The notes under the pieces were generated by a model. It had not been told where the DNA came from and made no database searches. It saw nothing but the letters and a program-made list of their open reading frames with translations. A stretch of 64,000 bases of DNA from contig NZ_AP021861.1 of the NCBI RefSeq assembly GCF_009177095.1, forward strand, positions 124,001-188,000, read 5' to 3'. This stretch comes from Lacipirellula parvula (lineage in GTDB: Bacteria > Planctomycetota > Planctomycetia > Pirellulales > Lacipirellulaceae). The position numbers and the translations under genes are program-made. Positions 1 to 64,000 of the stretch are shown piece after piece (the first letter of the stretch is position 1; the number at the start of each line of letters is the position of its first letter).

Positions 1-366
1 CGCCATGCTCGCGAGGTGAGCGGAGTTCACCACGAGCACCGAGTGGAACTTGTGCCCGACTGAAGGGCGCGGTTCGACGTTCTTCACGCCCGCGAGCAAG
101 AGCGCGGCGAGCAGCGTTTGGTAGCTGAGGCCGCCGTTGATCCGCTTCGCGATGACTTCGAGCAGATCTTCGCGCGGCGTTTCTTCGATGAGGCGGACGA
201 TGGGCGCCACGTCGGGTTGCAGGCCGAGGGCGTGCTGCGGGAGTTGCGTTTCGGCGGCGGAGACGGGGGCGAGCCGCGCGAGGAAGTCGAGGTTGCCGAG
301 GCCCGCGAGGGCGCCGAGCGTGGCGCCGCTGCGCAGGAAGGTGCGCCGTGAGGCTTGAGTGGGCAT
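1..366 (-). CDS. Tat-signal secreted protein of unknown function (C-terminus beyond window)
   Basis: The first 122 codons of a minus-strand gene are present and the frame is open to the window edge. The N-terminus (MPTQASRRTFLRSGAT) carries a twin-arginine SRRTFLR motif, then a small-residue hydrophobic stretch ending PVSAAE, so export through the Tat system is likely, with cleavage near residue 38. The mature part is helical with no motif I can assign to an enzyme. Similar Tat-signal proteins of unknown function are common in planctomycetes (family memory, not searched). The ATG at 364-366 is the natural start because the Tat motif follows at once. It lies about 80 bp beyond the stop of the neighbouring propeller gene, in the same orientation. 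Confidence 0.75.
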   Translation of the reverse strand, partial: MPTQASRRTFLRSGATLGALAGLGNLDFLARLAPVSAAETQLPQHALGLQPDVAPIVRLIEETPREDLLEVIAKRINGGLSYQTLLAALLLAGVKNVEPRPSVGHKFHSVLVVNSAHLASMA

Positions 367-402
367 GGTCGTCCTCTTGTCCGCCGGTGGACGATAGTCG
401 AG

Positions 403-427
403 TGCCCCCGGCTTGAAGAGCCGGGGG
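403..427. repeat. GC-rich palindrome, GCCCCCGG family
   Basis: Inverted repeat gcccccggct-tgaag-agccgggggc between the two minus-strand genes. It belongs to the same general palindrome class as the TAGCCCCGGGC elements elsewhere in the window. There is no T-tract on either side, so it is not a canonical intrinsic terminator, although it could fold in RNA. Confidence 0.7.
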
Positions 428-446
428 CTAAGGGGGATGTCGCTTG

Positions 447-2018
447 TTATTCCTCGATGCAGAACAGGTGGTTTTCGCCGCGGATGAAAATTTGGTTGCC
501 GGCGATCGCGGGCGAGGCGTCGACGGGTTCGTCAACCGTGTTCGTGGCGAGGATTTCTAGCTCGCCCGTGTTGGGGATGACCACCGTCGTGCCGTCGCGG
601 CCGGTGAAATAGATCTTGCCGTCGGCGCCGACCGGGGAGGCGTAAACGTTCTCGACGCCGGCGAGCCGCTTCTGGTTGATGATCGGTTCGCCCGTCTTCG
701 CTTCGAGGCACGAGAGGACGCCGTTGGTTCCCTTGGTGAAGTAGAGCTTGTCGCCGTAGATGAGCGGCGACGGCACGTAGGGGGCGCCTTGATTGGTTTT
801 CCAAGCGACCTCGTCGGTGTCGGTGATGTCGCCCTTGGCGTCGAGCGGAATCGCGACGACCGCCGAGCCGCGATGGCCGGTCATGCAGTAGACAAGATTG
901 TCGTAAACGACGGCGGTGGAGATGGGGTTGGTCACTTGGCCGCCGCATTCCCAAATGACGTCGCCGTTGTTGATGTCGTAGCTGCGGCTGCGGTTGGTGC
1001 CATTGAGGATGACTTGCGTCTTGCCGGCGGCCTCGACGACGAGCGGCGTCACCCAGGTGGTTGGTTCTTCGCGATCAATTCCCCACTTCACTTCGCCGGT
1101 CTTCGCATCGAGGGCGAAGAGGTGCGAATCTTTTTCGTGGTCCCACGGTACGAGCAACGTGTCGCCGTAGATCGTCGGCGACGCGCCTTCGCCGAAGCCG
1201 TTGCGAGTTTCCATGTCGCCGAGGTCGCGTTCCCAGATCTTGTTGCCGTCGAGGTCGTAACAGTAGACGCCGTGCGAGCCGAACGAGGCGTAGATGAACT
1301 TGCCGTCGGTGGCCGGCGAGCCGGAGGCGTAGGAGTTGGTGTCGTGCATCCCTTCATGCGGCGCGGCCTCGCGGGCGGTCTTTTCCCAGAGGATTTTGCC
1401 CGTAGCGCGATCGAGGCAGAGGACGTTGAATTTGTAGATGTTGCGCGGGCCGCTGTCGCGTCGGCCGAAACCGCCGAAGCCACGGCCGCCGCCCGGTCCA
1501 CCGGGGCCGCCTGGCCCGCCGGGTCCGCCGCGACCGAAGCCTCGGCCGTCGCCGGGGCCGCGTTCTCCGCGCTCGCCTCGTTCACCGCGCTCGCCACCGA
1601 AGCGGCGTTCGCGGGGGGCTTCGCCTTCCGGTGGGGCTGACTGGTCGCTCAAGCGACCAGTCCCTTCGTTGGATTCGGCGGCAGGTTCTTGGGCGGCGGT
1701 TTGTTCGACGTTCTCGTCCACCTTTGGCGTTTCGGCGCCTTCAGGAAGCTTGCCGGTGTCGACGGCGGTGAGGACGTAGACGCGATCTTCCCAAACGATG
1801 GGGCTCGCGCTGCCGCGGCCGGGGATGGCCGTCTTCCACTTCACGTTCTTCTCGGCACTCCACTCCAGCGGCGGGGTCGCGTTGGGAGCGACGCCGGTCA
1901 TTTCGGGGCCACGCCATTGGGGCCAGTTCTGGTTGTTGGCGGCATCGAGCGCGAGCGCCGTGGCGGCGAAGGGAGCGGCCAGGAGAACGGCGGTGAGCGG
2001 AATGAGTTTGAGTGTCAT
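447..2018 (-). CDS. Secreted PQQ-like beta-propeller repeat protein with Gly/Arg-rich insert
   Basis: A 523-residue exported protein. Residues 1-24 form a Sec signal peptide (MTLKLIPLTAVLLAAPFAAT). The rest is a beta-propeller of the PQQ/WD-like class: NWPQWRGP near residue 31, then repeated blade signatures such as LCLDRATGKILWE and FALDAKTGEVKW. No PQQ-ligand set can be assigned, so an enzymatic role is unproven; family members are often called outer membrane assembly or PQQ-binding-like proteins. It is a close paralogue of the next gene (2454-3833). Unlike the paralogue it has a Gly/Arg/Pro-rich, collagen-like stretch at about residues 139-192 with GER and GGP repeats, just after a palindromic repeat that is read through in frame (residues about 121-127). 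Confidence 0.85.
   Translation of the reverse strand: MTLKLIPLTAVLLAAPFAATALALDAANNQNWPQWRGPEMTGVAPNATPPLEWSAEKNVKWKTAIPGRGSASPIVWEDRVYVLTAVDTGKLPEGAETPKVDENVEQTAAQEPAAESNEGTGRLSDQSAPPEGEAPRERRFGGERGERGERGERGPGDGRGFGRGGPGGPGGPGGPGGGRGFGGFGRRDSGPRNIYKFNVLCLDRATGKILWEKTAREAAPHEGMHDTNSYASGSPATDGKFIYASFGSHGVYCYDLDGNKIWERDLGDMETRNGFGEGASPTIYGDTLLVPWDHEKDSHLFALDAKTGEVKWGIDREEPTTWVTPLVVEAAGKTQVILNGTNRSRSYDINNGDVIWECGGQVTNPISTAVVYDNLVYCMTGHRGSAVVAIPLDAKGDITDTDEVAWKTNQGAPYVPSPLIYGDKLYFTKGTNGVLSCLEAKTGEPIINQKRLAGVENVYASPVGADGKIYFTGRDGTTVVIPNTGELEILATNTVDEPVDASPAIAGNQIFIRGENHLFCIEE
1639..1662. repeat. GACTGGTCGCT palindrome inside a coding region
   Basis: Perfect 11-bp arms GACTGGTCGCT / AGCGACCAGTC around CA. 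The same palindrome occurs between genes at 3843, 48151 and 49107. Here it is translated in frame on the minus strand as GRLSDQS in the loop of the propeller protein. Confidence 0.85.
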
Positions 2019-2073
2019 CTTGAACTCGATTTTGGAGTTAAGTTGCGTGGTTTGGGTTGCGGTGGGAATGTTG

Positions 2074-2127
2074 TTTTGTCGCGGATTGAATTTTGTCGTG
2101 AAACGCGTTTTCGGCGACAGAATTCTA
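2074..2127 (-). promoter_or_regulatory. Conserved upstream element with TAGAATTCTGTCGCC and GCGACAAAA motifs
   Basis: Read on the minus strand toward the propeller gene start at 2018, this contains TAGAATTCTGTCGCC (2127-2113), then ACGCG, CACGACAAAA (2100-2091) and CGCGACAAAA (2083-2074). The same ordered motifs occur at 49964-50014, just upstream of the DUF485-symporter operon and in the same orientation to the gene. Conservation of order and position relative to a start codon suggests a regulatory element or a 5'-leader repeat. The rest of the 2019-2453 gap shows only this element and one palindrome. Confidence 0.5.
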
Positions 2128-2238
2128 AGTGGTTGGTTTTGTTGTGGTTGCGACTGCGCTGGTGGTGACAGAATGGCGTTGCAATTCTTGCTGATGGGTT
2201 TGGGTGATGCTTGTGTTGGGGCGACTGTTTAACTGGGT

Positions 2239-2268
2239 CGCTCCGGCGGCTCGTTGAGCCGCGGCTAC
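2239..2268. repeat. CCGGCGGCTCGTTGAGCCGCGGCTAC palindrome family, copy 1
   Basis: Short GC palindrome (CGGCTCGTTGAGCCG core) in the gap between the two propeller genes. Variants of the same sequence, some with GGGTCGTTGACCC in the core, occur at 21885, 22895, 27039, 27538, 34405 and 49669. Confidence 0.8.
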
Positions 2269-2453
2269 TCGCGCATTATCTCGCGTTGCGACGCTGGAAG
2301 CTACGACCAATTTTCGGCCACCCCGCGATCGGGGGGATGAACGGTGCGACGTAGGAACAACACCGCGGGCGCGGCGAAGTTTCGTGCGGCGCGGTGGGCG
2401 AGTAACCCCGACCTAGCTAGGTCGGGGCTATTGGAGTGTCGCGGTGTGCGGGG

Positions 2454-3833
2454 CTACTCGGCGCCGATGCAGAAGAGGTGCTGCTCGCCGCGGATGTAGA
2501 CGTCGTTGCCGACGAGCGCGGGGGAGGCGTCGACTGGTTCGCCGACGGAGTTGGTAGCTAAGATTTCCACCTTGTCGCCATCGCTGATGACGACCGTCGT
2601 GCCATCGCGGGCGGTGACGTAAATACGGCCCGCGGCGCCGACGGGTGACGCGTAAACGTCGCCGATGCCCTTGAGACGCTTCTGGTTGATGATCGGCTCG
2701 CCGGTGCGGGCGTCGAGGCACGAGAGGATGCCGGTGTTCCCCTTCACGAAGTAAAGCTTGCCGTCGTAGAGGAGCGGCGAGGGAACGAACGGGGCGCCCT
2801 TCGTCGACTTCCACGCGACGCGATCAGCGTCGGTGACGTCGCCGGTCGCGTCGAGCGGGATGGCGACGACGGCTGACTTCTGAAACCCGGTCATGCAAAC
2901 GGCAAGGTCGTCGACGATGACGGTGCTCGGGATCGCGCTGCTCACTTGCCCGCCGCACTCCCACAACACTTCGCCCGTTTCCAGATCGTAGCTGCGGCTC
3001 CGCTTGTAGCCGTTGAGAATCGCTTGGGTGCGGCCGGCGGCTTCGACGACGACGGGGGTCGCCCAGCCGGTCGGTTCGTCGCGCGGCGTTTCCCACTTCA
3101 CTTCGCCGGTGGCGGCGTCGAGGCCAAAGATGCGCGAGTTCTTTTCTTGGTCCCACGGGACGACGAGCGTCTCGCCGTGGATCGCGGGCGAGGCCCCTTC
3201 GCCGAAGCCTAGACGCGTCTTCATGTCGCCCAGGTCTTGCTCCCAGAGCAGCTTGCCGTCGAGGTCGTAGCAGTAGATGCCGTGGGAGCCAAAAGATGCG
3301 TAGAGTCGATTTCCATCGGTGACGGCGGAGCCGGAGGCGTAGCTGTTGGTGGCGTGCATCCCTTCGTGCGGAGCGGCCTCGCGGGCGGTGCGCTGCCAGA
3401 GGAGGTCGCCGGTGTGGCGGTCGAGGCAGATGACTTCAAACTTGTGGATGTTGGGTTCGGCGTCGGCGTCCTCGGGAGGAGCATCGGCATGCGGGGCGGC
3501 GTCTGACGCTGTAGGTTCGAGCGAGCCGCGGGGTTCATCCCCGCGGTCTTGCAGTTCAGGCTGAACGCCAGTATCGACCGCGGTGAGCAGGAAGAGCCGG
3601 TCGCCCCAGATGATGGGACTCGCGCTGCCGCGGCCGGGGATGGGCGTTTTCCATTTGATGTTTGATTCGGGCGACCATTCGAGCGGTGGGTTCGCCGTTG
3701 AAGAAAAGCCGTTGGCGTGGGGGCCGCGCCATTGGGGCCAGTGTTCGCTTGGCGGATCTTCGGCGTGCGCGGCGGCGATCATCGCGCAGTGCGCTGTGAG
3801 GAGTGCGAACGTGATGAAGAGGCGACGCGGCAC
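2454..3833 (-). CDS. Secreted PQQ-like beta-propeller repeat protein (paralogue)
   Basis: A 459-residue exported protein with an N-terminal signal sequence (MPRRLFITFALLTAHCAMIA...HAEDPP), then HWPQWRGP and propeller blades with the same order and spacing as the 447-2018 protein (VICLDRHTGDLLWQ, FGLDAATGEVKWE, FVKGNTGILSCLDARTGEP). The two proteins align nearly end to end apart from the loop after VDTG at about residue 89. Here that loop is acidic/alanine-rich and contains a translated palindrome (residues about 96-104, DRGDEPRGS). Tandem position and the same strand point to gene duplication. Function is unknown; export to the periplasm or cell surface is likely. The ATG start directly precedes the signal peptide. 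Confidence 0.85.
   Translation of the reverse strand: MPRRLFITFALLTAHCAMIAAAHAEDPPSEHWPQWRGPHANGFSSTANPPLEWSPESNIKWKTPIPGRGSASPIIWGDRLFLLTAVDTGVQPELQDRGDEPRGSLEPTASDAAPHADAPPEDADAEPNIHKFEVICLDRHTGDLLWQRTAREAAPHEGMHATNSYASGSAVTDGNRLYASFGSHGIYCYDLDGKLLWEQDLGDMKTRLGFGEGASPAIHGETLVVPWDQEKNSRIFGLDAATGEVKWETPRDEPTGWATPVVVEAAGRTQAILNGYKRSRSYDLETGEVLWECGGQVSSAIPSTVIVDDLAVCMTGFQKSAVVAIPLDATGDVTDADRVAWKSTKGAPFVPSPLLYDGKLYFVKGNTGILSCLDARTGEPIINQKRLKGIGDVYASPVGAAGRIYVTARDGTTVVISDGDKVEILATNSVGEPVDASPALVGNDVYIRGEQHLFCIGAE
3524..3548. repeat. CCGCGGGGTTCATCCCCGCGG palindrome inside a coding region
   Basis: Palindrome with arms CCGCGGGG / CCCCGCGG around a TTCAT-like centre. It is translated on the minus strand as DRGDEPRGS in the propeller paralogue. 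Related copies lie between genes at 12885 and inside the lnt gene at 33178. Confidence 0.8.
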
Positions 3834-3842
3834 GGCGGGGCG

Positions 3843-3868
3843 GGATTGGTCGCTGAAGCGACCAGTCC
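3843..3868. repeat. GACTGGTCGCT palindrome, slightly degenerate copy
   Basis: GGATTGGTCGCT-GA-AGCGACCAGTCC about 10 bp upstream of the start of the 2454-3833 gene, so it would sit in or near its leader. Confidence 0.75.
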
Positions 3869-4000
3869 GAGGGGGCGTGGGGATCGTGAGGGCGAGCCCT
3901 TATTGTGGATGCCGAGGCGTGGCGTGGGGATCGCGGAAATGTGCGCGCGGGGCGGATGGAATTGCGCAGGACCTAATAGGGCGCCACCAATATGAATGTT

Positions 4001-4107
4001 GTGGCTCCCTCCCCCTTGAGGGGAGGGCTGGGGAGGGGGTGGGACGCTGGTACCCGCTGCCGCCACCCCTCCCTAACCCTCCCCCTCAAGGGGAGGGGAC
4101 CTCAGAG
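4001..4107. repeat. ~105-bp CTCCCTCCCCCTTGAGGGG inverted-repeat element, copy 1
   Basis: The left arm is CTCCCTCCCCCTTGAGGGG then AGGGCTGGGGAGGGGGT. The right arm is ACCCCTCCCTAACCCT then CCCCCTCAAGGGGAGGGG. A central GGTACCCGC lies between. The two arms are complementary. Full copies occur also at 29360, 30204 and 32338, with fragments at 20991 and 55863. It lies between the convergent ends or starts of flanking genes in the 3834-4133 gap, which otherwise holds nothing recognisable. Confidence 0.85.
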
Positions 4108-4133
4108 TTGCATTTCTTCCGGGCTTCCGGCAG

Positions 4134-5513
4134 TTAGCTCACGTTCAACCCACGCGTGCTGTCGCCGAAGGATTCGGTCTTGATGCCGAGGGCGTTCAGC
4201 ACCGGGACGTAGAGATTGCAGAGGGGCGTGTTCCGCTCGCTCGCAATGTGCCGGCCCGTGTTGAACTGCCCGCCGCCGCGGCCGCCTAGCAGGATCGGCA
4301 GGTTGTTGGGGTCGTGTGCGTTGCCGTCGCTGAGGCCCGAGCCGCAGACGATCATGCTGTTGTCGAGGAGCGTCCCCTCTCCTTCGCGGATGTTGCGCAT
4401 CCGCTCGAGCACGTAGACGAACTGCTCGACGTGCCAGCGGTTGATCTTGCTGTATTGCTCGATCGCCGCGGCTTGGCTTTGGTGGTGCGAGAGTTCGTGA
4501 TGCCCGCCGTGGACGCCGTCGATGAGCTGCGAGAAGTTTTTGTTCGAGACGCTGTTGGCAAACATGAACGTGCTGAGCCGCGTCGTGTCGGTCCAGAAGG
4601 CGAGCACGATCAGGTCGAGCATCAGGCGGACGTGTTCTTGGTGATCTTCGGAGCCGGTGACCGTGGGTTCGTCGGGATGGTTCGGGGCTGAGCTGGGGCG
4701 CCACTCGCGCGGGTCGGGCTGCGAGTGGAACGCGAGGCGACGTTCGACGTTGCGGACGGCGTCCATATATTCGTCGAGCTTGAACTGATCGTCGCGGCCG
4801 AGCTTGCGGCGGAGTGAGCGGGCGTCTTCGAGCGCCATGTCGAGGAGGCTTTGCGCGTCGTCGAGCGCTTGGCCGGCGCTAAGCGGCAAGCCGCTGTTGT
4901 CTTTGGCGCCGAAGAGGCGTTGGTAGGCGGCGCGGGGATTGATCTCGCGGGCCATCGGCACGTCGGCGGCCCGCCAGGAGATGAACGAGCCGTAGAGTCG
5001 CGTGAAGCCGACGTTCGAATCGATGCCGCTGATCACGGGGTCGATGGCGAGTTCGAGCGACGGCAGCGGCGTCTGCTGGCCGATGCGGCTGGCGGCGAAT
5101 TGATCGAGCGATTGGCCGCCGACGCTCAGCTCGCTGCCGGTCGTTTGCGCGACGGGGAAGCCGGTGAGGAAGTTGGCGGTCTTCGCGTAGTGGCCGTCGC
5201 CTTGGCGGCTGTTCGGCTTGTCGAGGCCGGAGAGGACGAGGACTTCGCTCCGCACGGGAGCGAGGGGCGTGAGCGAGAAGGGAAGTTCGTACTCGGCGCC
5301 TGTTTGCTTCGGCACCCAGTTGTCCATGAACGCGCCGTTGGGGAAGTAGAGCGCGGCGAAGCGCGTCGGCGTGGGGGCGAGCGAGCCGGAGTCGCTGGCG
5401 CGGGCGCGGCGCGTGAGGGGCGCCATCACGTTGAGCATCGGCAGCGCGAGCGCGGCGCTGGCGCCGCGGAGGAACGTGCGACGAGGGACGTGCCAGGATT
5501 TCTTTTCAGACAT
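4134..5513 (-). CDS. DUF1552 domain-containing Tat-signal protein
   Basis: A 459-residue protein beginning with a twin-arginine signal (VPRRTFLRGASAALALP). The mature part reads as the DUF1552 family: RFAALYFPNGAFMDNWVP near residues 51-68, LSGLDKPNSRQGDGHYAKT, and the C-terminal HDPNNLPILLGGRGGG region. This family is found almost only in planctomycetes and close relatives, and is usually encoded next to DUF1592/1588 cytochrome proteins, as here. The biochemical role is unknown; the fold resembles sulfatase/phosphatase-like DUF1501 proteins only by family lore. It lies downstream of the 5677-7716 gene in the same orientation, probably as one unit separated by a 163-bp repeat-filled gap. Confidence 0.9.
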   Translation of the reverse strand: MSEKKSWHVPRRTFLRGASAALALPMLNVMAPLTRRARASDSGSLAPTPTRFAALYFPNGAFMDNWVPKQTGAEYELPFSLTPLAPVRSEVLVLSGLDKPNSRQGDGHYAKTANFLTGFPVAQTTGSELSVGGQSLDQFAASRIGQQTPLPSLELAIDPVISGIDSNVGFTRLYGSFISWRAADVPMAREINPRAAYQRLFGAKDNSGLPLSAGQALDDAQSLLDMALEDARSLRRKLGRDDQFKLDEYMDAVRNVERRLAFHSQPDPREWRPSSAPNHPDEPTVTGSEDHQEHVRLMLDLIVLAFWTDTTRLSTFMFANSVSNKNFSQLIDGVHGGHHELSHHQSQAAAIEQYSKINRWHVEQFVYVLERMRNIREGEGTLLDNSMIVCGSGLSDGNAHDPNNLPILLGGRGGGQFNTGRHIASERNTPLCNLYVPVLNALGIKTESFGDSTRGLNVS

Positions 5514-5528
5514 CGTTTGGATCCTTCA

Positions 5529-5669
5529 CCACGAAGGCTCGAAGACGCGAAGGACGCACGAAGATAAATGACGAATGACGAAATCCGAATGACGAATGAA
5601 ATGCGAAAAGCATCATTGTCTTGGCGTGCGTCCTTTGTGAAATCATCGTGCCTTCGCGTCTTGGTAGTT
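5529..5669. repeat. Composite inverted-repeat element (CACGAAGGC arms plus AATGACGAAATCCG core)
   Basis: The left arm ACCACGAAGGCTCGAAGACG pairs imperfectly with the right arm CGTGCCTTCGCGTCTTGGT. Between them sits a copy of the AATGACGAATGACGAAATCC / GAATGACGAATGA repeat (5567-5599). It fills the gap between the DUF1592-type gene and the DUF1552 gene. Short open frames here only translate the repeat and are not genes. Confidence 0.75.
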
Positions 5670-5676
5670 TGTCTCT

Positions 5677-7716
5677 CTACTTTTTCGCATACCGATGGCG
5701 GAATGGGTAACTCATCGCAATTTGTTCGACGAGCACGCTGCTGCGGCAGTCGTTCGCTTCTAACGACTTCACCGTTTCGCGAACGACGCAGTCGTCGAAT
5801 TGGCTCAGGCCGCGGCCGAGGGCGTAGCCGAGCATTTTGCGGGTGACGTTGTGGAGGAATTCGCCGCGGCGCGTGAGCAGTACCTGCTTGAGTTCGGCGG
5901 GGCCGTTGAAGGTTTGGCCGTCGGGGAGCGTGCCGCTCGAGTCGATCGGCTGGCCGGCGTTGTGGTGCCGCCAGCGGCCGGTGGCGTCGAAGCATTCGAG
6001 GCCGAAGCCGAGCGGATCCATCCGTTGATGGCAGGCGGCGCACTCGGGGTTCGTGCGATGTTGTTCGAGCCGTTGGCGGAGCGTGAGGCCATCGTGCAGG
6101 CGATCGTCCTCAGGGAGCACGCCGGCGTTAGGGGGCGGCGGCGGGACGCTGGCGCCGAGGACTTCTTCGAGGACCCATTTGCCGCGGAGGACGGGGCTCG
6201 TGCGGAGCGGCAGCGACGTCGTGGTGAGCACGGCGCCGAGGCCGAGGACCCCGCCGCGACGGCGATCGTTGAGCGGAACCCTGCGGAGCTCGCTCCCCTC
6301 GACCGGCGGCAGTCCGTAGTGGGCGGCAAGGCGGTCGTTCAGCACGGCGTAGTCGGCGTCGACGAGGTCGAGCAGGCTGCGATCTTCGCGGAGAATGGTT
6401 TCAACGAGGCCGCTCGCTTCGGCCCGCATGTCGGCGGCAAGCTGGGCGTCGAACTCGGGGAAACGCTCAGCGTCGGGTTTCACCGTGCTGCCGAGTGCGC
6501 CGATGTTGAGCCACTGCGTCGCGAAGCTATCGGCGAGGCCGCGAGCTTTTGGATCGGCGAGCATGCGGCGAATTTGGTCGCGGAGGACCGCTTCGTCGTG
6601 CAGCTTGCCCGCGTCGGCGAGTTGGGCGAGCTCGTCGTCGGGCATCGTGTTCCAGATGAAGTACGACAGCCGCGCGGCGAGCTGGTGGTGGCCGAGCGGG
6701 TAGACGCCTTCGGTTTCGGGCTCCGGTTCGACGAGGAATAGGAAATGAGGCGAGATGAGCACGGCCTTAAGGGCGAGCTTGAGCGACGGCAGGTAGGCGT
6801 CGCCGCGGGTTTGGGCGCGATCGAAGAGCGTCATCAGACGCTGCAGTTCGTCGTCGGCGAGCGGGCGGCGGAATGCGCGGCGGGCGAACGCGGCGAGCGA
6901 TTGGCGGGCAGCGGCATGTGGGGGAAGGTCGGCGGTGGGAAAAGTGAGGGAAGAAGATAATGACGAATGACGAAATCCGAATGACGAATGAGGAGAGCTT
7001 GAGCCCTCGCCGTTTTCTTTCGTCATTCTGGTTTCGTCATTCGTCATTTCCTCGCGCTCGGGGAGTGCGACATCTAAGACGCGCGTTGCCGCGAGCAGGT
7101 ATTGCTCAAGTAGCACGGGCGAAACGAAGAGCGTGTCGCCGGTGTTATCAAACCCTTCGCCGCCAGAGCCGTCGGAAGGAAAGGCGTCGGCCGGACGGAG
7201 GTCGAGGCCGGTGAGGTCGCGGATCGTGTTGTTGTATTCGCTGCGGCTGAGGCGGCGGCTCATCACGTGGCCGGGATAGAACGACTGGTTCCCGTCGGTG
7301 GCGAGCTTGTGGCAATCGTCTTCAACGCGGCGATGCGCGGCGATCCAGTGGACGAGCGTGCTGCGCTTCTCGTCGTTCAGCTGGTCGCTCCCCTCGGGAG
7401 GCATTTCGTGCAGGTTGACGCGGGCCATCACCTGCTCCCACACGAGCGGCGCGGCGAGGGCGTCGGCCGAGGTGGCGTAGGGAGCGAGGTTGAGGCCGCC
7501 GTCCGATTCGGCGCCGTCGTGGCACGGCAGGCAGTGATGCTCGACGATGGGGCGAACCTTCAACGCGAACTCGTCGGGCGGCAGTGCCGCCGCCGGTTGC
7601 GGCGCCGCGGGCTGCGGAGGTTCGACGGCCGGCTCTTGGGCGACGCCACACGTCGTGAAGATCGCCAGCGCGGCGAAGGTGGAGAAGCCGAGGACATGAA
7701 GGCGGGAGGCGAGCAT
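5677..7716 (-). CDS. Planctomycete cytochrome c / DUF1587-1592-1595-1588-1585 protein
   Basis: The 679-residue product starts at the ATG at 7714-7716, which has a purine-rich AAGGGGG site ahead and a signal peptide after it. The longer frame upstream only reads through repeats. A CLPCH haem motif at residues 62-66 marks the planctomycete-type cytochrome domain. The later regions match the usual DUF1587, DUF1592, DUF1595, DUF1588 and DUF1585 order ([67 protein letters not shown]). These proteins are exported and thought to act in redox or polysaccharide breakdown, without biochemical proof. Residues about 222-253 are encoded by a palindromic repeat inserted in frame just before the DUF1595 region. 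Confidence 0.9.
6959..7051. repeat. AATGACGAAATCCGAATGACGAATGA inverted-repeat element inside a gene
   Basis: A 93-bp element with a left arm (AATGACGAATGACGAAATCC...) at 6959-6991 and a complementary right arm (TTTCGTCATTCGTCATT) ending near 7051. Related elements lie at 5567, 24484 and 28675. Here it sits in the DUF1592-type gene and stays open in frame, giving residues like [11 protein letters not shown] and SSFGFRHSS. Confidence 0.85.
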
Positions 7717-7751
7717 GACCCCCTTAGGATAGCCCGGCGCTACAGGGGGGA

Positions 7752-7960
7752 GAATGACGAAATCCGCACGGCGGAGGGACGAATGGCGGTTGGAATTGGG
7801 AGAAAACTGAACCACGAAGGCACGACGATACGAAGAAAAGCACGAAGAAAGCGGAAGATCGGAAAGTGAATATCCACGGCTCCTCGTTTCAGTCTCCCGC
7901 TGCAATCTCCTCCAGGTTGCTGCTCTTCGTGCGTCCTTCCCGCCTTCGAGTCTTCGTGGT
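7752..7960. repeat. Degenerate AATGACGAAATCCG copy followed by CACGAAGGC inverted pair
   Basis: 7752-7782 is a decayed copy of the AATGACGAAATCCG repeat. 7811-7840 (ACCACGAAGGCACGACGATA) and 7922-7960 (ending CGAGTCTTCGTGGT) are inverted arms of a second element. Together they fill most of the gap between the divergent cytochrome gene and the kinase-like gene. Confidence 0.65.
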
Positions 7961-8015
7961 GAGGCAGTTTTTCAGAATGAGCAGGTTACAAATGCCGGAT
8001 GGTCGCGCTTCCGTG

Positions 8016-8045
8016 TTGGTGGTTCAGTTTCAAACTGATTAGAAT
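8016..8045 (+). promoter_or_regulatory. Candidate sigma70-type promoter for the kinase-like gene
   Basis: TTGGTG (8016-8021), an 18-bp spacer, then TAGAAT (8040-8045), about 33 bp ahead of the ATG. The spacer contains a perfect palindrome CAGTTT-C-AAACTG (8025-8037) that could be an operator. Assignment is by consensus only. Confidence 0.35.
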
Positions 8046-8077
8046 ACGGCGTTGGGGCATTTTAACGTTGGCTTCGC

Positions 8078-9691
8078 ATGCAACCTTCTCGCATTGGTCC
8101 GATCGCACTTGAGGGACCGCTCGGCGGTTCCGCCGACAGTAATGTGCTGCGCGGCGTGCATATCGAACGCAATTTGCGGATGGCGGTGAAGCTCCTCCCC
8201 CGCGACATGATCACGCGGCCAATGGGGGGCGACTATTTCTCCGCGGACGTGAAGCTGCTGCAGCGGCTCGTGCATCCCAACATCGCGCGAGTGATGGGGG
8301 GCGCGATCGACGAGGGGCAGCCGTATCTTGCGCTGGAACTCGTCGAAGGTGAATCGCTGCGCAGTTTGCTCGATCGCCGCGGTCGCTTGCCGTGGGAGAC
8401 GACCGCCGACATCGCCGAGTCGATTTGCGAGGCGCTCCATTATGTCCACTCGCAGAAAATGATTCATCAACGGCTGACGCCGTCGCGGATCATCTTGCTT
8501 CCTGAGGGGGGCGTGAAGCTGGTTGGCTTCGATTGCCAGATGACCGACAAAGATCAGGTGCTGGGGTTACGCTCGCCGATGAGCGTGGCGAATTATCTGG
8601 CGCCGGAAATTTTTAAGGGCAAAGGTTCGGCCGCGTTGCCGACGGCCGACATGTTCAGCGTTGGCGTCATCCTTTACGAATGCCTGACCGGCTCGCTGCC
8701 GTGGGGGGCGAAGACGCCGTCTGAGTTGGTGCTCGCGCGACGTGCGGGGCCGGCGCCGCGGGTTTCGGCGAGCGTGCTCGAATGCCCCGTGTGGCTCGAC
8801 GTGCTCGTGTCGAAGTTGCTCGAAACGAAGCGCGGCATCCGCCTCGCGACGGCCGACGGCACGCGGCGAGCAATTCTCGATGCGAAGCGGAAGGTCGCCG
8901 AAGGGATGGGCGCCGCAAAGCATGCGATGTCGGGCAAGCAAGGCGCGCTGGCGATGAAGGCCGACCGCAAGGAAATCGCCGCGCTGCGCAAGCACCAAAC
9001 GCCGACGGTGAAAGACGACAGCCCCTTCTACGAACGGGCGTGGTTCTTGGGATTGTGCCTGGCGTCGCTAATCGCCGTTACCGCGTGGGCGATGTGGCCC
9101 AAGAGTGAAGCGGAACTGTACGACGAGTTCGCGCCGACGATGGCGTCGGAGAGCTACACCGACTGGCGGACTGTTTCCGACAAAGTCGCCGATTTCCGCG
9201 AACGTTTCCCAGAATCGGAACACAATGCGGAGCTTGATGCGTTCGAAGACAAAGTCGCCGAAGGGAAGGCAATGATCGAGGTGAAGAATCTCGATCGCTT
9301 CGGCAGCACGCCGAATTCGAAAGCGCAAAGCTTGTTCGCCCAGGGGCAGAAGCGGCAGCAGTTCGGCGATTTGATGTCGGCTTGGGAACTGTACGAGCAA
9401 GCGATCGAGGCGGTCCCGGCAGAGGCGCCCGCCGACGTCGAGGTCTACCGCCGGTTGGCGACGAAGGGGATCGCCGAGATCAAGGCGTCGCCCGATGCGA
9501 AGCGGACGCTCGCGCAAATGGCCGAGGCGAAGTTGGCCGAGGCGGAGGAACTGATCGACGAGGGCAAGCTGCTGCCGGCGAAGGTGCTGCTGGCGGAGTT
9601 TGTGGAGTTGTACGGGGGCAATCCGAAGCTCCGCGAGCAGGCTGCGGCGGCGCGGGCGAAGATTGGCGAGATCGATGCGCAGCGGGAGTAG
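8078..9691 (+). CDS. Membrane-anchored serine/threonine kinase-like protein, probable pseudokinase
   Basis: A 537-residue protein with a kinase-like domain at residues 1-270, one membrane helix at about 321-340 and a C-terminal helical, TPR-like region rich in Ala/Glu. The VAIK-type lysine (AVK, K38) and the APE motif (175-177) are kept, but the catalytic loop reads HQRLTPSR (130-137) where active kinases have HRDLKPSN, and the DFG site reads GFD (150-152). The glycine-rich loop is also poor. The catalytic aspartate and the metal-binding Asn/Asp are therefore absent, so phosphotransfer is unlikely. A scaffold or sensor role, with the cytoplasmic pseudokinase coupled to an extracytoplasmic TPR-like domain, is my inference. 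It stands alone between the cytochrome gene and a PEP-CTERM gene. Confidence 0.85.
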   Translation: MQPSRIGPIALEGPLGGSADSNVLRGVHIERNLRMAVKLLPRDMITRPMGGDYFSADVKLLQRLVHPNIARVMGGAIDEGQPYLALELVEGESLRSLLDRRGRLPWETTADIAESICEALHYVHSQKMIHQRLTPSRIILLPEGGVKLVGFDCQMTDKDQVLGLRSPMSVANYLAPEIFKGKGSAALPTADMFSVGVILYECLTGSLPWGAKTPSELVLARRAGPAPRVSASVLECPVWLDVLVSKLLETKRGIRLATADGTRRAILDAKRKVAEGMGAAKHAMSGKQGALAMKADRKEIAALRKHQTPTVKDDSPFYERAWFLGLCLASLIAVTAWAMWPKSEAELYDEFAPTMASESYTDWRTVSDKVADFRERFPESEHNAELDAFEDKVAEGKAMIEVKNLDRFGSTPNSKAQSLFAQGQKRQQFGDLMSAWELYEQAIEAVPAEAPADVEVYRRLATKGIAEIKASPDAKRTLAQMAEAKLAEAEELIDEGKLLPAKVLLAEFVELYGGNPKLREQAAAARAKIGEIDAQRE

Positions 9692-9732
9692 CTTCGACCT
9701 GTTTTAGCGCCCGTCCGTATCCGTATTTCTTG

Positions 9733-9760
9733 TTGATATCGGATATGGTGCAGGTAGACT
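9733..9760 (+). promoter_or_regulatory. Candidate sigma70-type promoter for the PEP-CTERM gene
   Basis: TTGATA (9733-9738), a 16-bp spacer and TAGACT (9755-9760), about 55 bp upstream of the ATG at 9816. Identified by consensus only. Confidence 0.35.
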
Positions 9761-9815
9761 AAGTCGCGGTCCTCCTAGCCGCTGCGAACCCGTCTTTCAT
9801 TCGAGACTGAGTCCA

Positions 9816-10505
9816 ATGACGCTACAGAAATTCTCGCGAATTAACTTGTGCCGCTTACTGGCGATCTGCACCGTCGGAATTGCAAGTTGCACGTTGCCGT
9901 CGTGCGAGACGCATGGCGCCCTGACAAAGTATGCGACGCGGGAGGCGTGGCAGGCTGCCGTTGGCATTTACTCGACGGAAACATTTGAGTCGTATGCCGG
10001 CGGGCCGGCGATTCCTGAAACTGGCGGAACATTCTTTGCCGGGCCGTTTCACATTGTCGTCGACGCCAATCATGGGCGAATTGGACCGGCGGGACCGGGA
10101 TTCTTCGGATTCGATACGCCTGGCCTGACTGGGACGTTTTTCGTCGGCGACGTTCATTCTCCCGAAAGTACGCATCCGCACTTCAACACAATTCGCTTCG
10201 CGATTCCCGTTTGGGCCTTTGCCGTCAACTTCGCCGCGCTTGATGACGGCGGTATCGATGATGTACGCGTTGCGGGAGAGTCGTTTGTGATCTCGCCATT
10301 TGGGTCGCTAGGTCTTCGCTCAAATTTCTTCGGAGTCGTTTCAACGACGCCCTTCAGCGAAGTCGATATCCGCAACGCCAATGGCAAGCTGGAGCGGTTC
10401 GGTATGGATGACATGAGCTTCAAAGTCATTCCGGAGCCAGCGACGGGATTGCTGTTGTTTACCGGCATGATGGGCTTGCTGCGACTAGCGCGTCTGCGGA
10501 GGTAA
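9816..10505 (+). CDS. PEP-CTERM sorting domain protein
   Basis: A 229-residue secreted protein. The N-terminus has a hydrophobic signal region (LLAICTVGIASCTLPSC), and the C-terminus is a PEP-CTERM tripartite signal at about residues 205-229: PEPATG, a hydrophobic helix, then RLARLRR. Such proteins are exported, then processed and anchored by exosortase. The central part (STETFESYAGGPAIPETGG...) resembles the beta-rich domains common in PEP-CTERM proteins with no known ligand. There are two cysteines near the signal, so a lipoprotein reading is possible, but no clean lipobox spacing is seen. It is an isolated gene with a candidate promoter. Confidence 0.85.
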   Translation: MTLQKFSRINLCRLLAICTVGIASCTLPSCETHGALTKYATREAWQAAVGIYSTETFESYAGGPAIPETGGTFFAGPFHIVVDANHGRIGPAGPGFFGFDTPGLTGTFFVGDVHSPESTHPHFNTIRFAIPVWAFAVNFAALDDGGIDDVRVAGESFVISPFGSLGLRSNFFGVVSTTPFSEVDIRNANGKLERFGMDDMSFKVIPEPATGLLLFTGMMGLLRLARLRR

Positions 10506-10574
10506 CTCGCTGCCAGCCTTCGTGCTCTTCTGCTCTGTTTGTTCGGGGACCGCTTTTACAAGGAGACAGTTGTT

Positions 10575-10817
10575 ATGCAACTTCTTTGGTTCCTTCTCAT
10601 CGGCATTGCCGCGGGTTGGCTGGCGGGGCAGATCATGGGGAGCGGCGGGTACGGGATCTTGGGGGATCTTATCCTCGGCGTCATTGGCGCCATCGTCGGC
10701 GGGTATCTGTTTGGGATGCTCGGCATCGCCGCCGGCGGATTGATTGGGGCGCTCATCACCGCGACCGTGGGGGCGGTGGTGTTGATTGCGCTGTTGCGGC
10801 TGATCAAACGGGCGTGA
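10575..10817 (+). CDS. GlsB/YeaQ/YmgE family small membrane protein
   Basis: An 80-residue, glycine-rich protein of three hydrophobic helices (LLWFLLIGIAAGWLAGQIMG, ILGDLILGVIGAIVGGYLF, LIGALITATVGAVVLIALL). This matches the GlsB/YeaQ/YmgE (transglycosylase-associated) stress-response membrane family in length and pattern, including the early AGWLAG and GxxGxxxGG turns. The ATG at 10575 is chosen because AGGAG lies 9 bp ahead (10561-10565); an upstream in-frame start would add 12 unlikely residues. Family members rise in stationary phase or acid stress in other bacteria, but their molecular role is unclear. Confidence 0.85.
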   Translation: MQLLWFLLIGIAAGWLAGQIMGSGGYGILGDLILGVIGAIVGGYLFGMLGIAAGGLIGALITATVGAVVLIALLRLIKRA

Positions 10818-10960
10818 TGCCGGCGACGGGGCCGGGGGATGGGGGGCCGAGCGGGGACCGCGACCGCCGGTCGCGGCTTTGTGGGCCGGGGCGCCTGCGG
10901 GCGGGGAATTGTGGGGCTGAAATCCGCGGGATTCCCCAAATTGCGGGGGCGTTACCGCCG

Positions 10961-10989
10961 TTGTGGCCCTAAAAGTCGGCCGCTATAAT
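10961..10989 (+). promoter_or_regulatory. Candidate sigma70 promoter for the acyl-chain gene set
   Basis: TTGTGG (10961-10966), a 17-bp spacer and a perfect TATAAT (10984-10989). The predicted transcript would start about 60 nt before the ATG at 11060. This is the best -10 box seen in the window. Confidence 0.55.
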
Positions 10990-11059
10990 CGCGAATTCGC
11001 TATTTTACCAGCCCGGCGAGTATTCGCCCCGCCTCCCCAAATGTGTCGATAGAGAGCCT

Positions 11060-11545
11060 ATGCGATTCTGTCTGCTTGATCGTATCTGCTCGTTCGAACC
11101 TGGGGTGGAGCTGACCGCGGTAAAGAATGTGTCGCTAGCTGAGGAATATCTCGCGGATCATTTTCCCGAGTTTCCGGTGCTGCCGGGCGTTTTCATGCTC
11201 GAAGCGGCCACGCAATCGGCGGCCTGGCTCGTGCGGATGAGCGAAAATTACGCCCACAGCATGATCGTGCTGCAGGAAGCGAAGTCGGTGAAGTTCACCG
11301 ATTTCGTCACTCCCGGCAATCGGCTGGAGATGCGGGTCGAGCAGCTGAAGCAAGAAGGCTCGGCCGTGTCGTTCAAGTTTGAAGGAAAAGTCGGCGAGCG
11401 GACGTGCACCAGCGGCCGATTGACGCTCGAGTGCTTCAACCTCGGCGACGACGATCCGGAACTGGTTGATTTGGATCGCCGGATGGTTGGCGTGCAGCGA
11501 GGATTCCAAGCGATTCTCACGCGGGAGATGAACCTGAAAGCGTAG
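11060..11545 (+). CDS. FabZ-like 3-hydroxyacyl-ACP dehydratase (hotdog fold)
   Basis: A 161-residue hotdog protein. The dehydratase signature HFPEFPVLPG...LEAATQ is complete, with the catalytic pair His34 and Glu48 expected from FabZ. The family removes water from 3-hydroxyacyl-ACP to give trans-2-enoyl-ACP in the cytoplasm. It is the first gene of a tight locus with an ACP, a second dehydratase and a ketosynthase, so it probably works on chains carried by that ACP rather than in housekeeping fatty acid synthesis. A TATAAT-type promoter lies upstream. A C-terminal extension (DLDRRMVGVQRGFQAIL) goes beyond the minimal FabZ length. Confidence 0.88.
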   Translation: MRFCLLDRICSFEPGVELTAVKNVSLAEEYLADHFPEFPVLPGVFMLEAATQSAAWLVRMSENYAHSMIVLQEAKSVKFTDFVTPGNRLEMRVEQLKQEGSAVSFKFEGKVGERTCTSGRLTLECFNLGDDDPELVDLDRRMVGVQRGFQAILTREMNLKA

Positions 11546-11596
11546 TCTCTCGTTGAGGCCAGCCGAGCGAGTTCGCCGGCGGCGATTGATATAGAT

Positions 11597-11620
11597 CGTT
11601 CAACACACCGTTCAACATAC
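11597..11620 (+). repeat. Two tandem 12-mers CGTTCAACACAC / CGTTCAACATAC
   Basis: Two direct 12-bp repeats differing at one base in the 165-bp gap between the first dehydratase gene and the ACP gene. They could be a binding site; nothing else in the gap is recognised. Confidence 0.5.
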
Positions 11621-11710
11621 ATTTAGATAGACTCGCTCGCGGCGTCGGTCGTTTCGTGAAAGCGGCGGCGGTTCAGCAGCGAGTCCTTACCTGCCAGCGG
11701 AGGTATAGTC

Positions 11711-12106
11711 GTGGGAATTCCGTCGCAAGAAGAGATCTTTGACAAGGTTCGCGAAGCCCTGGTCGATGCGTTGGGCGTCGACGAAGACGAAGTAACGCCG
11801 AACGCGACGCTGCGGGGCGACCTCGACGCCGAGTCGATCGACTTCCTCGACATCGTCTTCCGGCTTGAGAAGGCGTTCGACATCAAGATCGAGCGCGGCG
11901 AGCTGATCCCGATGGACGTGCTCGAAGACACCTCCTACGTGAGCGACGGCAAGGTCAACGCCGCCGGCATCGCGAAGCTCAAGGAGCGGATGCCCTTCGC
12001 CGACCTGAGCGGCTTCGAGGCCGATCCGAACGTCCAAAACCTCGGCAACCAGCTGACGGTGCAGGACATGTGCAACTTCGTCGAGCACAAGTTGAAGAAG
12101 GCCTAA
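11711..12106 (+). CDS. Acyl carrier protein with C-terminal extension
   Basis: A 131-residue protein that starts at GTG 11711 with GGAGG 7 bp ahead. The first 80 residues are a standard ACP: LGVDEDEVTPNATL, then DLDAESIDFLDIVFRLEKAF, where Ser42 is the expected phosphopantetheine attachment site. It is longer than housekeeping ACPs (about 75-80 residues), with a segment of about 40 residues inserted or appended after helix II (GKVNAAGIAKLKERMPFADL...). Such long ACPs are typical of specialised acyl systems. It sits between two hotdog dehydratases, which suggests that it carries the chain for this locus. Confidence 0.88.
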   Translation: MGIPSQEEIFDKVREALVDALGVDEDEVTPNATLRGDLDAESIDFLDIVFRLEKAFDIKIERGELIPMDVLEDTSYVSDGKVNAAGIAKLKERMPFADLSGFEADPNVQNLGNQLTVQDMCNFVEHKLKKA

Positions 12107-12112
12107 GAAGTT

Positions 12113-12197
12113 GCGAGCGGCGAGTAGCGAGTTGCGAGCGTGTCGCACGCTTGCGTTCGCTTATCTCGCGACTCGAAACTCGAAACTCGCAACTCGG
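12113..12197. repeat. TTGCGAGTTTCGAGT-type inverted pair between ACP and dehydratase genes
   Basis: TTGCGAGCGGCGAGTAGCGA and GTTGCGAG on the left, CTCGAAACTCGCAACTCG on the right, forming complementary arms. A related sequence lies inside the TadE-like gene at 27451-27473. It occupies the 100-bp gap and the in-frame upstream extension of the next gene is only this repeat translated. Confidence 0.65.
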
Positions 12198-12206
12198 AGC
12201 TTCCCC

Positions 12207-12740
12207 ATGCGCTGGTTCTGGATTGATCGATTCACTGAATTCGTGAGCGGGTCGCACGCGACGGCCGTGAAGGGCGTCTCGCTCTCAGAGGATCATCTCC
12301 ACGACCACCATATCGGCTACCCGATTATGCCGAACTCGCTTTGCTGCGAGGGGATGGCTCAGGCGGGCGGGCTGCTGATCAGCGAGCACTACGGCTTCGG
12401 CGAGCTTGTCGTGCTCGCCAAGCTGTCGAAGGCGAAGTTCACCGGCCGCGTTCGCCCGGGCGAAACGCTCACCTACAAAGTGACGGCCGACTGGATTCGC
12501 AGCGACAGCGCCCAAGTGTCGGGCGTGGCGACGGTCGGCGATCGGCCGCACGGCGAGGTGCAAATTCTGTTCGCCCGCATGGGCGAAGATATGGCCAAGG
12601 AGATGGGCGCCAAGCTCTTTCGGCCGACCGACCTGCGGCATTGGCTCAATTTGGTCGGCGTGTTTGAAGTCGGCGTGAAGCAGGACGGCACTCGGCTGAA
12701 GCGGGAAGATTACCCGCTCAATGAGGCCGCTTCTGCCTGA
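12207..12740 (+). CDS. Second FabA/FabZ-type hydroxyacyl-ACP dehydratase
   Basis: A 177-residue hotdog protein. The start is ATG 12207, with GGAG about 7 bp upstream. The signature HHIGYPIMPNSLCCEGMAQ gives the expected catalytic His34 and Glu48 at the same positions as in the first dehydratase, but the overall sequence is clearly different, so this is not a recent copy. GTVRP-like GRVRPGETLTYKV follows, as in FabZ proteins. Having two dehydratases and one ACP next to a ketosynthase suggests heterodimer formation or dehydration at different chain lengths. It is the third gene of the set. Confidence 0.85.
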   Translation: MRWFWIDRFTEFVSGSHATAVKGVSLSEDHLHDHHIGYPIMPNSLCCEGMAQAGGLLISEHYGFGELVVLAKLSKAKFTGRVRPGETLTYKVTADWIRSDSAQVSGVATVGDRPHGEVQILFARMGEDMAKEMGAKLFRPTDLRHWLNLVGVFEVGVKQDGTRLKREDYPLNEAASA

Positions 12741-12760
12741 TCCGGTGATCTCTTTGGTGA

Positions 12761-12838
12761 GGGTGCCACTGGCATCTTGCCAGTGAGAACTGCCGAGCGA
12801 GCACCCGCTTCCGCACTGGCAAGATGCCAGTGGCACCC
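12761..12838. repeat. GGTGCCACTGGCATCTTGCCAGTG inverted pair
   Basis: The left arm GGTGCCACTGGCATCTTGCC (12761-12785) pairs with the right arm CACTGGCAAGATGCCAGTGG (12814-12838). Each arm is itself a small hairpin. It lies directly after the second dehydratase gene. Confidence 0.8.
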
Positions 12839-12884
12839 CGACTCGGGTCGAATCGAATGGCGTTGGCGCCTACAATCTGGGGAT

Positions 12885-12910
12885 GACCGCGGGGATGAAC
12901 CCCGCGGCTC
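12885..12910. repeat. GACCGCGGGGATGAACCCCGCGG palindrome, intergenic copy
   Basis: Same family as 3524-3548 and 33178-33205, here in the leader of the ketosynthase gene. Confidence 0.75.
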
Positions 12911-12985
12911 GCAGCGTGAACTTGCTGGCTCGCAGTCGATTGTCACTGCTCGATTAGCCCCCTTTCCTGTTTGTGGATTCTTGCC

Positions 12986-14263
12986 ATGCGTCGTCGCGTC
13001 GTGGTCACCGGCATTGGTTGCGTCACTCCCTCGGGCAACAACCCGGAGAAGCTGTGGGAGAACTTGCTCGCAGGTCGCAGCGGCGTGGGGAAGACGACGC
13101 TGTTCGACGCCAGCAATTTTCCCACGAAGATTTCGGCCCAGGTGAAGGACTGGTCGATCGCCGCAGAAGGCGAAGACGCCGCCGTGTGGGCCAACCGTAG
13201 CCGCCACACGCAGTTCGCCGCGGGCGCTGCCAAGCAGGCGGTCAACGACTCGGGCGTGATGACGGGCGTCGAGCCGACCCGCTTTGGCGTCTACCTTGGC
13301 GCCGGCGAGGGGCAGCAAGACTTCTTCCGCTTCGCGCGGATGATGACCGCCGCGACCGCGGCCGACGGCGACTTCTCGCTGAAGAAGTTCGTTGAGACGG
13401 CGCTTAAGGAACTCGACCCGGTGGCGGAACTCGAGCAAGAGCCGAACATGCCAGTCGGTTACTTGGCTGGCATGTTCAACGCTCAGGGGCCGAACGCCAA
13501 CTGCCTCACCGCGTGTGCCGCGAGCAGCCAGGCGGTTGGCGAAGCGACTGAGATCATTCGCCGCGGCGAAGCCGACGTGATGCTCTCCGGTGGCGCCCAC
13601 AGCATGATTCATCCGTTCGGGATCACAGGGTTCAACCTGCTGACGGCGCTGAGCGAGAACAACGCCGAGCCCGAGCGGGCGTCGCGGCCGTTCGATCTCA
13701 ATCGCGACGGTTTCGTGTTGGGCGAAGGCGCGGCGATGGTGGTGCTCGAAGAATACGAGCGAGCGAAGGCTCGTGGCGCGCGGATTTACGGCGAGATCGC
13801 CGGCTACGGCACGACGGCCGACGCCTACCGCATTACGGATCAGCATCCCGACGGTCGCGGCGCCACCGCGTGCATGACGATGGCGCTGAAGGACGCGCAG
13901 CTCAACCCCAACGACATTTGCTACATCAACGCCCACGGCACGAGCACCGCGGTGAACGACAAGGTCGAGACCCACTCGATCCGCCGCGCTTTCGGCGAGC
14001 AGGCATACAAGATTCCGGTGAGCAGCACCAAAAGCATGACGGGGCACTTGGTCGCCGCGGCTGGCGCGACGGAGCTGATCATCTCACTGCTCACGCTGCA
14101 GCGCGGAGTCCTGGCGCCGACGATCAACTACGAGACTCCCGATCCGAACTGCGATCTCGACTACGTGCCGAACGCGGCCCGTGAGAAGAAGTGCAAGGCG
14201 GTGCTTTCGAATAGCTTTGGTTTCGGCGGGCAGAACATCACGCTGATCGCGACGGCGGTGTAG
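12986..14263 (+). CDS. fabF: Beta-ketoacyl-ACP synthase II family
   Basis: A 425-residue condensing enzyme. It has the complete thiolase-fold triad: Cys177 in LTACAASSQ, His317 in NAHGTSTAVND and His354 in KSMTGHLVAAAGA. The N-terminal RRVVVTGIGCVTPSG is classic KAS II. It joins malonyl-ACP to a growing acyl-ACP, with CO2 release. The start at ATG 12986 is the first residue of the conserved N-terminus. It closes the dehydratase-ACP-dehydratase-synthase set; no ketoreductase or enoyl reductase is encoded here, so those must come from elsewhere or the product stays unsaturated. Whether it is the housekeeping FabF or a specialised copy cannot be told from this window. Confidence 0.88.
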   Translation: MRRRVVVTGIGCVTPSGNNPEKLWENLLAGRSGVGKTTLFDASNFPTKISAQVKDWSIAAEGEDAAVWANRSRHTQFAAGAAKQAVNDSGVMTGVEPTRFGVYLGAGEGQQDFFRFARMMTAATAADGDFSLKKFVETALKELDPVAELEQEPNMPVGYLAGMFNAQGPNANCLTACAASSQAVGEATEIIRRGEADVMLSGGAHSMIHPFGITGFNLLTALSENNAEPERASRPFDLNRDGFVLGEGAAMVVLEEYERAKARGARIYGEIAGYGTTADAYRITDQHPDGRGATACMTMALKDAQLNPNDICYINAHGTSTAVNDKVETHSIRRAFGEQAYKIPVSSTKSMTGHLVAAAGATELIISLLTLQRGVLAPTINYETPDPNCDLDYVPNAAREKKCKAVLSNSFGFGGQNITLIATAV

Positions 14264-14272
14264 TTGCGAAGC

Positions 14273-14363
14273 TCTAGCCCCGGGCTTCGCCCGGGGGTGG
14301 GCGTGAAGTCGGGACGACGTCCCGCTGGATGGTGCGCGACCCCCGGGCGGAGCCCGGGGCTAG
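14273..14363. repeat. ~90-bp CTAGCCCCGGGC...GCCCGGGGCTAG element, left copy
   Basis: Inverted arms CTAGCCCCGGGC / GCCCGGGGCTAG enclose GGGTGGGCGTGAAGT and GGTGCGCGACCCC. A second nearly identical element lies at 15477-15566, so the AI-2E-family gene is bracketed by two copies in direct order. Confidence 0.85.
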
Positions 14364-14409
14364 AAACGCGGCGGCAGATGTTGAAGCTCGCTTGGACGGT
14401 GAAGCACGA

Positions 14410-15480
14410 ATGCCAGATCAGCAACTTGAATCCGCGAAGCCTGCTGCCACCCCATCGCGGAGTCGCGGCAAGCTTGTGGCGCTGGCGGCGGCGACGGTTC
14501 TTGTTCTGTATCTTTGCTACCTGCTGATCCAGCCCTTCATTCCGCCAATCGTGTGGGCGGTCACCGCGGCGGTGGTGACGCATCGGTTCAGCCAATGGGT
14601 TGGCCGCAAGACAAAGACGGCCGATGCGAAGGCGGCCATTTGTGTGGGCATCGTCGCGGTGCTGGTGCTTTTGCCAGCGGTGTTGGTGATCACGGTGGGC
14701 GCGCAGCAAATTGGCAAGGCGATCGAGGGCTGGCCGGCAATCCAAGAGAGTCTCAATGCAGAACTCGCAGAGCACCCGCGGCTCAATGAGCTCTGGCAAG
14801 ATTTCGATCTGTCGCAGGAGGCCCCGCAGCTGATTGATCGTCTTCGACCCGGCGCGGTTGCCGCGGTGTCGACGCCGCTCTACCTGGTGGTGCAAACGGC
14901 GCTGACGCTGTTCGTCCTCTACTTTCTCTACCGCGATGAAGATCTCGCCATTGATTCCGTGCGGAGCGTCCTGCCGCTCAGTGAGGCGGAGTCGAATCGC
15001 CTCTTTCGCCGCGTCGACGACACGATCAACGCGACGATGTTTGGCACAGTGACCGTCGCCATGGTGCAAGGGATCATGGGCGGCATCATGTTCGGCATCC
15101 TCGGCATCGAGGGCGCCACGCTATGGGCGTTGATCATGGGGCTGTTGGCGATCATCCCCTACTTGGGGACGTTCGTGATTTGGGGGCCGGCGGCGGCGAT
15201 TTTGGCGTACCAAGGCGAGTACGGCAAAGCGGCTATCCTCGTCGGTTGGGGAGCGATCGCGATCGGGCTGATCGACAACATCCTCTACCCCTACTTGGTC
15301 GGCTCGCGGTTGCGGCAGCATACGGTGGTGTCGTTCGTGGCGATTCTCGGCGGGGTGAGTTTGTTTGGCGCCACTGGCATCGTGCTTGGGCCGGTCGTGG
15401 TGACGCTGACGTTCTTCTTGCTCGATCTTTGGCGCCGCCGCACCGACGGTCACGGCGATTTGGTCGTCGCCGGCGTCTAG
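14410..15480 (+). CDS. AI-2E family transporter
   Basis: A 356-residue membrane protein with about eight hydrophobic segments. The layout fits the AI-2E exporter/UPF0118 family: two N-terminal helices (LVALAAATVLVLYLCYLL and PFIPPIVWAVTAAVVT), a large soluble loop, and a C-terminal group with the family hallmark GATLWALIMGLLAIIPYLG and DNILYPYLVGSRL. Family members export autoinducer-2 in E. coli (TqsA) or other solutes, including Na+/H+ exchange in some; the substrate here is unknown. The ATG at 14410 is chosen because the frame upstream of it only translates the flanking repeat. Its stop codon lies in the right-hand repeat copy. Confidence 0.88.
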   Translation: MPDQQLESAKPAATPSRSRGKLVALAAATVLVLYLCYLLIQPFIPPIVWAVTAAVVTHRFSQWVGRKTKTADAKAAICVGIVAVLVLLPAVLVITVGAQQIGKAIEGWPAIQESLNAELAEHPRLNELWQDFDLSQEAPQLIDRLRPGAVAAVSTPLYLVVQTALTLFVLYFLYRDEDLAIDSVRSVLPLSEAESNRLFRRVDDTINATMFGTVTVAMVQGIMGGIMFGILGIEGATLWALIMGLLAIIPYLGTFVIWGPAAAILAYQGEYGKAAILVGWGAIAIGLIDNILYPYLVGSRLRQHTVVSFVAILGGVSLFGATGIVLGPVVVTLTFFLLDLWRRRTDGHGDLVVAGV

Positions 15481-15566
15481 CCCCGGTCTCCGCCCGGGGG
15501 TGGGTGTGAAGTAGGGGCGATGTGCCACCACATGGTGCGCGACCCCCGGGCGGAGCCCGGGGCTAG
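15477..15566. repeat. ~90-bp CTAGCCCCGG...GCCCGGGGCTAG element, right copy
   Basis: Same element as 14273-14363 with a few substitutions. Its first TAG is the stop codon of the AI-2E-family gene. Confidence 0.85.
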
Positions 15567-15711
15567 GGGTGGGCCGGAGTTTCCGCGGGTGCGGAGACTC
15601 TGTCGGCTCCGCGGCTTTAGCGGTATTTTAGAGCCTGGCGTCGCCCATCGAGCAGGCCGCCAATACGGCGCCCGCTGCCCGGTCCGCCCTGCCCTGTCGG
15701 AGAGGTTTTTG

Positions 15712-16272
15712 ATGCGTCTTTGGTTAGCGATTCGATGTTTCTTCAACGTGCTGTTCCATGCCGACGTTGCCAGCCGGTGTCGTTTGGCGTTGGAAGGAAC
15801 CGCTGCGGCGCCAGCCGCTCCGCCCGCGGCACCAGCACCGGCACCGGCACCGACGCCAGCGCCGAAGCCGGCGGCCCCTGTGAAGTCGCCGCGCAGCGAT
15901 GCGATCACGCTGCTCAGCACGTTGCAGCGCGAGGCCCGCTTCGTCGACATCGTCAATGAATCGCTCGACGGTTACTCGGATGCTCAGATCGGCGCCGCCG
16001 CGCGTGACGTGTTGCGAGATTGCGGCAAAGTGCTCGCTCGCGTGTTCGCGATGCGCCCGCTGCAGGCCGGCGAAGAGGGAGCGACGGTAAGCGTTCCGGC
16101 CGGCTACGAAACTGAATGCTTCCGGCTGACGGGCGACGTGTCGCGCGAGCCGCCGTTTTCAGGCAAGCTGATGCACGCCGGTTGGCAAGCGACGAAGTGC
16201 GACCTGCCGACCTGGACGGGCAGCCAGCAGGCGGCGCTGGTGATCGCGCCCGCGGAAGTTCAACTAGGCTGA
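15712..16272 (+). CDS. DUF2760 domain-containing protein
   Basis: A 186-residue protein. The start at ATG 15712 has GGAGAGG ahead (15699-15705). An amphipathic N-terminus (MRLWLAIRCFFNVLF) is followed by a Pro/Ala linker at residues 31-58, then a compact domain with DAITLLSTLQREARFVDIVNE and ending FSGKLMHAGWQATKCDLP. That pattern and the position in front of two Hsp70-like genes match DUF2760. The family commonly sits in this three-gene arrangement (from family memory). The role is unknown, presumably linked to the Hsp70-like partners. The next gene begins 17 bp downstream, so co-transcription is likely. Confidence 0.82.
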   Translation: MRLWLAIRCFFNVLFHADVASRCRLALEGTAAAPAAPPAAPAPAPAPTPAPKPAAPVKSPRSDAITLLSTLQREARFVDIVNESLDGYSDAQIGAAARDVLRDCGKVLARVFAMRPLQAGEEGATVSVPAGYETECFRLTGDVSREPPFSGKLMHAGWQATKCDLPTWTGSQQAALVIAPAEVQLG

Positions 16273-16289
16273 TCGAGAAAGAATTTTAG

Positions 16290-18098
16290 ATGACCGCCAA
16301 GTATGTTGTGGGCATCGACCTGGGCACCACGAATTGCGTGTTGGCCTATGTCGCGCTCGAGACGAAGTCGCCGCAGGTGGAGCTGTTGGAGGTTCCGCAG
16401 CTGGTCGCCGCGAGCACCGTCGAAAGCCGCCCCTCGCTACCCTCCTTCCTCTATCTAGCGCCCGAGCATGAAGCGGCGTCTGGCGCGCTGGTCGTTCCGT
16501 GGCAGTCGGCCATGCCGTTCGCCGTGGGCGAGTACGCGCGGCGTCGCGGCGCCGAGACGCCCGATCGCACGGTCGTCGCCGCGAAGAGCTGGCTCTGCCA
16601 CAGCGGCGTTGATCGCCGGCAACCGTTGCTGCCCGACCACGCGCCGCCCGAGGTAGCGAAGATCTCGCCGGTTGCCGCATCGCGGCGTTACCTCGAGCAT
16701 CTCGTTGCGGCGTGGAACGCGCAGTTCCCTGATGCGCCGCTAGCGCAGCAGACCGTCGTGCTCACTGTGCCGGCGTCGTTCGACGCTGCCGCTCGCGAGC
16801 TGACTCGCGAGGCGGCGTTGGCGGCGGGCTTGCCCGATTCGCTTGTCCTGCTGGAAGAGCCGCAAGCGGCGGTCTATTCGTGGCTTGCTGCGCGCGGCGA
16901 CGCTTGGCGGAAAGATTTGTCGAAGGGCGACCGCCTGCTGGTGTGCGACGTGGGGGGCGGCACGACCGATCTTACGCTGATCGACGTCGCCGAAGCGGAC
17001 GGCGAGTTGGAGTTGCGCCGACTGGCGGTGGGCGACCATCTGCTGATGGGCGGCGACAACATGGACCTCACGCTGGCCCACCGCGTTGCGGAGCTGTTCG
17101 CCGAGCAAGGCGTCAAGCTCGATGCTTGGCAGTCGGTGTCGCTGTGGCATTCGTGCCGCGATGCGAAGGAGAGTTTGCTCGCCGCCGATGCGCCGGAATC
17201 ACATCGCATCTCGGTGCTGGGCCGCGGCAGCAAGCTGATCGGTGGCACGGTGTCGGTCGAGGTGCCGCGCAGCCTCGCCGTCGATCTGCTGGTTGGCGGC
17301 TTCTTCCCGCAGTGTGCGCTCACCGATCGCCCGCAGCGGCGGCGGGCTTCGGGGTTTCAAGAAATCGGCCTGCCCTACCAGGCCGACGTGGCGATCACGC
17401 GGCATCTGGCGGCGTTCCTCACCGCGCACGCCGGCGAAGGGGATCAATCTGCTGCGCCAACGCACGTGTTGTTCAACGGCGGCGTGTTCAAAGCCGACGC
17501 TTTCCGCGCATTGATGCTCGAACGACTCGGCGAGTGGGCCGGCGCCGACCGAACGGTGCGCGAGCTGCCCGGCCCGCGCGACTTGGACTTCGCCGTCGCG
17601 CGCGGCGCCGCGTTCTACGGATGGGTCAAGCAGCAAGGGGGCATGCGGATTCGCAGCGGCGCCGCACGCTCGTACTACGTCGGCATCGAAACGGCGGGCT
17701 TGGCGATTCCTGGCGCCCCGCGGCCGTTGCGGGCGCTGTGCGTGGTGCCGTTCGGCATGGAAGAAGGCACGGCGATCGACGTTCCTTCGAACGAATTTGG
17801 CTTGGTGCTCGGCGAACCGGCGCACTTTCGCTTTTTTAGCTCGGCGGTTCGTCCGCAAGATGCGCCTGGCCAGTTGCTGCCTGCGATCGACGAAGAGCAA
17901 CTGGCGGAAACCGATTCGCTGGAAACCGTGCTCGAAGCCGGCAGCGACGACGCCGAAACCTACGTCCCCGTAAAGTTTCAATCGCGGATCACGGAGCTGG
18001 GCGTCTTCGAGCTGTGGTGCGTGAGCACCGCGTCCGATCGACGCTGGAAGCTGGAGTTCAGCATTCGCGATGATGCGCATGATGGGGCCGCGTCTTGA
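16290..18098 (+). CDS. Hsp70 family protein (short, divergent)
   Basis: A 602-residue actin-fold ATPase. It keeps the Hsp70 nucleotide-binding signatures: phosphate 1 (GIDLGTTNCVLAY, residues about 8-20), phosphate 2 (VCDVGGGTTDLTLIDV), the connect motif (LVLLEEPQAAVYSW) and the adenosine region (LFNGGVFKADAFRALM). The canonical substrate-binding domain of DnaK and its EEVD-like tail are not visible; the C-terminus is a shorter beta-rich region. It is therefore unlikely to be a general chaperone like DnaK. It is co-encoded with DUF2760 and a second, larger Hsp70-like protein whose TTG start overlaps its TGA stop by 4 bp, which suggests coupled translation. Confidence 0.88.
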   Translation: MTAKYVVGIDLGTTNCVLAYVALETKSPQVELLEVPQLVAASTVESRPSLPSFLYLAPEHEAASGALVVPWQSAMPFAVGEYARRRGAETPDRTVVAAKSWLCHSGVDRRQPLLPDHAPPEVAKISPVAASRRYLEHLVAAWNAQFPDAPLAQQTVVLTVPASFDAAARELTREAALAAGLPDSLVLLEEPQAAVYSWLAARGDAWRKDLSKGDRLLVCDVGGGTTDLTLIDVAEADGELELRRLAVGDHLLMGGDNMDLTLAHRVAELFAEQGVKLDAWQSVSLWHSCRDAKESLLAADAPESHRISVLGRGSKLIGGTVSVEVPRSLAVDLLVGGFFPQCALTDRPQRRRASGFQEIGLPYQADVAITRHLAAFLTAHAGEGDQSAAPTHVLFNGGVFKADAFRALMLERLGEWAGADRTVRELPGPRDLDFAVARGAAFYGWVKQQGGMRIRSGAARSYYVGIETAGLAIPGAPRPLRALCVVPFGMEEGTAIDVPSNEFGLVLGEPAHFRFFSSAVRPQDAPGQLLPAIDEEQLAETDSLETVLEAGSDDAETYVPVKFQSRITELGVFELWCVSTASDRRWKLEFSIRDDAHDGAAS

Positions 18099-20938
18099 GC
18101 GAACGCCCTTTGCCAAACGCCGACGGCGAGGCGCCTAGCCGGTTTGTCGTCGGCATCGACCTCGGCACGACCAACTCCGCGGTGGCGTACGTCGATACGC
18201 AGCAGGAGCCTTGGCAAGTCGCCACGCTGCCAATTCTGCAAGTCGTGGCGCCGTTTCAGGCGGAGCAGCGCGAGACGCTGCCGTCGTTTCACTACCAAAC
18301 TACCTCAGCGGAAGCGAACGCCGGCGCCGTGCGTTTGCCGTGGAGCGCGGAGGCGCCGTCGCATGCGGTGGGAGTCTTTGCACGTGACGAAGGGACCGGC
18401 AATCCGGGGCGGTTGGTTGCTTCGGCGAAGTCTTGGCTCTCGCACACCGGCGTCGACCGTACGGCCGACTTGCTCCCCTGGCATGGCGACGCCGACGTCG
18501 AGCGGCTTTCTCCCGTCGAAGCGTCGTCGCGGTACCTACGGCATCTGCACGAGAATTGGAACGCCGCGTTTCCGAATCATCCGCTCGCCGAGCAGGATGT
18601 GGTGGTGACGCTCCCGGCGTCGTTCGACGAGGTGGCCCGACAGCTGACCATAGAGGCGGCCAAACGGGCGGGCCTGCCGCGCATCATTCTGATCGAGGAA
18701 CCGCAGGCCGCGTTTTACGCGTGGGTGTACCGCAACGCCGTCGACTGGCAGCAGCAGATTACGTCGGGGCAGAAGATTTTGGTGTGCGACGTCGGCGGCG
18801 GCACCTCCGACTTCACGCTGATCCGCGTGAGCGCCAACGAGACGACGGGCCACGCGGTCTTCAATCGCATCGCGGTTGGCGAGCATCTCATCCTGGGCGG
18901 TGACAATCTCGACCTCGCGCTGGCTCGCTACGTCGAGCAGAAACTTGCCGGCGACGACAAGCTGCCGGCGCATCAGTGGGAAGTGTTGGTGCGCACGGCT
19001 CGCCGCGTTAAGGAAACGCTGCTGGGCGAGAACCCGCCCGAGACGATCACGATCAATCTCCCCGCGGCGGGCGCAAAGCTCATCGGCGGCGGGTTGCAGA
19101 CGGCGGTGACGCGGGCCGAAGTTGAGTCGCTGTTGCTCGATGGCTTTCTGCCGCGCGTGAACTTGACCGACAAGCCGGCGCGGAAGCAGTCGGGCTTTCA
19201 AGATTTCGGTTTGCCTTACGCGACCGATCCGGCGATCACTCGCTACTTGGCGGCGTTCTTGTCGGCCCATCGTTTTACCGGCGACGAAACGTTGGGAAGC
19301 GATCGGCCAGCGGGCCAAGGGGCAGATCCGGCTCGGCCCGACGTGGTGCTGCTGAACGGCGGGCTCTTCGCGTCGCCCGTGTTGCAGCAACGACTGCTAG
19401 AAGTCGTCGCGTCGTGGTTTTCATCGCCAGAGCAGTCTTGGCGCCCCGCGGTGCTCGAAAGTCCGCGGTTGGATTTGGCCGTCGCGCATGGCGCCGCCTA
19501 CTACGGCATGGTGCGTCGCGGCGAAGGGGTGTCGATCGCGGCGACGCTCGCCCGCAGCTACTACATCGGCGTCGCCAGCGACAAGCCGACCGCGGTTTGC
19601 CTGGCGCCCGGCAACGCGGTGGCGGGGCAAGAGTTTGAAATCGAGGGGCTCGACCTGCAGGTGACGCTCGCCGAGCCGGTGGAATTTCCGCTGTATGTCT
19701 CGAGCAGCCGACTCGTCGATCCGCCAGGCGCGATCATCGAGGTGAACCGCGAGGAACTGACGCCGCTGCCGCCGATTCGTACCGTGCTGAAGTCTGGCCG
19801 CCAGAAAGATCAGCAGCAAGCGAAGGTCCGCTTGCGCGCCCAGCTCTCGGAAATCGGCGTGCTGGAACTTTCGTGTCGCGAGGTCGATGCGAACCGGAGT
19901 TGGCGGTTGCAGTTTGATATTCGCTCGACGACGCAAACGGATCTCGCCGCGCACGACACCGCCGGCGAGCGCGAAGGGTTCGTCGACGAGCCGACGCTGG
20001 CAGCGTGCCGCGAGCGAATTGCCGGCGTCTTCGCCGAGTCGGGCGGCACGCCGCCGCGGGAGCTGATGCCTGAACTGGTGCGCGCGCTCGAACTCGACAA
20101 GCACGAGTGGCCCACCTCGGCGCTGCGGCGCCTTTGGGAAATGTTGATGGAGTTCCAAGCGGGACGCCAGCGATCGCCGGCCCACGAAGCGCGGTGGCTC
20201 AACTTGGTCGGCTACTCCCTGCGGCCTGGTTACGGATTCGCCGTCGACGACTGGCGGGTTGCTCAAACCTGGCGGGCGGTCAACGGCAAGATCGCGTTCC
20301 CAGCATCGCATGCCGAGACGCTCATTTTGTGGCGGCGGATTGCCGGCGGGCTGAGCCGCGGTCAGCAACTGGGGTTGGCCGAGCCGTTGATCGCGTCTGT
20401 TCGCGCGTTGCGGCGTCGCTTCGACGGCGGAGCCGCGCTGGCTGGAACCACGGCGCTCGATCCGGCCGCGACGCTGGAGATTTGGCGGCTGCTGGGCTCG
20501 CTGGAGTTGCTGCCTATCAACCTGAAGCTCGAGTTGGGCGACCATATCGTCCATCTTTTGCCGAAGCGCAAGCTCGAGAACGCGCGGCCAACGATGATCT
20601 GGGCGTTAGGCCGGCTCGGGCAGCGCGTCCCGTTGAGCGGGCCGTTGAACACGGTGGTTCCCGTGCAGCAGGCGGCGAAGTGGCTCGACGCGATCTTGGC
20701 TCGCCCCGAAACGGACCTGCTATCCAATGCGGCTGTGATGCAACTCGCGCGTCGCACGGACGATCGGCACCGCGACGTCGATGCTGCTCGCCGCGCTCGC
20801 ATCGTCGAGTGGCTGGAGTTCCGAGACGCAGCTGAGCACTTGATTGAACTCGTTCGCACTGGCGGTGCGCTCGATGAGGGCGAGCGGGGCGTCGTGTATG
20901 GCGAGTCGATGCCGATTGGGCTGCGCATTCATGAGTGA
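18095..20938 (+). CDS. Hsp70 family protein with long C-terminal extension (DUF3731-like)
   Basis: A 947-residue protein starting at TTG 18095, which overlaps the upstream stop (TTGA). Residues about 17-600 form a second Hsp70-like domain (FVVGIDLGTTNSAVAY; VCDVGGGTSDFTLIRV; VVLLNGGLFASPVL). It is homologous to the protein upstream but clearly distinct. From about residue 625 on a helical extension follows (ERIAGVFAESGGTPPRELMPEL...RRLWEMLMEFQAGRQRSP...) that matches my memory of the DUF3731 region. The pair may form a heteromeric ATPase with the DUF2760 protein. The client is unknown. Confidence 0.85.
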   Translation: MSERPLPNADGEAPSRFVVGIDLGTTNSAVAYVDTQQEPWQVATLPILQVVAPFQAEQRETLPSFHYQTTSAEANAGAVRLPWSAEAPSHAVGVFARDEGTGNPGRLVASAKSWLSHTGVDRTADLLPWHGDADVERLSPVEASSRYLRHLHENWNAAFPNHPLAEQDVVVTLPASFDEVARQLTIEAAKRAGLPRIILIEEPQAAFYAWVYRNAVDWQQQITSGQKILVCDVGGGTSDFTLIRVSANETTGHAVFNRIAVGEHLILGGDNLDLALARYVEQKLAGDDKLPAHQWEVLVRTARRVKETLLGENPPETITINLPAAGAKLIGGGLQTAVTRAEVESLLLDGFLPRVNLTDKPARKQSGFQDFGLPYATDPAITRYLAAFLSAHRFTGDETLGSDRPAGQGADPARPDVVLLNGGLFASPVLQQRLLEVVASWFSSPEQSWRPAVLESPRLDLAVAHGAAYYGMVRRGEGVSIAATLARSYYIGVASDKPTAVCLAPGNAVAGQEFEIEGLDLQVTLAEPVEFPLYVSSSRLVDPPGAIIEVNREELTPLPPIRTVLKSGRQKDQQQAKVRLRAQLSEIGVLELSCREVDANRSWRLQFDIRSTTQTDLAAHDTAGEREGFVDEPTLAACRERIAGVFAESGGTPPRELMPELVRALELDKHEWPTSALRRLWEMLMEFQAGRQRSPAHEARWLNLVGYSLRPGYGFAVDDWRVAQTWRAVNGKIAFPASHAETLILWRRIAGGLSRGQQLGLAEPLIASVRALRRRFDGGAALAGTTALDPAATLEIWRLLGSLELLPINLKLELGDHIVHLLPKRKLENARPTMIWALGRLGQRVPLSGPLNTVVPVQQAAKWLDAILARPETDLLSNAAVMQLARRTDDRHRDVDAARRARIVEWLEFRDAAEHLIELVRTGGALDEGERGVVYGESMPIGLRIHE

Positions 20939-20990
20939 AGCGCCGCAGCGATTGACGAGTATCCCTAGCCCCACTGAAAACGAAACTATG

Positions 20991-21025
20991 CGGTCCCCTC
21001 CCCTCGAGGGGGAGGGAGCCACAAC
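20991..21025. repeat. Fragment of the CTCCCTCCCCCTTGAGGGG family
   Basis: GGTCCCCTCCCCTCGAGGGGG then AGGGAGCC, one arm of the element described at 4001-4107. Confidence 0.7.
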
Positions 21026-21058
21026 ATTCATAAATACGTATCACGAGCGCATGAAAAC

Positions 21059-21153
21059 AGCCGCCGGCGCGCTTCCTTGCGCGCTGGGCGGCTGAATCGC
21101 GAGCTTCCGTGCTCGCGCGTTTCGATCAGCCCCCGGTCAGCGACCGGGGGCTA
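21059..21153. repeat. Three hairpins between convergent genes
   Basis: GCCGCCGGCGCGC/GCGCGCTGGGCGGC (21060-21092), CGCGAGC/GCTCGCG (21098-21117) and AGCCCCCGGT/ACCGGGGGCT (21128-21153) lie in series between the end of the second Hsp70-like gene (+) and the end of the lipoprotein gene (-). They lack T-tracts but could act as a bidirectional transcription barrier. Confidence 0.6.
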
Positions 21154-21171
21154 AGCTGATGTTCGTCTCGC

Positions 21172-21669
21172 TTACTGCGGGCCGATCGTCGGCGGATTGG
21201 CCATCAGGAAGTCGCGCGGACCGCGGGTCGTGTAGTACGGGTACGCGGTTTGGCCGGTCGGAGGACCAGGGTTGTAGGTCGGGTACTCGGGGTAGCCGCC
21301 CGCATGCGGGCAGAGGCCGTTGGCTCCGCAACCAGCGAGGCCGCATCCGCCTGGGCCGCAGCCGCCAGCGCCACAACCGCCGCCGGCAATCCGTTCGGCC
21401 AACATGCTGCACGGTCCGCCGTTGCAGCAACCTTCGCAGCCGCCGCAGGCTTCGCCGCAAGCGACATCGCAGCCAGCGAGTTGGCAGTTGCCGGTGTCTT
21501 TGTCAAAGAACTTGCCCATCGGACGGGCAGCGCTGCGAGTAATCAGCGGCCGCGGAGCGCGGCGGTTCGAAGCGACGCCGCAGCCATCGCCGCAGCCTGT
21601 GAGCCCAGACGAGGCGCAGCCGCTAGCCAACAGGCATAGCAGCCCCACCAATGCAATGCATTGTTTCAT
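21172..21669 (-). CDS. Cys/Gly-rich lipoprotein
   Basis: A 165-residue protein starting at ATG 21667-21669, with a strong purine-rich site (AGGGGGGG) ahead on the minus strand. The longer upstream frame is a shadow. The N-terminus MKQCIALVGLLCLLASGC has a lipobox (LASGC, modified Cys18), so it should be a lipoprotein. The mature part has many Cys and Gly residues in GCG-, CGG- and GGC-type repeats (residues about 65-130), then a Pro/Tyr-rich tail (YPEYPTYNPGPPTGQTAYPYY). It may bind metals or be cross-linked by disulfides at the cell envelope. No relative with known function was recognised. Confidence 0.8.
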   Translation of the reverse strand: MKQCIALVGLLCLLASGCASSGLTGCGDGCGVASNRRAPRPLITRSAARPMGKFFDKDTGNCQLAGCDVACGEACGGCEGCCNGGPCSMLAERIAGGGCGAGGCGPGGCGLAGCGANGLCPHAGGYPEYPTYNPGPPTGQTAYPYYTTRGPRDFLMANPPTIGPQ

Positions 21670-21884
21670 CGAATTCCCCCCCTGTGAATCGCGGGATCGA
21701 CCAGCAGAGCGGTCGACCTGTCGGCTTCGCCCCCAATCTGACGAAGCCTCCGAGCCGTGGCGCCGCGCGGGGCGTCGCTGGATCAAACAGCTCGTGCAAT
21801 AGGTATCGGCGGCATATTCGGTAAAGTTGAAAGGAGTTGGGGAGAGCGGGGAGTTTCGAGCCGCCAGAACTGCTATCGCAGCAA

Positions 21885-21916
21885 GTAGCCGCGGGCCAAC
21901 GACCCGCCGGAGCGGG
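21885..21916. repeat. GTAGCCGCGGGCCAACGACCCGCCGGAGCGG palindrome family copy
   Basis: Inverse orientation of the element at 2239. It is the only recognisable item in the 357-bp gap between the divergent lipoprotein and radical SAM genes, apart from their presumed promoters, which I could not place. Confidence 0.75.
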
Positions 21917-22026
21917 GATAGCGGCCCGTTCGCCGCTGAGTGGCGTTCATCGTATGATGGGAGAGCGAACCCGCCATCTACGGTCCGTGTCACGCATTCG
22001 TCATTCCCTCCCCTGCCCCGCTCCAT

Positions 22027-22896
22027 ATGCCGTCCCATCAACTCCACACGCGACACGAGCGGCGGTTCGATTCGAACCGCTTCGTCTACCCGGTGCTTAG
22101 TCGCCGGTCGCGGGGGATTTCGATCGGGGTGAATCTCAATCCAGACAAGATCTGCAACTTCGATTGCATCTACTGTCAGGTCGATCGGACCCGGCAGAGC
22201 GAGACTCGTTTCGTTGAGTTCGACGCCCTGGTGACGGAGCTGGGCGACATGCTCGACTTCGTCTCCTCGGGCGAGATCTACGAGACGGAGAAGTTCCGCG
22301 ACACGCCGCTCGAACTCCGCCGGCTGAACGACATGGCCTTCTCCGGCGACGGCGAGCCGACGACCTACAAAAACTTCGACGAACTGATCGCCTCGTGCGC
22401 GGAAGTAAAACGCGTCCGCGGGCTCGACGACGTGAAGATGGTGCTCATCACGAACGCGAGCATGTTTCATCGGCCCCATGTGCAGCGGGGGCTGGCGACG
22501 CTCGACGCGAACAACGGCGAGATTTGGGCCAAGCTCGAAGCGGGGACCGCGGAGTACTTCAAGCTGGTCGATCGGACGCCGATCGCGTTCCAGCAGATTT
22601 TGGACAACATTGCCGCCGCGGCCCAGGTGCGGCCGCTCGTGATTCAGTCGCTCTTCATGCGAGTGGCGGGCGAACCGCCGACGCCGGCCGAACTCGATGC
22701 CTTTTGCGACCGGCTCAACGAAATCACCGCGGCGGGGGGGCGTTTGAGCCTGGTGCAGATTTACACCGTGGCCCGCCGGCCGGCTGAGAGCTTCGTCGCT
22801 CCGCTCACCGATGCCGAGGTCGACGCGATCGTTGCCTTGGTGGAATCCCGCACGGGACTGAAGTCGGCCGCATTCTACGGTACGGCCGGGTATTAG
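22027..22896 (+). CDS. Radical SAM superfamily protein
   Basis: A 289-residue protein with the radical SAM cluster motif CNFDCIYC (Cys43, Cys47, Cys50), which binds a [4Fe-4S] cluster and S-adenosylmethionine. The start MPSHQLHTRHERRFDSNRF has no signal peptide, so it is cytoplasmic. The GEPTTYKN motif at about residue 105 is the usual SAM-binding GGEP-like strand; KLEAGTAEYF follows. It resembles the short radical SAM proteins near Fe-S or tRNA-modification genes, but the substrate cannot be named. Its TAG stop lies in a palindromic repeat. It is probably monocistronic, as the ugd gene begins 273 bp later. Confidence 0.85.
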   Translation: MPSHQLHTRHERRFDSNRFVYPVLSRRSRGISIGVNLNPDKICNFDCIYCQVDRTRQSETRFVEFDALVTELGDMLDFVSSGEIYETEKFRDTPLELRRLNDMAFSGDGEPTTYKNFDELIASCAEVKRVRGLDDVKMVLITNASMFHRPHVQRGLATLDANNGEIWAKLEAGTAEYFKLVDRTPIAFQQILDNIAAAAQVRPLVIQSLFMRVAGEPPTPAELDAFCDRLNEITAAGGRLSLVQIYTVARRPAESFVAPLTDAEVDAIVALVESRTGLKSAAFYGTAGY

Positions 22897-22923
22897 CCGC
22901 GGCTCAACGAGCCGCCGGAGCGG
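22895..22923. repeat. AGCCGCGGCTCAACGAGCCGCCGGAGCGG palindrome family copy
   Basis: Overlaps the stop codon of the radical SAM gene (TAG 22894-22896). Same family as 2239 and 21885. Confidence 0.8.
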
Positions 22924-23169
22924 TGATGGTTGGGGTTGGCCCCGCCGCTGCACTACCGGAGGGATAAACCCTCCGGCTCGCTTTGGAACCGTTCGGCTCG
23001 CTTTGGGACGCTTCGGCTTGCTTTGCGCGAATTTGGTCGTTCTGCCCCGCTGGTAACGCCGTTTCCGATCCGCAGCCGGATGACTATGCTGTAAGCTTTT
23101 CCGGAACGGATGCCCCGCCATCAGCAGCTGCCGCGGGCCCGCTCGGTTGGTTTTTAGGATCGTATTCAA

Positions 23170-24477
23170 ATGAAGATCGCCGTTGTTGGGACAGGGTACG
23201 TGGGCCTCGTGACGGGGACATGCTTTGCCGACAGCGGCAACGAAGTTATTTGCGTCGATATCAACAAAGCCAAGGTCGACGCCCTCAACCGGGGCGAGAT
23301 TCCGATCTACGAGCCGGGGCTCGCCGAATTGGTCGAGCACAACGTCGAAGCCAAGCGGCTGAAGTTCACCACCGATCTCGCGGCAGCGGTGAAGACGGCC
23401 GAAATCGTCTACCTGGCCGTCGGCACGCCGCAGGGCGCCGATGGGGCGGCCAACCTCTCGGCCCTGTGGAGCGTCGTCGAAACGCTCGCCCCGCACCTGC
23501 GAACCGACGCGGTCGTCGTGACGAAGAGCACCGTGCCGGTCGGCACCTGTGCGCGGATCACGAGCATGCTCCGCGAGTTCACCGGCCGCGACTGCGACGT
23601 GGCGAGCAACCCCGAGTTCCTGAAAGAGGGCGCCGCGATCGAGGACTTCATGAAGCCCGATCGCGTGGTGGTTGGCGTTCGCCGGCAAGAAGTCGCCGAC
23701 ATTTTGCACCAGCTGTACGAGCCATTCCTGCGGACCGAAAAGCCGTTCCTCTCAATGTCGCCGGAGAGTGCGGAGATGACGAAGTACGTCGCCAACGCGC
23801 TGCTGTCGACGAAGATCAGCTTCATCAATGAGATGGCGAACCTCTGCGAGCGGATGGGGGGCGACATCAACGACGTCCGCCGGGGCATCGGCCACGACAG
23901 TCGCATCGGCTTCGCGTTCCTCTTCCCCGGCGTCGGCTACGGCGGCAGCTGCTTCCCGAAGGACGTCCGGGCGCTTGAAGCGATGGCCATTCAACATGGC
24001 TTGGAACCGACGATCCTACGGGCGGTCGACGCGGTGAACGAGCGGCAGAAGTCGGTGATCGCGAGCAAGATTGAGCAGCACTTCGGCGCCGAGCTGGCCG
24101 GCAAGACGATCGCCGTCTGGGGCCTGGCGTTCAAGCCGCGGACCGACGATATCCGCGAGGCCCCGGCCCTGACGCTGATCGACTGGCTGCTGGAAAAGGG
24201 CGCCAAGGTGCGGGTCCACGACCCCGAGGCGATGAACAACGTGCGGGCCGACTACGGCGATAAGCTGGCGTACTGCGACATGCGGATGGACGCCATCGAC
24301 GGCGCCGACGCCCTGTGCATCATGACCGAGTGGAAGGACTACCACTCGCCCGACTTCGCGGAGATGTACCAGCTGCTGAAATCGCCGGTGATCTTCGACG
24401 GCCGAAACCTGTACGAGCCGGACCGGATGCGTCGCCGGGGGTATAAGTACTTCAGCATCGGCCGGCCGACGGTGTAG
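23170..24477 (+). CDS. ugd: UDP-glucose 6-dehydrogenase
   Basis: A 435-residue enzyme of the UDP-glucose/GDP-mannose dehydrogenase family. The N-terminal Rossmann motif [10 protein letters not shown] (residues 7-16) binds NAD. The middle domain has the dimerisation helix and the catalytic cysteine in YGGSCFPKD (Cys261). The C-terminal UDP-binding domain has [18 protein letters not shown]. It oxidises UDP-glucose to UDP-glucuronate with two NAD, a precursor for capsule or other envelope polysaccharides. Length and motif order are complete. No glycosyltransferase partner lies next to it, so its pathway cannot be fixed from this window. ATG 23170 starts exactly at the conserved N-terminus. Confidence 0.93.
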
Positions 24478-24483
24478 GGCGCG

Positions 24484-24597
24484 TAATGACTGAATGACGA
24501 AATCCGAATGACGAATGAGAGGGAGCCTTTCGGGGGTTCGAGCATCTCTCTCGTCCGTCTTCCATTCGTCATTCTGGCTTCGTCATTCGTCATTTCC
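24484..24597. repeat. AATGACGAAATCCGAATGACGAATGA element, intergenic copy
   Basis: The left arm (24491-24518) and right arm TCATTCTGGCTTCGTCATTC (to 24597) are complementary, with about 45 bp between. It lies 6 bp after the ugd stop. The remaining 24598-24831 stretch before the next gene shows only a possible ribosome binding site. Confidence 0.85.
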
Positions 24598-24831
24598 CCC
24601 GCGGGCTTCCGTGGTTCGGCCCCCGTTCGTTGACACTCCCTCCCCACGGGTTTAGCCTTGAGGGTGTGCCGGGCCGGCAGGGGCAAACGCTGGGGACGGA
24701 CAGAGAGACTCTTTTCGCGGCGCGCCGCCATGGGCGGACGGAACTTCTCGCTGCGCTTTCCCCGGGACGGGATGGAACTGAACGACGCGCGCCGGCATGA
24801 TCGCGGGCGCAGCGTGATGAGAAAGGCAACC

Positions 24832-27018
24832 ATGTCAGGATTCCGTGGCTCGTTGGCCCGCACGCTAGCGGTCATTGGCTTTGCATTCGCTCTCGCCGCA
24901 TCTCGCGCGAGCGCGACCGGCGTGCCGATCGACGGCTTCTTGCCGATGGTCGGCATCACGCTGACCGACGAATTCGTCGACGACATCGACTTTTCCCCGC
25001 ACGCGGCGACTTCGGTGGGAGGGGGGTACCTCAGCCAGAACGGCTCGCCGCGGTTCGAACTTGCGCTGCTCGACACGGGCGCCGCCACGTCGTTGCTGAC
25101 GACCGCCGCCGACGCCGCGTTCAACATCGACGGCCCCTACTCAGGCGAGCCAGATGGATTTAAAGGGACTGAGTCCATTCAAATCGGCGGCGCCACGGGC
25201 TTGCTCGACGCCCTCGTGAGCGATCCGCTCGGTCTGTATGCCTCCGGGCTGCAGAATCGTACGGGTGGAGGCGCGGCGCTCGCGATCAATACGAACACCT
25301 TGCTCGGGCAGACGAACACCTCGGTGGCGACGCTGCCGGTCGAGTCGCCGCTGCCGAACATCCTCGGGCTGACGTTCGCCAGTCAGTACGCTACGCGAAT
25401 CCGCAACAGCCAGCCGCAGGTCTTCGAAGCGGACGGCAAGACGGTGCGCAGTCCGGCGATCGACTTTTTGCCGCTTGGCTCAGGCGGTTCGCAGGGCATC
25501 ACGCGGAAGGCGCCGATGAGCCTGCAAGGCGCCGCGCCGTCAACGCCGTTCTACCAGTTGAACTTTGGGGGCATCGGCAGCGGAGATCTCGACTTTTGGG
25601 AAAATCCTTCATCGCCTACGGTTGTGCAAGGCGGCCACTTTCTCAACGTGAACGCGTCGAACAACGGGACCGCGCTTGGTACGAAGGAGTTTTTTTTCGA
25701 TACCGGCGCCAGCGTGACGGTGCTCTCTGAGCTCACGGCCTTACAGCTCGGTATCGACGTGCAGACCGACACGCCCGACTTCACGTTAGAGATCGTTGGC
25801 TCGGGTGGCGGCTCGGGCGCCGTGCCGGGATTCTTTATAGATCAATTCACGGTGCTGGCGACCGGCGGCAGCGTCACGCTGTCGAACGTCCCGGTGTTGG
25901 TGTTCGACGTCACCAATCCCGCGAGCCCGGGCAATATCGTGCCAGGCATCGTCGGGACGAATGTTTTCGCCGGGCGCGACATCATCATTGATCCCATTCC
26001 CTCAAACGGCGGCGGCGGATCGAGCGCCGGCGTCTACATTAGCGATGCGGTGACGTCGCAGAAGAATTGGACGACCGCAGCCGCCAGCGCGTCGTGGGCC
26101 ACCGGCGGAAGTTGGAACGGCGGGGCCGCTCCGACGACGCTAGGCATCGCGAACGTGCGGAACGCCGGCAGCGGCAACCAAGAAGCCGTTGTATCGGCGT
26201 CGACCACCGCCTTCGAAGCCAACGTCTCCGGCGTCGCGGGGCGGACGATGACGGTTCGCGTGCAGACCGGCGCCAAGCTCACGACGTTCACCGGCATCAA
26301 CATCGAGCAGTTCGGCGCGATTCATCTCGAAGGCGGAACGCTTGACTCTCAATACGTCGAAGTGATGGGGGGCACGCTCAGCGGCAGCGGCAGCATCGCC
26401 ACCGGCAGCGGGCCGATCGACGGCCAAGTCGAGAATCGCGGCGGGATCGTCGCTCCCGGCAACGGCTCGACAACGGGGACGATTTCGATTCGCGGACGCT
26501 TCGCCAATGCTCACGACGGCGCCCTCAACATCGACGTCGGCGGCACGACGGCCGGAACGCAGTACGATCGGCTGCTGATCGACGGCACCGTGGCGCTCGA
26601 CGGCGTGCTCAACGTCTCGCTGGTCAACCTCGGCGGCGGAGTCTTCACTCCAGCGCTCGGCAGTTTCTTTTCAGTCATCGAAGGGACGACGATCGGCGGT
26701 ACGTTCTCGACGCTCAACATGCCAACGCTGCCGAGCGGACGGATGTGGGCCGTCGATTACGAAGAGACCGCCGTCAAATTGAAGGTGACGCTGCCCGGCG
26801 ACTTCGACGGCGATTGGAGCGTCGACGCCGACGATCTCGCGTTGTGGAAGACGGGCTACGGCACGACTTACAACGGCAATGATTTGCTGCAGTGGCAGCG
26901 ATACTTTGGGCAGAGCATCGCGGGCGCCATTGCCGCAGTGCCGGAGCCGACGACGGGCGGGCTGATGCTCGTGGCTGCGTTGGGCTTGGCGGCAGTACGC
27001 CGGCGTCGTGGCGTTTAA
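24832..27018 (+). CDS. PEP-CTERM protein with duplicated aspartyl-protease-like DTG motifs and dockerin-like repeat
   Basis: A 728-residue exported protein. The start ATG 24832 is preceded by GAAAGG; ATG 24817 is an alternative. A signal peptide is followed by a region with two aspartic-protease motifs, LLDTGAATSL (Asp81) and FFDTGASVTVL (Asp290). The spacing of about 209 residues is what a two-lobed pepsin-like fold would show. After this come beta-helix-like repeats, a dockerin-type calcium loop pair near 655-690 (GDFDGDWSVDADDLALW...YNGNDLLQWQRYFG) and a PEP-CTERM tail (PEPTTGGLMLVAALGLAAVRRRR). It is likely a surface or extracellular protein. Protease activity is inferred from motifs only. 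Confidence 0.82.
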   Translation: MSGFRGSLARTLAVIGFAFALAASRASATGVPIDGFLPMVGITLTDEFVDDIDFSPHAATSVGGGYLSQNGSPRFELALLDTGAATSLLTTAADAAFNIDGPYSGEPDGFKGTESIQIGGATGLLDALVSDPLGLYASGLQNRTGGGAALAINTNTLLGQTNTSVATLPVESPLPNILGLTFASQYATRIRNSQPQVFEADGKTVRSPAIDFLPLGSGGSQGITRKAPMSLQGAAPSTPFYQLNFGGIGSGDLDFWENPSSPTVVQGGHFLNVNASNNGTALGTKEFFFDTGASVTVLSELTALQLGIDVQTDTPDFTLEIVGSGGGSGAVPGFFIDQFTVLATGGSVTLSNVPVLVFDVTNPASPGNIVPGIVGTNVFAGRDIIIDPIPSNGGGGSSAGVYISDAVTSQKNWTTAAASASWATGGSWNGGAAPTTLGIANVRNAGSGNQEAVVSASTTAFEANVSGVAGRTMTVRVQTGAKLTTFTGINIEQFGAIHLEGGTLDSQYVEVMGGTLSGSGSIATGSGPIDGQVENRGGIVAPGNGSTTGTISIRGRFANAHDGALNIDVGGTTAGTQYDRLLIDGTVALDGVLNVSLVNLGGGVFTPALGSFFSVIEGTTIGGTFSTLNMPTLPSGRMWAVDYEETAVKLKVTLPGDFDGDWSVDADDLALWKTGYGTTYNGNDLLQWQRYFGQSIAGAIAAVPEPTTGGLMLVAALGLAAVRRRRGV

Positions 27019-27038
27019 CTGCCCACTGCTTTCGATTA

Positions 27039-27068
27039 CCGCTCCGGCGGGTCGTTGACCCGCGGCGA
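27039..27068. repeat. CCGGCGGGTCGTTGACCCGCGG palindrome family copy
   Basis: Lies between the convergent PEP-CTERM gene and the TadE-like gene end; same family as 2239. Confidence 0.8.
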
Positions 27069-27078
27069 CCGCGCGCTG

Positions 27079-27489
27079 CTAGTCGATCGGGCGTTCGGTC
27101 TTGAGCGTGCTCGTGGCGTGGATCGTTTTTGTCTTCGAGAACTTGGGCGTAATCCAGCCGTTGTTGAGCATCGGTATATCGATGGTCACCGTCACGGTGT
27201 CGTCCGTCGGGCCGACGACTTTGATCTTGGCGTCGCGGGCGCCGACGATCTTGAGCATTGAAGTGGCCTTGGCGGTCGCTTCGGCCGCGGTGGCGCCCGG
27301 CACCATGGCATGCCGAGCCGCTTCGTAGGCCGCTTGATCCGCAGTGTGGCGAATCATGTTCACCCGCCCGAACTCCAGACTGGCGAGCACGAGCGTGAAG
27401 AAGATCGGTGCAACGATCGCAAACTCGACGGCAGTCGCGCCGACGGGGTGAGTCGCGAGTTTCGAGTTGCGGGCGGTACGGCGGGGCAT
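27079..27489 (-). CDS. TadE-like pilus protein
   Basis: A 136-residue protein with the TadE hallmark GATAVEFAIVAPIFFTLVLASLEFGR at residues about 18-42. This is a prepilin-like hydrophobic segment with the conserved Glu, followed by AAYEAARHAMVPGATAAEA. TadE and TadG are minor pilin-like proteins of the tight-adherence (Tad/Flp) secretion system, inserted in the inner membrane. The N-terminal stretch ARNSKLATHP is encoded by a palindromic repeat arm (27451-27473) placed in frame before the conserved part. It is the last of three genes of the same type on this strand, reading in the order TadE, TadG-like, TadE. Confidence 0.85.
   Translation of the reverse strand: MPRRTARNSKLATHPVGATAVEFAIVAPIFFTLVLASLEFGRVNMIRHTADQAAYEAARHAMVPGATAAEATAKATSMLKIVGARDAKIKVVGPTDDTVTVTIDIPMLNNGWITPKFSKTKTIHATSTLKTERPID
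27451..27473. repeat. AGTCGCGAGTTTCGAGTTGCG repeat inside TadE gene
   Basis: Same class as the arms at 12113-12197; encodes RNSKLAT in frame near the N-terminus of the TadE-like protein. Confidence 0.6.
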
Positions 27490-27537
27490 TGTCGTGAGGC
27501 GAATCGGCTTGTTGTTTTAATCGTCGTTTTGAACTTG

Positions 27538-27565
27538 CTCCGGCGGCTCGTTGAGCCGCGGCTAC
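27538..27565. repeat. CTCCGGCGGCTCGTTGAGCCGCGGCTAC palindrome copy
   Basis: Lies between the TadE-like and TadG-like genes and ends about 10 bp from the TadG-like stop. Same family as 2239. Confidence 0.8.
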
Positions 27566-27574
27566 TAAATGCAG

Positions 27575-28786
27575 CTACTCCGTCAGCATCACCGGTAGCG
27601 TCGAAGCGATCTCGCGGAAGATTGCTTCCAATGCGGCAGCGTCGGCGGCGTGGAAGTGCTTGCCGCCGGTGGCTGCGGCGACCTTCTCCATGCGGGTGAT
27701 GTCGGCTTCGCTGCTAAACGTTACCGTGTTGATCGTAATGTTCTGCAGTGCCGCCTTCTGGGCCGCGACGACTGGGTCGCCGCCCGAGTTGTGCAGGCCG
27801 TCGGTCATCAGCACCATCGTGCGAACGGCGAACGGCCGGACTTTGGCGCTCGTGAGCACCTTGACGCCGTTGTCGATGCCCGAGCCGATGGCCGTGTTGC
27901 CTTTGACGGCGCGGCTGCTCAGCGTGTTCATTTGGTTGCGGATCGGCTGATAGTTGAAGCCGAGTTCCGCGTTGATGTCGGAGACATTGCAGGTGAAGCT
28001 GCAAGACGTGTCTTTGCTCGAGTAGCTAACCAGACCGCACTGCTCTTCCTGGAGCGTGCCGTCGAGTTCCTCGAGGAACGCATTGACGGCCGTGTACAAC
28101 GACCCCCACCGACTCTTCGTCATGTTCGGGACGCTGCAGGCGTTGCCGCCCGGAACCGTCGAACCGTTGAGCGTCCACATCATCGAGCCAGAACGGTCGA
28201 CGACGAGGCAAATGTCGCGGTCGAGCTGCGTCGACGCGGCGATATGCACTGGTTGGAATGTCGAGACGCCGAGCACGCGACCGAGCAACAGCCCGACGGG
28301 CCCGGCGGCGGAGGAGGCGGTGCGGCGGCCAGTAACGCGAACGGCGTTCGGCTGCGTCCCGCCGACGGTGAATTTAAACCGCGAGGTGCTGCTCGATTGG
28401 GCGCCCTTGCCAATTTCGATTTGATCGTTGGTGAGCTTTAGCCCCACGCCGGCGACTTTGTTCTTGGCGGCGGCGGCGACGGCGGCGGCTTTCGCCTCCG
28501 TTTGGCTTTGCGACATGCTCAGCGTCTTGGCGCCGGCGCGCGCGGCGGCGTCGGTCGCCGTGCGGAGTTCAGTCCGCGTCAACTGCATGTAGGCCACGTC
28601 AACGGCGAAGGCGGCCGCAATGATGAACAGCGGCAGGCAGATCGCGATCAACGGCAACATGCCGCCCGAGCGGCAATGACGAAATCCGAATGACGAATGA
28701 CGAATGAGCCGTCGGCGGCGCACACATCGTCGTTCGACCTGCGTCAACTCGCTGCATTCGTCATTCGTCATTCGTGCATTCGTCAT
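27575..28786 (-). CDS. TadG-like protein with von Willebrand factor A domain
   Basis: A 403-residue reading if the repeat-borne ATG at 28786 is used. Conserved sequence begins around RSGGMLPLIAICLPLFIIAAAFAVDVAYMQ, the TadG N-terminal membrane segment, so the natural start could be near 28660 (ATG before LPLIA). A VWA domain follows, with the metal-ion-dependent adhesion motif DRSGSMM near the residues DICLVV. TadG-type proteins belong to the Tad pilus apparatus and face the periplasm. The first 38 or so codons are read from a palindromic repeat (28675-28790). It starts 10 bp after the stop of the upstream TadE gene and is thus co-transcribed. Confidence 0.85.
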   Translation of the reverse strand: MTNARMTNDECSELTQVERRCVRRRRLIRHSSFGFRHCRSGGMLPLIAICLPLFIIAAAFAVDVAYMQLTRTELRTATDAAARAGAKTLSMSQSQTEAKAAAVAAAAKNKVAGVGLKLTNDQIEIGKGAQSSSTSRFKFTVGGTQPNAVRVTGRRTASSAAGPVGLLLGRVLGVSTFQPVHIAASTQLDRDICLVVDRSGSMMWTLNGSTVPGGNACSVPNMTKSRWGSLYTAVNAFLEELDGTLQEEQCGLVSYSSKDTSCSFTCNVSDINAELGFNYQPIRNQMNTLSSRAVKGNTAIGSGIDNGVKVLTSAKVRPFAVRTMVLMTDGLHNSGGDPVVAAQKAALQNITINTVTFSSEADITRMEKVAAATGGKHFHAADAAALEAIFREIASTLPVMLTE

Positions 28787-28790
28787 TTTA
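28675..28790. repeat. AATGACGAAATCCGAATGACGAATGA element overlapping the 5' end of the TadG-like gene
   Basis: Left arm 28675-28707 and right arm (ATTCGTCATTCGTCATTCGT, 28755-28790) are complementary. The element contains the ATG at 28784-28786 and is open through to the conserved TadG sequence. Confidence 0.85.
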
Positions 28791-28796
28791 TCTTGC

Positions 28797-29213
28797 CTAA
28801 AACTCTTTCATCATCGTGGCCGTGCCAGTGAGCGTCTTGCCGCGGAAAAAACTGCCCGGAATCACCGAGTTCTTCGCCGCCGGCGCCGAAACGGTGACCG
28901 TGATGTACTGCCCACGCGTGAGAGCTTGAAAGTTCACCGGGTTGATCGTGATGGTGGCGCCGACGACGCGTCGGTCGGTCAGGACCGCGTTGCACGAGGC
29001 CTGCACGTTCGCGGTCGTCGACACCGGTTCGATGGCGGTGCGGATGCCCTCGTAGGCGGCGACCGTCAGCGACTGCTTGAGGAAGATCATCGTGCAGCAC
29101 TCGATCATCGCGAGCACCATCAACACGAGAATCGGCAAGCAAACGGCCAACTCGCTCGCCGCGACGGCGCGACGCGAATCGCGGCAGTGGTGGAGGCTGG
29201 GGCGCCGTCGCAT
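28797..29213 (-). CDS. TadE-like pilus protein
   Basis: A 138-residue protein starting at ATG 29211-29213 (MRRRPSLHHC); a GTG at 29270 would add 19 residues. The conserved segment RRAVAASELAVCLPILVLMVLAMIECCTMIF is the TadE membrane region, with Glu as the conserved acid in ASELAV and in MIECC. After it come AAYEGIRTAIEP and a beta-rich periplasmic domain, with a Cys in ASCNAVLTDRR. It is the first gene of the TadE-TadG-TadE group, whose pilus ATPase and secretin must be elsewhere. The stop TAG at 28797 is 10 bp ahead of the next start. Confidence 0.82.
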   Translation of the reverse strand: MRRRPSLHHCRDSRRAVAASELAVCLPILVLMVLAMIECCTMIFLKQSLTVAAYEGIRTAIEPVSTTANVQASCNAVLTDRRVVGATITINPVNFQALTRGQYITVTVSAPAAKNSVIPGSFFRGKTLTGTATMMKEF

Positions 29214-29294
29214 TGGGGAATCCGTAGGGTGAGTGGCGATGCGGAAATCCGTCGTGCAACTGTAGGTCACGGGAAGCCGCCCGCGAATTTGCCT

Positions 29295-29319
29295 CTAGCC
29301 CCGGGCTCCGCCCGGGGGT
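29295..29319. repeat. CTAGCCCCGGGCTCCGCCCGGGGG palindrome copy
   Basis: Same family as 14273 and 15477, in the gap ahead of the TadE-like gene (minus strand). Confidence 0.75.
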
Positions 29320-29359
29320 GGCGTGGCGTTAAGGCAAGCCTGCCTGCAGTGAATGTTCC

Positions 29360-29464
29360 GGCTCCCTCCCCCTTGAGGGGAGGGCTGGGGAGGGGGGTAA
29401 TGAACCCTGGTACCCGCTTCCGTCACCCCTCCCTAACCTTCCCCCTCAAGGGGAGGGGACCTCA
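29360..29464. repeat. ~105-bp CTCCCTCCCCCTTGAGGGG element, copy 2
   Basis: Full element with both arms and central GGTACCCGC. It ends 19 bp before the stop of the HAMP protein gene. Confidence 0.85.
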
Positions 29465-29482
29465 AGAAGTTGATTATTTGAA

Positions 29483-29956
29483 TTAGCTCGCAGTAACCGG
29501 CGTCGGCTCCGAGGTTTCGGCGGTCGTGCTCGCCGCGGGCGGATCGACCGTCTCGCCCTTCAAGCGGGCGACCATCGCGTTGAAATCGTCGGCCAGCCCC
29601 TGCCAGAAGTCGACTTCGCGGAACTTCAGCGGGCGGAACTCTTCGCCGTTCGCCAAGCCGCGGATCGTATTGCGGAGGCGGTAGATCGGCCCGGCAAAGC
29701 GGTGGCTTAGTTTGATCGTGTCGAGGATGAAGACCGGCAGCAGGAAGAACATCACGAGCAGGAACGGACCGTGCGTCCACCAGACTTGCTGAGCATGCTC
29801 CTCGAACGAGCGGAACGGATTGCTCATGATCTGCAGGCAGAACGCAACGAGACTCGCGACGCCGATGAACGCACACCAATGAAACACCAATCGACGAACA
29901 AGGGCGCCTTGCACCTTGGGATCGACAAACGTTTTCTTGCGTCCTGAATGCGACAT
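29483..29956 (-). CDS. Two-helix membrane protein with a HAMP-like domain and no output domain
   Basis: A 157-residue protein. Two hydrophobic helices at about 22-44 (RLVFHWCAFIGVASLVAFC) and 61-83 (THGPFLLVMFFLLPVFILD) are followed by a HAMP-like region: HRFAGPIYRLRNTIRGLANG...FREVDFWQGLADDFNAMVARL (84-132). The Pro-containing AGPIYRL and the downstream DDFNAMV fit HAMP. The tail is short and Ala/Thr/Pro-rich. HAMP domains normally relay signals to a kinase or methyl-accepting domain, which is absent, so this could be a stand-alone modulator or the remains of a receptor. The start at ATG 29956 is the only sensible one. Function is unknown. Confidence 0.75.
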   Translation of the reverse strand: MSHSGRKKTFVDPKVQGALVRRLVFHWCAFIGVASLVAFCLQIMSNPFRSFEEHAQQVWWTHGPFLLVMFFLLPVFILDTIKLSHRFAGPIYRLRNTIRGLANGEEFRPLKFREVDFWQGLADDFNAMVARLKGETVDPPAASTTAETSEPTPVTAS

Positions 29957-30203
29957 GAGACAGTCACCTTGTAACTACCTGGGCGCGATGCCGGAGAAAT
30001 TCCGCTGGAGTCGACGGTGCGGCGTCGACGCATTGCACATCCAAAGGGTAGGTCATCCCAATTAACGGAATGCCACAAGGCGGCAGGGGATGCGGAAGCC
30101 CCTAGCGGGGAATTTGGATCGTGGGGCCCTACAGGCGTTACAAGCGGACGCTTGGCGTCGATTATGGCTCAGAGTAGCGAAGCCTCGGAAACGTGACTTT
30201 GAT

Positions 30204-30302
30204 ATCCCCTCCCCTTGAGGGGGAGGGTTAGGGAGGGGTGAGAGTAGCGTGTACCAGGGTTCCACCCCCTCCCCAGCCCTCCCCTCAAGGGGGAGGGAGC
30301 CA
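30204..30302. repeat. ~100-bp CTCCCTCCCCCTTGAGGGG element, copy 3
   Basis: Opposite orientation to copies 1 and 2 (GTACCAGGGTT in the centre). It fills the gap between the HAMP gene start and the next gene's stop. The other part of 29957-30203 shows no gene. Confidence 0.85.
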
Positions 30303-30307
30303 GAGCG

Positions 30308-31276
30308 TTAATGAGCGAGCAATTCATCAACCTGCCGGTGGAACGCAAAGATCGCGCTCCGTACGGCGACGTATTCGCCGCCGCCGTCGAGAAGCGTTGC
30401 CAGTGGCTGCCAGGCTTCGGCCGGCAGCGCCGAAGCCTCGGCCGCTGCCGTGAAATCGCCGGCTTGGATCGCGGCGTCGCCGCGGCGCGGCGAGTAGCTC
30501 AGCAGCAATAAGTTCGAGCGGATCGCTACGTTTGCGAGGCCGCCGGCAGCCGGGCCGAACCGCTCCGTCGCCGAGGCGATCACGGCCGCGGCCGGTTCGC
30601 CTTGCAGAGCCGCAACGACCGCTTGCTCGGGGCTCGCGCCGTCGCCGGCCTTCGGCAGCGGCGGGAGCTCGACGCCGACCGACACGGCCGCGGCGGCCGC
30701 TTCGGCGAGCGTCGCTTCGTAACGCTCGGCCGGAAGCTGCTTGGCGTACATCGCCGCGGCGAAGCTCCACTTTTGGGCGGCCTGCCAAACGGCAAGCCGC
30801 TCGGCGGGCGCTACCGCGGGAGAGTCGGGGGCGGGTGTTTCGCTGGGGAAGAGTTCGTCGAACGAGGCGCCCTCGCCCGCGGGCGGCTGCGCACCATCGG
30901 CTTCGAGCGAGGGCTGGGTAGCGGCGTCGGCCGGCGTCGCCACGGCCTCTGGGGAGGCTGCGGCCGGAGGCTCCGCGACCGGCGTTTCGGTCGCCAGATC
31001 GAGCGGCGGGGTTTCAACGAGAGGAGCCTCGGCGGGGGAATGCTCTACGGGAGCCGTGTCGGCAGGGGCGGCGGTCGCGATTTCTGCCGGTTCCGTCGGC
31101 AAAACCGGCTCGGGGGCGGGGGAAACCGCACTCGCCGGTGGTTCCGCCGTAGAATTGTCCGCCGTTTCATGGCGAACGGCTGCCGGGCCCGGTTCGTACT
31201 TAATTTCCTCCCAGCAACCGAGCAGTGCCGGCAAAACGCACAGGGCCGCCGCCGTGAGGAGCGGCAAGCGTTTCAC
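30308..31276 (-). CDS. Ala/Pro/Glu-rich lipoprotein of unknown function
   Basis: The GTG at 31274-31276 gives KRLPLLTAAALCVLPALLGC, a lipoprotein signal with lipobox LLGC; a TTG at 31339 would add 21 residues ahead of it and hide that pattern. Residues about 25-140 are a low-complexity stretch of Ala, Pro, Glu and Thr (PPASAVSPAPEPVLPTEPAE...). A folded domain follows from about 155 (AERLAVWQAAQKWSFAAAMYAKQLP...). The C-terminus ends in HRQVDELLAH. The low-complexity part looks like a wall-spanning spacer. No known family recognised. It is divergent from the phosphoesterase gene at 31417, sharing a 140-bp promoter region. Confidence 0.7.
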   Translation of the reverse strand: MKRLPLLTAAALCVLPALLGCWEEIKYEPGPAAVRHETADNSTAEPPASAVSPAPEPVLPTEPAEIATAAPADTAPVEHSPAEAPLVETPPLDLATETPVAEPPAAASPEAVATPADAATQPSLEADGAQPPAGEGASFDELFPSETPAPDSPAVAPAERLAVWQAAQKWSFAAAMYAKQLPAERYEATLAEAAAAAVSVGVELPPLPKAGDGASPEQAVVAALQGEPAAAVIASATERFGPAAGGLANVAIRSNLLLLSYSPRRGDAAIQAGDFTAAAEASALPAEAWQPLATLLDGGGEYVAVRSAIFAFHRQVDELLAH

Positions 31277-31416
31277 GAAGCTGAGATGAACAAGAAGCAA
31301 GGAAGAGCCCAAGACGACAGGTGGGGCAATGTGCGACAAACAACTATACTCAATTCCCCGCTACAGGCCGATGGTGAACCTGAGTAAGAGGTAGCCTTGG
31401 CCAGGGAAATTACGTC

Positions 31417-32310
31417 GTGAGTTTGAACTTCGAGCCCAATCATTCGACCCAATCGTCAGACCCGCTATCGCGGCGTCGCTTTCTTGCGCGCTCGGTGAAG
31501 ACGATGGGCGCCGTCGCGGCAGCCACCATGCTTTATACGTGGCGCGTCGAGCCGCATTGGGTCGAAGTTGTCGAGCGGCCGCTGCCGATCGCCGGGTTGC
31601 CGCCGTCGATGGTCGGCAAGCGATTAGTGCAGGTGAGCGATTTGCACGTCGGCCCCGTAGTCGATCAAGACTACATCATCTCGTCGCTCGAGCGGATCGC
31701 CGAGTTGCGGCCCGATGCGATTATCGTGACGGGCGACTTCATGACCTGCCACGGCGACGAGTCGGTGGCTCAAACGCTCGACGCGATGCGGGCCTTGCCG
31801 CCGGCGCCCTGGGGACGGTTGGCGATCTTGGGCAACCACGACTACGGCAGCCGTTGGCGGCAAGACTATGTGGCAGACGCCCTCTGCCGCGGCCTCGAGA
31901 AAATGGATGTTCGCGTCTTGCGGAACGAAGTCGCCATGGTCGGCGACCTGCAGGTGGCGGGCGTCGACGAGTACTGGGCGGGCAAGCACTTCCAGCCTGA
32001 GCGGGCGTTGCGGGATCTGGATACGGGTCGCGCCGCGCTCGCGCTCTGCCACAATCCCGACGGCGTCGACCAACCGCAGTGGGATGGTTTTCAAGGTTGG
32101 ATCTTGGCGGGACACACGCACGGCGGCCAGTGCAAGGCGCCCTTCCTGCCGCCGCCGATTACGCCCGTGGCGAACAAGCGATACTCCGCGGGCGAGTACG
32201 ACCTGGCGCCGGGACGCTGGATGTACATCAATCGCGGGCTGGGCTACAGCTTTCGCGTGAGGTTCAACGCGCGGCCGGAGATTACGGCCTTCACGCTGCA
32301 ACGGGCTTAG
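31417..32310 (+). CDS. Tat-exported metallophosphoesterase
   Basis: A 297-residue protein that starts at GTG 31417 with an AGGGA site 9 bp ahead. SRRRFLARSVKTMGAVAAAT at residues about 18-37 is a Tat signal. The calcineurin-like metallophosphoesterase motifs follow in order: DLHVGP (near 74), GDFM (near 105), GNHDYG (near 134) and GHTHGG (near 232). They form a two-metal site. The closest pattern is YaeI/UDP-sugar or lipid pyrophosphatase-like members. The substrate is unknown and it would act outside the cytoplasm. The stop TAG overlaps a palindromic repeat. Confidence 0.88.
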   Translation: MSLNFEPNHSTQSSDPLSRRRFLARSVKTMGAVAAATMLYTWRVEPHWVEVVERPLPIAGLPPSMVGKRLVQVSDLHVGPVVDQDYIISSLERIAELRPDAIIVTGDFMTCHGDESVAQTLDAMRALPPAPWGRLAILGNHDYGSRWRQDYVADALCRGLEKMDVRVLRNEVAMVGDLQVAGVDEYWAGKHFQPERALRDLDTGRAALALCHNPDGVDQPQWDGFQGWILAGHTHGGQCKAPFLPPPITPVANKRYSAGEYDLAPGRWMYINRGLGYSFRVRFNARPEITAFTLQRA

Positions 32311-32442
32311 CCCCGGGCTCCGCCCTCACGAAACTCTGAGGTCCCCTCCCCTTGAAGGGGAGGGTTAGGGAGGAGGGGTGGCTGAAGTGGGTACCAGGGT
32401 TCGACCCCCTCCCCAGCCCTCCCCTCAAGGGGGAGGGAGTCA
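32307..32442. repeat. TAGCCCCGGGC fragment plus ~105-bp CTCCCTCCCCCTTGAGGGG element, copy 4
   Basis: TTAGCCCCGGGCTCCGCCC (32307-32325) contains the phosphoesterase stop codon. The second element runs from GTCCCCTCCCCTTGAAGGGG at about 32338 to 32442, with central GTACCAGGGTT. In-frame open frame upstream of the lnt start is only this repeat. Confidence 0.8.
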
Positions 32443-32576
32443 CAGCATTCTTTCTAGCCAAGCTCGCCCTTGGCTCTGCCGAGCTACTCGGCGCCAGAAC
32501 TGATGAGGCACGTGGTACTCAAGCAGCACTCCAAGTGGAATTGGCAAGCTTGCGCGTTCCCCGTAGCTTGTCGACT

Positions 32577-34340
32577 ATGACGGCCGACGCTCAGCCACCG
32601 ATGGACACCACTTCCCTGCCGCAATCCGACGCCCCAGCGGTGGCCGCTGGCCGCTGGACGACGCTGGGGCTCGGCATGTTCGGCGCCCTGCTCTGCTACC
32701 TGGCTCACCCGCCGATTGGTTGGAGTTGGCTCGCCTGGATCGGCCCCGCCGCTTGGTTTTACGTCGCCCGTTTGCCGGCGATGCCGGGTAAGCGGCCCTA
32801 CCGCGCCTTGTGGCTCGCCGGAACCTGCTACTGGATGGCGACGGTGCAGTGGATTCGCCTGCCGCACGAGCTGAACATCTTCGGGCTTTTTCTGCTGGCC
32901 GGGTACCTTGGCGCTTACCTGCCGCTGATCGTGGGATTGAGCCGCGTGGCGATGTTCCGCCTCGGCGTGCCGCTGTGGCTTGCGGCGCCGATCGCCTGGA
33001 CGGGGCTAGAGTGGATTCGCGCGCGGCTGATGACTGGCTTCCTGATGGCGTCGCTCGCCCACACGCAAATCCGCTTCACGCCGATCATCCAAATTGCGGA
33101 CATCCTGGGCGAATACGGCGTCACGTTCCTAATCGTGATGGTCGCCTCCGCCATCGCCGAAGCCGCCTACCGCATTAGCGAGCCGAGGGGTTCATCCCCT
33201 CGGTCCCCAAGGTCTCCCGGGCGCATGCTCGCAGCGATCGCCCCAGCGATCCTCGCCTTCATCGCCGCGTACGCTTACGGCCAATTCCAAATCACCAAAC
33301 AAAGTTACACGTCGCCCGAAGCCAAGACCGCCACCGTCGCCCTCATCCAAAGCGACATGCTCGCTGACTGGAAAGGCACCCCCGAACGCGACGAAGCGGT
33401 GATGGTGCAAATGGCCGAACTCTCGCGCCAAGCCGTCAGCGAGAACGAACAGGTTGGCCTCATCGTTTGGCCAGAGACGATGTTCCGCCGCACCTATCAT
33501 CACTCCAACGACGGCTACCGCCCGCCGCAGGAGTTGCTGACGCAATCGGTCGCCGAGATGTTCGGCGGCACGGCGGCGTACCTCGGCCAGTTGACGCGCG
33601 AGCTCAACGTGCCGGTGCTCGTCGGCCTCGATCGCGTCTACTGGGCGCCGCGTGCGAAGGATGCGCCGCAGACCGACGAACGCAACTTTCCGTTCACCTA
33701 CGAGCAGTTCAATTCATCGGCCGCGTACGATCGCGCCGGAACGCTCGTCGGCACCTACGACAAGATGCACTTGCTGCCGTTCGGCGAGTACATCCCGTTC
33801 GTTCGCTGGCTTCCCTTTCTACGACACTACTCGCCGATCACCGGCGGCGCCCAGCCCGGCGTCGGGGCGACGGCGATTGAAATCGATGGCGTCGTTTACT
33901 CGCCCAACATCTGCTACGAGACGGTGCTCCCCCACCTCATCCGCCGGCAGGTCGCCGAGCTAGCAGTCGCCGGCAAAACCCCCGACGTGCTGGTGAACCT
34001 CACCAACGACGCCTGGTACTGGGGTTCCAGCGAGCTCGACATGCACCTGGCGAGCGGCGTCTTCCGGGCCGTGGAAATGCGGACGCCGCTCGTGGTGTCG
34101 GCCAATCGCGGCCTGTCGGCCCATGTCGACCATCTGGGCCGGGTCGTGGCGGCGACGGAGCGTGACGTGCCGGCGGCGCTCGTGGCCACGGTGACGTTGC
34201 CCCCCCGCACGACGGCGTACCCGAGCCCCTTCGCCGCCTGGGGCGACTGGTTCGCCCTCGCCTGTCTGGTATGCTGCATGGTCCTGGCGATCATCGGTTG
34301 GCGCGACCGGCGGAAGAAGCGTCCGGTGCAACGGGAATGA
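32577..34340 (+). CDS. lnt: Apolipoprotein N-acyltransferase
   Basis: A 587-residue inner-membrane enzyme. The start ATG 32577 gives MTADAQPPMD; the frame upstream is repeat. N-terminal helices and a C-terminal helix flank a carbon-nitrogen hydrolase domain with the complete catalytic triad: Glu300 in IVWPETMF, Lys396 in YDKMHLLPFGEYIP and Cys446 in NICYETV. It transfers an acyl chain from phospholipid to the N-terminus of lipoproteins, the last step of lipoprotein maturation, fitting the lipoproteins in this window. Residues 201-210 (SEPRGSSPRS) are encoded by a palindromic repeat in a cytoplasmic or periplasmic loop. Confidence 0.93.
   Translation: MTADAQPPMDTTSLPQSDAPAVAAGRWTTLGLGMFGALLCYLAHPPIGWSWLAWIGPAAWFYVARLPAMPGKRPYRALWLAGTCYWMATVQWIRLPHELNIFGLFLLAGYLGAYLPLIVGLSRVAMFRLGVPLWLAAPIAWTGLEWIRARLMTGFLMASLAHTQIRFTPIIQIADILGEYGVTFLIVMVASAIAEAAYRISEPRGSSPRSPRSPGRMLAAIAPAILAFIAAYAYGQFQITKQSYTSPEAKTATVALIQSDMLADWKGTPERDEAVMVQMAELSRQAVSENEQVGLIVWPETMFRRTYHHSNDGYRPPQELLTQSVAEMFGGTAAYLGQLTRELNVPVLVGLDRVYWAPRAKDAPQTDERNFPFTYEQFNSSAAYDRAGTLVGTYDKMHLLPFGEYIPFVRWLPFLRHYSPITGGAQPGVGATAIEIDGVVYSPNICYETVLPHLIRRQVAELAVAGKTPDVLVNLTNDAWYWGSSELDMHLASGVFRAVEMRTPLVVSANRGLSAHVDHLGRVVAATERDVPAALVATVTLPPRTTAYPSPFAAWGDWFALACLVCCMVLAIIGWRDRRKKRPVQRE
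33178..33205. repeat. GCCGAGGGGTTCATCCCCTCGGTC palindrome inside lnt
   Basis: Same family as 3524 and 12885; translated in frame as part of SEPRGSSPRS between membrane helices. Confidence 0.8.
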
Positions 34341-34404
34341 GCGGGAGCAGGCGGCGTTCCGTCGCACCTGCTCCCCATTCAGCATTCGCCTTCCCCATTT
34401 GATT

Positions 34405-34436
34405 GCCGCTCCGGCGGGTCGTTGACCCGCGGCTAC
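34405..34436. repeat. GCCGCTCCGGCGGGTCGTTGACCC palindrome family copy
   Basis: Lies between lnt and the ABC-F gene; same family as 2239. Confidence 0.8.
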
Positions 34437-34469
34437 AAGCTACCCTCCCACCTTCGACTACCCCCTCCT

Positions 34470-36266
34470 ATGCCCGTCGTTTTGCAACTTCAGGACGCTT
34501 ACAAGCGTTATGGCGATCAAGAACTTCTCGATGGCGCTACCTGCGCGCTGCCCGATGATCAGAAGATCGGTCTGATCGGCCGCAACGGCGCCGGCAAGAG
34601 TACGCTTTGCCGCATTCTGCTAGGGGACGAAGAACTCGACGCTGGCGAGGTGGTGCGGAGCAAGAAGCTGCGGCTCGGCTACCTGCGGCAGCACGACCCA
34701 TTCCTCGAAGGCGAGACGGTCCTCGACTTCCTGATGCGCGACAGCGAGCAGCCCGACTGGCGCTGCGGCGAAATCGCGTGGCAGTTTCAGCTGCCCGACG
34801 TGATGCTCCACCAACCGGTGCGCTCACTCTCCGGTGGTTGGCAAACCCGCGTGAAGCTCGCCGCGCTGCTGCTTCATGATCCGAATCTGCTGATCCTCGA
34901 CGAGCCGACGAACTTCCTCGACTTGCGCACGCAGATGCTGCTCGAAGAGTTCCTGCGCAGCTTCAAGAGCGGCATTCTCGTCGTCTCACACGATCGCTCG
35001 TTCCTCAAGCGAACCTGCACCCACACGCTCGAGCTCTCGCGAGGCAAGCTGGAGCTCTACCCCGGCGACGTCGATTCGTTCTTGGCCAACGTCGACGAAC
35101 GTCGCGAGCATGATCGCCGCGTCAACGCGACGACGATGACGAAGCGCAAGCAGCTCGAAACGTTCATTGCGAAGAACCGCGCCAACGCCGCGACCGCCAG
35201 CCAGGCCCGTAGTAAGGCGCGGATGCTCGAAAAGCTCACGCTCGTCGAAGTCGTGGGCGAAGAGGCGACGGTGCGGTTCAGCTTCCCCGAAGTGGCGCCT
35301 CGCCAGGGAACGGCCCTGCGGACCGAGCGGATGGCGATCGGCTACCCCGACCGCGAGGTCGCCAAGGAAGTGCAGATCGAAATCGAGCATGGCCAACGCG
35401 TCGGCATCGTCGGCGACAACGGCCAAGGCAAGACGACCTTCCTGCGGACGATCTGCGGTTCGCTGGAACCGAAGGATGGCTCGCTCAAGTGGGGCTACGG
35501 CTGCCAGATGGGCGTCTACGCGCAGCATGTTTACACGACGCTGCCGCAGAACGACACGGTCGAGGATTACCTCCATCGTCAGGCCGCGCATGGCACGAAC
35601 ATGCAGCAAATTAAAGACGTCGCCGGCAGCTTCTTGTTCCGCGGCGAATTGATTCAGAAGAAAATCAAGGTTCTCTCCGGCGGCGAGCGTGCCCGTTTGG
35701 TGCTCGCAGGCCTCCTGCTCGAACAGCACAACATCCTCGTCCTCGACGAACCGGGCAACCATCTCGACGTCGAAACGGTCGAGGCCCTTGCCGACGCCCT
35801 CTGCCGCTATCCCGGCACGGTGATCTTCACGAGTCACGACCGCCACTTTATGCAGCGCGTGGCGAACACCGTCATTGAGGTCGGCAACGGCAAAGTCGCG
35901 AGCTACCCCGGCAGCTTTGAAGACTACGTCTACCGCGTGCAGAAGGAACTCGAAAGCGGGCTGCGGGCCGAGCACTCGACCTACAACGCCGGCGCCTCGG
36001 CGAAGCACGCCGCAGAGACTGGCGGCGTTGCAACGCCTACGCGGCAGCTATCGGGTAAAGAAGAACGCGAACTCGAGAAGCGATTGAAGGCTGTTGAGCG
36101 GAAGATCGCCAAGCTCGATGACGAGAAGAAGCAGCTCACCGCGAGCTTGATGACGATCACCGACGGTAAAGAGTCGAAGCGCGTCCAAGACCAAATCGCC
36201 GCGATGGCGACGGAGATCGCGGAACTAGAGAGCGAGTGGCTACAGATTTCAGGGGATTTAGGGTAA
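34470..36266 (+). CDS. ABC-F family ATP-binding protein
   Basis: A 598-residue protein with two ABC ATPase domains and no membrane helices. Domain 1: Walker A GRNGAGKST (37-45), signature SLSGGWQTR, Walker B LLILDEPTNFLD. Domain 2: Walker A GDNGQGKTT, signature LSGGERAR, Walker B ILVLDEPGNHLD; the usual Thr of EPTNHLD is Gly here. A charged linker and a C-terminal coiled coil (KEERELEKRLKAVERKIAKL...) match Uup or EttA-like translation factors. These act on ribosomes in translation or antibiotic resistance, not in transport. ATG 34470 directly precedes the conserved N-terminus. Substrate-specific role unknown. Confidence 0.9.
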   Translation: MPVVLQLQDAYKRYGDQELLDGATCALPDDQKIGLIGRNGAGKSTLCRILLGDEELDAGEVVRSKKLRLGYLRQHDPFLEGETVLDFLMRDSEQPDWRCGEIAWQFQLPDVMLHQPVRSLSGGWQTRVKLAALLLHDPNLLILDEPTNFLDLRTQMLLEEFLRSFKSGILVVSHDRSFLKRTCTHTLELSRGKLELYPGDVDSFLANVDERREHDRRVNATTMTKRKQLETFIAKNRANAATASQARSKARMLEKLTLVEVVGEEATVRFSFPEVAPRQGTALRTERMAIGYPDREVAKEVQIEIEHGQRVGIVGDNGQGKTTFLRTICGSLEPKDGSLKWGYGCQMGVYAQHVYTTLPQNDTVEDYLHRQAAHGTNMQQIKDVAGSFLFRGELIQKKIKVLSGGERARLVLAGLLLEQHNILVLDEPGNHLDVETVEALADALCRYPGTVIFTSHDRHFMQRVANTVIEVGNGKVASYPGSFEDYVYRVQKELESGLRAEHSTYNAGASAKHAAETGGVATPTRQLSGKEERELEKRLKAVERKIAKLDDEKKQLTASLMTITDGKESKRVQDQIAAMATEIAELESEWLQISGDLG

Positions 36267-36272
36267 GACTCC

Positions 36273-36348
36273 CGTCGTCCTGAACGGAACAAAGAGTCTG
36301 GCGTATCAAGCGAGCTGCCAGATTCGTCGCTCCGCTCAGAATGACGAG
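36273..36348. repeat. GTCATTCTGAGCGGA-type inverted repeat
   Basis: The left arm CGTCGTCCTGAACGGAACAA (36273-36303) pairs with the right arm TCGCTCCGCTCAGAATGACG (to 36348). It lies between the convergent ABC-F and esterase genes and may serve as a transcription boundary. Confidence 0.75.
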
Positions 36349-36371
36349 GATGGCCTGCTGGGAAGTTCGCG

Positions 36372-37286
36372 TTAGTCAACGATCTTCCGCGCCTTCAACC
36401 AAGCTTCCAGCTCATTCGGCCACAAATCCGCCGGCCGCTTGTCGCGGAACATGCCAAAGCCATGCCCGCCGACTTCGTAGATATGCATCTCCGCCGGCAC
36501 TTTATTCGCCAGCAGCGCCTCGTAGAACAGAATGCTGTTCTTCGGCAGCACTCCGCCGTCGTCGCTCGCATGCACGAGGAACGTCGGCGGCGTCTTGTCG
36601 GTAATCCGTTGATCAGTCGACCATTCCGCGGCGAGCTCTTCGCTTGCATCGGGCCCGAGTAAATTGTTGCGCGAACCGCGATGCGCTGCTTCCCCCACGA
36701 GCGTAATCACCGGATACACCAGCACGGCAAAATCGGGCCGGCTGCTCTGTTGGGCGATCGGGTCGGTCGACTTGGCATCGCCGTCGTCGAACATCGTCGC
36801 TGCCGTTGAGGCGAGATGCCCGCCGGCGGAGAAGCCGCAGACGCCGATCTTCGCCGGATCGACGCCCAGGTCCTTCGCTTGGGCTCGAACCGTGCGGATC
36901 GCTTGCTGCACGTCGTCGAGCGGCACCGGCTGCTGGTTCTTCCCGCCGCCGCAGCGATAACGGAGCACGACGCCGACGATGCCGTGCGCCCGGCACCACT
37001 CCGCCACTTCGCGGCCTTCTTTCTCCATGGCCAGGCCCGAGTAACCGCCGCCGGGGCAGATCACGATCGCGGCGCCGTTGCGCTTCTCTTTATCGGGCAT
37101 GAAATAGGTAAGCGTCGGCGATTTGGTCACGCGCTCGGTCCACTCCGGCGAGTCGACGGTCCGCGGTTCGTCCCCCTGGTTGGCGGCATGGTCGGCCGGC
37201 CACAGCAACTCTTCCTTCGGCGTTTCCGCGGCGATCGCGGCAAGCGGCATGAGAAGCAGAACGATTGAGAAGAGGCTGCGGATCAT
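36372..37286 (-). CDS. Secreted alpha/beta hydrolase (acetyl-esterase-like)
   Basis: A 304-residue protein with a signal peptide (SLFSIVLLLMPLAAIAAE). Alpha/beta-hydrolase motifs are present: oxyanion-hole CPGGGY near residue 77, nucleophile GFSAGG near residue 150, acidic HASDDGG near 242 and catalytic histidine GGHGFGM near 276. The pattern is that of acetyl-xylan esterase or BD-FAE-like carboxylesterases, which remove acetyl or acyl groups from polysaccharides. It is exported, so it probably acts on extracellular substrate. It lies 46 bp downstream of rsmD on the same strand and could be in the same transcript. Confidence 0.88.
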   Translation of the reverse strand: MIRSLFSIVLLLMPLAAIAAETPKEELLWPADHAANQGDEPRTVDSPEWTERVTKSPTLTYFMPDKEKRNGAAIVICPGGGYSGLAMEKEGREVAEWCRAHGIVGVVLRYRCGGGKNQQPVPLDDVQQAIRTVRAQAKDLGVDPAKIGVCGFSAGGHLASTAATMFDDGDAKSTDPIAQQSSRPDFAVLVYPVITLVGEAAHRGSRNNLLGPDASEELAAEWSTDQRITDKTPPTFLVHASDDGGVLPKNSILFYEALLANKVPAEMHIYEVGGHGFGMFRDKRPADLWPNELEAWLKARKIVD

Positions 37287-37332
37287 CAGTGGACTCCGGT
37301 TGGATAAGTAATTTGTATTCGTGCGCGATGCT

Positions 37333-38061
37333 TCAAGTATTCGCGCGTTTCTGCCAAATGCCGACCACTGCCGGCGAGTACGTACGCACGTCCCATTCCT
37401 TCACGCCGTTGTACTGCTCGCCCGTCGGCAGCAGCGTCGCGTCGAAGCGTTCGTCGCTTTCGGTTACCACGATGCTGTCTGGCGGGCAGTGCTCCATCAC
37501 CGCGGCGATCAGGCCGAGCGTCTCTTCCTGCCGGTCAACGAAGAAGTCGTACGGCGGGCTGCAGAAGACGAGCCACGGAACCGCACCTGGCGGCGGAGCC
37601 GCGCCCTTGGCGCCAACGCCAGCGGCTTGTCCGTCGGCCCGCCACCAACCTTCTTCGCCTTGAACAAGATTGCGCTTCCCCCACAGGAACGCGCTCGTCA
37701 CCAACAGCGTCGCTTGATCCTTGAGGCCGAGGCCTTTGATGTTCTCTTCGACGACCCGTGCCGTCGGCACATGGCGTTCGATGAACGTCGCGTGCACCGA
37801 GCCGCGGCTGATCGCCTCCAGGCCGAGCGCTCCGGTGCCGGCGAACAGGTCGATCGCATGCCGCCCCTCGGCGCCGACGCCGACTAAATTAAAAATCGAC
37901 TCACGGACGCGGTGCTTCATCGGTCGCGTGACCGGATCTTCGCCGCGGCGGAACGGTTCGTAGGTCAGCTTCCGCCCGCGATGCTTGCCGCCGATGATCT
38001 TCAGCTCGATCGGTGCATTGAGCTCGTCGGCGACGCGGCGTTTTGGTTTGGGTTTGCCCAT
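37333..38061 (-). CDS. rsmD: 16S rRNA (guanine966-N2)-methyltransferase RsmD
   Basis: A 242-residue class I methyltransferase. IIGGKHRGRKLTY near the N-terminus is typical RsmD. The SAM-binding motif is DLFAGTGALGLEAISRG (near residue 71). The catalytic loop reads CSPPYDFF where most have DPPY or NPPY. It methylates G966 of 16S rRNA in the small-subunit body. A loop of about 20 residues (DGQAAGVGAKGAAPPPGAV) between motifs looks like a poorly conserved insert. MGKPKPKRRVADEL is the start, ATG 38059-38061. Confidence 0.88.
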   Translation of the reverse strand: MGKPKPKRRVADELNAPIELKIIGGKHRGRKLTYEPFRRGEDPVTRPMKHRVRESIFNLVGVGAEGRHAIDLFAGTGALGLEAISRGSVHATFIERHVPTARVVEENIKGLGLKDQATLLVTSAFLWGKRNLVQGEEGWWRADGQAAGVGAKGAAPPPGAVPWLVFCSPPYDFFVDRQEETLGLIAAVMEHCPPDSIVVTESDERFDATLLPTGEQYNGVKEWDVRTYSPAVVGIWQKRANT

Positions 38062-38078
38062 CGAAGGTTCTCTGGTTT

Positions 38079-38265
38079 ACCACGACGGCACAACGGGCAC
38101 GACGAGGAGATGTATATGGCCTGACTGGAAAGTCCCTATCAACTGCTTGCGCTGCGAAGCCAGTGAGCGATTTCAGGTGAGTCGCCCTATTTTGACCGAA
38201 CTTCCCAATTTCTGATACGTAGCGACAAGAACACAGATTCTTCGTGTCCGTTGTGCCGTCGTGGT
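38079..38265. repeat. Inverted-repeat element with CCACGACGGCACAACGG arms
   Basis: The left arm ACCACGACGGCACAACGGGC (38079-38106) and right arm CGTTGTGCCGTCGTGGT (to 38265) are complementary over about 26 bp, with about 130 bp between. It fills most of the 38062-38370 gap between divergent rsmD and the cyclophilin gene. No gene is visible inside. Confidence 0.75.
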
Positions 38266-38370
38266 TCAACAGCCTGTTCGCGGCGCCTGCCGTCGCTTAG
38301 GCGAATTTGCTATTCTGTGATGCTGTTTCAGCCTCTCTACCATTGCAACTAGAGCTTGGGGTTTTGCCCG

Positions 38371-39648
38371 ATGTCAAGGATTGTTCTGCTGTTGCTGGCT
38401 CTCGGATTGATCGTTCAGGGGCGTTTCGCCGCAGCTCAGGAGACGGCCCCGGCCGCCGACGCCGCCAAAGCGGACGCTGCTCCGGCGAAAGCAGCCGTGG
38501 AGGAAGCGGCGTCTGCCGATGAAGCGAAGACCTCCGCCGAAGGCGACGCCGAGACGAAGCCGGAGCCCTCGCCCGAAGCGGTGAAGGCCCGCGCAGCGTT
38601 TGAAGTTATTCGCAAGCAATGGCAAGAGGTCGTCGCGCAGATCCCCGCGGTTCAGAAGGAGCGCCAAGCGGCCAAGGGCGAGAAGCGAGCCGAACTCGAC
38701 AAGCAGGTGGTCGACCTCTACCGCCAGGCGGAAGCTCTGATTGACAAGATCGGCGAGGCGGGCCTGGCCGTCTACCAAGCCGACCCCGAAGCCTACCCCG
38801 AGGTCAACGACACGCTGGTCGTGATCGCTCAGTTCGAGCTGAACGGCGGGACTAACGGCGATGGCGGCGACCAATACGAAAAAGCGTTGAAGCTCATCAG
38901 CGGACTGATCGATGCCGGCGCCGGCGCGAAGTACCCGCAGCTCTACTTCTGGGGCGGTCTCGCCGCCTACAACTGCAACGAGTTCGACCTCGCCGAACGC
39001 TACTTCGCCGAGTCTTCAAAGGCCAACGGCGAAGTCGGCGGCCTCGCCCCCAACCTCGTGCAGAACGGCCTGCAAGCGCAGGGCAATCTGACCACGATGA
39101 AAAAGGCATGGGAGAAGGAGTCGGCGATTCGCGCGGCCGAAGCGAAGGCCGATAACAACCCGCGCGTCAAGCTGACGACTACCAAGGGCGACGTCGTCAT
39201 CGAGTTGTTCGAGAACGAAGCCCCGCAAGCCGTCGCGAACTTCCTCACGCTCGTGAAGAGCGGATTTTACGACGGCCTGACGTTCCACCGCGTCATCCCC
39301 GGATTCATGGCGCAAGGGGGCGACCCTGACGGCAACGGCAGCGGCGGTCCCGGCTACAGCATCAAGTGCGAATGCTACAAGCCTGACTACCGCCACCACT
39401 TCCGCGGTAGCCTGAGCATGGCCCACGCCGGCCGCGACACGGGCGGCTCGCAATTTTTCCTCACCTTCGTGCCGACCTCGTTCCTCGACGGTCGCCACAC
39501 CGTCTTCGGCCGCGTGGTGGACGGCATGGACAACGCCTCGTCGATCAAGCGCGGCGAACCGGTCCGCAGCCCCGACAAGATCGTGAAGGCCGAAGTCCTC
39601 CGCGACCGCGGGCACGAGTACAAGTTCGACAAGCTGCCGGGGAAATAG
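38371..39648 (+). CDS. Secreted cyclophilin-type peptidylprolyl isomerase with N-terminal extension
   Basis: A 425-residue protein with a signal peptide (IVLLLLALGLIVQGRFAAAQ). The start ATG 38371 is better than 38356 because it puts the signal at the very start. Residues about 24-260 are an Ala/Glu-rich then helical region (KARAAFEVIRKQWQEVVAQIP...; YFWGGLAAYNCNEFDLAERYFAES, TPR-like). From about 268 a cyclophilin domain follows: FHRVIPGFMAQGGDP and SMAHAGRDTGGSQFF. It would isomerise Xaa-Pro bonds in exported proteins. A strong terminator follows. Confidence 0.88.
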   Translation: MSRIVLLLLALGLIVQGRFAAAQETAPAADAAKADAAPAKAAVEEAASADEAKTSAEGDAETKPEPSPEAVKARAAFEVIRKQWQEVVAQIPAVQKERQAAKGEKRAELDKQVVDLYRQAEALIDKIGEAGLAVYQADPEAYPEVNDTLVVIAQFELNGGTNGDGGDQYEKALKLISGLIDAGAGAKYPQLYFWGGLAAYNCNEFDLAERYFAESSKANGEVGGLAPNLVQNGLQAQGNLTTMKKAWEKESAIRAAEAKADNNPRVKLTTTKGDVVIELFENEAPQAVANFLTLVKSGFYDGLTFHRVIPGFMAQGGDPDGNGSGGPGYSIKCECYKPDYRHHFRGSLSMAHAGRDTGGSQFFLTFVPTSFLDGRHTVFGRVVDGMDNASSIKRGEPVRSPDKIVKAEVLRDRGHEYKFDKLPGK

Positions 39649-39704
39649 GCGGCGATTGGCCGGGGCGCCCCAAGAGGCGAGGCGGCCAACAATTCGAAGC
39701 TCCG

Positions 39705-39738
39705 AAAGGGTCGGGCCAGTTTTGGCCCGACCCTTTTT
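39705..39738 (+). terminator. Intrinsic terminator after the cyclophilin gene
   Basis: Stem AAGGGTCGGGCCA / TGGCCCGACCCTT with a GTTT loop, followed by TTTTT. This is the only textbook Rho-independent terminator seen in the window. Confidence 0.85.
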
Positions 39739-39804
39739 CATTCCCCCCTCTGGGGCGTCAGGGGGCTCTGAGGCAGCCCCTTTTCCCGGCATTTCCGGCC
39801 CGAC

Positions 39805-39833
39805 TTGACGGACCGCGCCAGCATGCTTATCCT
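39805..39833 (+). promoter_or_regulatory. Candidate sigma70 promoter with long leader to the LysR gene
   Basis: TTGACG (39805-39810), a 17-bp spacer and TATCCT (39828-39833). The ATG of the LysR gene is about 300 bp downstream, so any transcript would have a long leader. The 39841-40137 stretch contains a GGCCATGGCC palindrome but no recognised gene. Confidence 0.45.
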
Positions 39834-40137
39834 ACTATCGCGATTTTTGATTCTGGCCATGGCCTGTATCGCGAAAGGTGATTCAGGGCATCGGAAGCTC
39901 ATCGGCGGTAGTCGAGGATCGACGGCGCAAACTCGTTAAGCGTCATTTACCGCCCCATTGCCAGCAGAAATCGTGGTCCCGTCCGGCAGGTTCGCTGGGC
40001 GGGAGCCGCTGAAATCGGTTCGGCGTTGTCGGATTTGCCGGCGACACTCCCCGAATCGCGCACCGAAAAATCAGCTTCGCGCAGCCACGCCCAACGGTTG
40101 CGCAAGACCGACGCCCACGCGTCCTGCATTCAACGCC

Positions 40138-41076
40138 ATGCATATTCGCTCACTCAAAATCTTCTGCGACGTAGTCGACCGGCGGAGCTTCTCCCGCGCG
40201 GCGGACGACAACGACATCTCGCAATCGAATGTGAGTCACATGGTCCAGGCGCTCGAAGAGCGCCTGGGCGTCCAGTTGCTCGATCGCTCGAAGCGCCCCT
40301 TCGAACTGACCGAGGAAGGCCGCCGCTACTACGACGGCTGCCGCCAGTTGGTCCGGCAGTACGAGGAACTCGAAGAAGAAGTCAAAACGCTGCACGACGC
40401 CGAAGCTCGTCGGCTGGTGGTCGCCTCGATCTACTCGGTCGGCCTCCATCACATGAGCGCGTTCATGCAGCGGTTCGGCAAGGAACATCCGCGGGCGGCG
40501 GTGCGGTTGGAGTACCTCCACCCCCATCGCGTCATCGAGGAAGTCGAGAACGAAGACGCCGACCTCGGGATCGTCAGCTATCCGAAAGAAACCGACACGC
40601 TCACGGCGATCCCCTGGCGGAGCGAGCCGATGGTCGTCGTCTGCCATCCGGGGCACCGGCTGGCGCGCGAGACGGCGATCGAACTCAAAGCGGTGGCGGG
40701 CGAATCGTTCGTCGCGTTCGAGAATGGCCTGGCGCCGCGCACGGCGATCGATCGGGCGCTCGCGCAGAACCACGCCGAAGTGAACGTCACGCTCGAGTTC
40801 GACAACATCGAAACCATCAAGCGCGCGATCGAGATCGACGCCGGCATCAGCATCTTGCCGGAGCCGAGCGTCCGCCGTGAGATCGCGATGGGCTCGCTGG
40901 CCAAGATCGCGATCGGCGGCGACGGCCTGTTCCGTCCGCTGGGCATCGTCCACCGCCGCGACCGCCCGCTGAGCGAACTCGCCAGACAATTCGTCGGTCT
41001 GCTGAAGGCCGACGCGGAGTTCTCGGCCGACCTCGTGCCGGCGAGCGCGTTCCAGTTGGATGAGGCGCCAGCTTAA
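40138..41076 (+). CDS. LysR family transcriptional regulator
   Basis: A 312-residue protein with an N-terminal winged helix-turn-helix (MHIRSLKIFCDVVDRRSFSRAADDNDISQSNVSHMVQALEERLG, residues 1-45 or so). Then comes the LysR substrate-binding fold: LGIVSYP near 145 and AGISILPEPSVRRE near 240, the inducer pocket region. LysR proteins sense a small molecule and switch a target, often the adjacent gene. Here gltB lies downstream in the same orientation, so a role in glutamate synthase control is plausible (inference, as in GltC of Bacillus, which is divergent). Long leader ahead of it. Confidence 0.85.
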   Translation: MHIRSLKIFCDVVDRRSFSRAADDNDISQSNVSHMVQALEERLGVQLLDRSKRPFELTEEGRRYYDGCRQLVRQYEELEEEVKTLHDAEARRLVVASIYSVGLHHMSAFMQRFGKEHPRAAVRLEYLHPHRVIEEVENEDADLGIVSYPKETDTLTAIPWRSEPMVVVCHPGHRLARETAIELKAVAGESFVAFENGLAPRTAIDRALAQNHAEVNVTLEFDNIETIKRAIEIDAGISILPEPSVRREIAMGSLAKIAIGGDGLFRPLGIVHRRDRPLSELARQFVGLLKADAEFSADLVPASAFQLDEAPA

Positions 41077-41081
41077 GGGCG

Positions 41082-41236
41082 TAGAAGAAAGATCTCACGC
41101 AAAGGCGCGAAGGCGCAAAGGGGTGAGATTGAAAAACATAACAACCGTTAAATCGAAGCATTAGCAGATAGAAGTAGAAGAAATCATGCAAACCAGCGGG
41201 TGCATTTCTTTGCGCCTTCGCGCCTTTGCGTGAGAA
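41082..41236. repeat. Short inverted-repeat element with TAGAAGAAAGATCTCACGCA arms (no gene inside)
   Basis: The left arm TAGAAGAAAGATCTCACGCA and AAGGCGCGAAGGCGCAAAG at 41082-41120 is identical to the left arm of the GxxExxY cassette (45967-46005). The right arm CTTTGCGCCTTCGCGCC... ends near 41236. The middle 85 bp has no coding frame, so this looks like a non-coding, MITE-like relative. It lies in the gap upstream of gltB. Confidence 0.8.
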
Positions 41237-41292
41237 AAATTAAAACCGCCGCCATCAGTAAGAAGGCGGCCTACGCGTTGGAAAGTGTTGCT

Positions 41293-45966
<4,674 letters not shown>

Positions 45967-45969
<3 letters not shown>

Positions 45970-46497
45970 AAGAAAGATCTCACGCAAAGGCGCGAAGGCG
46001 CAAAGAGAGAATAAGTAACGGAGAGATTGTCACGGAGGAACGGCGGTACTGAGCAACTGACGGGAATCGTGTGATGGATGAGAATCCGATTTCACAGCAG
46101 ATCGTCGATGCCGCGTATCAGCTTCACAAGACGCTAGGGCCAGGGTTACTAGAGTCGGTTTACGAAGTCGTACTGGCCTACGAACTTCGTAAACGCGGGT
46201 TAAAGGTCGAAAGACAACTGCCAGTTCAGGTTGTTTACGACGGGATTTGCTTTGAGGAAGGTTATCGCCTCGATCTGTTGGTCGAAGGCAAAGTGATCGT
46301 CGAGATCAAATCAATCGAGACGGTCACGCCAGTCCACAAGAAGCAACTGCTCACTTACCTGCGACTGTTAGACAAACGCTTAGGACTATTAATCAACTTC
46401 AACGAGGAACTAATCCGCAACGGAATTTCCAGAGTCGTCAACGGCCTAGAAGACTGACCAGTATTCCCTTTGCGCCTTCGCGCCTTTGCGTGAGATC
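45967..46497 (+). mobile_element. Inverted-repeat-bounded cassette carrying a GxxExxY gene
   Basis: A ~530-bp unit between gltB and gltD. The left arm (45967-46005: TAGAAGAAAGATCTCACGCA, then AAGGCGCGAAGGCGCAAAG) is complementary to the right arm (46468-46497: CTTTGCGCCTTCGCGCCTTT then GCGTGAGATC). The only gene inside is the GxxExxY gene. The left arm is 39/39 identical to that of the non-coding element at 41082-41236. The unit has no recognisable transposase, and no target-site duplication could be seen. Mobility is inferred from bounded repeats and insertion in an operon. Confidence 0.7.
46074..46457 (+). CDS. GxxExxY family protein (PD-(D/E)XK nuclease-like)
   Basis: A 127-residue protein of the GxxExxY family (PDDEXK_3-like). 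The name-giving motif is GLLESVY (Gly24, Glu27, Tyr30) within LGPGLLESVYEVVL. A PD-(D/E)XK-type site follows: Asp67 in YRLDLLV, then Glu77 and Lys79 in VIVEIKS. It is complete in length. GTG at 46071 would add one Met-like residue; ATG 46074 is used. The family is widespread, often repeat-associated, and has no proven function. Nuclease activity is inferred from the fold. It lies between gltB and gltD within inverted repeats. Confidence 0.88.
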   Translation: MDENPISQQIVDAAYQLHKTLGPGLLESVYEVVLAYELRKRGLKVERQLPVQVVYDGICFEEGYRLDLLVEGKVIVEIKSIETVTPVHKKQLLTYLRLLDKRLGLLINFNEELIRNGISRVVNGLED

Positions 46498-46526
46498 CTC
46501 CCGCTTCAGTTAGATAAGAGATTGCC

Positions 46527-48104
46527 ATGGGAAAGCCCACCGGATTCAAAGAGTTCCCCCGCGAGACCGTCCCCTACCGCGACCCGGTCGAGCGCGCGAG
46601 CGACTTTCTCGAAATCTTTACCCAAGCTCCTGTCGAGCACCTGATGACGCAGGGCGCCCGCTGCATGGATTGCGGCGTCCCCTTCTGTCAGTCGAACAGC
46701 GGCTGCCCGATCGACAATCTCATCCCTGAGTGGAACGACATGGTCTACCAGGGCCGGTGGCGCGACGCGCTCGATCGGCTCCACAAGACCAACAACTTCC
46801 CCGAGTTCACCGGCCGCGTTTGCCCGGCGCCGTGCGAAGGCTCGTGCGTGCTCGGCATCAACAACCCGCCGGTCACGATCAAGAACATCGAGAACGCGAT
46901 CATCGACCGCGCCTGGGAGGAGGGCTGGGTCGAGCCGAGCGTGCCGACCTACCGCACCGGCAAGACGGTCGCCGTCGTCGGCAGCGGCCCCGCCGGCCTC
47001 TCTGCCGCCGCGCAGCTCAACAAGGCGGGCCATACGGTCACCGTCTACGAGCGCGCCGACCGCATCGGCGGCCTGCTGATGTACGGCATCCCCAACATGA
47101 AGCTCGACAAGGGCGTCGTCGAACGCCGCGTTCAGCTCCTCCGCGACGAAGGGGTCAACTTCGTCACCTGCACCCACATCGGCCGCGAGGAAGAGTTCCC
47201 CTCGGGCCACATGACGCAGATCATGCAAGAACGCGGCTGCGAAGTGAAGTTCATCGAACCGCAGAAGCTGATCGACGACTTCGACGCGGTCCTCTTCTGC
47301 ACCGGCGCCACCCGCACGTTCGATCCCACGGCGAAGGCCCCCGGCCGCGAGCTGAAGGGGATCTTCAACGCGATGGACGTCCTCACCCGCAACACGAAGA
47401 GCCTGCTTGACTCCGAGTTCACCGATGAAGCGTTCACGCCGGTCCGCGGCAAGCATGTGATCGTCATCGGCGGCGGCGACACCGGCGCCGACTGCATCGC
47501 GACCAGCCTTCGCCACGGCGCCGCGAGCATCGTCAACTTTGAACTCCTCGCCCCGGCGCCCGCCGAGCGCGCTGCGAACAACCCCTGGCCCGAGTGGCCG
47601 CGCATCTTCCGCGTCGACTACTCGCACGCCGAAGTGAAGGCGATCACCGGCGAAGATCCGCGGGCGTACAACATCATGACGAAGGAATTCGTCGCCGATG
47701 ACGCTGGCCACGTGAAGGGCGTTCGCACCGTCGAAGTCGATTGGTCGAAGCCGGTCGCCGGCGGGGCGCCGTTCAGCGAAGTCCCCGGCAGCGAAAAGGT
47801 GTGGCCCGCCGAGATGGTGCTCCTCGCCACCGGCTTCGTCGGCCCCGAGCTGACGATCGCCGAAATGCTCGGCATGAACACGGTCGAACCGCGCCGCGGC
47901 TGGACCACGTTCGCCGCCGAGCACGGCAAGTTTGCTACGAACCTCGACGGCGTCTTCGCCGCCGGCGACTGCCGCCGCGGCCAATCGCTCGTCGTCTGGG
48001 CCATCAACGAAGGCCGCGGCGCCGCTCGTTCGATCGACGAGTACCTCATGGGTTTTACGAATCTCCCGGCGCCAGGCATCAATTTGCCTGCCCAGGTGGT
48101 GTAA
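46527..48104 (+). CDS. gltD: Glutamate synthase small subunit
   Basis: A 525-residue flavoprotein. The N-terminal part has the Cys-rich cluster region (ARCMDCGVPFCQSNSGCP and CPAPCEGSC), which binds [4Fe-4S] clusters. Next come the FAD site VAVVGSGPAGLSAA (near residue 149) and the NADPH-binding site VIVIGGGDTGADC. It passes electrons from NADPH to the large subunit GltB. Length and motifs are normal. The gene is 29 bp after the GxxExxY cassette; its ATG 46527 follows repeat-derived sequence, so expression could be affected by the insertion. Confidence 0.94.
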   Translation: MGKPTGFKEFPRETVPYRDPVERASDFLEIFTQAPVEHLMTQGARCMDCGVPFCQSNSGCPIDNLIPEWNDMVYQGRWRDALDRLHKTNNFPEFTGRVCPAPCEGSCVLGINNPPVTIKNIENAIIDRAWEEGWVEPSVPTYRTGKTVAVVGSGPAGLSAAAQLNKAGHTVTVYERADRIGGLLMYGIPNMKLDKGVVERRVQLLRDEGVNFVTCTHIGREEEFPSGHMTQIMQERGCEVKFIEPQKLIDDFDAVLFCTGATRTFDPTAKAPGRELKGIFNAMDVLTRNTKSLLDSEFTDEAFTPVRGKHVIVIGGGDTGADCIATSLRHGAASIVNFELLAPAPAERAANNPWPEWPRIFRVDYSHAEVKAITGEDPRAYNIMTKEFVADDAGHVKGVRTVEVDWSKPVAGGAPFSEVPGSEKVWPAEMVLLATGFVGPELTIAEMLGMNTVEPRRGWTTFAAEHGKFATNLDGVFAAGDCRRGQSLVVWAINEGRGAARSIDEYLMGFTNLPAPGINLPAQVV

Positions 48105-48150
48105 GCCTAGCGGCGCTCGCCCTTAGAGTGTGAACATCAAACGTACCCCC

Positions 48151-48176
48151 GGACTGGTCGCTTAAGCGACCAGTCC
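48151..48176. repeat. GGACTGGTCGCTTAAGCGACCAGTCC palindrome
   Basis: Perfect palindrome between gltD and the PEP-CTERM gene; same family as 1639, 3843 and 49107. Confidence 0.85.
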
Positions 48177-48353
48177 GAGCCCACGCTAGGGTGCCGTCAT
48201 CACGCACGGCCCTCCATCGCATGACGCAGCGGTCGCGTCGCCGCGCACGCGCTTCAAGCGATCATCCGCTCAGGCACAAGAATCGCTCTGAGTCGGCGAC
48301 CGAAGTCGCCGTCGTGGCGGCCTCATGAACCGAATCGGCCCCGGGCGCGCCAC

Positions 48354-49094
48354 ATGTCTCGTTATCTCTCCGCGGTGTTGTCTCTGCTTCTCACTTCGTC
48401 GTTCGCCACCGCCGCTCCGTTGGCGCCCCTCTACAACGAAAACGCCGACGCCGTCGCCTCGCCAACCTACTTAACGAACTTCGGCAACGTCGGCATCGCC
48501 CCGGCCGGATCGCCGTTCCCCACGAAGTCGTTCGAGTTCAACACGCAGGGCAACCCCGAAAGCTTCTTCTACGACCAGATCAAATTCCTCGTCGACGACG
48601 TCGGTTCGCCCTACGCGGGGACGCCCTACAAACAGTTCCAAATCAGCTTCGATCTCCTCACTAAGCAATTGATTGGCTCGGCGAACCTGTTCAACATCCT
48701 CCTCGATGCCCCAGGCGTCGCGGCCCTACGCTTCGAGAACACCGGGGCCGTCGTCGTGCAAAACTTTACCTATACCACGGTGGGGCAGCACGCCGATCTC
48801 GCCGCACGGCACGTCGATCTGGCGCTCGACCTGAATCTGAAGCGGTTGTCGGTCGCCCTCGACGGGCAAGAGGTCTACAACGCGGCCGCGAACAGCGCGA
48901 CGCAACTCCGCAGCGTCCGGTTTTCTTTCGGGGCCTTGTCGACGGATGTGGTCAGCGACAACGCATTCGTCTACGTTGACAACATCCAGATCTCCGCGGC
49001 CGTCCCCGAACCGTCGACCATGGCGCTCGCCGCCTGCGTCGCGCTAGCATGTATCGCCCGCCGCCGGAGCAGCAGCGGAAGTCTGGCCCCATAA
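48354..49094 (+). CDS. PEP-CTERM sorting domain protein
   Basis: A 246-residue exported protein. A signal peptide (MSRYLSAVLSLLLTSSFATA) leads to a beta-rich domain (YLTNFGNVGIAPAGSPFP...). At the C-terminus is VPEPSTMALAACVALACIARRR (residues about 217-238), the PEP-CTERM tripartite signal for exosortase-dependent processing. The length and pattern are common for planctomycete and cyanobacterial PEP-CTERM surface proteins; no enzyme motif is seen. The ATG at 48354 lies directly before the signal. Confidence 0.85.
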   Translation: MSRYLSAVLSLLLTSSFATAAPLAPLYNENADAVASPTYLTNFGNVGIAPAGSPFPTKSFEFNTQGNPESFFYDQIKFLVDDVGSPYAGTPYKQFQISFDLLTKQLIGSANLFNILLDAPGVAALRFENTGAVVVQNFTYTTVGQHADLAARHVDLALDLNLKRLSVALDGQEVYNAAANSATQLRSVRFSFGALSTDVVSDNAFVYVDNIQISAAVPEPSTMALAACVALACIARRRSSSGSLAP

Positions 49095-49106
49095 AGCCCG
49101 ACCCAC

Positions 49107-49132
49107 GGACTGGTCGCTTCAGCGACCAGTCT
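49107..49132. repeat. GGACTGGTCGCTTCAGCGACCAGTC palindrome
   Basis: Fourth copy of the GACTGGTCGCT family, 12 bp after the PEP-CTERM stop. Confidence 0.85.
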
Positions 49133-49158
49133 GAACCCACGCTGCACTCGTCCTCCCC

Positions 49159-49614
49159 ATGCCCTCCACTCAACCCGGCGACCCCGCCCCCAACGTCACC
49201 CTCCCCCTCCACGACGGCACGCGCATCGCGCTCGCCGATCTCTGGAAGGAGCACGTCGTCGTGCTCTTTTTCTACCCTCGCGACGACAGCGTCGTCTGCA
49301 CCAAGGAAGCCTGCGCGTTCCGCGACTCGTTCGAAAAATTTGTCGAAGCGGGCGCCACCGTCGTCGGCGTCAGCGGCGATTCGAGCGAGAAGCACGAAGG
49401 TTTTGCCAGCCGCAATCGGCTGCCGTTCCTACTGGCGAGCGACGCAGACGGTGCGCTGCGCAAGGCCTTCGGCGTGCCGAAGACTCTGGGGCTCATTCCC
49501 GGCCGCGTCACGTACGTGATCGATCGCCAGGGCATTGTGCGAAACATCTTCAGCGCCCAATTCGCCGCCGACGCCCACGTCCGCGAAGCGATGGACGCGG
49601 TGCGGGCGTTGTGA
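49159..49614 (+). CDS. bcp: Peroxiredoxin, Bcp/PrxQ type
   Basis: A 151-residue thioredoxin-fold peroxidase. The peroxidatic Cys47 lies in FYPRDDSVVCTKEAC, with a second Cys52 five residues later, the usual atypical 2-Cys arrangement of Bcp. No signal peptide, so cytoplasmic. It reduces hydrogen peroxide and organic hydroperoxides using thioredoxin. The motif before the peroxidatic Cys has Ser-Val where most Bcps have Thr-Pro-Gly (TPGC), a mild oddity. The neighbours are unrelated. Confidence 0.88.
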   Translation: MPSTQPGDPAPNVTLPLHDGTRIALADLWKEHVVVLFFYPRDDSVVCTKEACAFRDSFEKFVEAGATVVGVSGDSSEKHEGFASRNRLPFLLASDADGALRKAFGVPKTLGLIPGRVTYVIDRQGIVRNIFSAQFAADAHVREAMDAVRAL

Positions 49615-49668
49615 GGTTGTGTCGACTCGTGCGCCCGATTCTTTGATTTCTTGCGTCCCTTCGAAATC

Positions 49669-49698
49669 GCTCCGCCGGGTCGTTGACCCGCGGCTACC
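49669..49698. repeat. CTCCGCCGGGTCGTTGACCCGCGG palindrome family copy
   Basis: Same family as 2239, in the gap after bcp. Confidence 0.75.
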
Positions 49699-49799
49699 AG
49701 CCGCGGGTGGCCGAAAATAGGTCGTAGCCATCGGCCGCCGACTCCTCTATGTTCGATGCGTCGGGCCATCGGCGGCCGCCGCGGAGCGATGCGCATTTT

Positions 49800-49823
49800 T
49801 AGCCCCGGGCTCCGCCCGGGGGT
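49800..49823. repeat. TAGCCCCGGGCTCCGCCCGGGGG palindrome copy
   Basis: Same family as 14273, in the 436-bp gap before the DUF485 gene. Confidence 0.75.
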
Positions 49824-49897
49824 CGCGTTCTACGCCGCAATGGCAAGTAGCGTACGCCGCCGCGAAGCCGAAGGCCGTTGACCGCAACGACAAGCAA

Positions 49898-50014
49898 TTT
49901 TGTCGCGACAAACAGCCGCAGATCACGTTGTGCCAGGACGTAACCCCTTTTCAAGAAACGACATAGAATTCTGTCGCCAAAAATCGCGTTCGCGACAAAA
50001 TGACGCGACAAAAA
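49898..50014 (+). promoter_or_regulatory. Conserved upstream element with TAGAATTCTGTCGCC and CGCGACAAAA motifs, second copy
   Basis: TTTTGTCGCGACAAA palindrome (49898-49912), TAGAATTCTGTCGCC (49964-49978), ATCGCG, CGCGACAAAA (49991-50000) and CGCGACAAAAA (50004-50014). The motif order matches 2127-2074 on the other strand, and in both cases the element precedes a start codon by about 40-110 bp. Likely regulatory or a conserved leader repeat. Confidence 0.5.
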
Positions 50015-50050
50015 CGACAGCCGCAACCAGTCGACCAGGCAGGTAATTCC

Positions 50051-50305
50051 ATGGCCAACCGCAACGCCCGCATCGGGCTGATTCTGTTCTTCGTTTACCT
50101 CGCGTTCTACGGCGGCTTCGTCCTGCTCGCCGCCTTCTCGCCGGCAACGATGGCGCGGCTCCCTTGGTCGGGAGTGAACCTCGCCATCTGGTACGGCTTC
50201 GCCCTCATCGCCGGCGCCTTGCTCCTCGCCCTCCTCTACGGTTACCTCTGCCGCGTCGAAGCCCCCAATACGAACGCACCTCCCGATGGCCACGCGCAAG
50301 ACTAG
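50051..50305 (+). CDS. DUF485 family membrane protein
   Basis: An 84-residue protein with two membrane helices (IGLILFFVYLAFYGGFVLLAAF and LAIWYGFALIAGALLLALLYGYLC) and the NxR/RxxxxLF start typical of DUF485. The family is often encoded directly ahead of a cation/acetate symporter gene (as YjcH ahead of ActP). Here the symporter begins 66 bp after the stop. The role is unknown but is assumed to support the transporter. ATG 50051 is preceded by AGG. Confidence 0.8.
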   Translation: MANRNARIGLILFFVYLAFYGGFVLLAAFSPATMARLPWSGVNLAIWYGFALIAGALLLALLYGYLCRVEAPNTNAPPDGHAQD

Positions 50306-50371
50306 ACGCCAAGCATCGCCTCCTCCCTCATTCCCCATTCATCCTTCCGCATTCAGCATTCTTATCTTCGC

Positions 50372-52111
50372 ATGTCCCACGAACCTTCCACGCTCGCGAT
50401 CCTCATCTTCCTCGGCATGGTCGGCATCACGCTCGGCATTAGCTTTTACCTCGGCCGCAAAGCCAAAGACTCCGCCGGCTACTTCGCCGCTCACGGCCAG
50501 ATCCCCTGGTTCGTCAACGGCGTCGCCTTCGCCGGCGACTACCTCTCGGCCGCGTCGTTCCTCGGCATCTGCGGCATGATCGCCTTCTACGGTTACGATG
50601 GGTTCCTCTACTCGATCGGCTACCTCGCCGGCTGGATAGTCGCCCTGTTCGTCGTCGCCGAACCGATGAAGCGGCTCGGCAAGTTCACGTTTGCCGACGC
50701 GCTCAACGCGAAGTTCAACTCGCCCGGCATCAAGCTTGCCGCGGGCGTCAGCACGCTGGCCGTGAGCATCTTTTATCTGATCCCGCAAATGGTCGGCGCC
50801 GGCGTGCTGGTGCGACCGCTGCTTGGTTGGGAGCATTGGCAAGGCGTCGTCATGGTCGGCGCCGTCGTCATCGTGATCGTCGTCACCGCGGGCATGGTGT
50901 CGACCACGTGGGTGCAGTTCATCAAAGGCGGGATGCTGATTGTTTTCAGCTCTGTGCTGACGGTGATGATTTTGCAACGCGGCCTGCATGCTGATCCTGA
51001 ACTACCTGCGGCACAGGCGATGGTGAAGCAAGCCGACGGCTCCGTGCTCGTGAACGGATTGCCGAAAGGAAACGAACCTGGCGAAGCTCAATTAAAGCCA
51101 GTCGGTTCGATTAGCAAGCTGCCAGGCGGCGTCGAGAAGACGGGCGCGCTTGGCCCGCTGGAGTTCTTTAGCACGCTTGAGCAAAGCGAGGTCGTTCTCT
51201 GGAGCAAGACGGAAACGAAGGGCGACGACGGCTCAACGACGACGACCTTCTCGCCGAAGCCGACGCCAGGCAGCCAAATCCTGCAACCCGGCGCCAGCCC
51301 CACCTTCGCCGGCATCCGCAGCGAAAAGTTTTCCGACAAACTCAATTTCCTCTCGTTGATGCTCGCCCTCTTCTGCGGCACGGCGTCGCTGCCGCACATC
51401 CTCATCCGCTATTACACGGTGAAGGACGAAGCCGCCGCGCGTAAGAGCACGATTGTCGGCATTGCCTGCATCGGCTTCTTCTACGTACTCACCCTCTACA
51501 TGGGCCTCGGCGCCATGACGAGCGGCGCGCTCGACGTCACCGACTCGAACATGGCCGCCCCGCTGCTCGCTCGCAGCATGAGCGAACTCCTGTTCGCCAT
51601 CATCTCGGCGATCGCTTTCACCACTGTCCTCGGCACGGTGAGCGGCCTCATCCTCGCCTCCGCCGGCGCCGTGACGCACGACTTGCTGGAGAGCGTGACG
51701 ACCGTCCACATGAGCGATCAGCAGCGCGTGCTCGTCGCCAAGTGCGCCGCCGTCGTCGTCGGCGTCATTGCGATCTTCCTGGGGATCGCGTTCAAAGAGC
51801 TGAACGTTAGCTACCTCGTCGGCTGGGCGTTCAGCGTCGCCGCGAGCGCCAACCTGCCGGCGCTGGTGATGCTCCTCTTCTGGCGCGGCACGACGAAGCA
51901 AGGGATCATCGCCGCGGTGCTCGTCGGCATGATCAGCTCGCTCACTTGGATCCTGCTCAGCGGCGACACCTACGCGAGCGTTTACGGTTGGGATAAAGCC
52001 GATTCAATAGTCCCGTTCAGCCAGCCGGGGATCGTGACGATTCCGTTGGGCTTCGCAACGCTGATCGTAGTGTCGCTAATCACTCAACCAAAACAACGCC
52101 TCGCGGCCTGA
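50372..52111 (+). CDS. actP: Sodium:solute symporter, acetate permease-like
   Basis: A 579-residue transporter of the SSS family with about 13 hydrophobic segments. The first lies at LAILIFLGMVGITLGISFYLG. The FAGDYLSAASFLGICGMIAFYGYDG segment (near residues 50-74) and LFCGTASLPHILIRYYTVKD match ActP. It would import acetate or a similar short acid with Na+. A hydrophilic insert of about 100 residues (near residues 210-310; TETKGDDGSTTTTFSPKPTPGS) separates two helices; such inserts are common in planctomycete homologues. Substrate is by family only. Confidence 0.85.
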   Translation: MSHEPSTLAILIFLGMVGITLGISFYLGRKAKDSAGYFAAHGQIPWFVNGVAFAGDYLSAASFLGICGMIAFYGYDGFLYSIGYLAGWIVALFVVAEPMKRLGKFTFADALNAKFNSPGIKLAAGVSTLAVSIFYLIPQMVGAGVLVRPLLGWEHWQGVVMVGAVVIVIVVTAGMVSTTWVQFIKGGMLIVFSSVLTVMILQRGLHADPELPAAQAMVKQADGSVLVNGLPKGNEPGEAQLKPVGSISKLPGGVEKTGALGPLEFFSTLEQSEVVLWSKTETKGDDGSTTTTFSPKPTPGSQILQPGASPTFAGIRSEKFSDKLNFLSLMLALFCGTASLPHILIRYYTVKDEAAARKSTIVGIACIGFFYVLTLYMGLGAMTSGALDVTDSNMAAPLLARSMSELLFAIISAIAFTTVLGTVSGLILASAGAVTHDLLESVTTVHMSDQQRVLVAKCAAVVVGVIAIFLGIAFKELNVSYLVGWAFSVAASANLPALVMLLFWRGTTKQGIIAAVLVGMISSLTWILLSGDTYASVYGWDKADSIVPFSQPGIVTIPLGFATLIVVSLITQPKQRLAA

Positions 52112-52139
52112 GCATCAACCCTCCAACACGAAGTAGCGC

Positions 52140-53804
52140 TCACTTGATTTCGTCATTGCCAACGACCTCGCCTCCCGCGTAAGTCAGCAGTTTTTTCAAA
52201 ACCGCCGGATCGATCTCGTTGCTCAAATAGCGCACCGAGCCGTCGCACCATCCCGCGACAAATTGCTCGCGGTCATCCCGCTTCACGCCCGCCAGCGCGT
52301 TCGCCAGATCAACTTCCCAGTCATCCGGCTTCGTCCAAACGACCGCCCGTTCCGGCACGACCTCCACCGTCATGACCGTGTTCGACGTTCCATCCTTAAT
52401 GTCCTTCCACGAAATTCCTTCCTTCGCGGCGAACACCGCCCCTTCCATGATCGGCGCCACGAACGTCGTCCGTCCGCGATCGCCAATCGCCGCTTGCACG
52501 GCGGGGTCGGGATCGCGAAAGACTTCCGGCATCCGCTCAATCAGCTTGCGGTTGTGCTCGCTGTCCCAAGGCTCGTCGAGTTTGAACTCTTTCCAGAGCT
52601 GTCCCCCTTCGAGATAGGGCAAGACGTGGACGCGCCAACTCAGGAGCGGGCGACCATTGGCATCCCTGCTCGAGGCCGCAGGAAAGACGTCCTTCTGTGC
52701 CGACGCGTAGTTGAGCAAGCCGAGGCCAATCTGCTTGAAGTGATTGATTCGCGTATTTCGGTAACTCTCGTTACGCCACTTTTGCGTCATCGCGGGCAGG
52801 AAATCTCGCATGAACGCGAGCTGCTGCTCATCGTCGCCAAAGGAGATCGACAGCTGCGTTCCCTCGACGCGCGGCTTCACTAGCGCCAACAGCGGCAGGA
52901 ACGTGCTGGCTCGCTCTCGATGCGCCGGCGGGCCGTCGATCGATTGCTTGAGCAGCGTCACGCCGGCGAGCGCCATGCCATTTTTGGTCGCTTGTTCCAA
53001 CACGCCTGCCGCTTCGGGCGTGGCGCCATCGGCGACGAACGACCACTGGAACTTCGGCGGAAACTTCACTGCCGCCCCGGCCCAGCGCACGTCATTCGCC
53101 AAGAACTTGCCGTTGATCGCCGCAAACGGCTCCGGCAGTTGCGGAAACATCTCGCGCAGCACCCGCCGACTATCAGCGTCGCCGACGAGCGCGATTCCCG
53201 CATCGGCGTCGCCGAGTCCCGCGAGGGCTGCGAGGACGTCAGATCGCGAACCGCTGGCAGCCTTGGCATGTAGTTCTCGCACGCGTTCAAGCTGCTTGGG
53301 CGAACCTGCCGCGACGATTGTTTCGTTGATCACCGCGAACTCGCCCGGGTAGAGGAAGTCTCGCACTTCATGCCTTGGCAACCCGGCGCCGCGAGGATTC
53401 AATTCTTGCCGCATTTCGTTGAGGAACTTGGCCGCCTCCGCCGCGTTGCCGCCGCGGTCGATCTCGACAATCCAAGTCATTCCCCCCTCCGCAACGTCAC
53501 TCACGCGCAGTATGGCATACGCACGCCGGGCGCCGAACTTTTCGAGCAGTCCATACACTCCCTGGATCGCGGCTGCACCTTGCTTGGCGGCTGGCGCCTC
53601 CGTTTCCGGGATGACGCCAAAGCTAATCGCCTCGGCCACAAACGCCGGGACGTCGACGCGTCGCAGTTCGATCACACCGACGCCGACCACGTCGGCGGTG
53701 AGATCGGGCGCGATGGCGACATGCTCGTCGGCGCGGGCGGCGGCGAGCGGAGCAGCCACGAGGCTGAGAGTGAGGAAAGCGAGTATGGAAATGTGTCGGA
53801 GCAT
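52140..53804 (-). CDS. DUF1559-type secreted protein
   Basis: A 554-residue protein starting at ATG 53802-53804 (MLRHISILAFLTLSLVAAPLAAARADE, a signal peptide). The upstream 34 residues of the longer frame are shadow. The C-terminal third matches the DUF1559/SBP_bac_10 planctomycete family: INHFKQIGLGLLNYASAQKDVFPAASS, SWRVHVLPYLEGGQLW, and the near-terminal WCDGSVRYLSNEI. These proteins number in the dozens per genome in planctomycetes and usually start with a prepilin-like helix, which is absent here; the N-terminal 350 residues form a different domain. Function unknown. Confidence 0.85.
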   Translation of the reverse strand: MLRHISILAFLTLSLVAAPLAAARADEHVAIAPDLTADVVGVGVIELRRVDVPAFVAEAISFGVIPETEAPAAKQGAAAIQGVYGLLEKFGARRAYAILRVSDVAEGGMTWIVEIDRGGNAAEAAKFLNEMRQELNPRGAGLPRHEVRDFLYPGEFAVINETIVAAGSPKQLERVRELHAKAASGSRSDVLAALAGLGDADAGIALVGDADSRRVLREMFPQLPEPFAAINGKFLANDVRWAGAAVKFPPKFQWSFVADGATPEAAGVLEQATKNGMALAGVTLLKQSIDGPPAHRERASTFLPLLALVKPRVEGTQLSISFGDDEQQLAFMRDFLPAMTQKWRNESYRNTRINHFKQIGLGLLNYASAQKDVFPAASSRDANGRPLLSWRVHVLPYLEGGQLWKEFKLDEPWDSEHNRKLIERMPEVFRDPDPAVQAAIGDRGRTTFVAPIMEGAVFAAKEGISWKDIKDGTSNTVMTVEVVPERAVVWTKPDDWEVDLANALAGVKRDDREQFVAGWCDGSVRYLSNEIDPAVLKKLLTYAGGEVVGNDEIK

Positions 53805-53853
53805 GTGATGGTCCGTCTTTACTGACGAGGGTGGTTGAATATCTCGCGCTGCC

Positions 53854-53876
53854 GTCGGGCTTAAAGCCCGACCTAC
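53854..53876. repeat. GTCGGGCTTAAAGCCCGACCTAC palindrome
   Basis: Perfect GTCGGGCTT/AAGCCCGAC arms between the 52140-53804 gene and the 53873-55387 gene, overlapping the stop codon of the latter. A partial match lies at 49093. Confidence 0.7.
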
Positions 53877-55387
53877 GGTTTGGCCAGCTTGATCTCGAAT
53901 CGCCATGCCGACCCTGAGATGCCGTCGCTGGACGGCAACTCGAGAATCGCCGTGTCGCCGTCGAGGCGATATTGGTACGGCTTGCCGGTCAGCGGATTCA
54001 GGGGAAGCGGGACGGCCTTGATCTCATCGAGAGCTGCGGGAAGCTTGCCCGTCTGGGCGGCATGCATGCGAATCGCTTCGATCGTTTGTAGGGCGTTGAG
54101 TTGCCACTCCAATTTCACCTCCGCACTCCGCACCGACCGCAATGCGGGGAGCATCACCTGAGCGGCCGCTTTTGCGAAGTTACCCTCAAGGGAACTGCCT
54201 CCCCTGAACTCTTCGGAGTCGATCGCCACGCCCTTCAGCTGCGCCACCGGGACGTACCACCACTTCTCCATCACGTCGGCAATCCGGCGGAACTCCCGCG
54301 CGGCGTCGATCGCGAGCACTTGGCCGACCGGCATCGCCTCGACGACCGCGGCCTCCATTCCCGAATCCAACAATCGCTGCTTCGCCGCTGGATAGGCGAG
54401 CACCCCCCACCCCGCCACAGCCAGCCGAGCCGCCTGCGGATCGGGTTGAGCCGAGCCGTTGGCAGAGAGTTGCTGCAAGCTAATGAAGCTATCGGCCAGC
54501 AGTTGCGCCCATTGCTCGGGCGAATGTTGCGCCGTCTCGGGCGACTCCATGAACGGAAAGATGGCGACGTTGAACGACAGCTCATGGCGAATCGACGTCC
54601 GCAGGTCAACGAGCGGCCGCGGCAACTCGGCGATGGCCCAGTAGAGATTCGGCGAGTCGGGCGCGGAGATCAACTCGATCGCTTCGGCGTTCCCCATGCC
54701 GCAGATGGCAAGCCCCACCAATCCGCTGACAATGAAGGGTGACTTCGCCACGTCCTCGCCGAGGCGATAGTTCATCCGCAGCAGATTGATCACTTGCGGA
54801 TAGTCGTGGTCGGCGACGGCCACTCGCGCCGCCAGCATCAGGCCGCGACTGATCGCACGCATCGCTTGAATTTCCGGCAGACGAAACCCGTAGATGTCCG
54901 GGCCTCGCAGTTCGGTGATGATGCCGTGCCCCCAGTCGCAGTCGAGTCGCTCGCTTCCCGGAGCGACGAAGTTGTCGATGATGTCTTGGAAACTCGTTGC
55001 GGCCTGCTTTGCCTTGTCGAGCGGCAGCTTCTCCAGCGGCAGCGTTTGGTCGTACCAGCGATGGACCTCCTCGTCGCCGTACTCTTTCTCCAGACGCTTC
55101 CAGATCGATTCGACGCCTCCTTCGGGGAATGCCCGCGAATAATGCGTTGCCGCGTTACCCGGCTTTAGCTCCCGTTCGCGAAGCGTCAGTCGATGCTTGA
55201 GCGCCGGCACCGGCTCTGCTGCGGGCGTGACGGTCATCTTGAAGACCGTGAGTCCTTGCTGGCCGTCGGCGTCTTGCACCATCGTGAGTTCGCCATGGCT
55301 AATGCTCGGCGAACTTGCGAAGCAGGACGCTGCGACTGCGGCCCACAGCACTCGTTGTGTAATGAGGAAGTGTTTGGATGAGTTCAT
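53873..55387 (-). CDS. Secreted protein of unknown function downstream of a sigma/anti-sigma pair
   Basis: A 504-residue protein with a signal peptide (LWAAVAASCFASSPSISHGE). The start ATG 55385-55387 overlaps the upstream gene's stop by 4 bp and has GGGAG about 8 bp ahead. The mature region is mostly helical (ALKHRLTLRERELKPGNAATHYSRAF; QAMRAISRGLMLAARVAVADHDYPQVINLLRMNYRLGED), and no enzyme motif was found. The position as the last gene of the ECF sigma - putative anti-sigma operon suggests it is part of the same cell-envelope stress response. Related sequences likely exist in other planctomycetes, but none could be checked. Confidence 0.75.
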   Translation of the reverse strand: MNSSKHFLITQRVLWAAVAASCFASSPSISHGELTMVQDADGQQGLTVFKMTVTPAAEPVPALKHRLTLRERELKPGNAATHYSRAFPEGGVESIWKRLEKEYGDEEVHRWYDQTLPLEKLPLDKAKQAATSFQDIIDNFVAPGSERLDCDWGHGIITELRGPDIYGFRLPEIQAMRAISRGLMLAARVAVADHDYPQVINLLRMNYRLGEDVAKSPFIVSGLVGLAICGMGNAEAIELISAPDSPNLYWAIAELPRPLVDLRTSIRHELSFNVAIFPFMESPETAQHSPEQWAQLLADSFISLQQLSANGSAQPDPQAARLAVAGWGVLAYPAAKQRLLDSGMEAAVVEAMPVGQVLAIDAAREFRRIADVMEKWWYVPVAQLKGVAIDSEEFRGGSSLEGNFAKAAAQVMLPALRSVRSAEVKLEWQLNALQTIEAIRMHAAQTGKLPAALDEIKAVPLPLNPLTGKPYQYRLDGDTAILELPSSDGISGSAWRFEIKLAKP

Positions 55388-56037
55388 ATTGAATCTCCCG
55401 AAGGGGTTCGTTCCCACGGCCAGACGACGCGGGGAGGAGCGGGGGCGGCGGGGAGGAGTTCTTGTTGCAGGTTGCGGATTGTTTTCGGCGTGGCAGGCGT
55501 CGGCTCGGCGTCGACGGCGATCTGGTCATTGTGAGAAGCAGACGCCGGTCGATCGAGGCGGCGGAGCGCGAACCATGGGCCTGCAAGGGTGGGCCGTGCA
55601 TTACGAGCGTCGGCGGCTAGGAAGCGATCAAGCTCGCTTAGCAGCGACGGCGTCGTTACGCTGCGATCGCTCGCATCTTGAGCGACGGCCGTCGCAGGAG
55701 CCTCATACACAGCGAGCCGGGGCGTCTCGCCCCCGGCGCGTTCTGGTTCGGAGACTTTACTCTGTTTAGCGCTCGGCCATCCCAGTGTCACCGCCACTGC
55801 AAGAGAGGCCGCCATCGCTGCGCTAGCGCAAGACCACGCTGCGATATGGCGGCGGTCGGGAATCCCTCCCCTGCCCCCTCCCTGCAAGGGAGGGGAACAA
55901 TGCTGCGCCTCGCACGCGGCCCAGCCGGCGCGGTACAGCACCTGATCGCGATCCAAGCGGCTCACCGGCAGCGCTCGCGCCGCGAGCAGCGCCTCGAACG
56001 CCGCCAGTTCCTCTGGTAGTCTCATCTCGTCAGCCAT
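55384..56037 (-). CDS. Putative membrane-bound anti-sigma factor
   Basis: A 217-residue protein starting at ATG 56035-56037, 8 bp after the sigma gene. Residues 1-46 form an N-terminal helical part (ADEMRLPEELAAFEALLAARAL). A single membrane helix lies at about 65-86 (HIAAWSCASAAMAASLAVAVTLG), followed by a Pro/Ala-rich periplasmic part. The layout is typical of anti-sigma factors; no zinc-binding HxxxCxxC motif is seen, so the assignment rests on position and topology. Residues about 47-60 (CSPPLQGGGRGGIP) are encoded by a palindromic repeat. The 4-bp overlap with the next gene suggests coupled translation. Confidence 0.6.
   Translation of the reverse strand: MADEMRLPEELAAFEALLAARALPVSRLDRDQVLYRAGWAACEAQHCSPPLQGGGRGGIPDRRHIAAWSCASAAMAASLAVAVTLGWPSAKQSKVSEPERAGGETPRLAVYEAPATAVAQDASDRSVTTPSLLSELDRFLAADARNARPTLAGPWFALRRLDRPASASHNDQIAVDAEPTPATPKTIRNLQQELLPAAPAPPRVVWPWERTPSGDSI
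55863..55897. repeat. CTCCCTCCCCCTTGAGGGG family fragment inside a coding region
   Basis: TCCCTCCCCTGCCCCCTCCC then TGCAAGGGAGGGGAA; a degenerate copy of the ~105-bp element. It is translated in frame as SPPLQGGGRGG in the putative anti-sigma protein. Confidence 0.7.
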
Positions 56038-56045
56038 GGTTAATC

Positions 56046-56528
56046 TCAGCAAGATTGCGGCTCCCAGTGATTGCGGAGCTGTTCGAGTGCCTGCGTATAG
56101 GTTCGTTGAGCGCTGCTTTTCGATCCGCCGACCAGCTCGGCGATCTCCTGCCATGCGAGCCCGCCCCAAACGCGCAGGACGACGATCTCGCGGGCGGTGG
56201 GTTCGAGCGTCGCCAGCGCATCGTTGAGCCCGGCGGCGTCGGCGGGGTCGGTGGTCGGCGTTGGTCGAGCCGCTCGCACTTCGGCGGCCGAGTGTTCGTG
56301 TGCGGTGCGGCGGCGTTCGGATCGCATCGCGTTGAGGGCGCGGTTCCGCACGACGCGGTAGAGCCACGCCGCGGGGTTGTCGGGCGCCGTCGGCTGCCGG
56401 GCGAGTTCCACGAGGGCTTCCTGCACGCAGTCGTCGGCCGCGGCGGTCCACTGCCGCGCGTAGAGGGCGAGCGCGGCGGCGTGCCGGTCGAGCATCTCGG
56501 CGATTAGCGTGGCGTCGACGCTCGGCAT
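56046..56528 (-). CDS. ECF-type RNA polymerase sigma factor
   Basis: A 160-residue sigma factor. Region 2 (residues about 8-75) has DDCVQEALVELARQP and AAWLYRVVRNRALNAMRSERR, which match the -10 recognition and core-binding pattern. Region 4 (103-155) has ALATLEPTAREIVVLRVWGGLAWQEIAELVGGSKSSAQRTYTQALEQLR, the -35 helix-turn-helix. It directs transcription of a stress regulon, probably including its own operon. The gene is 8 bp ahead of the putative anti-sigma gene and starts at ATG 56526-56528. Confidence 0.88.
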   Translation of the reverse strand: MPSVDATLIAEMLDRHAAALALYARQWTAAADDCVQEALVELARQPTAPDNPAAWLYRVVRNRALNAMRSERRRTAHEHSAAEVRAARPTPTTDPADAAGLNDALATLEPTAREIVVLRVWGGLAWQEIAELVGGSKSSAQRTYTQALEQLRNHWEPQSC

Positions 56529-56676
56529 GGCGATTCCGGGCCGATGGGACGTGGTTCTGCAGAGGAGACACCGCAGCGGGCGGCGTTTGCCCAGGAAAGA
56601 TTCTTCCCGGGCCTTAAAACTCCCAAACCGTGAAAAGTGATTGCGTAGGACGCTGGCTTTGAGAGCCGCGCCTGCG

Positions 56677-57390
56677 TTAAGGCTGCGGGATTGTCAGGCA
56701 CGCCGCGAGTCCGAGCGCCGCGGTCTCGATCCGCAGGATCCGTTCGCCTAAGCCAACTGCCTTCCAACCTGCTGCCGTGGCTGCTTCGACCTCGCCATCG
56801 CTGAGCCCCCCTTCGGGGCCGATGGCCAGGAGCGTCGGCAACTGCTGAGCAAACTCCGCCGCCGTCGGACGAACGCCGGTCGGATGAGCGACCCAGCGGC
56901 GGTGGGTGGGAGTTCCCTCGTCTAGGAGATCGCTTGCAGTCAGCCAGTCGCTCCACCGCATCGGCTCGGCAATCTCCATCAGCCGATTCCGCCCGCACTG
57001 CTTACTCGCCTCGATCACGTACCGGCCGAGCTTATCGCCCCCCTGCTTCTCGCTCCGTTCCGTGACGAGGGGCACGATCCGCGTGACGCCGAGCTCGACC
57101 GATTTTTCGACGATCCATCGCTGGCGGTCACCCTTCGGCAGCGCGACGCCAAGCACCAGCGGCTGCGGCAGTTCGCGATCGACGAGCCGGCTTTCCAGAA
57201 TCGCCAGCTCCACCGTCGACCGCTTGCACGCGACCACTTCGGCGTCGAACTCCTGCCCCGAGCCATCGAACAGCGTCACCGCCATCCCCGGCGTCGCCCG
57301 CAGCACATGGAGCAAGTGATGGGCTTCGTTGCCGTCGAGGGTCGCCTGGTCGCCCGTGATGGGAGCGTCGGAATAGCAGCGGCGGGCCAT
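56677..57390 (-). CDS. rsmE: 16S rRNA (uracil1498-N3)-methyltransferase RsmE
   Basis: A 237-residue SPOUT-class methyltransferase. The start ATG 57388-57390 gives MARRCYSDAPI, a typical RsmE beginning. Motifs: HHLLHVLRATPG near 25, VEKSVELGVTRIVPL near 95, and the SAM-binding knot AIGPEGGLSDGEV near 188 with RILRIETAALG near 217. It methylates N3 of U1498 in 16S rRNA. The longer upstream frame overlaps the divergent ATPase gene and is shadow. The shared 138-bp region with the ATPase at 57529 holds divergent promoters I could not place. Confidence 0.9.
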   Translation of the reverse strand: MARRCYSDAPITGDQATLDGNEAHHLLHVLRATPGMAVTLFDGSGQEFDAEVVACKRSTVELAILESRLVDRELPQPLVLGVALPKGDRQRWIVEKSVELGVTRIVPLVTERSEKQGGDKLGRYVIEASKQCGRNRLMEIAEPMRWSDWLTASDLLDEGTPTHRRWVAHPTGVRPTAAEFAQQLPTLLAIGPEGGLSDGEVEAATAAGWKAVGLGERILRIETAALGLAACLTIPQP

Positions 57391-57528
57391 GGCGAGGTTC
57401 TGATTCGAGGGGGTGCTAGCACAAACGGTGCGGCGGAGTGGCGCACCGACGCAAGTTCCGCCGTCGCTGGCGCCGATGGAACAGGCAGCATTCTGTCTGC
57501 CGTCGAGCCGTCGCTCAAGAGACTCGCC

Positions 57529-58335
57529 ATGTACCACGCCCATTGGGGCCTCGAACGCTCGCCATTCGCGGGCGGCGAGGGCCTGCCGTTCTTCGAAGGC
57601 GAAGGCCAAACCGAGGCGATCGCTCGGCTGCGCTACGTCGCCGAACAACGGCGGCATGCTTTGCTCCTCGCTGGGCGGGGCGTCGGAAAGACGGCGCTGC
57701 TGCGGCAATTCGCCGAGACTCGCCGGTACGAAGGGCTTCAGACCGCGATGATGAGCCTGGCCGGGCTCTCGCCGCGAGAGTTTCTGTGGCAAGCTGCGGC
57801 TCAGCTCGCACTGGGCCCGAAGTCGAGCGATGACGTGGTGCAATTATTCCGCCGGATCACCGACCACGGCTCGGCCGTGGGCTGGGGCGCCGGCGCTGCG
57901 ACGGCGCTACTACTCGACGACGCCGATCAGGCTGGCGCCGACGTCCGCCTGCAACTGCTGCGGTTGCTGAGCCTCGCCAGCGGGACGACCCCCTGGTTGA
58001 CCGTGGTGCTCGCCGCGACGCAGACCGGCGCCCGACGGATGGGCGACGAGTTGCTCGACGCCCTCGACCTGCGGGTCGAGCTGGAGCCATGGAGCGAACC
58101 CGAGATGGTCGGCTATATCCAGCACGCCCTGCTGGCCGCGGGAGCGGAGCAGCCGATCTTCGACGATGAGGCGCTTGGCGCCTTACACGCCCTCTCGGAC
58201 GGCGTGCCGCGGAAGATCAACCGGCTGGCTGACCACGCCCTGCTCGGCGCGGCGGCGGAAGGTCGCGATACGATCGATGCGGCGATGATCGAAGCGGCGC
58301 ACGATGCGCTGAGTTGGACGACGACGGGTTCTTAG
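57529..58335 (+). CDS. ExeA/GspA-like AAA ATPase
   Basis: A 268-residue P-loop ATPase with Walker A GRGVGKTALL (near residue 49) and Walker B ALLLDDADQ (near 125). The N-terminus MYHAHWGLERSPFAGGEG is the usual ExeA/MshM start, with FFEGEGQTEAIARL. ExeA helps assemble or regulate type II secretion machinery in other bacteria by peptidoglycan remodelling, but this protein lacks the C-terminal peptidoglycan-binding region, so that part of the role is unlikely. The C-terminal winged-helix-like DGVPRKINRLADHAL matches the AAA_22 family. Start ATG 57529. Confidence 0.82.
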   Translation: MYHAHWGLERSPFAGGEGLPFFEGEGQTEAIARLRYVAEQRRHALLLAGRGVGKTALLRQFAETRRYEGLQTAMMSLAGLSPREFLWQAAAQLALGPKSSDDVVQLFRRITDHGSAVGWGAGAATALLLDDADQAGADVRLQLLRLLSLASGTTPWLTVVLAATQTGARRMGDELLDALDLRVELEPWSEPEMVGYIQHALLAAGAEQPIFDDEALGALHALSDGVPRKINRLADHALLGAAAEGRDTIDAAMIEAAHDALSWTTTGS

Positions 58336-58383
58336 CCGATACGTTCGCTGCGCTTGAACTTAGAGCAGCGGCTGGGCGTAAGG

Positions 58384-61300
58384 TTAGTCGTTCAGTTGTG
58401 ACAAGATTTCGTCCCAAGAGAGCCGCACCTGCCCGATCCGCCGCGACAGGCGGTCGGAGGACGAGACGTGGGTTAGCTTCGACCGCGCCTCGGTCACTTC
58501 GTCTTCCAGGGCCGAGAGCCAATCGGGGACGTCGAGCCCGGCGCCGTGCGGTTCGCTGACTAGTTCGGCGATCTCGCTTTCTAACGCGGTGAATGCTTCC
58601 TGCCGCTCGGCTTCGTCGCCATCCATTGCCGGTTCGACCATCGCCCGTAGTCCGTCGATCACCAGCGGGCGGATGAAGCGTTCGCTCAGGCGGTCGGCGA
58701 TCGTCGGCAGCTGCATGCCATACTCGTTCGCGAGGGCGTTGAGCCGCGCGATATGGAGGTCGGCCGCCTCGCTCGTCCGTTCGGCGAACGCTTGGCGCCA
58801 AATCTCGGCGGCAGATTCTTGCCCCTGCCGCACGAGAATCTCGTGGGCCCAAACGACGGGCTTCAGATTCCACGCGATACGGTCGTAAGCGGCCCGCTGG
58901 CGCAGGAAGTCGATGAACATGTAGAGCAATTCGCCGTGGTCGCTCTGCGTCGTCGTCGTGTTGTAGTCGCGGTAGGCGCGGTAGTTCTCGACGACCGCTT
59001 CGATGGCGATCGACAGCAACTCAACGACGTCGTCGCGATCCCACTGTTCGTCGATCTCGCTGAGGAGCTTGATATTTTCCATCGCGTCTTCGTCGACGCT
59101 CAGCGAGATCAGCCAATCGGCGACTCCCTGATGGAGAATCCCGCGGAGGTTGCCGAGGCTGAGGAACTTTTGCGTGAACAGGTCGGCGCCGTAGCGCTGA
59201 ACAAAGGTCACGAACCGCGGCCAGTAGTCGGCCGGGACGGCGAGTTTTTCGACGATGCTCAGCCGCAGCGTTTTGCTGTGGGTGAGCCAGTGGTCGAGTT
59301 GTCGCTCCGTGAGCTGTTGCAGCACGTCGACGAGGATGTGATCGGCGTCGCGATCGGTCTCTTCCTCGCTCGGCTCTTCCCAATCGCTCGCCGACTCGAC
59401 AATCGCACGGACGATCGACTGGTAGCCGACTTCGAACAGGCTGTCGAATTCGGTGACGGCCCCCTGTCCCACGGGGTTGGTGCTTTCGAGTTCCTGGGCG
59501 AGTTGGAGCAGCTGGCATGTCTCGCGGATCAAGCCAAGCCGCGGCAACCAACCGAGGAGGTCGTGCAGCAGTCGTTGGATCGAGCGAGTGACGACGACCT
59601 GCTTCGGGATGCCGCCGCGTGAATGGGGGACGTACAGCAACTGCCGCGGCGTGAGTGCTTTGAGGAAGTCGTCCCAAACGGCGCGAACCTGGTCGGGGTC
59701 GCCGGCCAGCACGGCTCGCAACAGCGAGACCGACACCGCGTCGATCGGATCGCCGAACCGTTCGGCGTCGCGGGCGTCGTTGCGCGTCGTCATCAATAGC
59801 CGCGCAGCTGTGGCGGTTTCGACGCAGGTGCCAACGATTTTCTGAATGAGGGCGTCTTTGATCGTCCGCAGGCGGTCGAATTCGACGAGCGATTCGTGCG
59901 AGCCGCTCGGTTGGCGAAAGCGGTAGCGGTGAACGGCTTCGAGAAGTTCGAGCAGTTGGCGGTAATTGTTGCCCGCCTGGTTGAGCCACTGTTCGAGAAT
60001 CTCCGCGCGTTCCGGCCGCTGAGCGTCGCCGCCCCAGGTGATCGCCGCGTGCTTCCAGAGACGGGCGACCGTGTTGAGGAAGCTGAGCCGTTGCTCAAGG
60101 CGATCGGCTTCGTATTCCCACTCGGTGCAGAGGGGCTCGACGCCGTCGTCGACGATGTCGCCTTCGATGCCATCGTCGGTCGTGTCGCGGAAGGTGACGT
60201 CGTCATAAGCGGCGTCGAAGATGTCGCGCTCTTCGTCGTCGTCATCTTCTTCGCCTTCGATCGCTTCGTCGAATTCGCCTTCATCGTCGAATTCGTATTC
60301 GTAGTCGGCATCGTCGTCGAAGTCATCGTCGTCGGCGGGATCGCCGAAGGGGATGTCGTCGTCGAGCAACGCGGAGCCGACGCCCCCGCCGCCGATTTGC
60401 AGCGTGGGCGCTTGCCAGTATTCCTCGGCGTTGGCTTCGAGGTAGCCGAAGAACGCGGCGATCTGCGGCCAGTGGTCGCCGTCGCCGGCGTGTTGCTGCG
60501 ATTCGACGGTGGCAAGCCACTGGAACGCAAGCGGGTGGAACGAGATGTCGCCATCTTCCAGCGGCGTGCGATCGCGCTGGTTGACCCACTGCATCATCAG
60601 CGCCCGCGCCGCGACGACGTCGCCGTGGTCGAGAAGCGCTTCGATGACGAGCTGGAACGCCTTCGAAGAATCGAACTGGTCGACGAACAGCCGCCAGAAG
60701 GCGATGTCGCCGGCCGCGGCGCCGGCCTTATGCCAGGCGTTGAGGGCGCCCGACACGAGGTTCGCCGAGACTTCAATTTCCTTCGCCACGAGCCGCTTCA
60801 CGCCTTCGATCGTGGAGGAAGCGAACTGATCCCACCACATTGCGAGCCGCGTGAGGACGGTCGAGAAGCGAGTTTCCAGCGTCGTGTTGTCGACGGCGGC
60901 GGCTTCGCTCCAGGCGCGGGCGGCGAGATCGAGAATCTGCTCGACGAGTTCGATCAGTTCGTCGACGCGCCAGTCGTGGACCGTGTTCTCCATTGCGGGG
61001 AACAGGCTGAAGTTGGCGGCAAAGCCGACGATGTTCCACGGGTCGACCAGGGCGCCGCACTCAATGGCGCGATGGAGGAGCGCTTCGACCTGTTCCAGAT
61101 CTTCCACGACCGGCTCAAGTTCGTCGCGATCGAGTGCGTCGTGCCCCGAGGTGAGCCGGCAGTAAATCGCCGTGAGCATTCGCGCCGAGGCGACGCGGAC
61201 GGAGTCGGCCTGTTTGAGCGCGGCCTCCGTACGGCCCATACGGGCGAACAGCAGCGCCAGGTGAACTCGCTGCAGTTGGATCGCACGGCGGCGGGCCAGT

Positions 61301-62412
61301 TCGTGGTTGAGGTGTTGTCGCGCGCCGCCGAACGGTTGGCGGGTGCGTACCGCTTCATCACGAAGCCGATCGCCATGCGGACCGGCGGCGCTCTCCAGCA
61401 ACTGGCGATAGAAGTCGTCGCGGTACGAGGCGATCACCGGCAGCAGCGTCGAGAGCGTCACCGACGAATCGTGCCGGTTGGGCGAGTCGCCGCTGGTGCC
61501 CGAGGCCATCAAGATCGTCCCCGCCAGCACCGCGGCTGCTTCGTCGATGCGGTCGTTCGGGTCGATCCCCGCCGGGCAGTGGCGCGGATCGCAGCGCGTA
61601 AGCAGCGCGTCGAGCGTCACCTGCTGCAGCACGAACCGCGAGTAGTAACCCGCGTTCGAAATGTGGTGCGTGTCCCACTGGCCGAAGTGGTAGTTGGGGC
61701 GGCGATTAACCGGGTGATCGAAATCGTATGCCCGCGGGTCGAGGGCGACCTCTTCGAGCCGATCGAGATCGAACCACGCCCGCGAGAGGATCTCGGGATC
61801 AGCGTTGCGGAGGATCTCAAGGGCGCGAGAGACAATCGCCTCGTAGCGGCCGGTGGCGACGCCCGCTCCGCGGACGAACAGCGGTACGGGGCGAACGAAT
61901 TCATGGGGGTAGGGATCGCTGCGGGCGCCCGATTCCAGCACCGCGGTGGGGCGGTAGCCGACGTAATCGTTGAGCTGAGCGATCGCCGCGTCGATGATTC
62001 GTTCGGTTTCGTTCCAGGGGCCCCCTTGGGCGAGAATCGCCTCGCATGCCCGGCCGATGAAGAACGGGCGGTAGAGTTCCCACGGGTGCTGGTGGTGCAG
62101 CAGGTCGCGGTGAAATTCGCAGTAGGCCTTCGGGAGCTTGTCGGTGGCGAGCGCGATCACCGCGCGGGCTTGCTTCGAATCGGCGAAGGCGCCGCTACTT
62201 TTCTGGAGTCGGTCGACGGCCCCGAGTAGCCAGCGGCCGAGGGTGGGCAGGACGTCCTCGGGGGGGGCTTGGCTTTCGATGGCGCGGAACAGGCCGTTCA
62301 GATTGGCCAAAAACTTCGGATCGCTCGTCCCCGCCGAGAAGTTGAGATAGCCGACCGCCTCGTCGAGCAGTGCCGTGGCAGCGGCGTCGGGGCTTGGCGG
62401 CGGAGAGCTCAC
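58384..62412 (-). CDS. Very large helical protein of unknown function
   Basis: A 1342-residue product if GTG 62410-62412 is used; a TTG at 62466 would add 18 Pro-rich residues. It has no signal peptide or membrane helix I can see. The sequence is mostly alpha-helical with many Leu, Glu and Ala runs, as in solenoid proteins. Near residues 700-760 lies an acidic linker of Asp and Glu (DDDIPFGDPADDDDFDDDADYEYEF), joining two large halves. The N-terminus has LLDEAVGYLNFSAGTSDPKFLANLN. No known domain was recognised. Function unknown. Its length and the apparently intact frame argue for selection. It ends 48 bp from the ATPase gene end, convergent with it. Confidence 0.75.
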   Translation of the reverse strand: MSSPPPSPDAAATALLDEAVGYLNFSAGTSDPKFLANLNGLFRAIESQAPPEDVLPTLGRWLLGAVDRLQKSSGAFADSKQARAVIALATDKLPKAYCEFHRDLLHHQHPWELYRPFFIGRACEAILAQGGPWNETERIIDAAIAQLNDYVGYRPTAVLESGARSDPYPHEFVRPVPLFVRGAGVATGRYEAIVSRALEILRNADPEILSRAWFDLDRLEEVALDPRAYDFDHPVNRRPNYHFGQWDTHHISNAGYYSRFVLQQVTLDALLTRCDPRHCPAGIDPNDRIDEAAAVLAGTILMASGTSGDSPNRHDSSVTLSTLLPVIASYRDDFYRQLLESAAGPHGDRLRDEAVRTRQPFGGARQHLNHELARRRAIQLQRVHLALLFARMGRTEAALKQADSVRVASARMLTAIYCRLTSGHDALDRDELEPVVEDLEQVEALLHRAIECGALVDPWNIVGFAANFSLFPAMENTVHDWRVDELIELVEQILDLAARAWSEAAAVDNTTLETRFSTVLTRLAMWWDQFASSTIEGVKRLVAKEIEVSANLVSGALNAWHKAGAAAGDIAFWRLFVDQFDSSKAFQLVIEALLDHGDVVAARALMMQWVNQRDRTPLEDGDISFHPLAFQWLATVESQQHAGDGDHWPQIAAFFGYLEANAEEYWQAPTLQIGGGGVGSALLDDDIPFGDPADDDDFDDDADYEYEFDDEGEFDEAIEGEEDDDDEERDIFDAAYDDVTFRDTTDDGIEGDIVDDGVEPLCTEWEYEADRLEQRLSFLNTVARLWKHAAITWGGDAQRPERAEILEQWLNQAGNNYRQLLELLEAVHRYRFRQPSGSHESLVEFDRLRTIKDALIQKIVGTCVETATAARLLMTTRNDARDAERFGDPIDAVSVSLLRAVLAGDPDQVRAVWDDFLKALTPRQLLYVPHSRGGIPKQVVVTRSIQRLLHDLLGWLPRLGLIRETCQLLQLAQELESTNPVGQGAVTEFDSLFEVGYQSIVRAIVESASDWEEPSEEETDRDADHILVDVLQQLTERQLDHWLTHSKTLRLSIVEKLAVPADYWPRFVTFVQRYGADLFTQKFLSLGNLRGILHQGVADWLISLSVDEDAMENIKLLSEIDEQWDRDDVVELLSIAIEAVVENYRAYRDYNTTTTQSDHGELLYMFIDFLRQRAAYDRIAWNLKPVVWAHEILVRQGQESAAEIWRQAFAERTSEAADLHIARLNALANEYGMQLPTIADRLSERFIRPLVIDGLRAMVEPAMDGDEAERQEAFTALESEIAELVSEPHGAGLDVPDWLSALEDEVTEARSKLTHVSSSDRLSRRIGQVRLSWDEILSQLND

Positions 62413-62738
62413 GATGGCTTCGTTCAGGGGTGGAGGGAACGGCCGCCCGGTTGGGGGCGTTCGCAATGGGGGTGTGTGCCGGGTTCCGAGCCGGCCCGCA
62501 ATCAGTTGGCTGAAAAGGGCGCGGGTTGGGGGTAGGTGCCAAACCGCCTAAATTTGGCCAGTTCCTTCGGGCCGACCTGTATCGTAAGGGACGGGCTGCG
62601 GGCTGGTCTAGGCATGAAACGTGCTTCGGCCCCTGTCTGGTCCCGTGGATTCGGCGGAGAGCGAGGTCGACTGCGCGATTCCATGAATATGAACATTGCG
62701 TGAGCGTGGTACGGCGGCTGAACAGGGCCGAGAAGTCT

Positions 62739-62767
62739 TTGTCCCGTCGATTTTAGCTGATTACACT
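62739..62767 (+). promoter_or_regulatory. Candidate sigma70 promoter for the right-end propeller gene
   Basis: TTGTCC (62739-62744), a 17-bp spacer and TACACT (62762-62767), giving a leader of about 70 nt before ATG 62846. The rest of the 62413-62738 gap shows no gene; a divergent promoter for the large protein gene must lie in it. Confidence 0.45.
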
Positions 62768-62845
62768 AGGCAGCTGAGACCCGCGTGATATTTCGACGAC
62801 CGATCTTCGCCACTTGCGCCCCTTTCGTACGACGAGACTGCCAGG

Positions 62846-64000
62846 ATGATGCCGACGCTTTGGAATAGCACCGCCGTTCGCCGAGGGTTTGCCCTTTCGC
62901 TAGTCTGGATGGCGGCGTGGTCGTCGTCTGCCGTCGCGCAGGGCGAAGGGCAACTCGTCACGCGCGAGTTGGCCGCCAGCAAGGGGCTGGAGCGGGCTTG
63001 GTTTGCGCAGATTCCGGTCGACGCCAATCGAAGCCGCGTCACCACCTGGTACCTCTACTTCGATCGTTTGTACGGGGTTACTGATTCGGGCATCATCACG
63101 GCGCTCAATGCCGAGACGGGCGAGCAGCTATGGGCTCGTCAGGTGGGAAATCCTGGGCACGCCGCCTTTGGGCCAGGCGCGAATAGCGACTTCATCAGCG
63201 TCGTCAGCGGCGGCCGGTTGTACATGCTCGATCGTCACACCGGTCGGGTGAAGTGGATTCGCGAACTTGGGAGCGCCCCGGCGTCGGGACCGGCGCTCAG
63301 TAACACGACAGCCTATGTCGCGCTCATGACGGGGCGTATTGAGGGCTACAACCTCAAAGATCCGGTAGCTGAGCCGTGGTATTACCAGTCGAAGGGGCGT
63401 ACCTTTCTGCGGCCGACGGTCACCGGCAATGTCGTGAGCTGGCCGACTGCCACGGGGTTCTTGTACGTCGGTCACGCCGATGATCCGGGCGTGATGTGGC
63501 GGATGCAGACCGATGACGACATCGTCACCTCGCCGGCTCAGCAGTCTCCCTACTTGTACATTGCATCGACCGACGGCTATCTGTACTGCCTCAACGAAAT
63601 GAACGGTCAGGAGGCGTGGCGCTACTCGACTGGGTATGCGATCACGAGTTCGCCCGCCGTCGTGGGCGATATGGCGTTCGTCGCGTCGTTCGAGCCAGCG
63701 CTGCACGCTCTCGATTCGCAGACTGGGCAAGGGAAATGGGTGGCCCCGGGAATTAGCCATTTTGCCGCTCGCGGCAAAGAGCGGGTGTACGCGTCTGATC
63801 GCATGGGCAACCTGTTGATTCTTGAATCAGCGACGGGCCGGCCCGTTTGCCGCCTGCCGGTGGCCGAAGGCCAAGAGACGCTGGTGAACGACCAGAGCGA
63901 TCGGATTTTCCTGGTGAACGATCACGGCCTAGTGCAGTGTCTGCACGAGATCGGCGTCAACGAGCCGATCATGTATCGCCAGCCAGTCGCTCCGCCTGCA
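62846..64000 (+). CDS. PQQ-like beta-propeller protein (C-terminus beyond window)
   Basis: The first 385 codons of a plus-strand gene, open to the right edge and hence not closed by a stop here. It starts MMPTLWNSTAVRRGFALSLVWMAAWSSSAVAQGEG, a signal peptide with cleavage near AVAQ. Blades follow: ALNAETGEQLWAR, YMLDRHTGRVKWIRELG, YIASTDGYLYCLNEMNGQEAWRY and ALDSQTGQGKW. This is the PQQ/YVTN-like propeller class, but the sequence differs from the pair at 447-3833. Exported; role unknown. Confidence 0.85.
   Translation, partial: MMPTLWNSTAVRRGFALSLVWMAAWSSSAVAQGEGQLVTRELAASKGLERAWFAQIPVDANRSRVTTWYLYFDRLYGVTDSGIITALNAETGEQLWARQVGNPGHAAFGPGANSDFISVVSGGRLYMLDRHTGRVKWIRELGSAPASGPALSNTTAYVALMTGRIEGYNLKDPVAEPWYYQSKGRTFLRPTVTGNVVSWPTATGFLYVGHADDPGVMWRMQTDDDIVTSPAQQSPYLYIASTDGYLYCLNEMNGQEAWRYSTGYAITSSPAVVGDMAFVASFEPALHALDSQTGQGKWVAPGISHFAARGKERVYASDRMGNLLILESATGRPVCRLPVAEGQETLVNDQSDRIFLVNDHGLVQCLHEIGVNEPIMYRQPVAPPA

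Follow-up and report, generated by a model that had tools for sequence, protein, structure and literature searches.

A planctomycete pseudokinase with a predicted membrane anchor and its paralogue with intact kinase motifs

The gene at positions 8078 to 9691 of the window, that is, of the whole stretch of 64,000 nucleotides analyzed here (bases 124001-188000 of the 6.92-Mb, single-contig genome of Lacipirellula parvula), encodes a pseudokinase, referred to below as A; B denotes its intact paralogue in the same genome. Judging from the sequences of A and its orthologues, A goes back to an active receptor kinase that was damaged once and lost further residues later. A is almost certainly functional rather than decaying, and probably serves as a signaling partner or scaffold rather than as an enzyme. 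Our best explanation, to which we assign a probability of roughly 0.45, is that A is a non-catalytic, single-pass receptor with a dead kinase domain that acts as a partner of B.

Domain layout and active site of A

The gene and its features are as follows (evidence in brackets).
8078..9691, forward strand: gene A, pseudokinase, ATG start, 537 amino acids (open reading frame, Pfam, orthologues)
8081..8899, forward strand: protein kinase-like domain, residues 2-274 (Pfam 15-217; AF2 model against PknB)
8114..8155, forward strand: degenerate glycine-rich loop, residues 13-26, GPLGGSADSNVLRG (orthologue alignments)
8189..8191, forward strand: K38, the beta3 (VAIK) lysine, kept within AVKLL (alignments, StkP)
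8246..8248, forward strand: D57 at the alpha-C Glu position (Asp in 20 of the 21 family members that have letters there)
8465..8473, forward strand: H130-Q131-R132 in place of HRD, catalytic Asp replaced by Arg (R in 22 of 22 family members)
8486..8488, forward strand: R137, where the catalytic loop normally has its metal-binding Asn (Asn absent in 79 of 79 members of the degenerate clade)
8525..8533, forward strand: G150-F151-D152 in place of DFG (in the family, G150 in 22 of 22 and D152 in 21 of 22)
9020..9049, forward strand: SPFYERAWFL, conserved juxtamembrane stretch, residues 315-324 (orthologue alignments)
9050..9106, forward strand: single predicted transmembrane helix, residues ~325-343 (hydropathy; helix 317-338 in the AF2 model)
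9107..9688, forward strand: helical, TPR-like tail, residues 344-537, presumably extracytoplasmic (AF2, fold search; homologous to the tail of B)

The original prediction had placed a membrane-anchored Hanks-type kinase-like protein at 8078-9691, and the open reading frame occupies exactly these positions. An N-terminal kinase domain is followed by a linker, the SPFYERAWFL stretch, one transmembrane helix and a helical tail of ~195 residues. The kinase assignment is borne out by a Pfam Pkinase match to residues 15-217 (8.6e-31) and by an AF2 model of residues 1-295, which matches PknB (1o6y) over residues 2-271 with a Z score of 28.3 and an rmsd of 2.5 Å (254 aligned). This model is the best of five (pLDDT 77.6; the other four 55-61): with a first alignment of 5 rows the kinase part stayed below a pLDDT of 50, and once six kinase rows taken from viral contigs had been included, one model out of five was usable. 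The membrane anchor likewise stood up, as a TM-type hydrophobic segment is present in 84 of 86 orthologues. Flanking charges of +1 on the kinase side versus -4 on the tail side suggest a topology with the kinase inside and the tail outside, because the more positive flank lies on the kinase side; among the orthologues, this charge bias is seen in only 61 of 86.

For the outer part, which had been called TPR-like, the helical character was corroborated while the likeness to TPR proved weak. AF2 predicts the tail to be all-helical, with 10-residue pLDDT means of 71-91 from residue 341 on. The best 50 rows of a fold search with the whole model had Z scores of 6.4-9.2; a COPI subunit and 14-3-3 stood at the top, and TPR proteins and BamD were also present; all tail matches were local or of large rmsd, and low, tied and helical, so that the absence of EssB/YukC from these 50 rows excludes nothing. 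Weak Pfam matches to TPR_14 and TPR_6 occurred in 7 and 5 of 15 A-type tails, respectively. We regard the tail as possibly, and at most weakly, TPR-like, a TPR domain being made of tandem 34-residue helix pairs.

A HMMER pairwise alignment with the solved kinase StkP (2e-24) puts H130-Q131-R132 under H-R-D and G150-F151-D152 under D-F-G, and the orthologue alignments concur on both motifs, exactly as originally read from the sequence; the retained ATP lysine (K38, present in 20 of 21 family members with letters) and the loss of the catalytic base and of metal-binding residues (R132, G150) were equally correct. Three further losses had gone unmentioned, namely the exchange of Asn for R137, of the alpha-C Glu for D57, and the decay of most of the glycine-rich loop. 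Since the change of Asn to R137 adds to that of the DFG Asp to G150, both metal ligands of A are gone. Chance and a sequencing, base-calling or frame error at the motifs were rejected, as Lacipirellula limnantheis and 20 further family members carry the same Arg and Gly.

An active Hanks-type kinase is defined by four residues, namely Lys, HRD Asp, Asn and DFG Asp; A has one of them, and none of the 79 members of its degenerate clade has all four. According to the definition given in a 2025 review (PMC12599244), a pseudokinase is without at least one of beta3 Lys, HRD Asp and DFG Asp, which applies to A and to 77 of the 79. As judged by sequence, the pseudokinase reading thus held, with the base and both metal ligands missing in 22 of 22 family members, and ordinary protein phosphotransfer by A appears very improbable.

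Orthologues, order of the losses and selective constraint

A tail-only profile (E <= 4.3e-30, with no more than 7 candidates scored per genome) detected A in 99 of the 396 genomes searched in the order; the alignment covers 86 of these 99 genomes, with 13 left out. It comprises 22 sequences from the window's family (f1), 57 from a sister family of the same order (f15), and seven from other families of the order. The orthologue of L. limnantheis is 83% identical to A, with R and G at the two Asp positions. In one locus, L012 (G014:C647), the protein match crosses one TAG, yet an open 553-residue frame encodes the gene.

The window's family is uniform: catalytic Asp is replaced by Arg, Asn is absent and DFG Asp is replaced by Gly in all 22 sequences, with K38 kept in 20 of the 21 that have letters there, so that the family members share the R132 and G150 substitutions, the point on which the original prediction proposed to be checked. 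The sister family is graded, with HRD Asp present in 7 of its 57 sequences, Asn in 0, DFG Asp in 45, DFG Gly in 0 and Lys in 27. Taken together, the 79 sequences are without Asn (79), DFG Gly (79), HRD Asp (72) and DFG Asp (34), and in 77 of them one or more of the residues Lys, HRD Asp and DFG Asp are missing. The two remaining sequences, L098 and L111, keep these three residues and are without only Asn and DFG Gly; by their motifs, they could still be active or represent intermediates. None of the seven clade members with an HRD Asp belongs to the window's family, and by parsimony this residue may have been either kept or regained. Five loci (L125, L128, L129, L131 and L140) combine an HRD Asp (HLD) with beta3 Lys replaced by Cys and DFG by SFW, another route of site loss.

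Outside the degenerate clade, 13 of 14 A-type sequences are intact: all six from families f2, f5 and f10 are canonical, the single f9 sequence reads HRN with the rest intact, and seven of seven sequences of family f21, from outside the order, are canonical (a search of 294 genomes outside the order gave 8 strong A-type matches, of which 7 were read). The original prediction regarded orthologues with restored motifs as evidence against it. Intact orthologues do exist (six of seven from other families of the order, seven of seven from another order), but they fall outside the degenerate clade and hence look ancestral, not restored.

A maximum-likelihood tree, calculated without the catalytic columns and read from a basal three-way split (two f21 groups and the rest), separates the 86 sequences from the 7 of f21 (support 100) and unites f1 and f15 in a clade of 79 (support 100). 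Within it, f1 forms one clade (support 100), whereas f15 is divided: 9 of its 57 sequences fall with f1 (support 85) and the other 48 stand apart. On this tree, parsimony requires one change each for Asn and DFG Gly, both of which are present at the root, versus 5 changes for HRD Asp, 4 for DFG Asp and 5 for Lys, counts that may include regains. Parsimony on these sequences thus shows a single origin for the loss of Asn and DFG Gly; the counts indicate that the metal site was damaged once, while the other residues changed several times.

Despite these losses, A is under purifying selection, as comparison of coding sequences shows, and its dead kinase domain is more tightly constrained than its tail. 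Comparison of the window gene with its L. limnantheis orthologue gave dN/dS values of 0.085 (kinase domain), 0.045 (linker) and 0.233 (tail); the values for B in the same two species were 0.021 (kinase domain) and 0.221 (rest). Mean identity across 20 family genomes was 65% for the A kinase domain, 45% for the A tail and 76% for the B kinase domain. The kinase domain is thus the more conserved half of A but less conserved than that of B, and 18.5% of its columns are invariant in the family.

Paralogue B and the role of A

The best match of A within its own genome is B (G000:C1:2639029-2640891, 621 amino acids), which has the same architecture of kinase domain, TM segment and tail. The two tails are homologous (hhalign 99.7%, E 3.9e-26, 210 columns), and when all 44 candidates of this genome were scored with a profile of the A tail, A and B alone matched at E <= 0.01. 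For B, we chose 90 genes (30 best in the family, 60 from other families), one of which is truncated by its contig; the 89 that span the kinase motifs (50, plus 39 from f15) all have an intact HRD, Asn and DFG. Within f15, A is degenerate in 57 of 57 sequences, in contrast to B, which is canonical in 39 of 39. A kinase-domain tree that also includes 25 further kinases of the genome groups all 86 A sequences together (support 0.88), and likewise all 50 B sequences (1.0). One of these 25 kinases joins A and B at a support of 0.75, so the status of A and B as nearest sisters rests mainly on the tail. The genome holds 34 Pkinase matches at E <= 1e-10, and among the 30 loci read, both Asp residues are missing only in A; for one of these, L167, the HRD-type Asp was seen and the DFG position not placed. 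Another locus, L173 (G000:C1:1069265-1070029, in a 1986-residue frame), reads HRS for HRD with DFG intact and is a second candidate pseudokinase.

A B-type gene accompanies A in all 99 A-bearing genomes, as found by a B-tail profile elsewhere in the genome in 76 of 76 outside f1 and by protein match in the 23 of f1. Of the 396 genomes examined in the order, 342 have a B-type match at E <= 1e-75, and most of these have no A. Co-occurrence hence says little, as B is near-universal in the order: it permits a partnership but does not argue for one, and B evidently does not need A. A Fisher test of co-occurrence at E <= 1e-75 gave p 2e-6, but we dropped it as evidence, since this threshold admits kinase-only matches and the test does not correct for relatedness; in addition, genome G212, with 88 kinase matches, has none at E <= 1e-75 and yet carries a B-type tail. 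Distance-based co-evolution of A and B gave a partial r of 0.215 after correction on a neighboring gene, a value reached by 169 of 2000 label permutations. The two genes are not neighbors in the genome, and the genes around B in the family (YidC-like, aminotransferase, TsaD-like, MnmE-like and phosphoesterase genes) gave no functional lead.

Eukaryotic receptor pseudokinases act on active relatives by allostery or substrate delivery, and A may do the same. The sensor or scaffold role originally suggested for A is conjectural. In the mechanism that we propose, A would have descended from an active PknB-like receptor kinase through loss of both metal ligands and the catalytic base. Outside the cytoplasmic membrane, its helical tail would contact a partner or ligand; the tail, the dead kinase domain or both would pair with B, or with A itself; and A might then set the activity of B allosterically or bring B its substrate. 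We favor a co-receptor or allosteric partner of B because the two proteins share a tail, B is an intact twin, and the dead domain of A is under constraint. That the partner is B specifically is a tentative identification, held at somewhat less than even odds, and another scaffold role accounts for most of the remainder. The strongest form of the idea is speculative and on balance unlikely: A and B would be an ancient pair of bacterial receptors whose outer domains match, one kinase being dead and the other live, with A as the allosteric co-receptor of B, where B would keep its catalytic residues strictly and A would have given them up in one planctomycete lineage. If true, the pair would parallel in bacteria those eukaryotic receptor pairs in which one member is a pseudokinase, and the intact outgroup A genes together with the graded losses in the clade would offer a stepwise view of the conversion of a kinase into a regulator.

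The main rival is an assembly scaffold for an envelope complex, built like EssB/YukC or TraF and with no special tie to B. A shares their predicted topology and has a helical tail, and in nine sister-family loci it lies opposite SIS-CBS and LptD_N genes. However, the annotated neighbors of A in the window (PQQ propellers, DUF1552, PSD, PEP-CTERM and acyl-synthesis genes) include no secretion genes, the kinase domain is near PknB in sequence and predicted fold, and a tail common to an intact kinase implies that it was a receptor part before the kinase residues were lost. We thus consider such a scaffold rather unlikely. The nine loci (L083, L087, L089, L092, L125, L128, L129, L131 and L140) have A divergent from SIS-CBS and large LptD_N-domain genes, which are envelope genes.

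Non-canonical catalysis, as in the kinase-like folds SidJ and SelO, or weak phosphotransfer through relocated residues such as D152, would fit the constancy of the altered site in the family (K38 and D57 in 20 of 21 each, R132 and G150 in 22 of 22, D152 in 21 of 22), and pseudokinases with other chemistry exist, as the 2025 review describes (PMC12599244). Against it, A is missing both metal ligands and the base; in addition, 30 of the 57 sister-family sequences have lost K38 and the replacing residues vary, with no common new catalytic set, which makes such an activity quite improbable. Nucleotide binding as a conserved property of the wider clade also seems unlikely from the alignment, because only 27 of 57 sister-family members keep the Lys.

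Downstream of A, the window holds four family-specific neighbors identified by Pfam.
11060-11545, forward strand: FabA-like
11711-12106, forward strand: acyl carrier protein
12111-12740, forward strand: second FabA-like
12971-14263, forward strand: ketoacyl synthase

These acyl-chain pathway genes (11060-14263) keep their order in most family loci examined. Of 21 family loci, 19 have acyl-synthesis genes in the 6 kb that follow A, on its strand: the full set of four is present in 15, and the other 4 end inside the cluster (at the end of the available DNA or at the 6-kb limit); the two loci without them are L064 and L067. A might accordingly regulate these genes, for instance as a membrane scaffold for their enzymes, but another ORF intervenes in the window, neither of the two outgroup loci with enough DNA (L080, L082) has the genes in the 6 kb downstream of A, and in neighbor clustering they recur only in the window's family, save for a ketoacyl-synthase-type gene upstream of A in L143. 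Such a role is very unlikely; the adjacency is probably family-level gene order, and we rejected an operon-based function for A, its acyl neighbors being nearly confined to one family. Farther downstream, at 15520-20938, a DUF2760 gene precedes a pair of Hsp70-like genes, of which the second carries a DnaK-related domain, DUF3731, at its C terminus. A promoter and terminator scan returned one promoter-like site versus 0.7 expected, and one viral scan found nothing.

Finally, decay of A, which its lower conservation relative to B and its lost motifs might suggest, has a negligible chance and was rejected on dN/dS and conserved frames: one frame is open across kinase domain and tail in 86 sequences (L034 ends at a contig edge), the 79 degenerate ones span 27 genera, and the kinase-domain dN/dS and invariant columns given above point the same way.

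Along a supported tree, one orthologous group thus contains active sites that are intact, broken in part or broken completely, and B, with the same architecture, intact motifs and the same cells, provides an internal control for A. Both the route from receptor kinase to regulator and bacterial receptor pairs of a dead and a live kinase are open to testing in culturable planctomycetes.

Comparison with known systems

Bacterial pseudokinases are known but largely unexplored experimentally, as stated in the 2025 review of their families (PMC12599244), whose main text contains no word beginning with planctomyc or pirellul. A survey of planctomycete kinases counts as functional those domains with all three key residues, a count outside which A-type genes would fall, and its main text contains no word starting with "pseudo" (PMC11032199). 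Among the matches listed for open-licence PubMed Central papers, we found no report of a planctomycete pseudokinase family.

Like A, the GLW, CP1, DYD, DLHK and ActPs2 groups are conserved bacterial Ser/Thr pseudokinases, and their descriptions, as given in the review (PMC12599244), set A apart from each. GLW pseudokinases have GLW for HRD and a replaced beta3 Lys, whereas A has HQR and K38; CP1 pseudokinases have no TM segment and a linked COG3899 domain, whereas A has a TM helix and no Pfam ATPase domain. DYD pseudokinases combine a beta3 Lys-to-Arg change with a DYD motif, unlike the K38 and GFD of A, and the DLHK group keeps the HRD Asp and has no TM segment, unlike A with R132 and its TM helix. 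ActPs2 members carry a beta3 Arg and an HRD Asp-to-Asn change in place of K38 and R132, and in ActPs3 all three catalytic motifs are degraded, including the beta3 Lys that A keeps. The ActPs3 pseudokinase domain of MviN from Mycobacterium tuberculosis is membrane-linked as in A, and is phosphorylated by PknB and then recruits FhaA; it differs in belonging to another protein, in the loss of the beta3 Lys (VALT), and in that no such tail is described for it (PMC12599244).

EssB/YukC and TraF resemble A more closely in overall build, with a cytoplasmic pseudokinase, one TM helix and a TPR-like outer domain, a layout that A shares by prediction only (PMC13037476). The outer part of TraF is described as resembling TPR proteins (PMC13037476; also PMC12599244). 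EssB/YukC and TraF belong to Gram-positive type VII and type IV secretion, whereas A has no such neighbors among those seen, a kinase domain near PknB and an intact sister kinase. Neither A nor 15 A-type tails gave an EssB/YukC Pfam match at E <= 0.1, the EssB/YukC family being divergent.

Receptor Ser/Thr kinases of the PknB/StkP type share with A the kinase fold, a kinase domain inside, one TM helix and an outer part. A scores 132.5 bits against the NCBIfam model of the PASTA kinase Stk1/PknB (NF033483), below its cut-off of 450, and differs from PknB and StkP in its helical tail and in having lost the catalytic Asp, the Asn and the DFG Asp.
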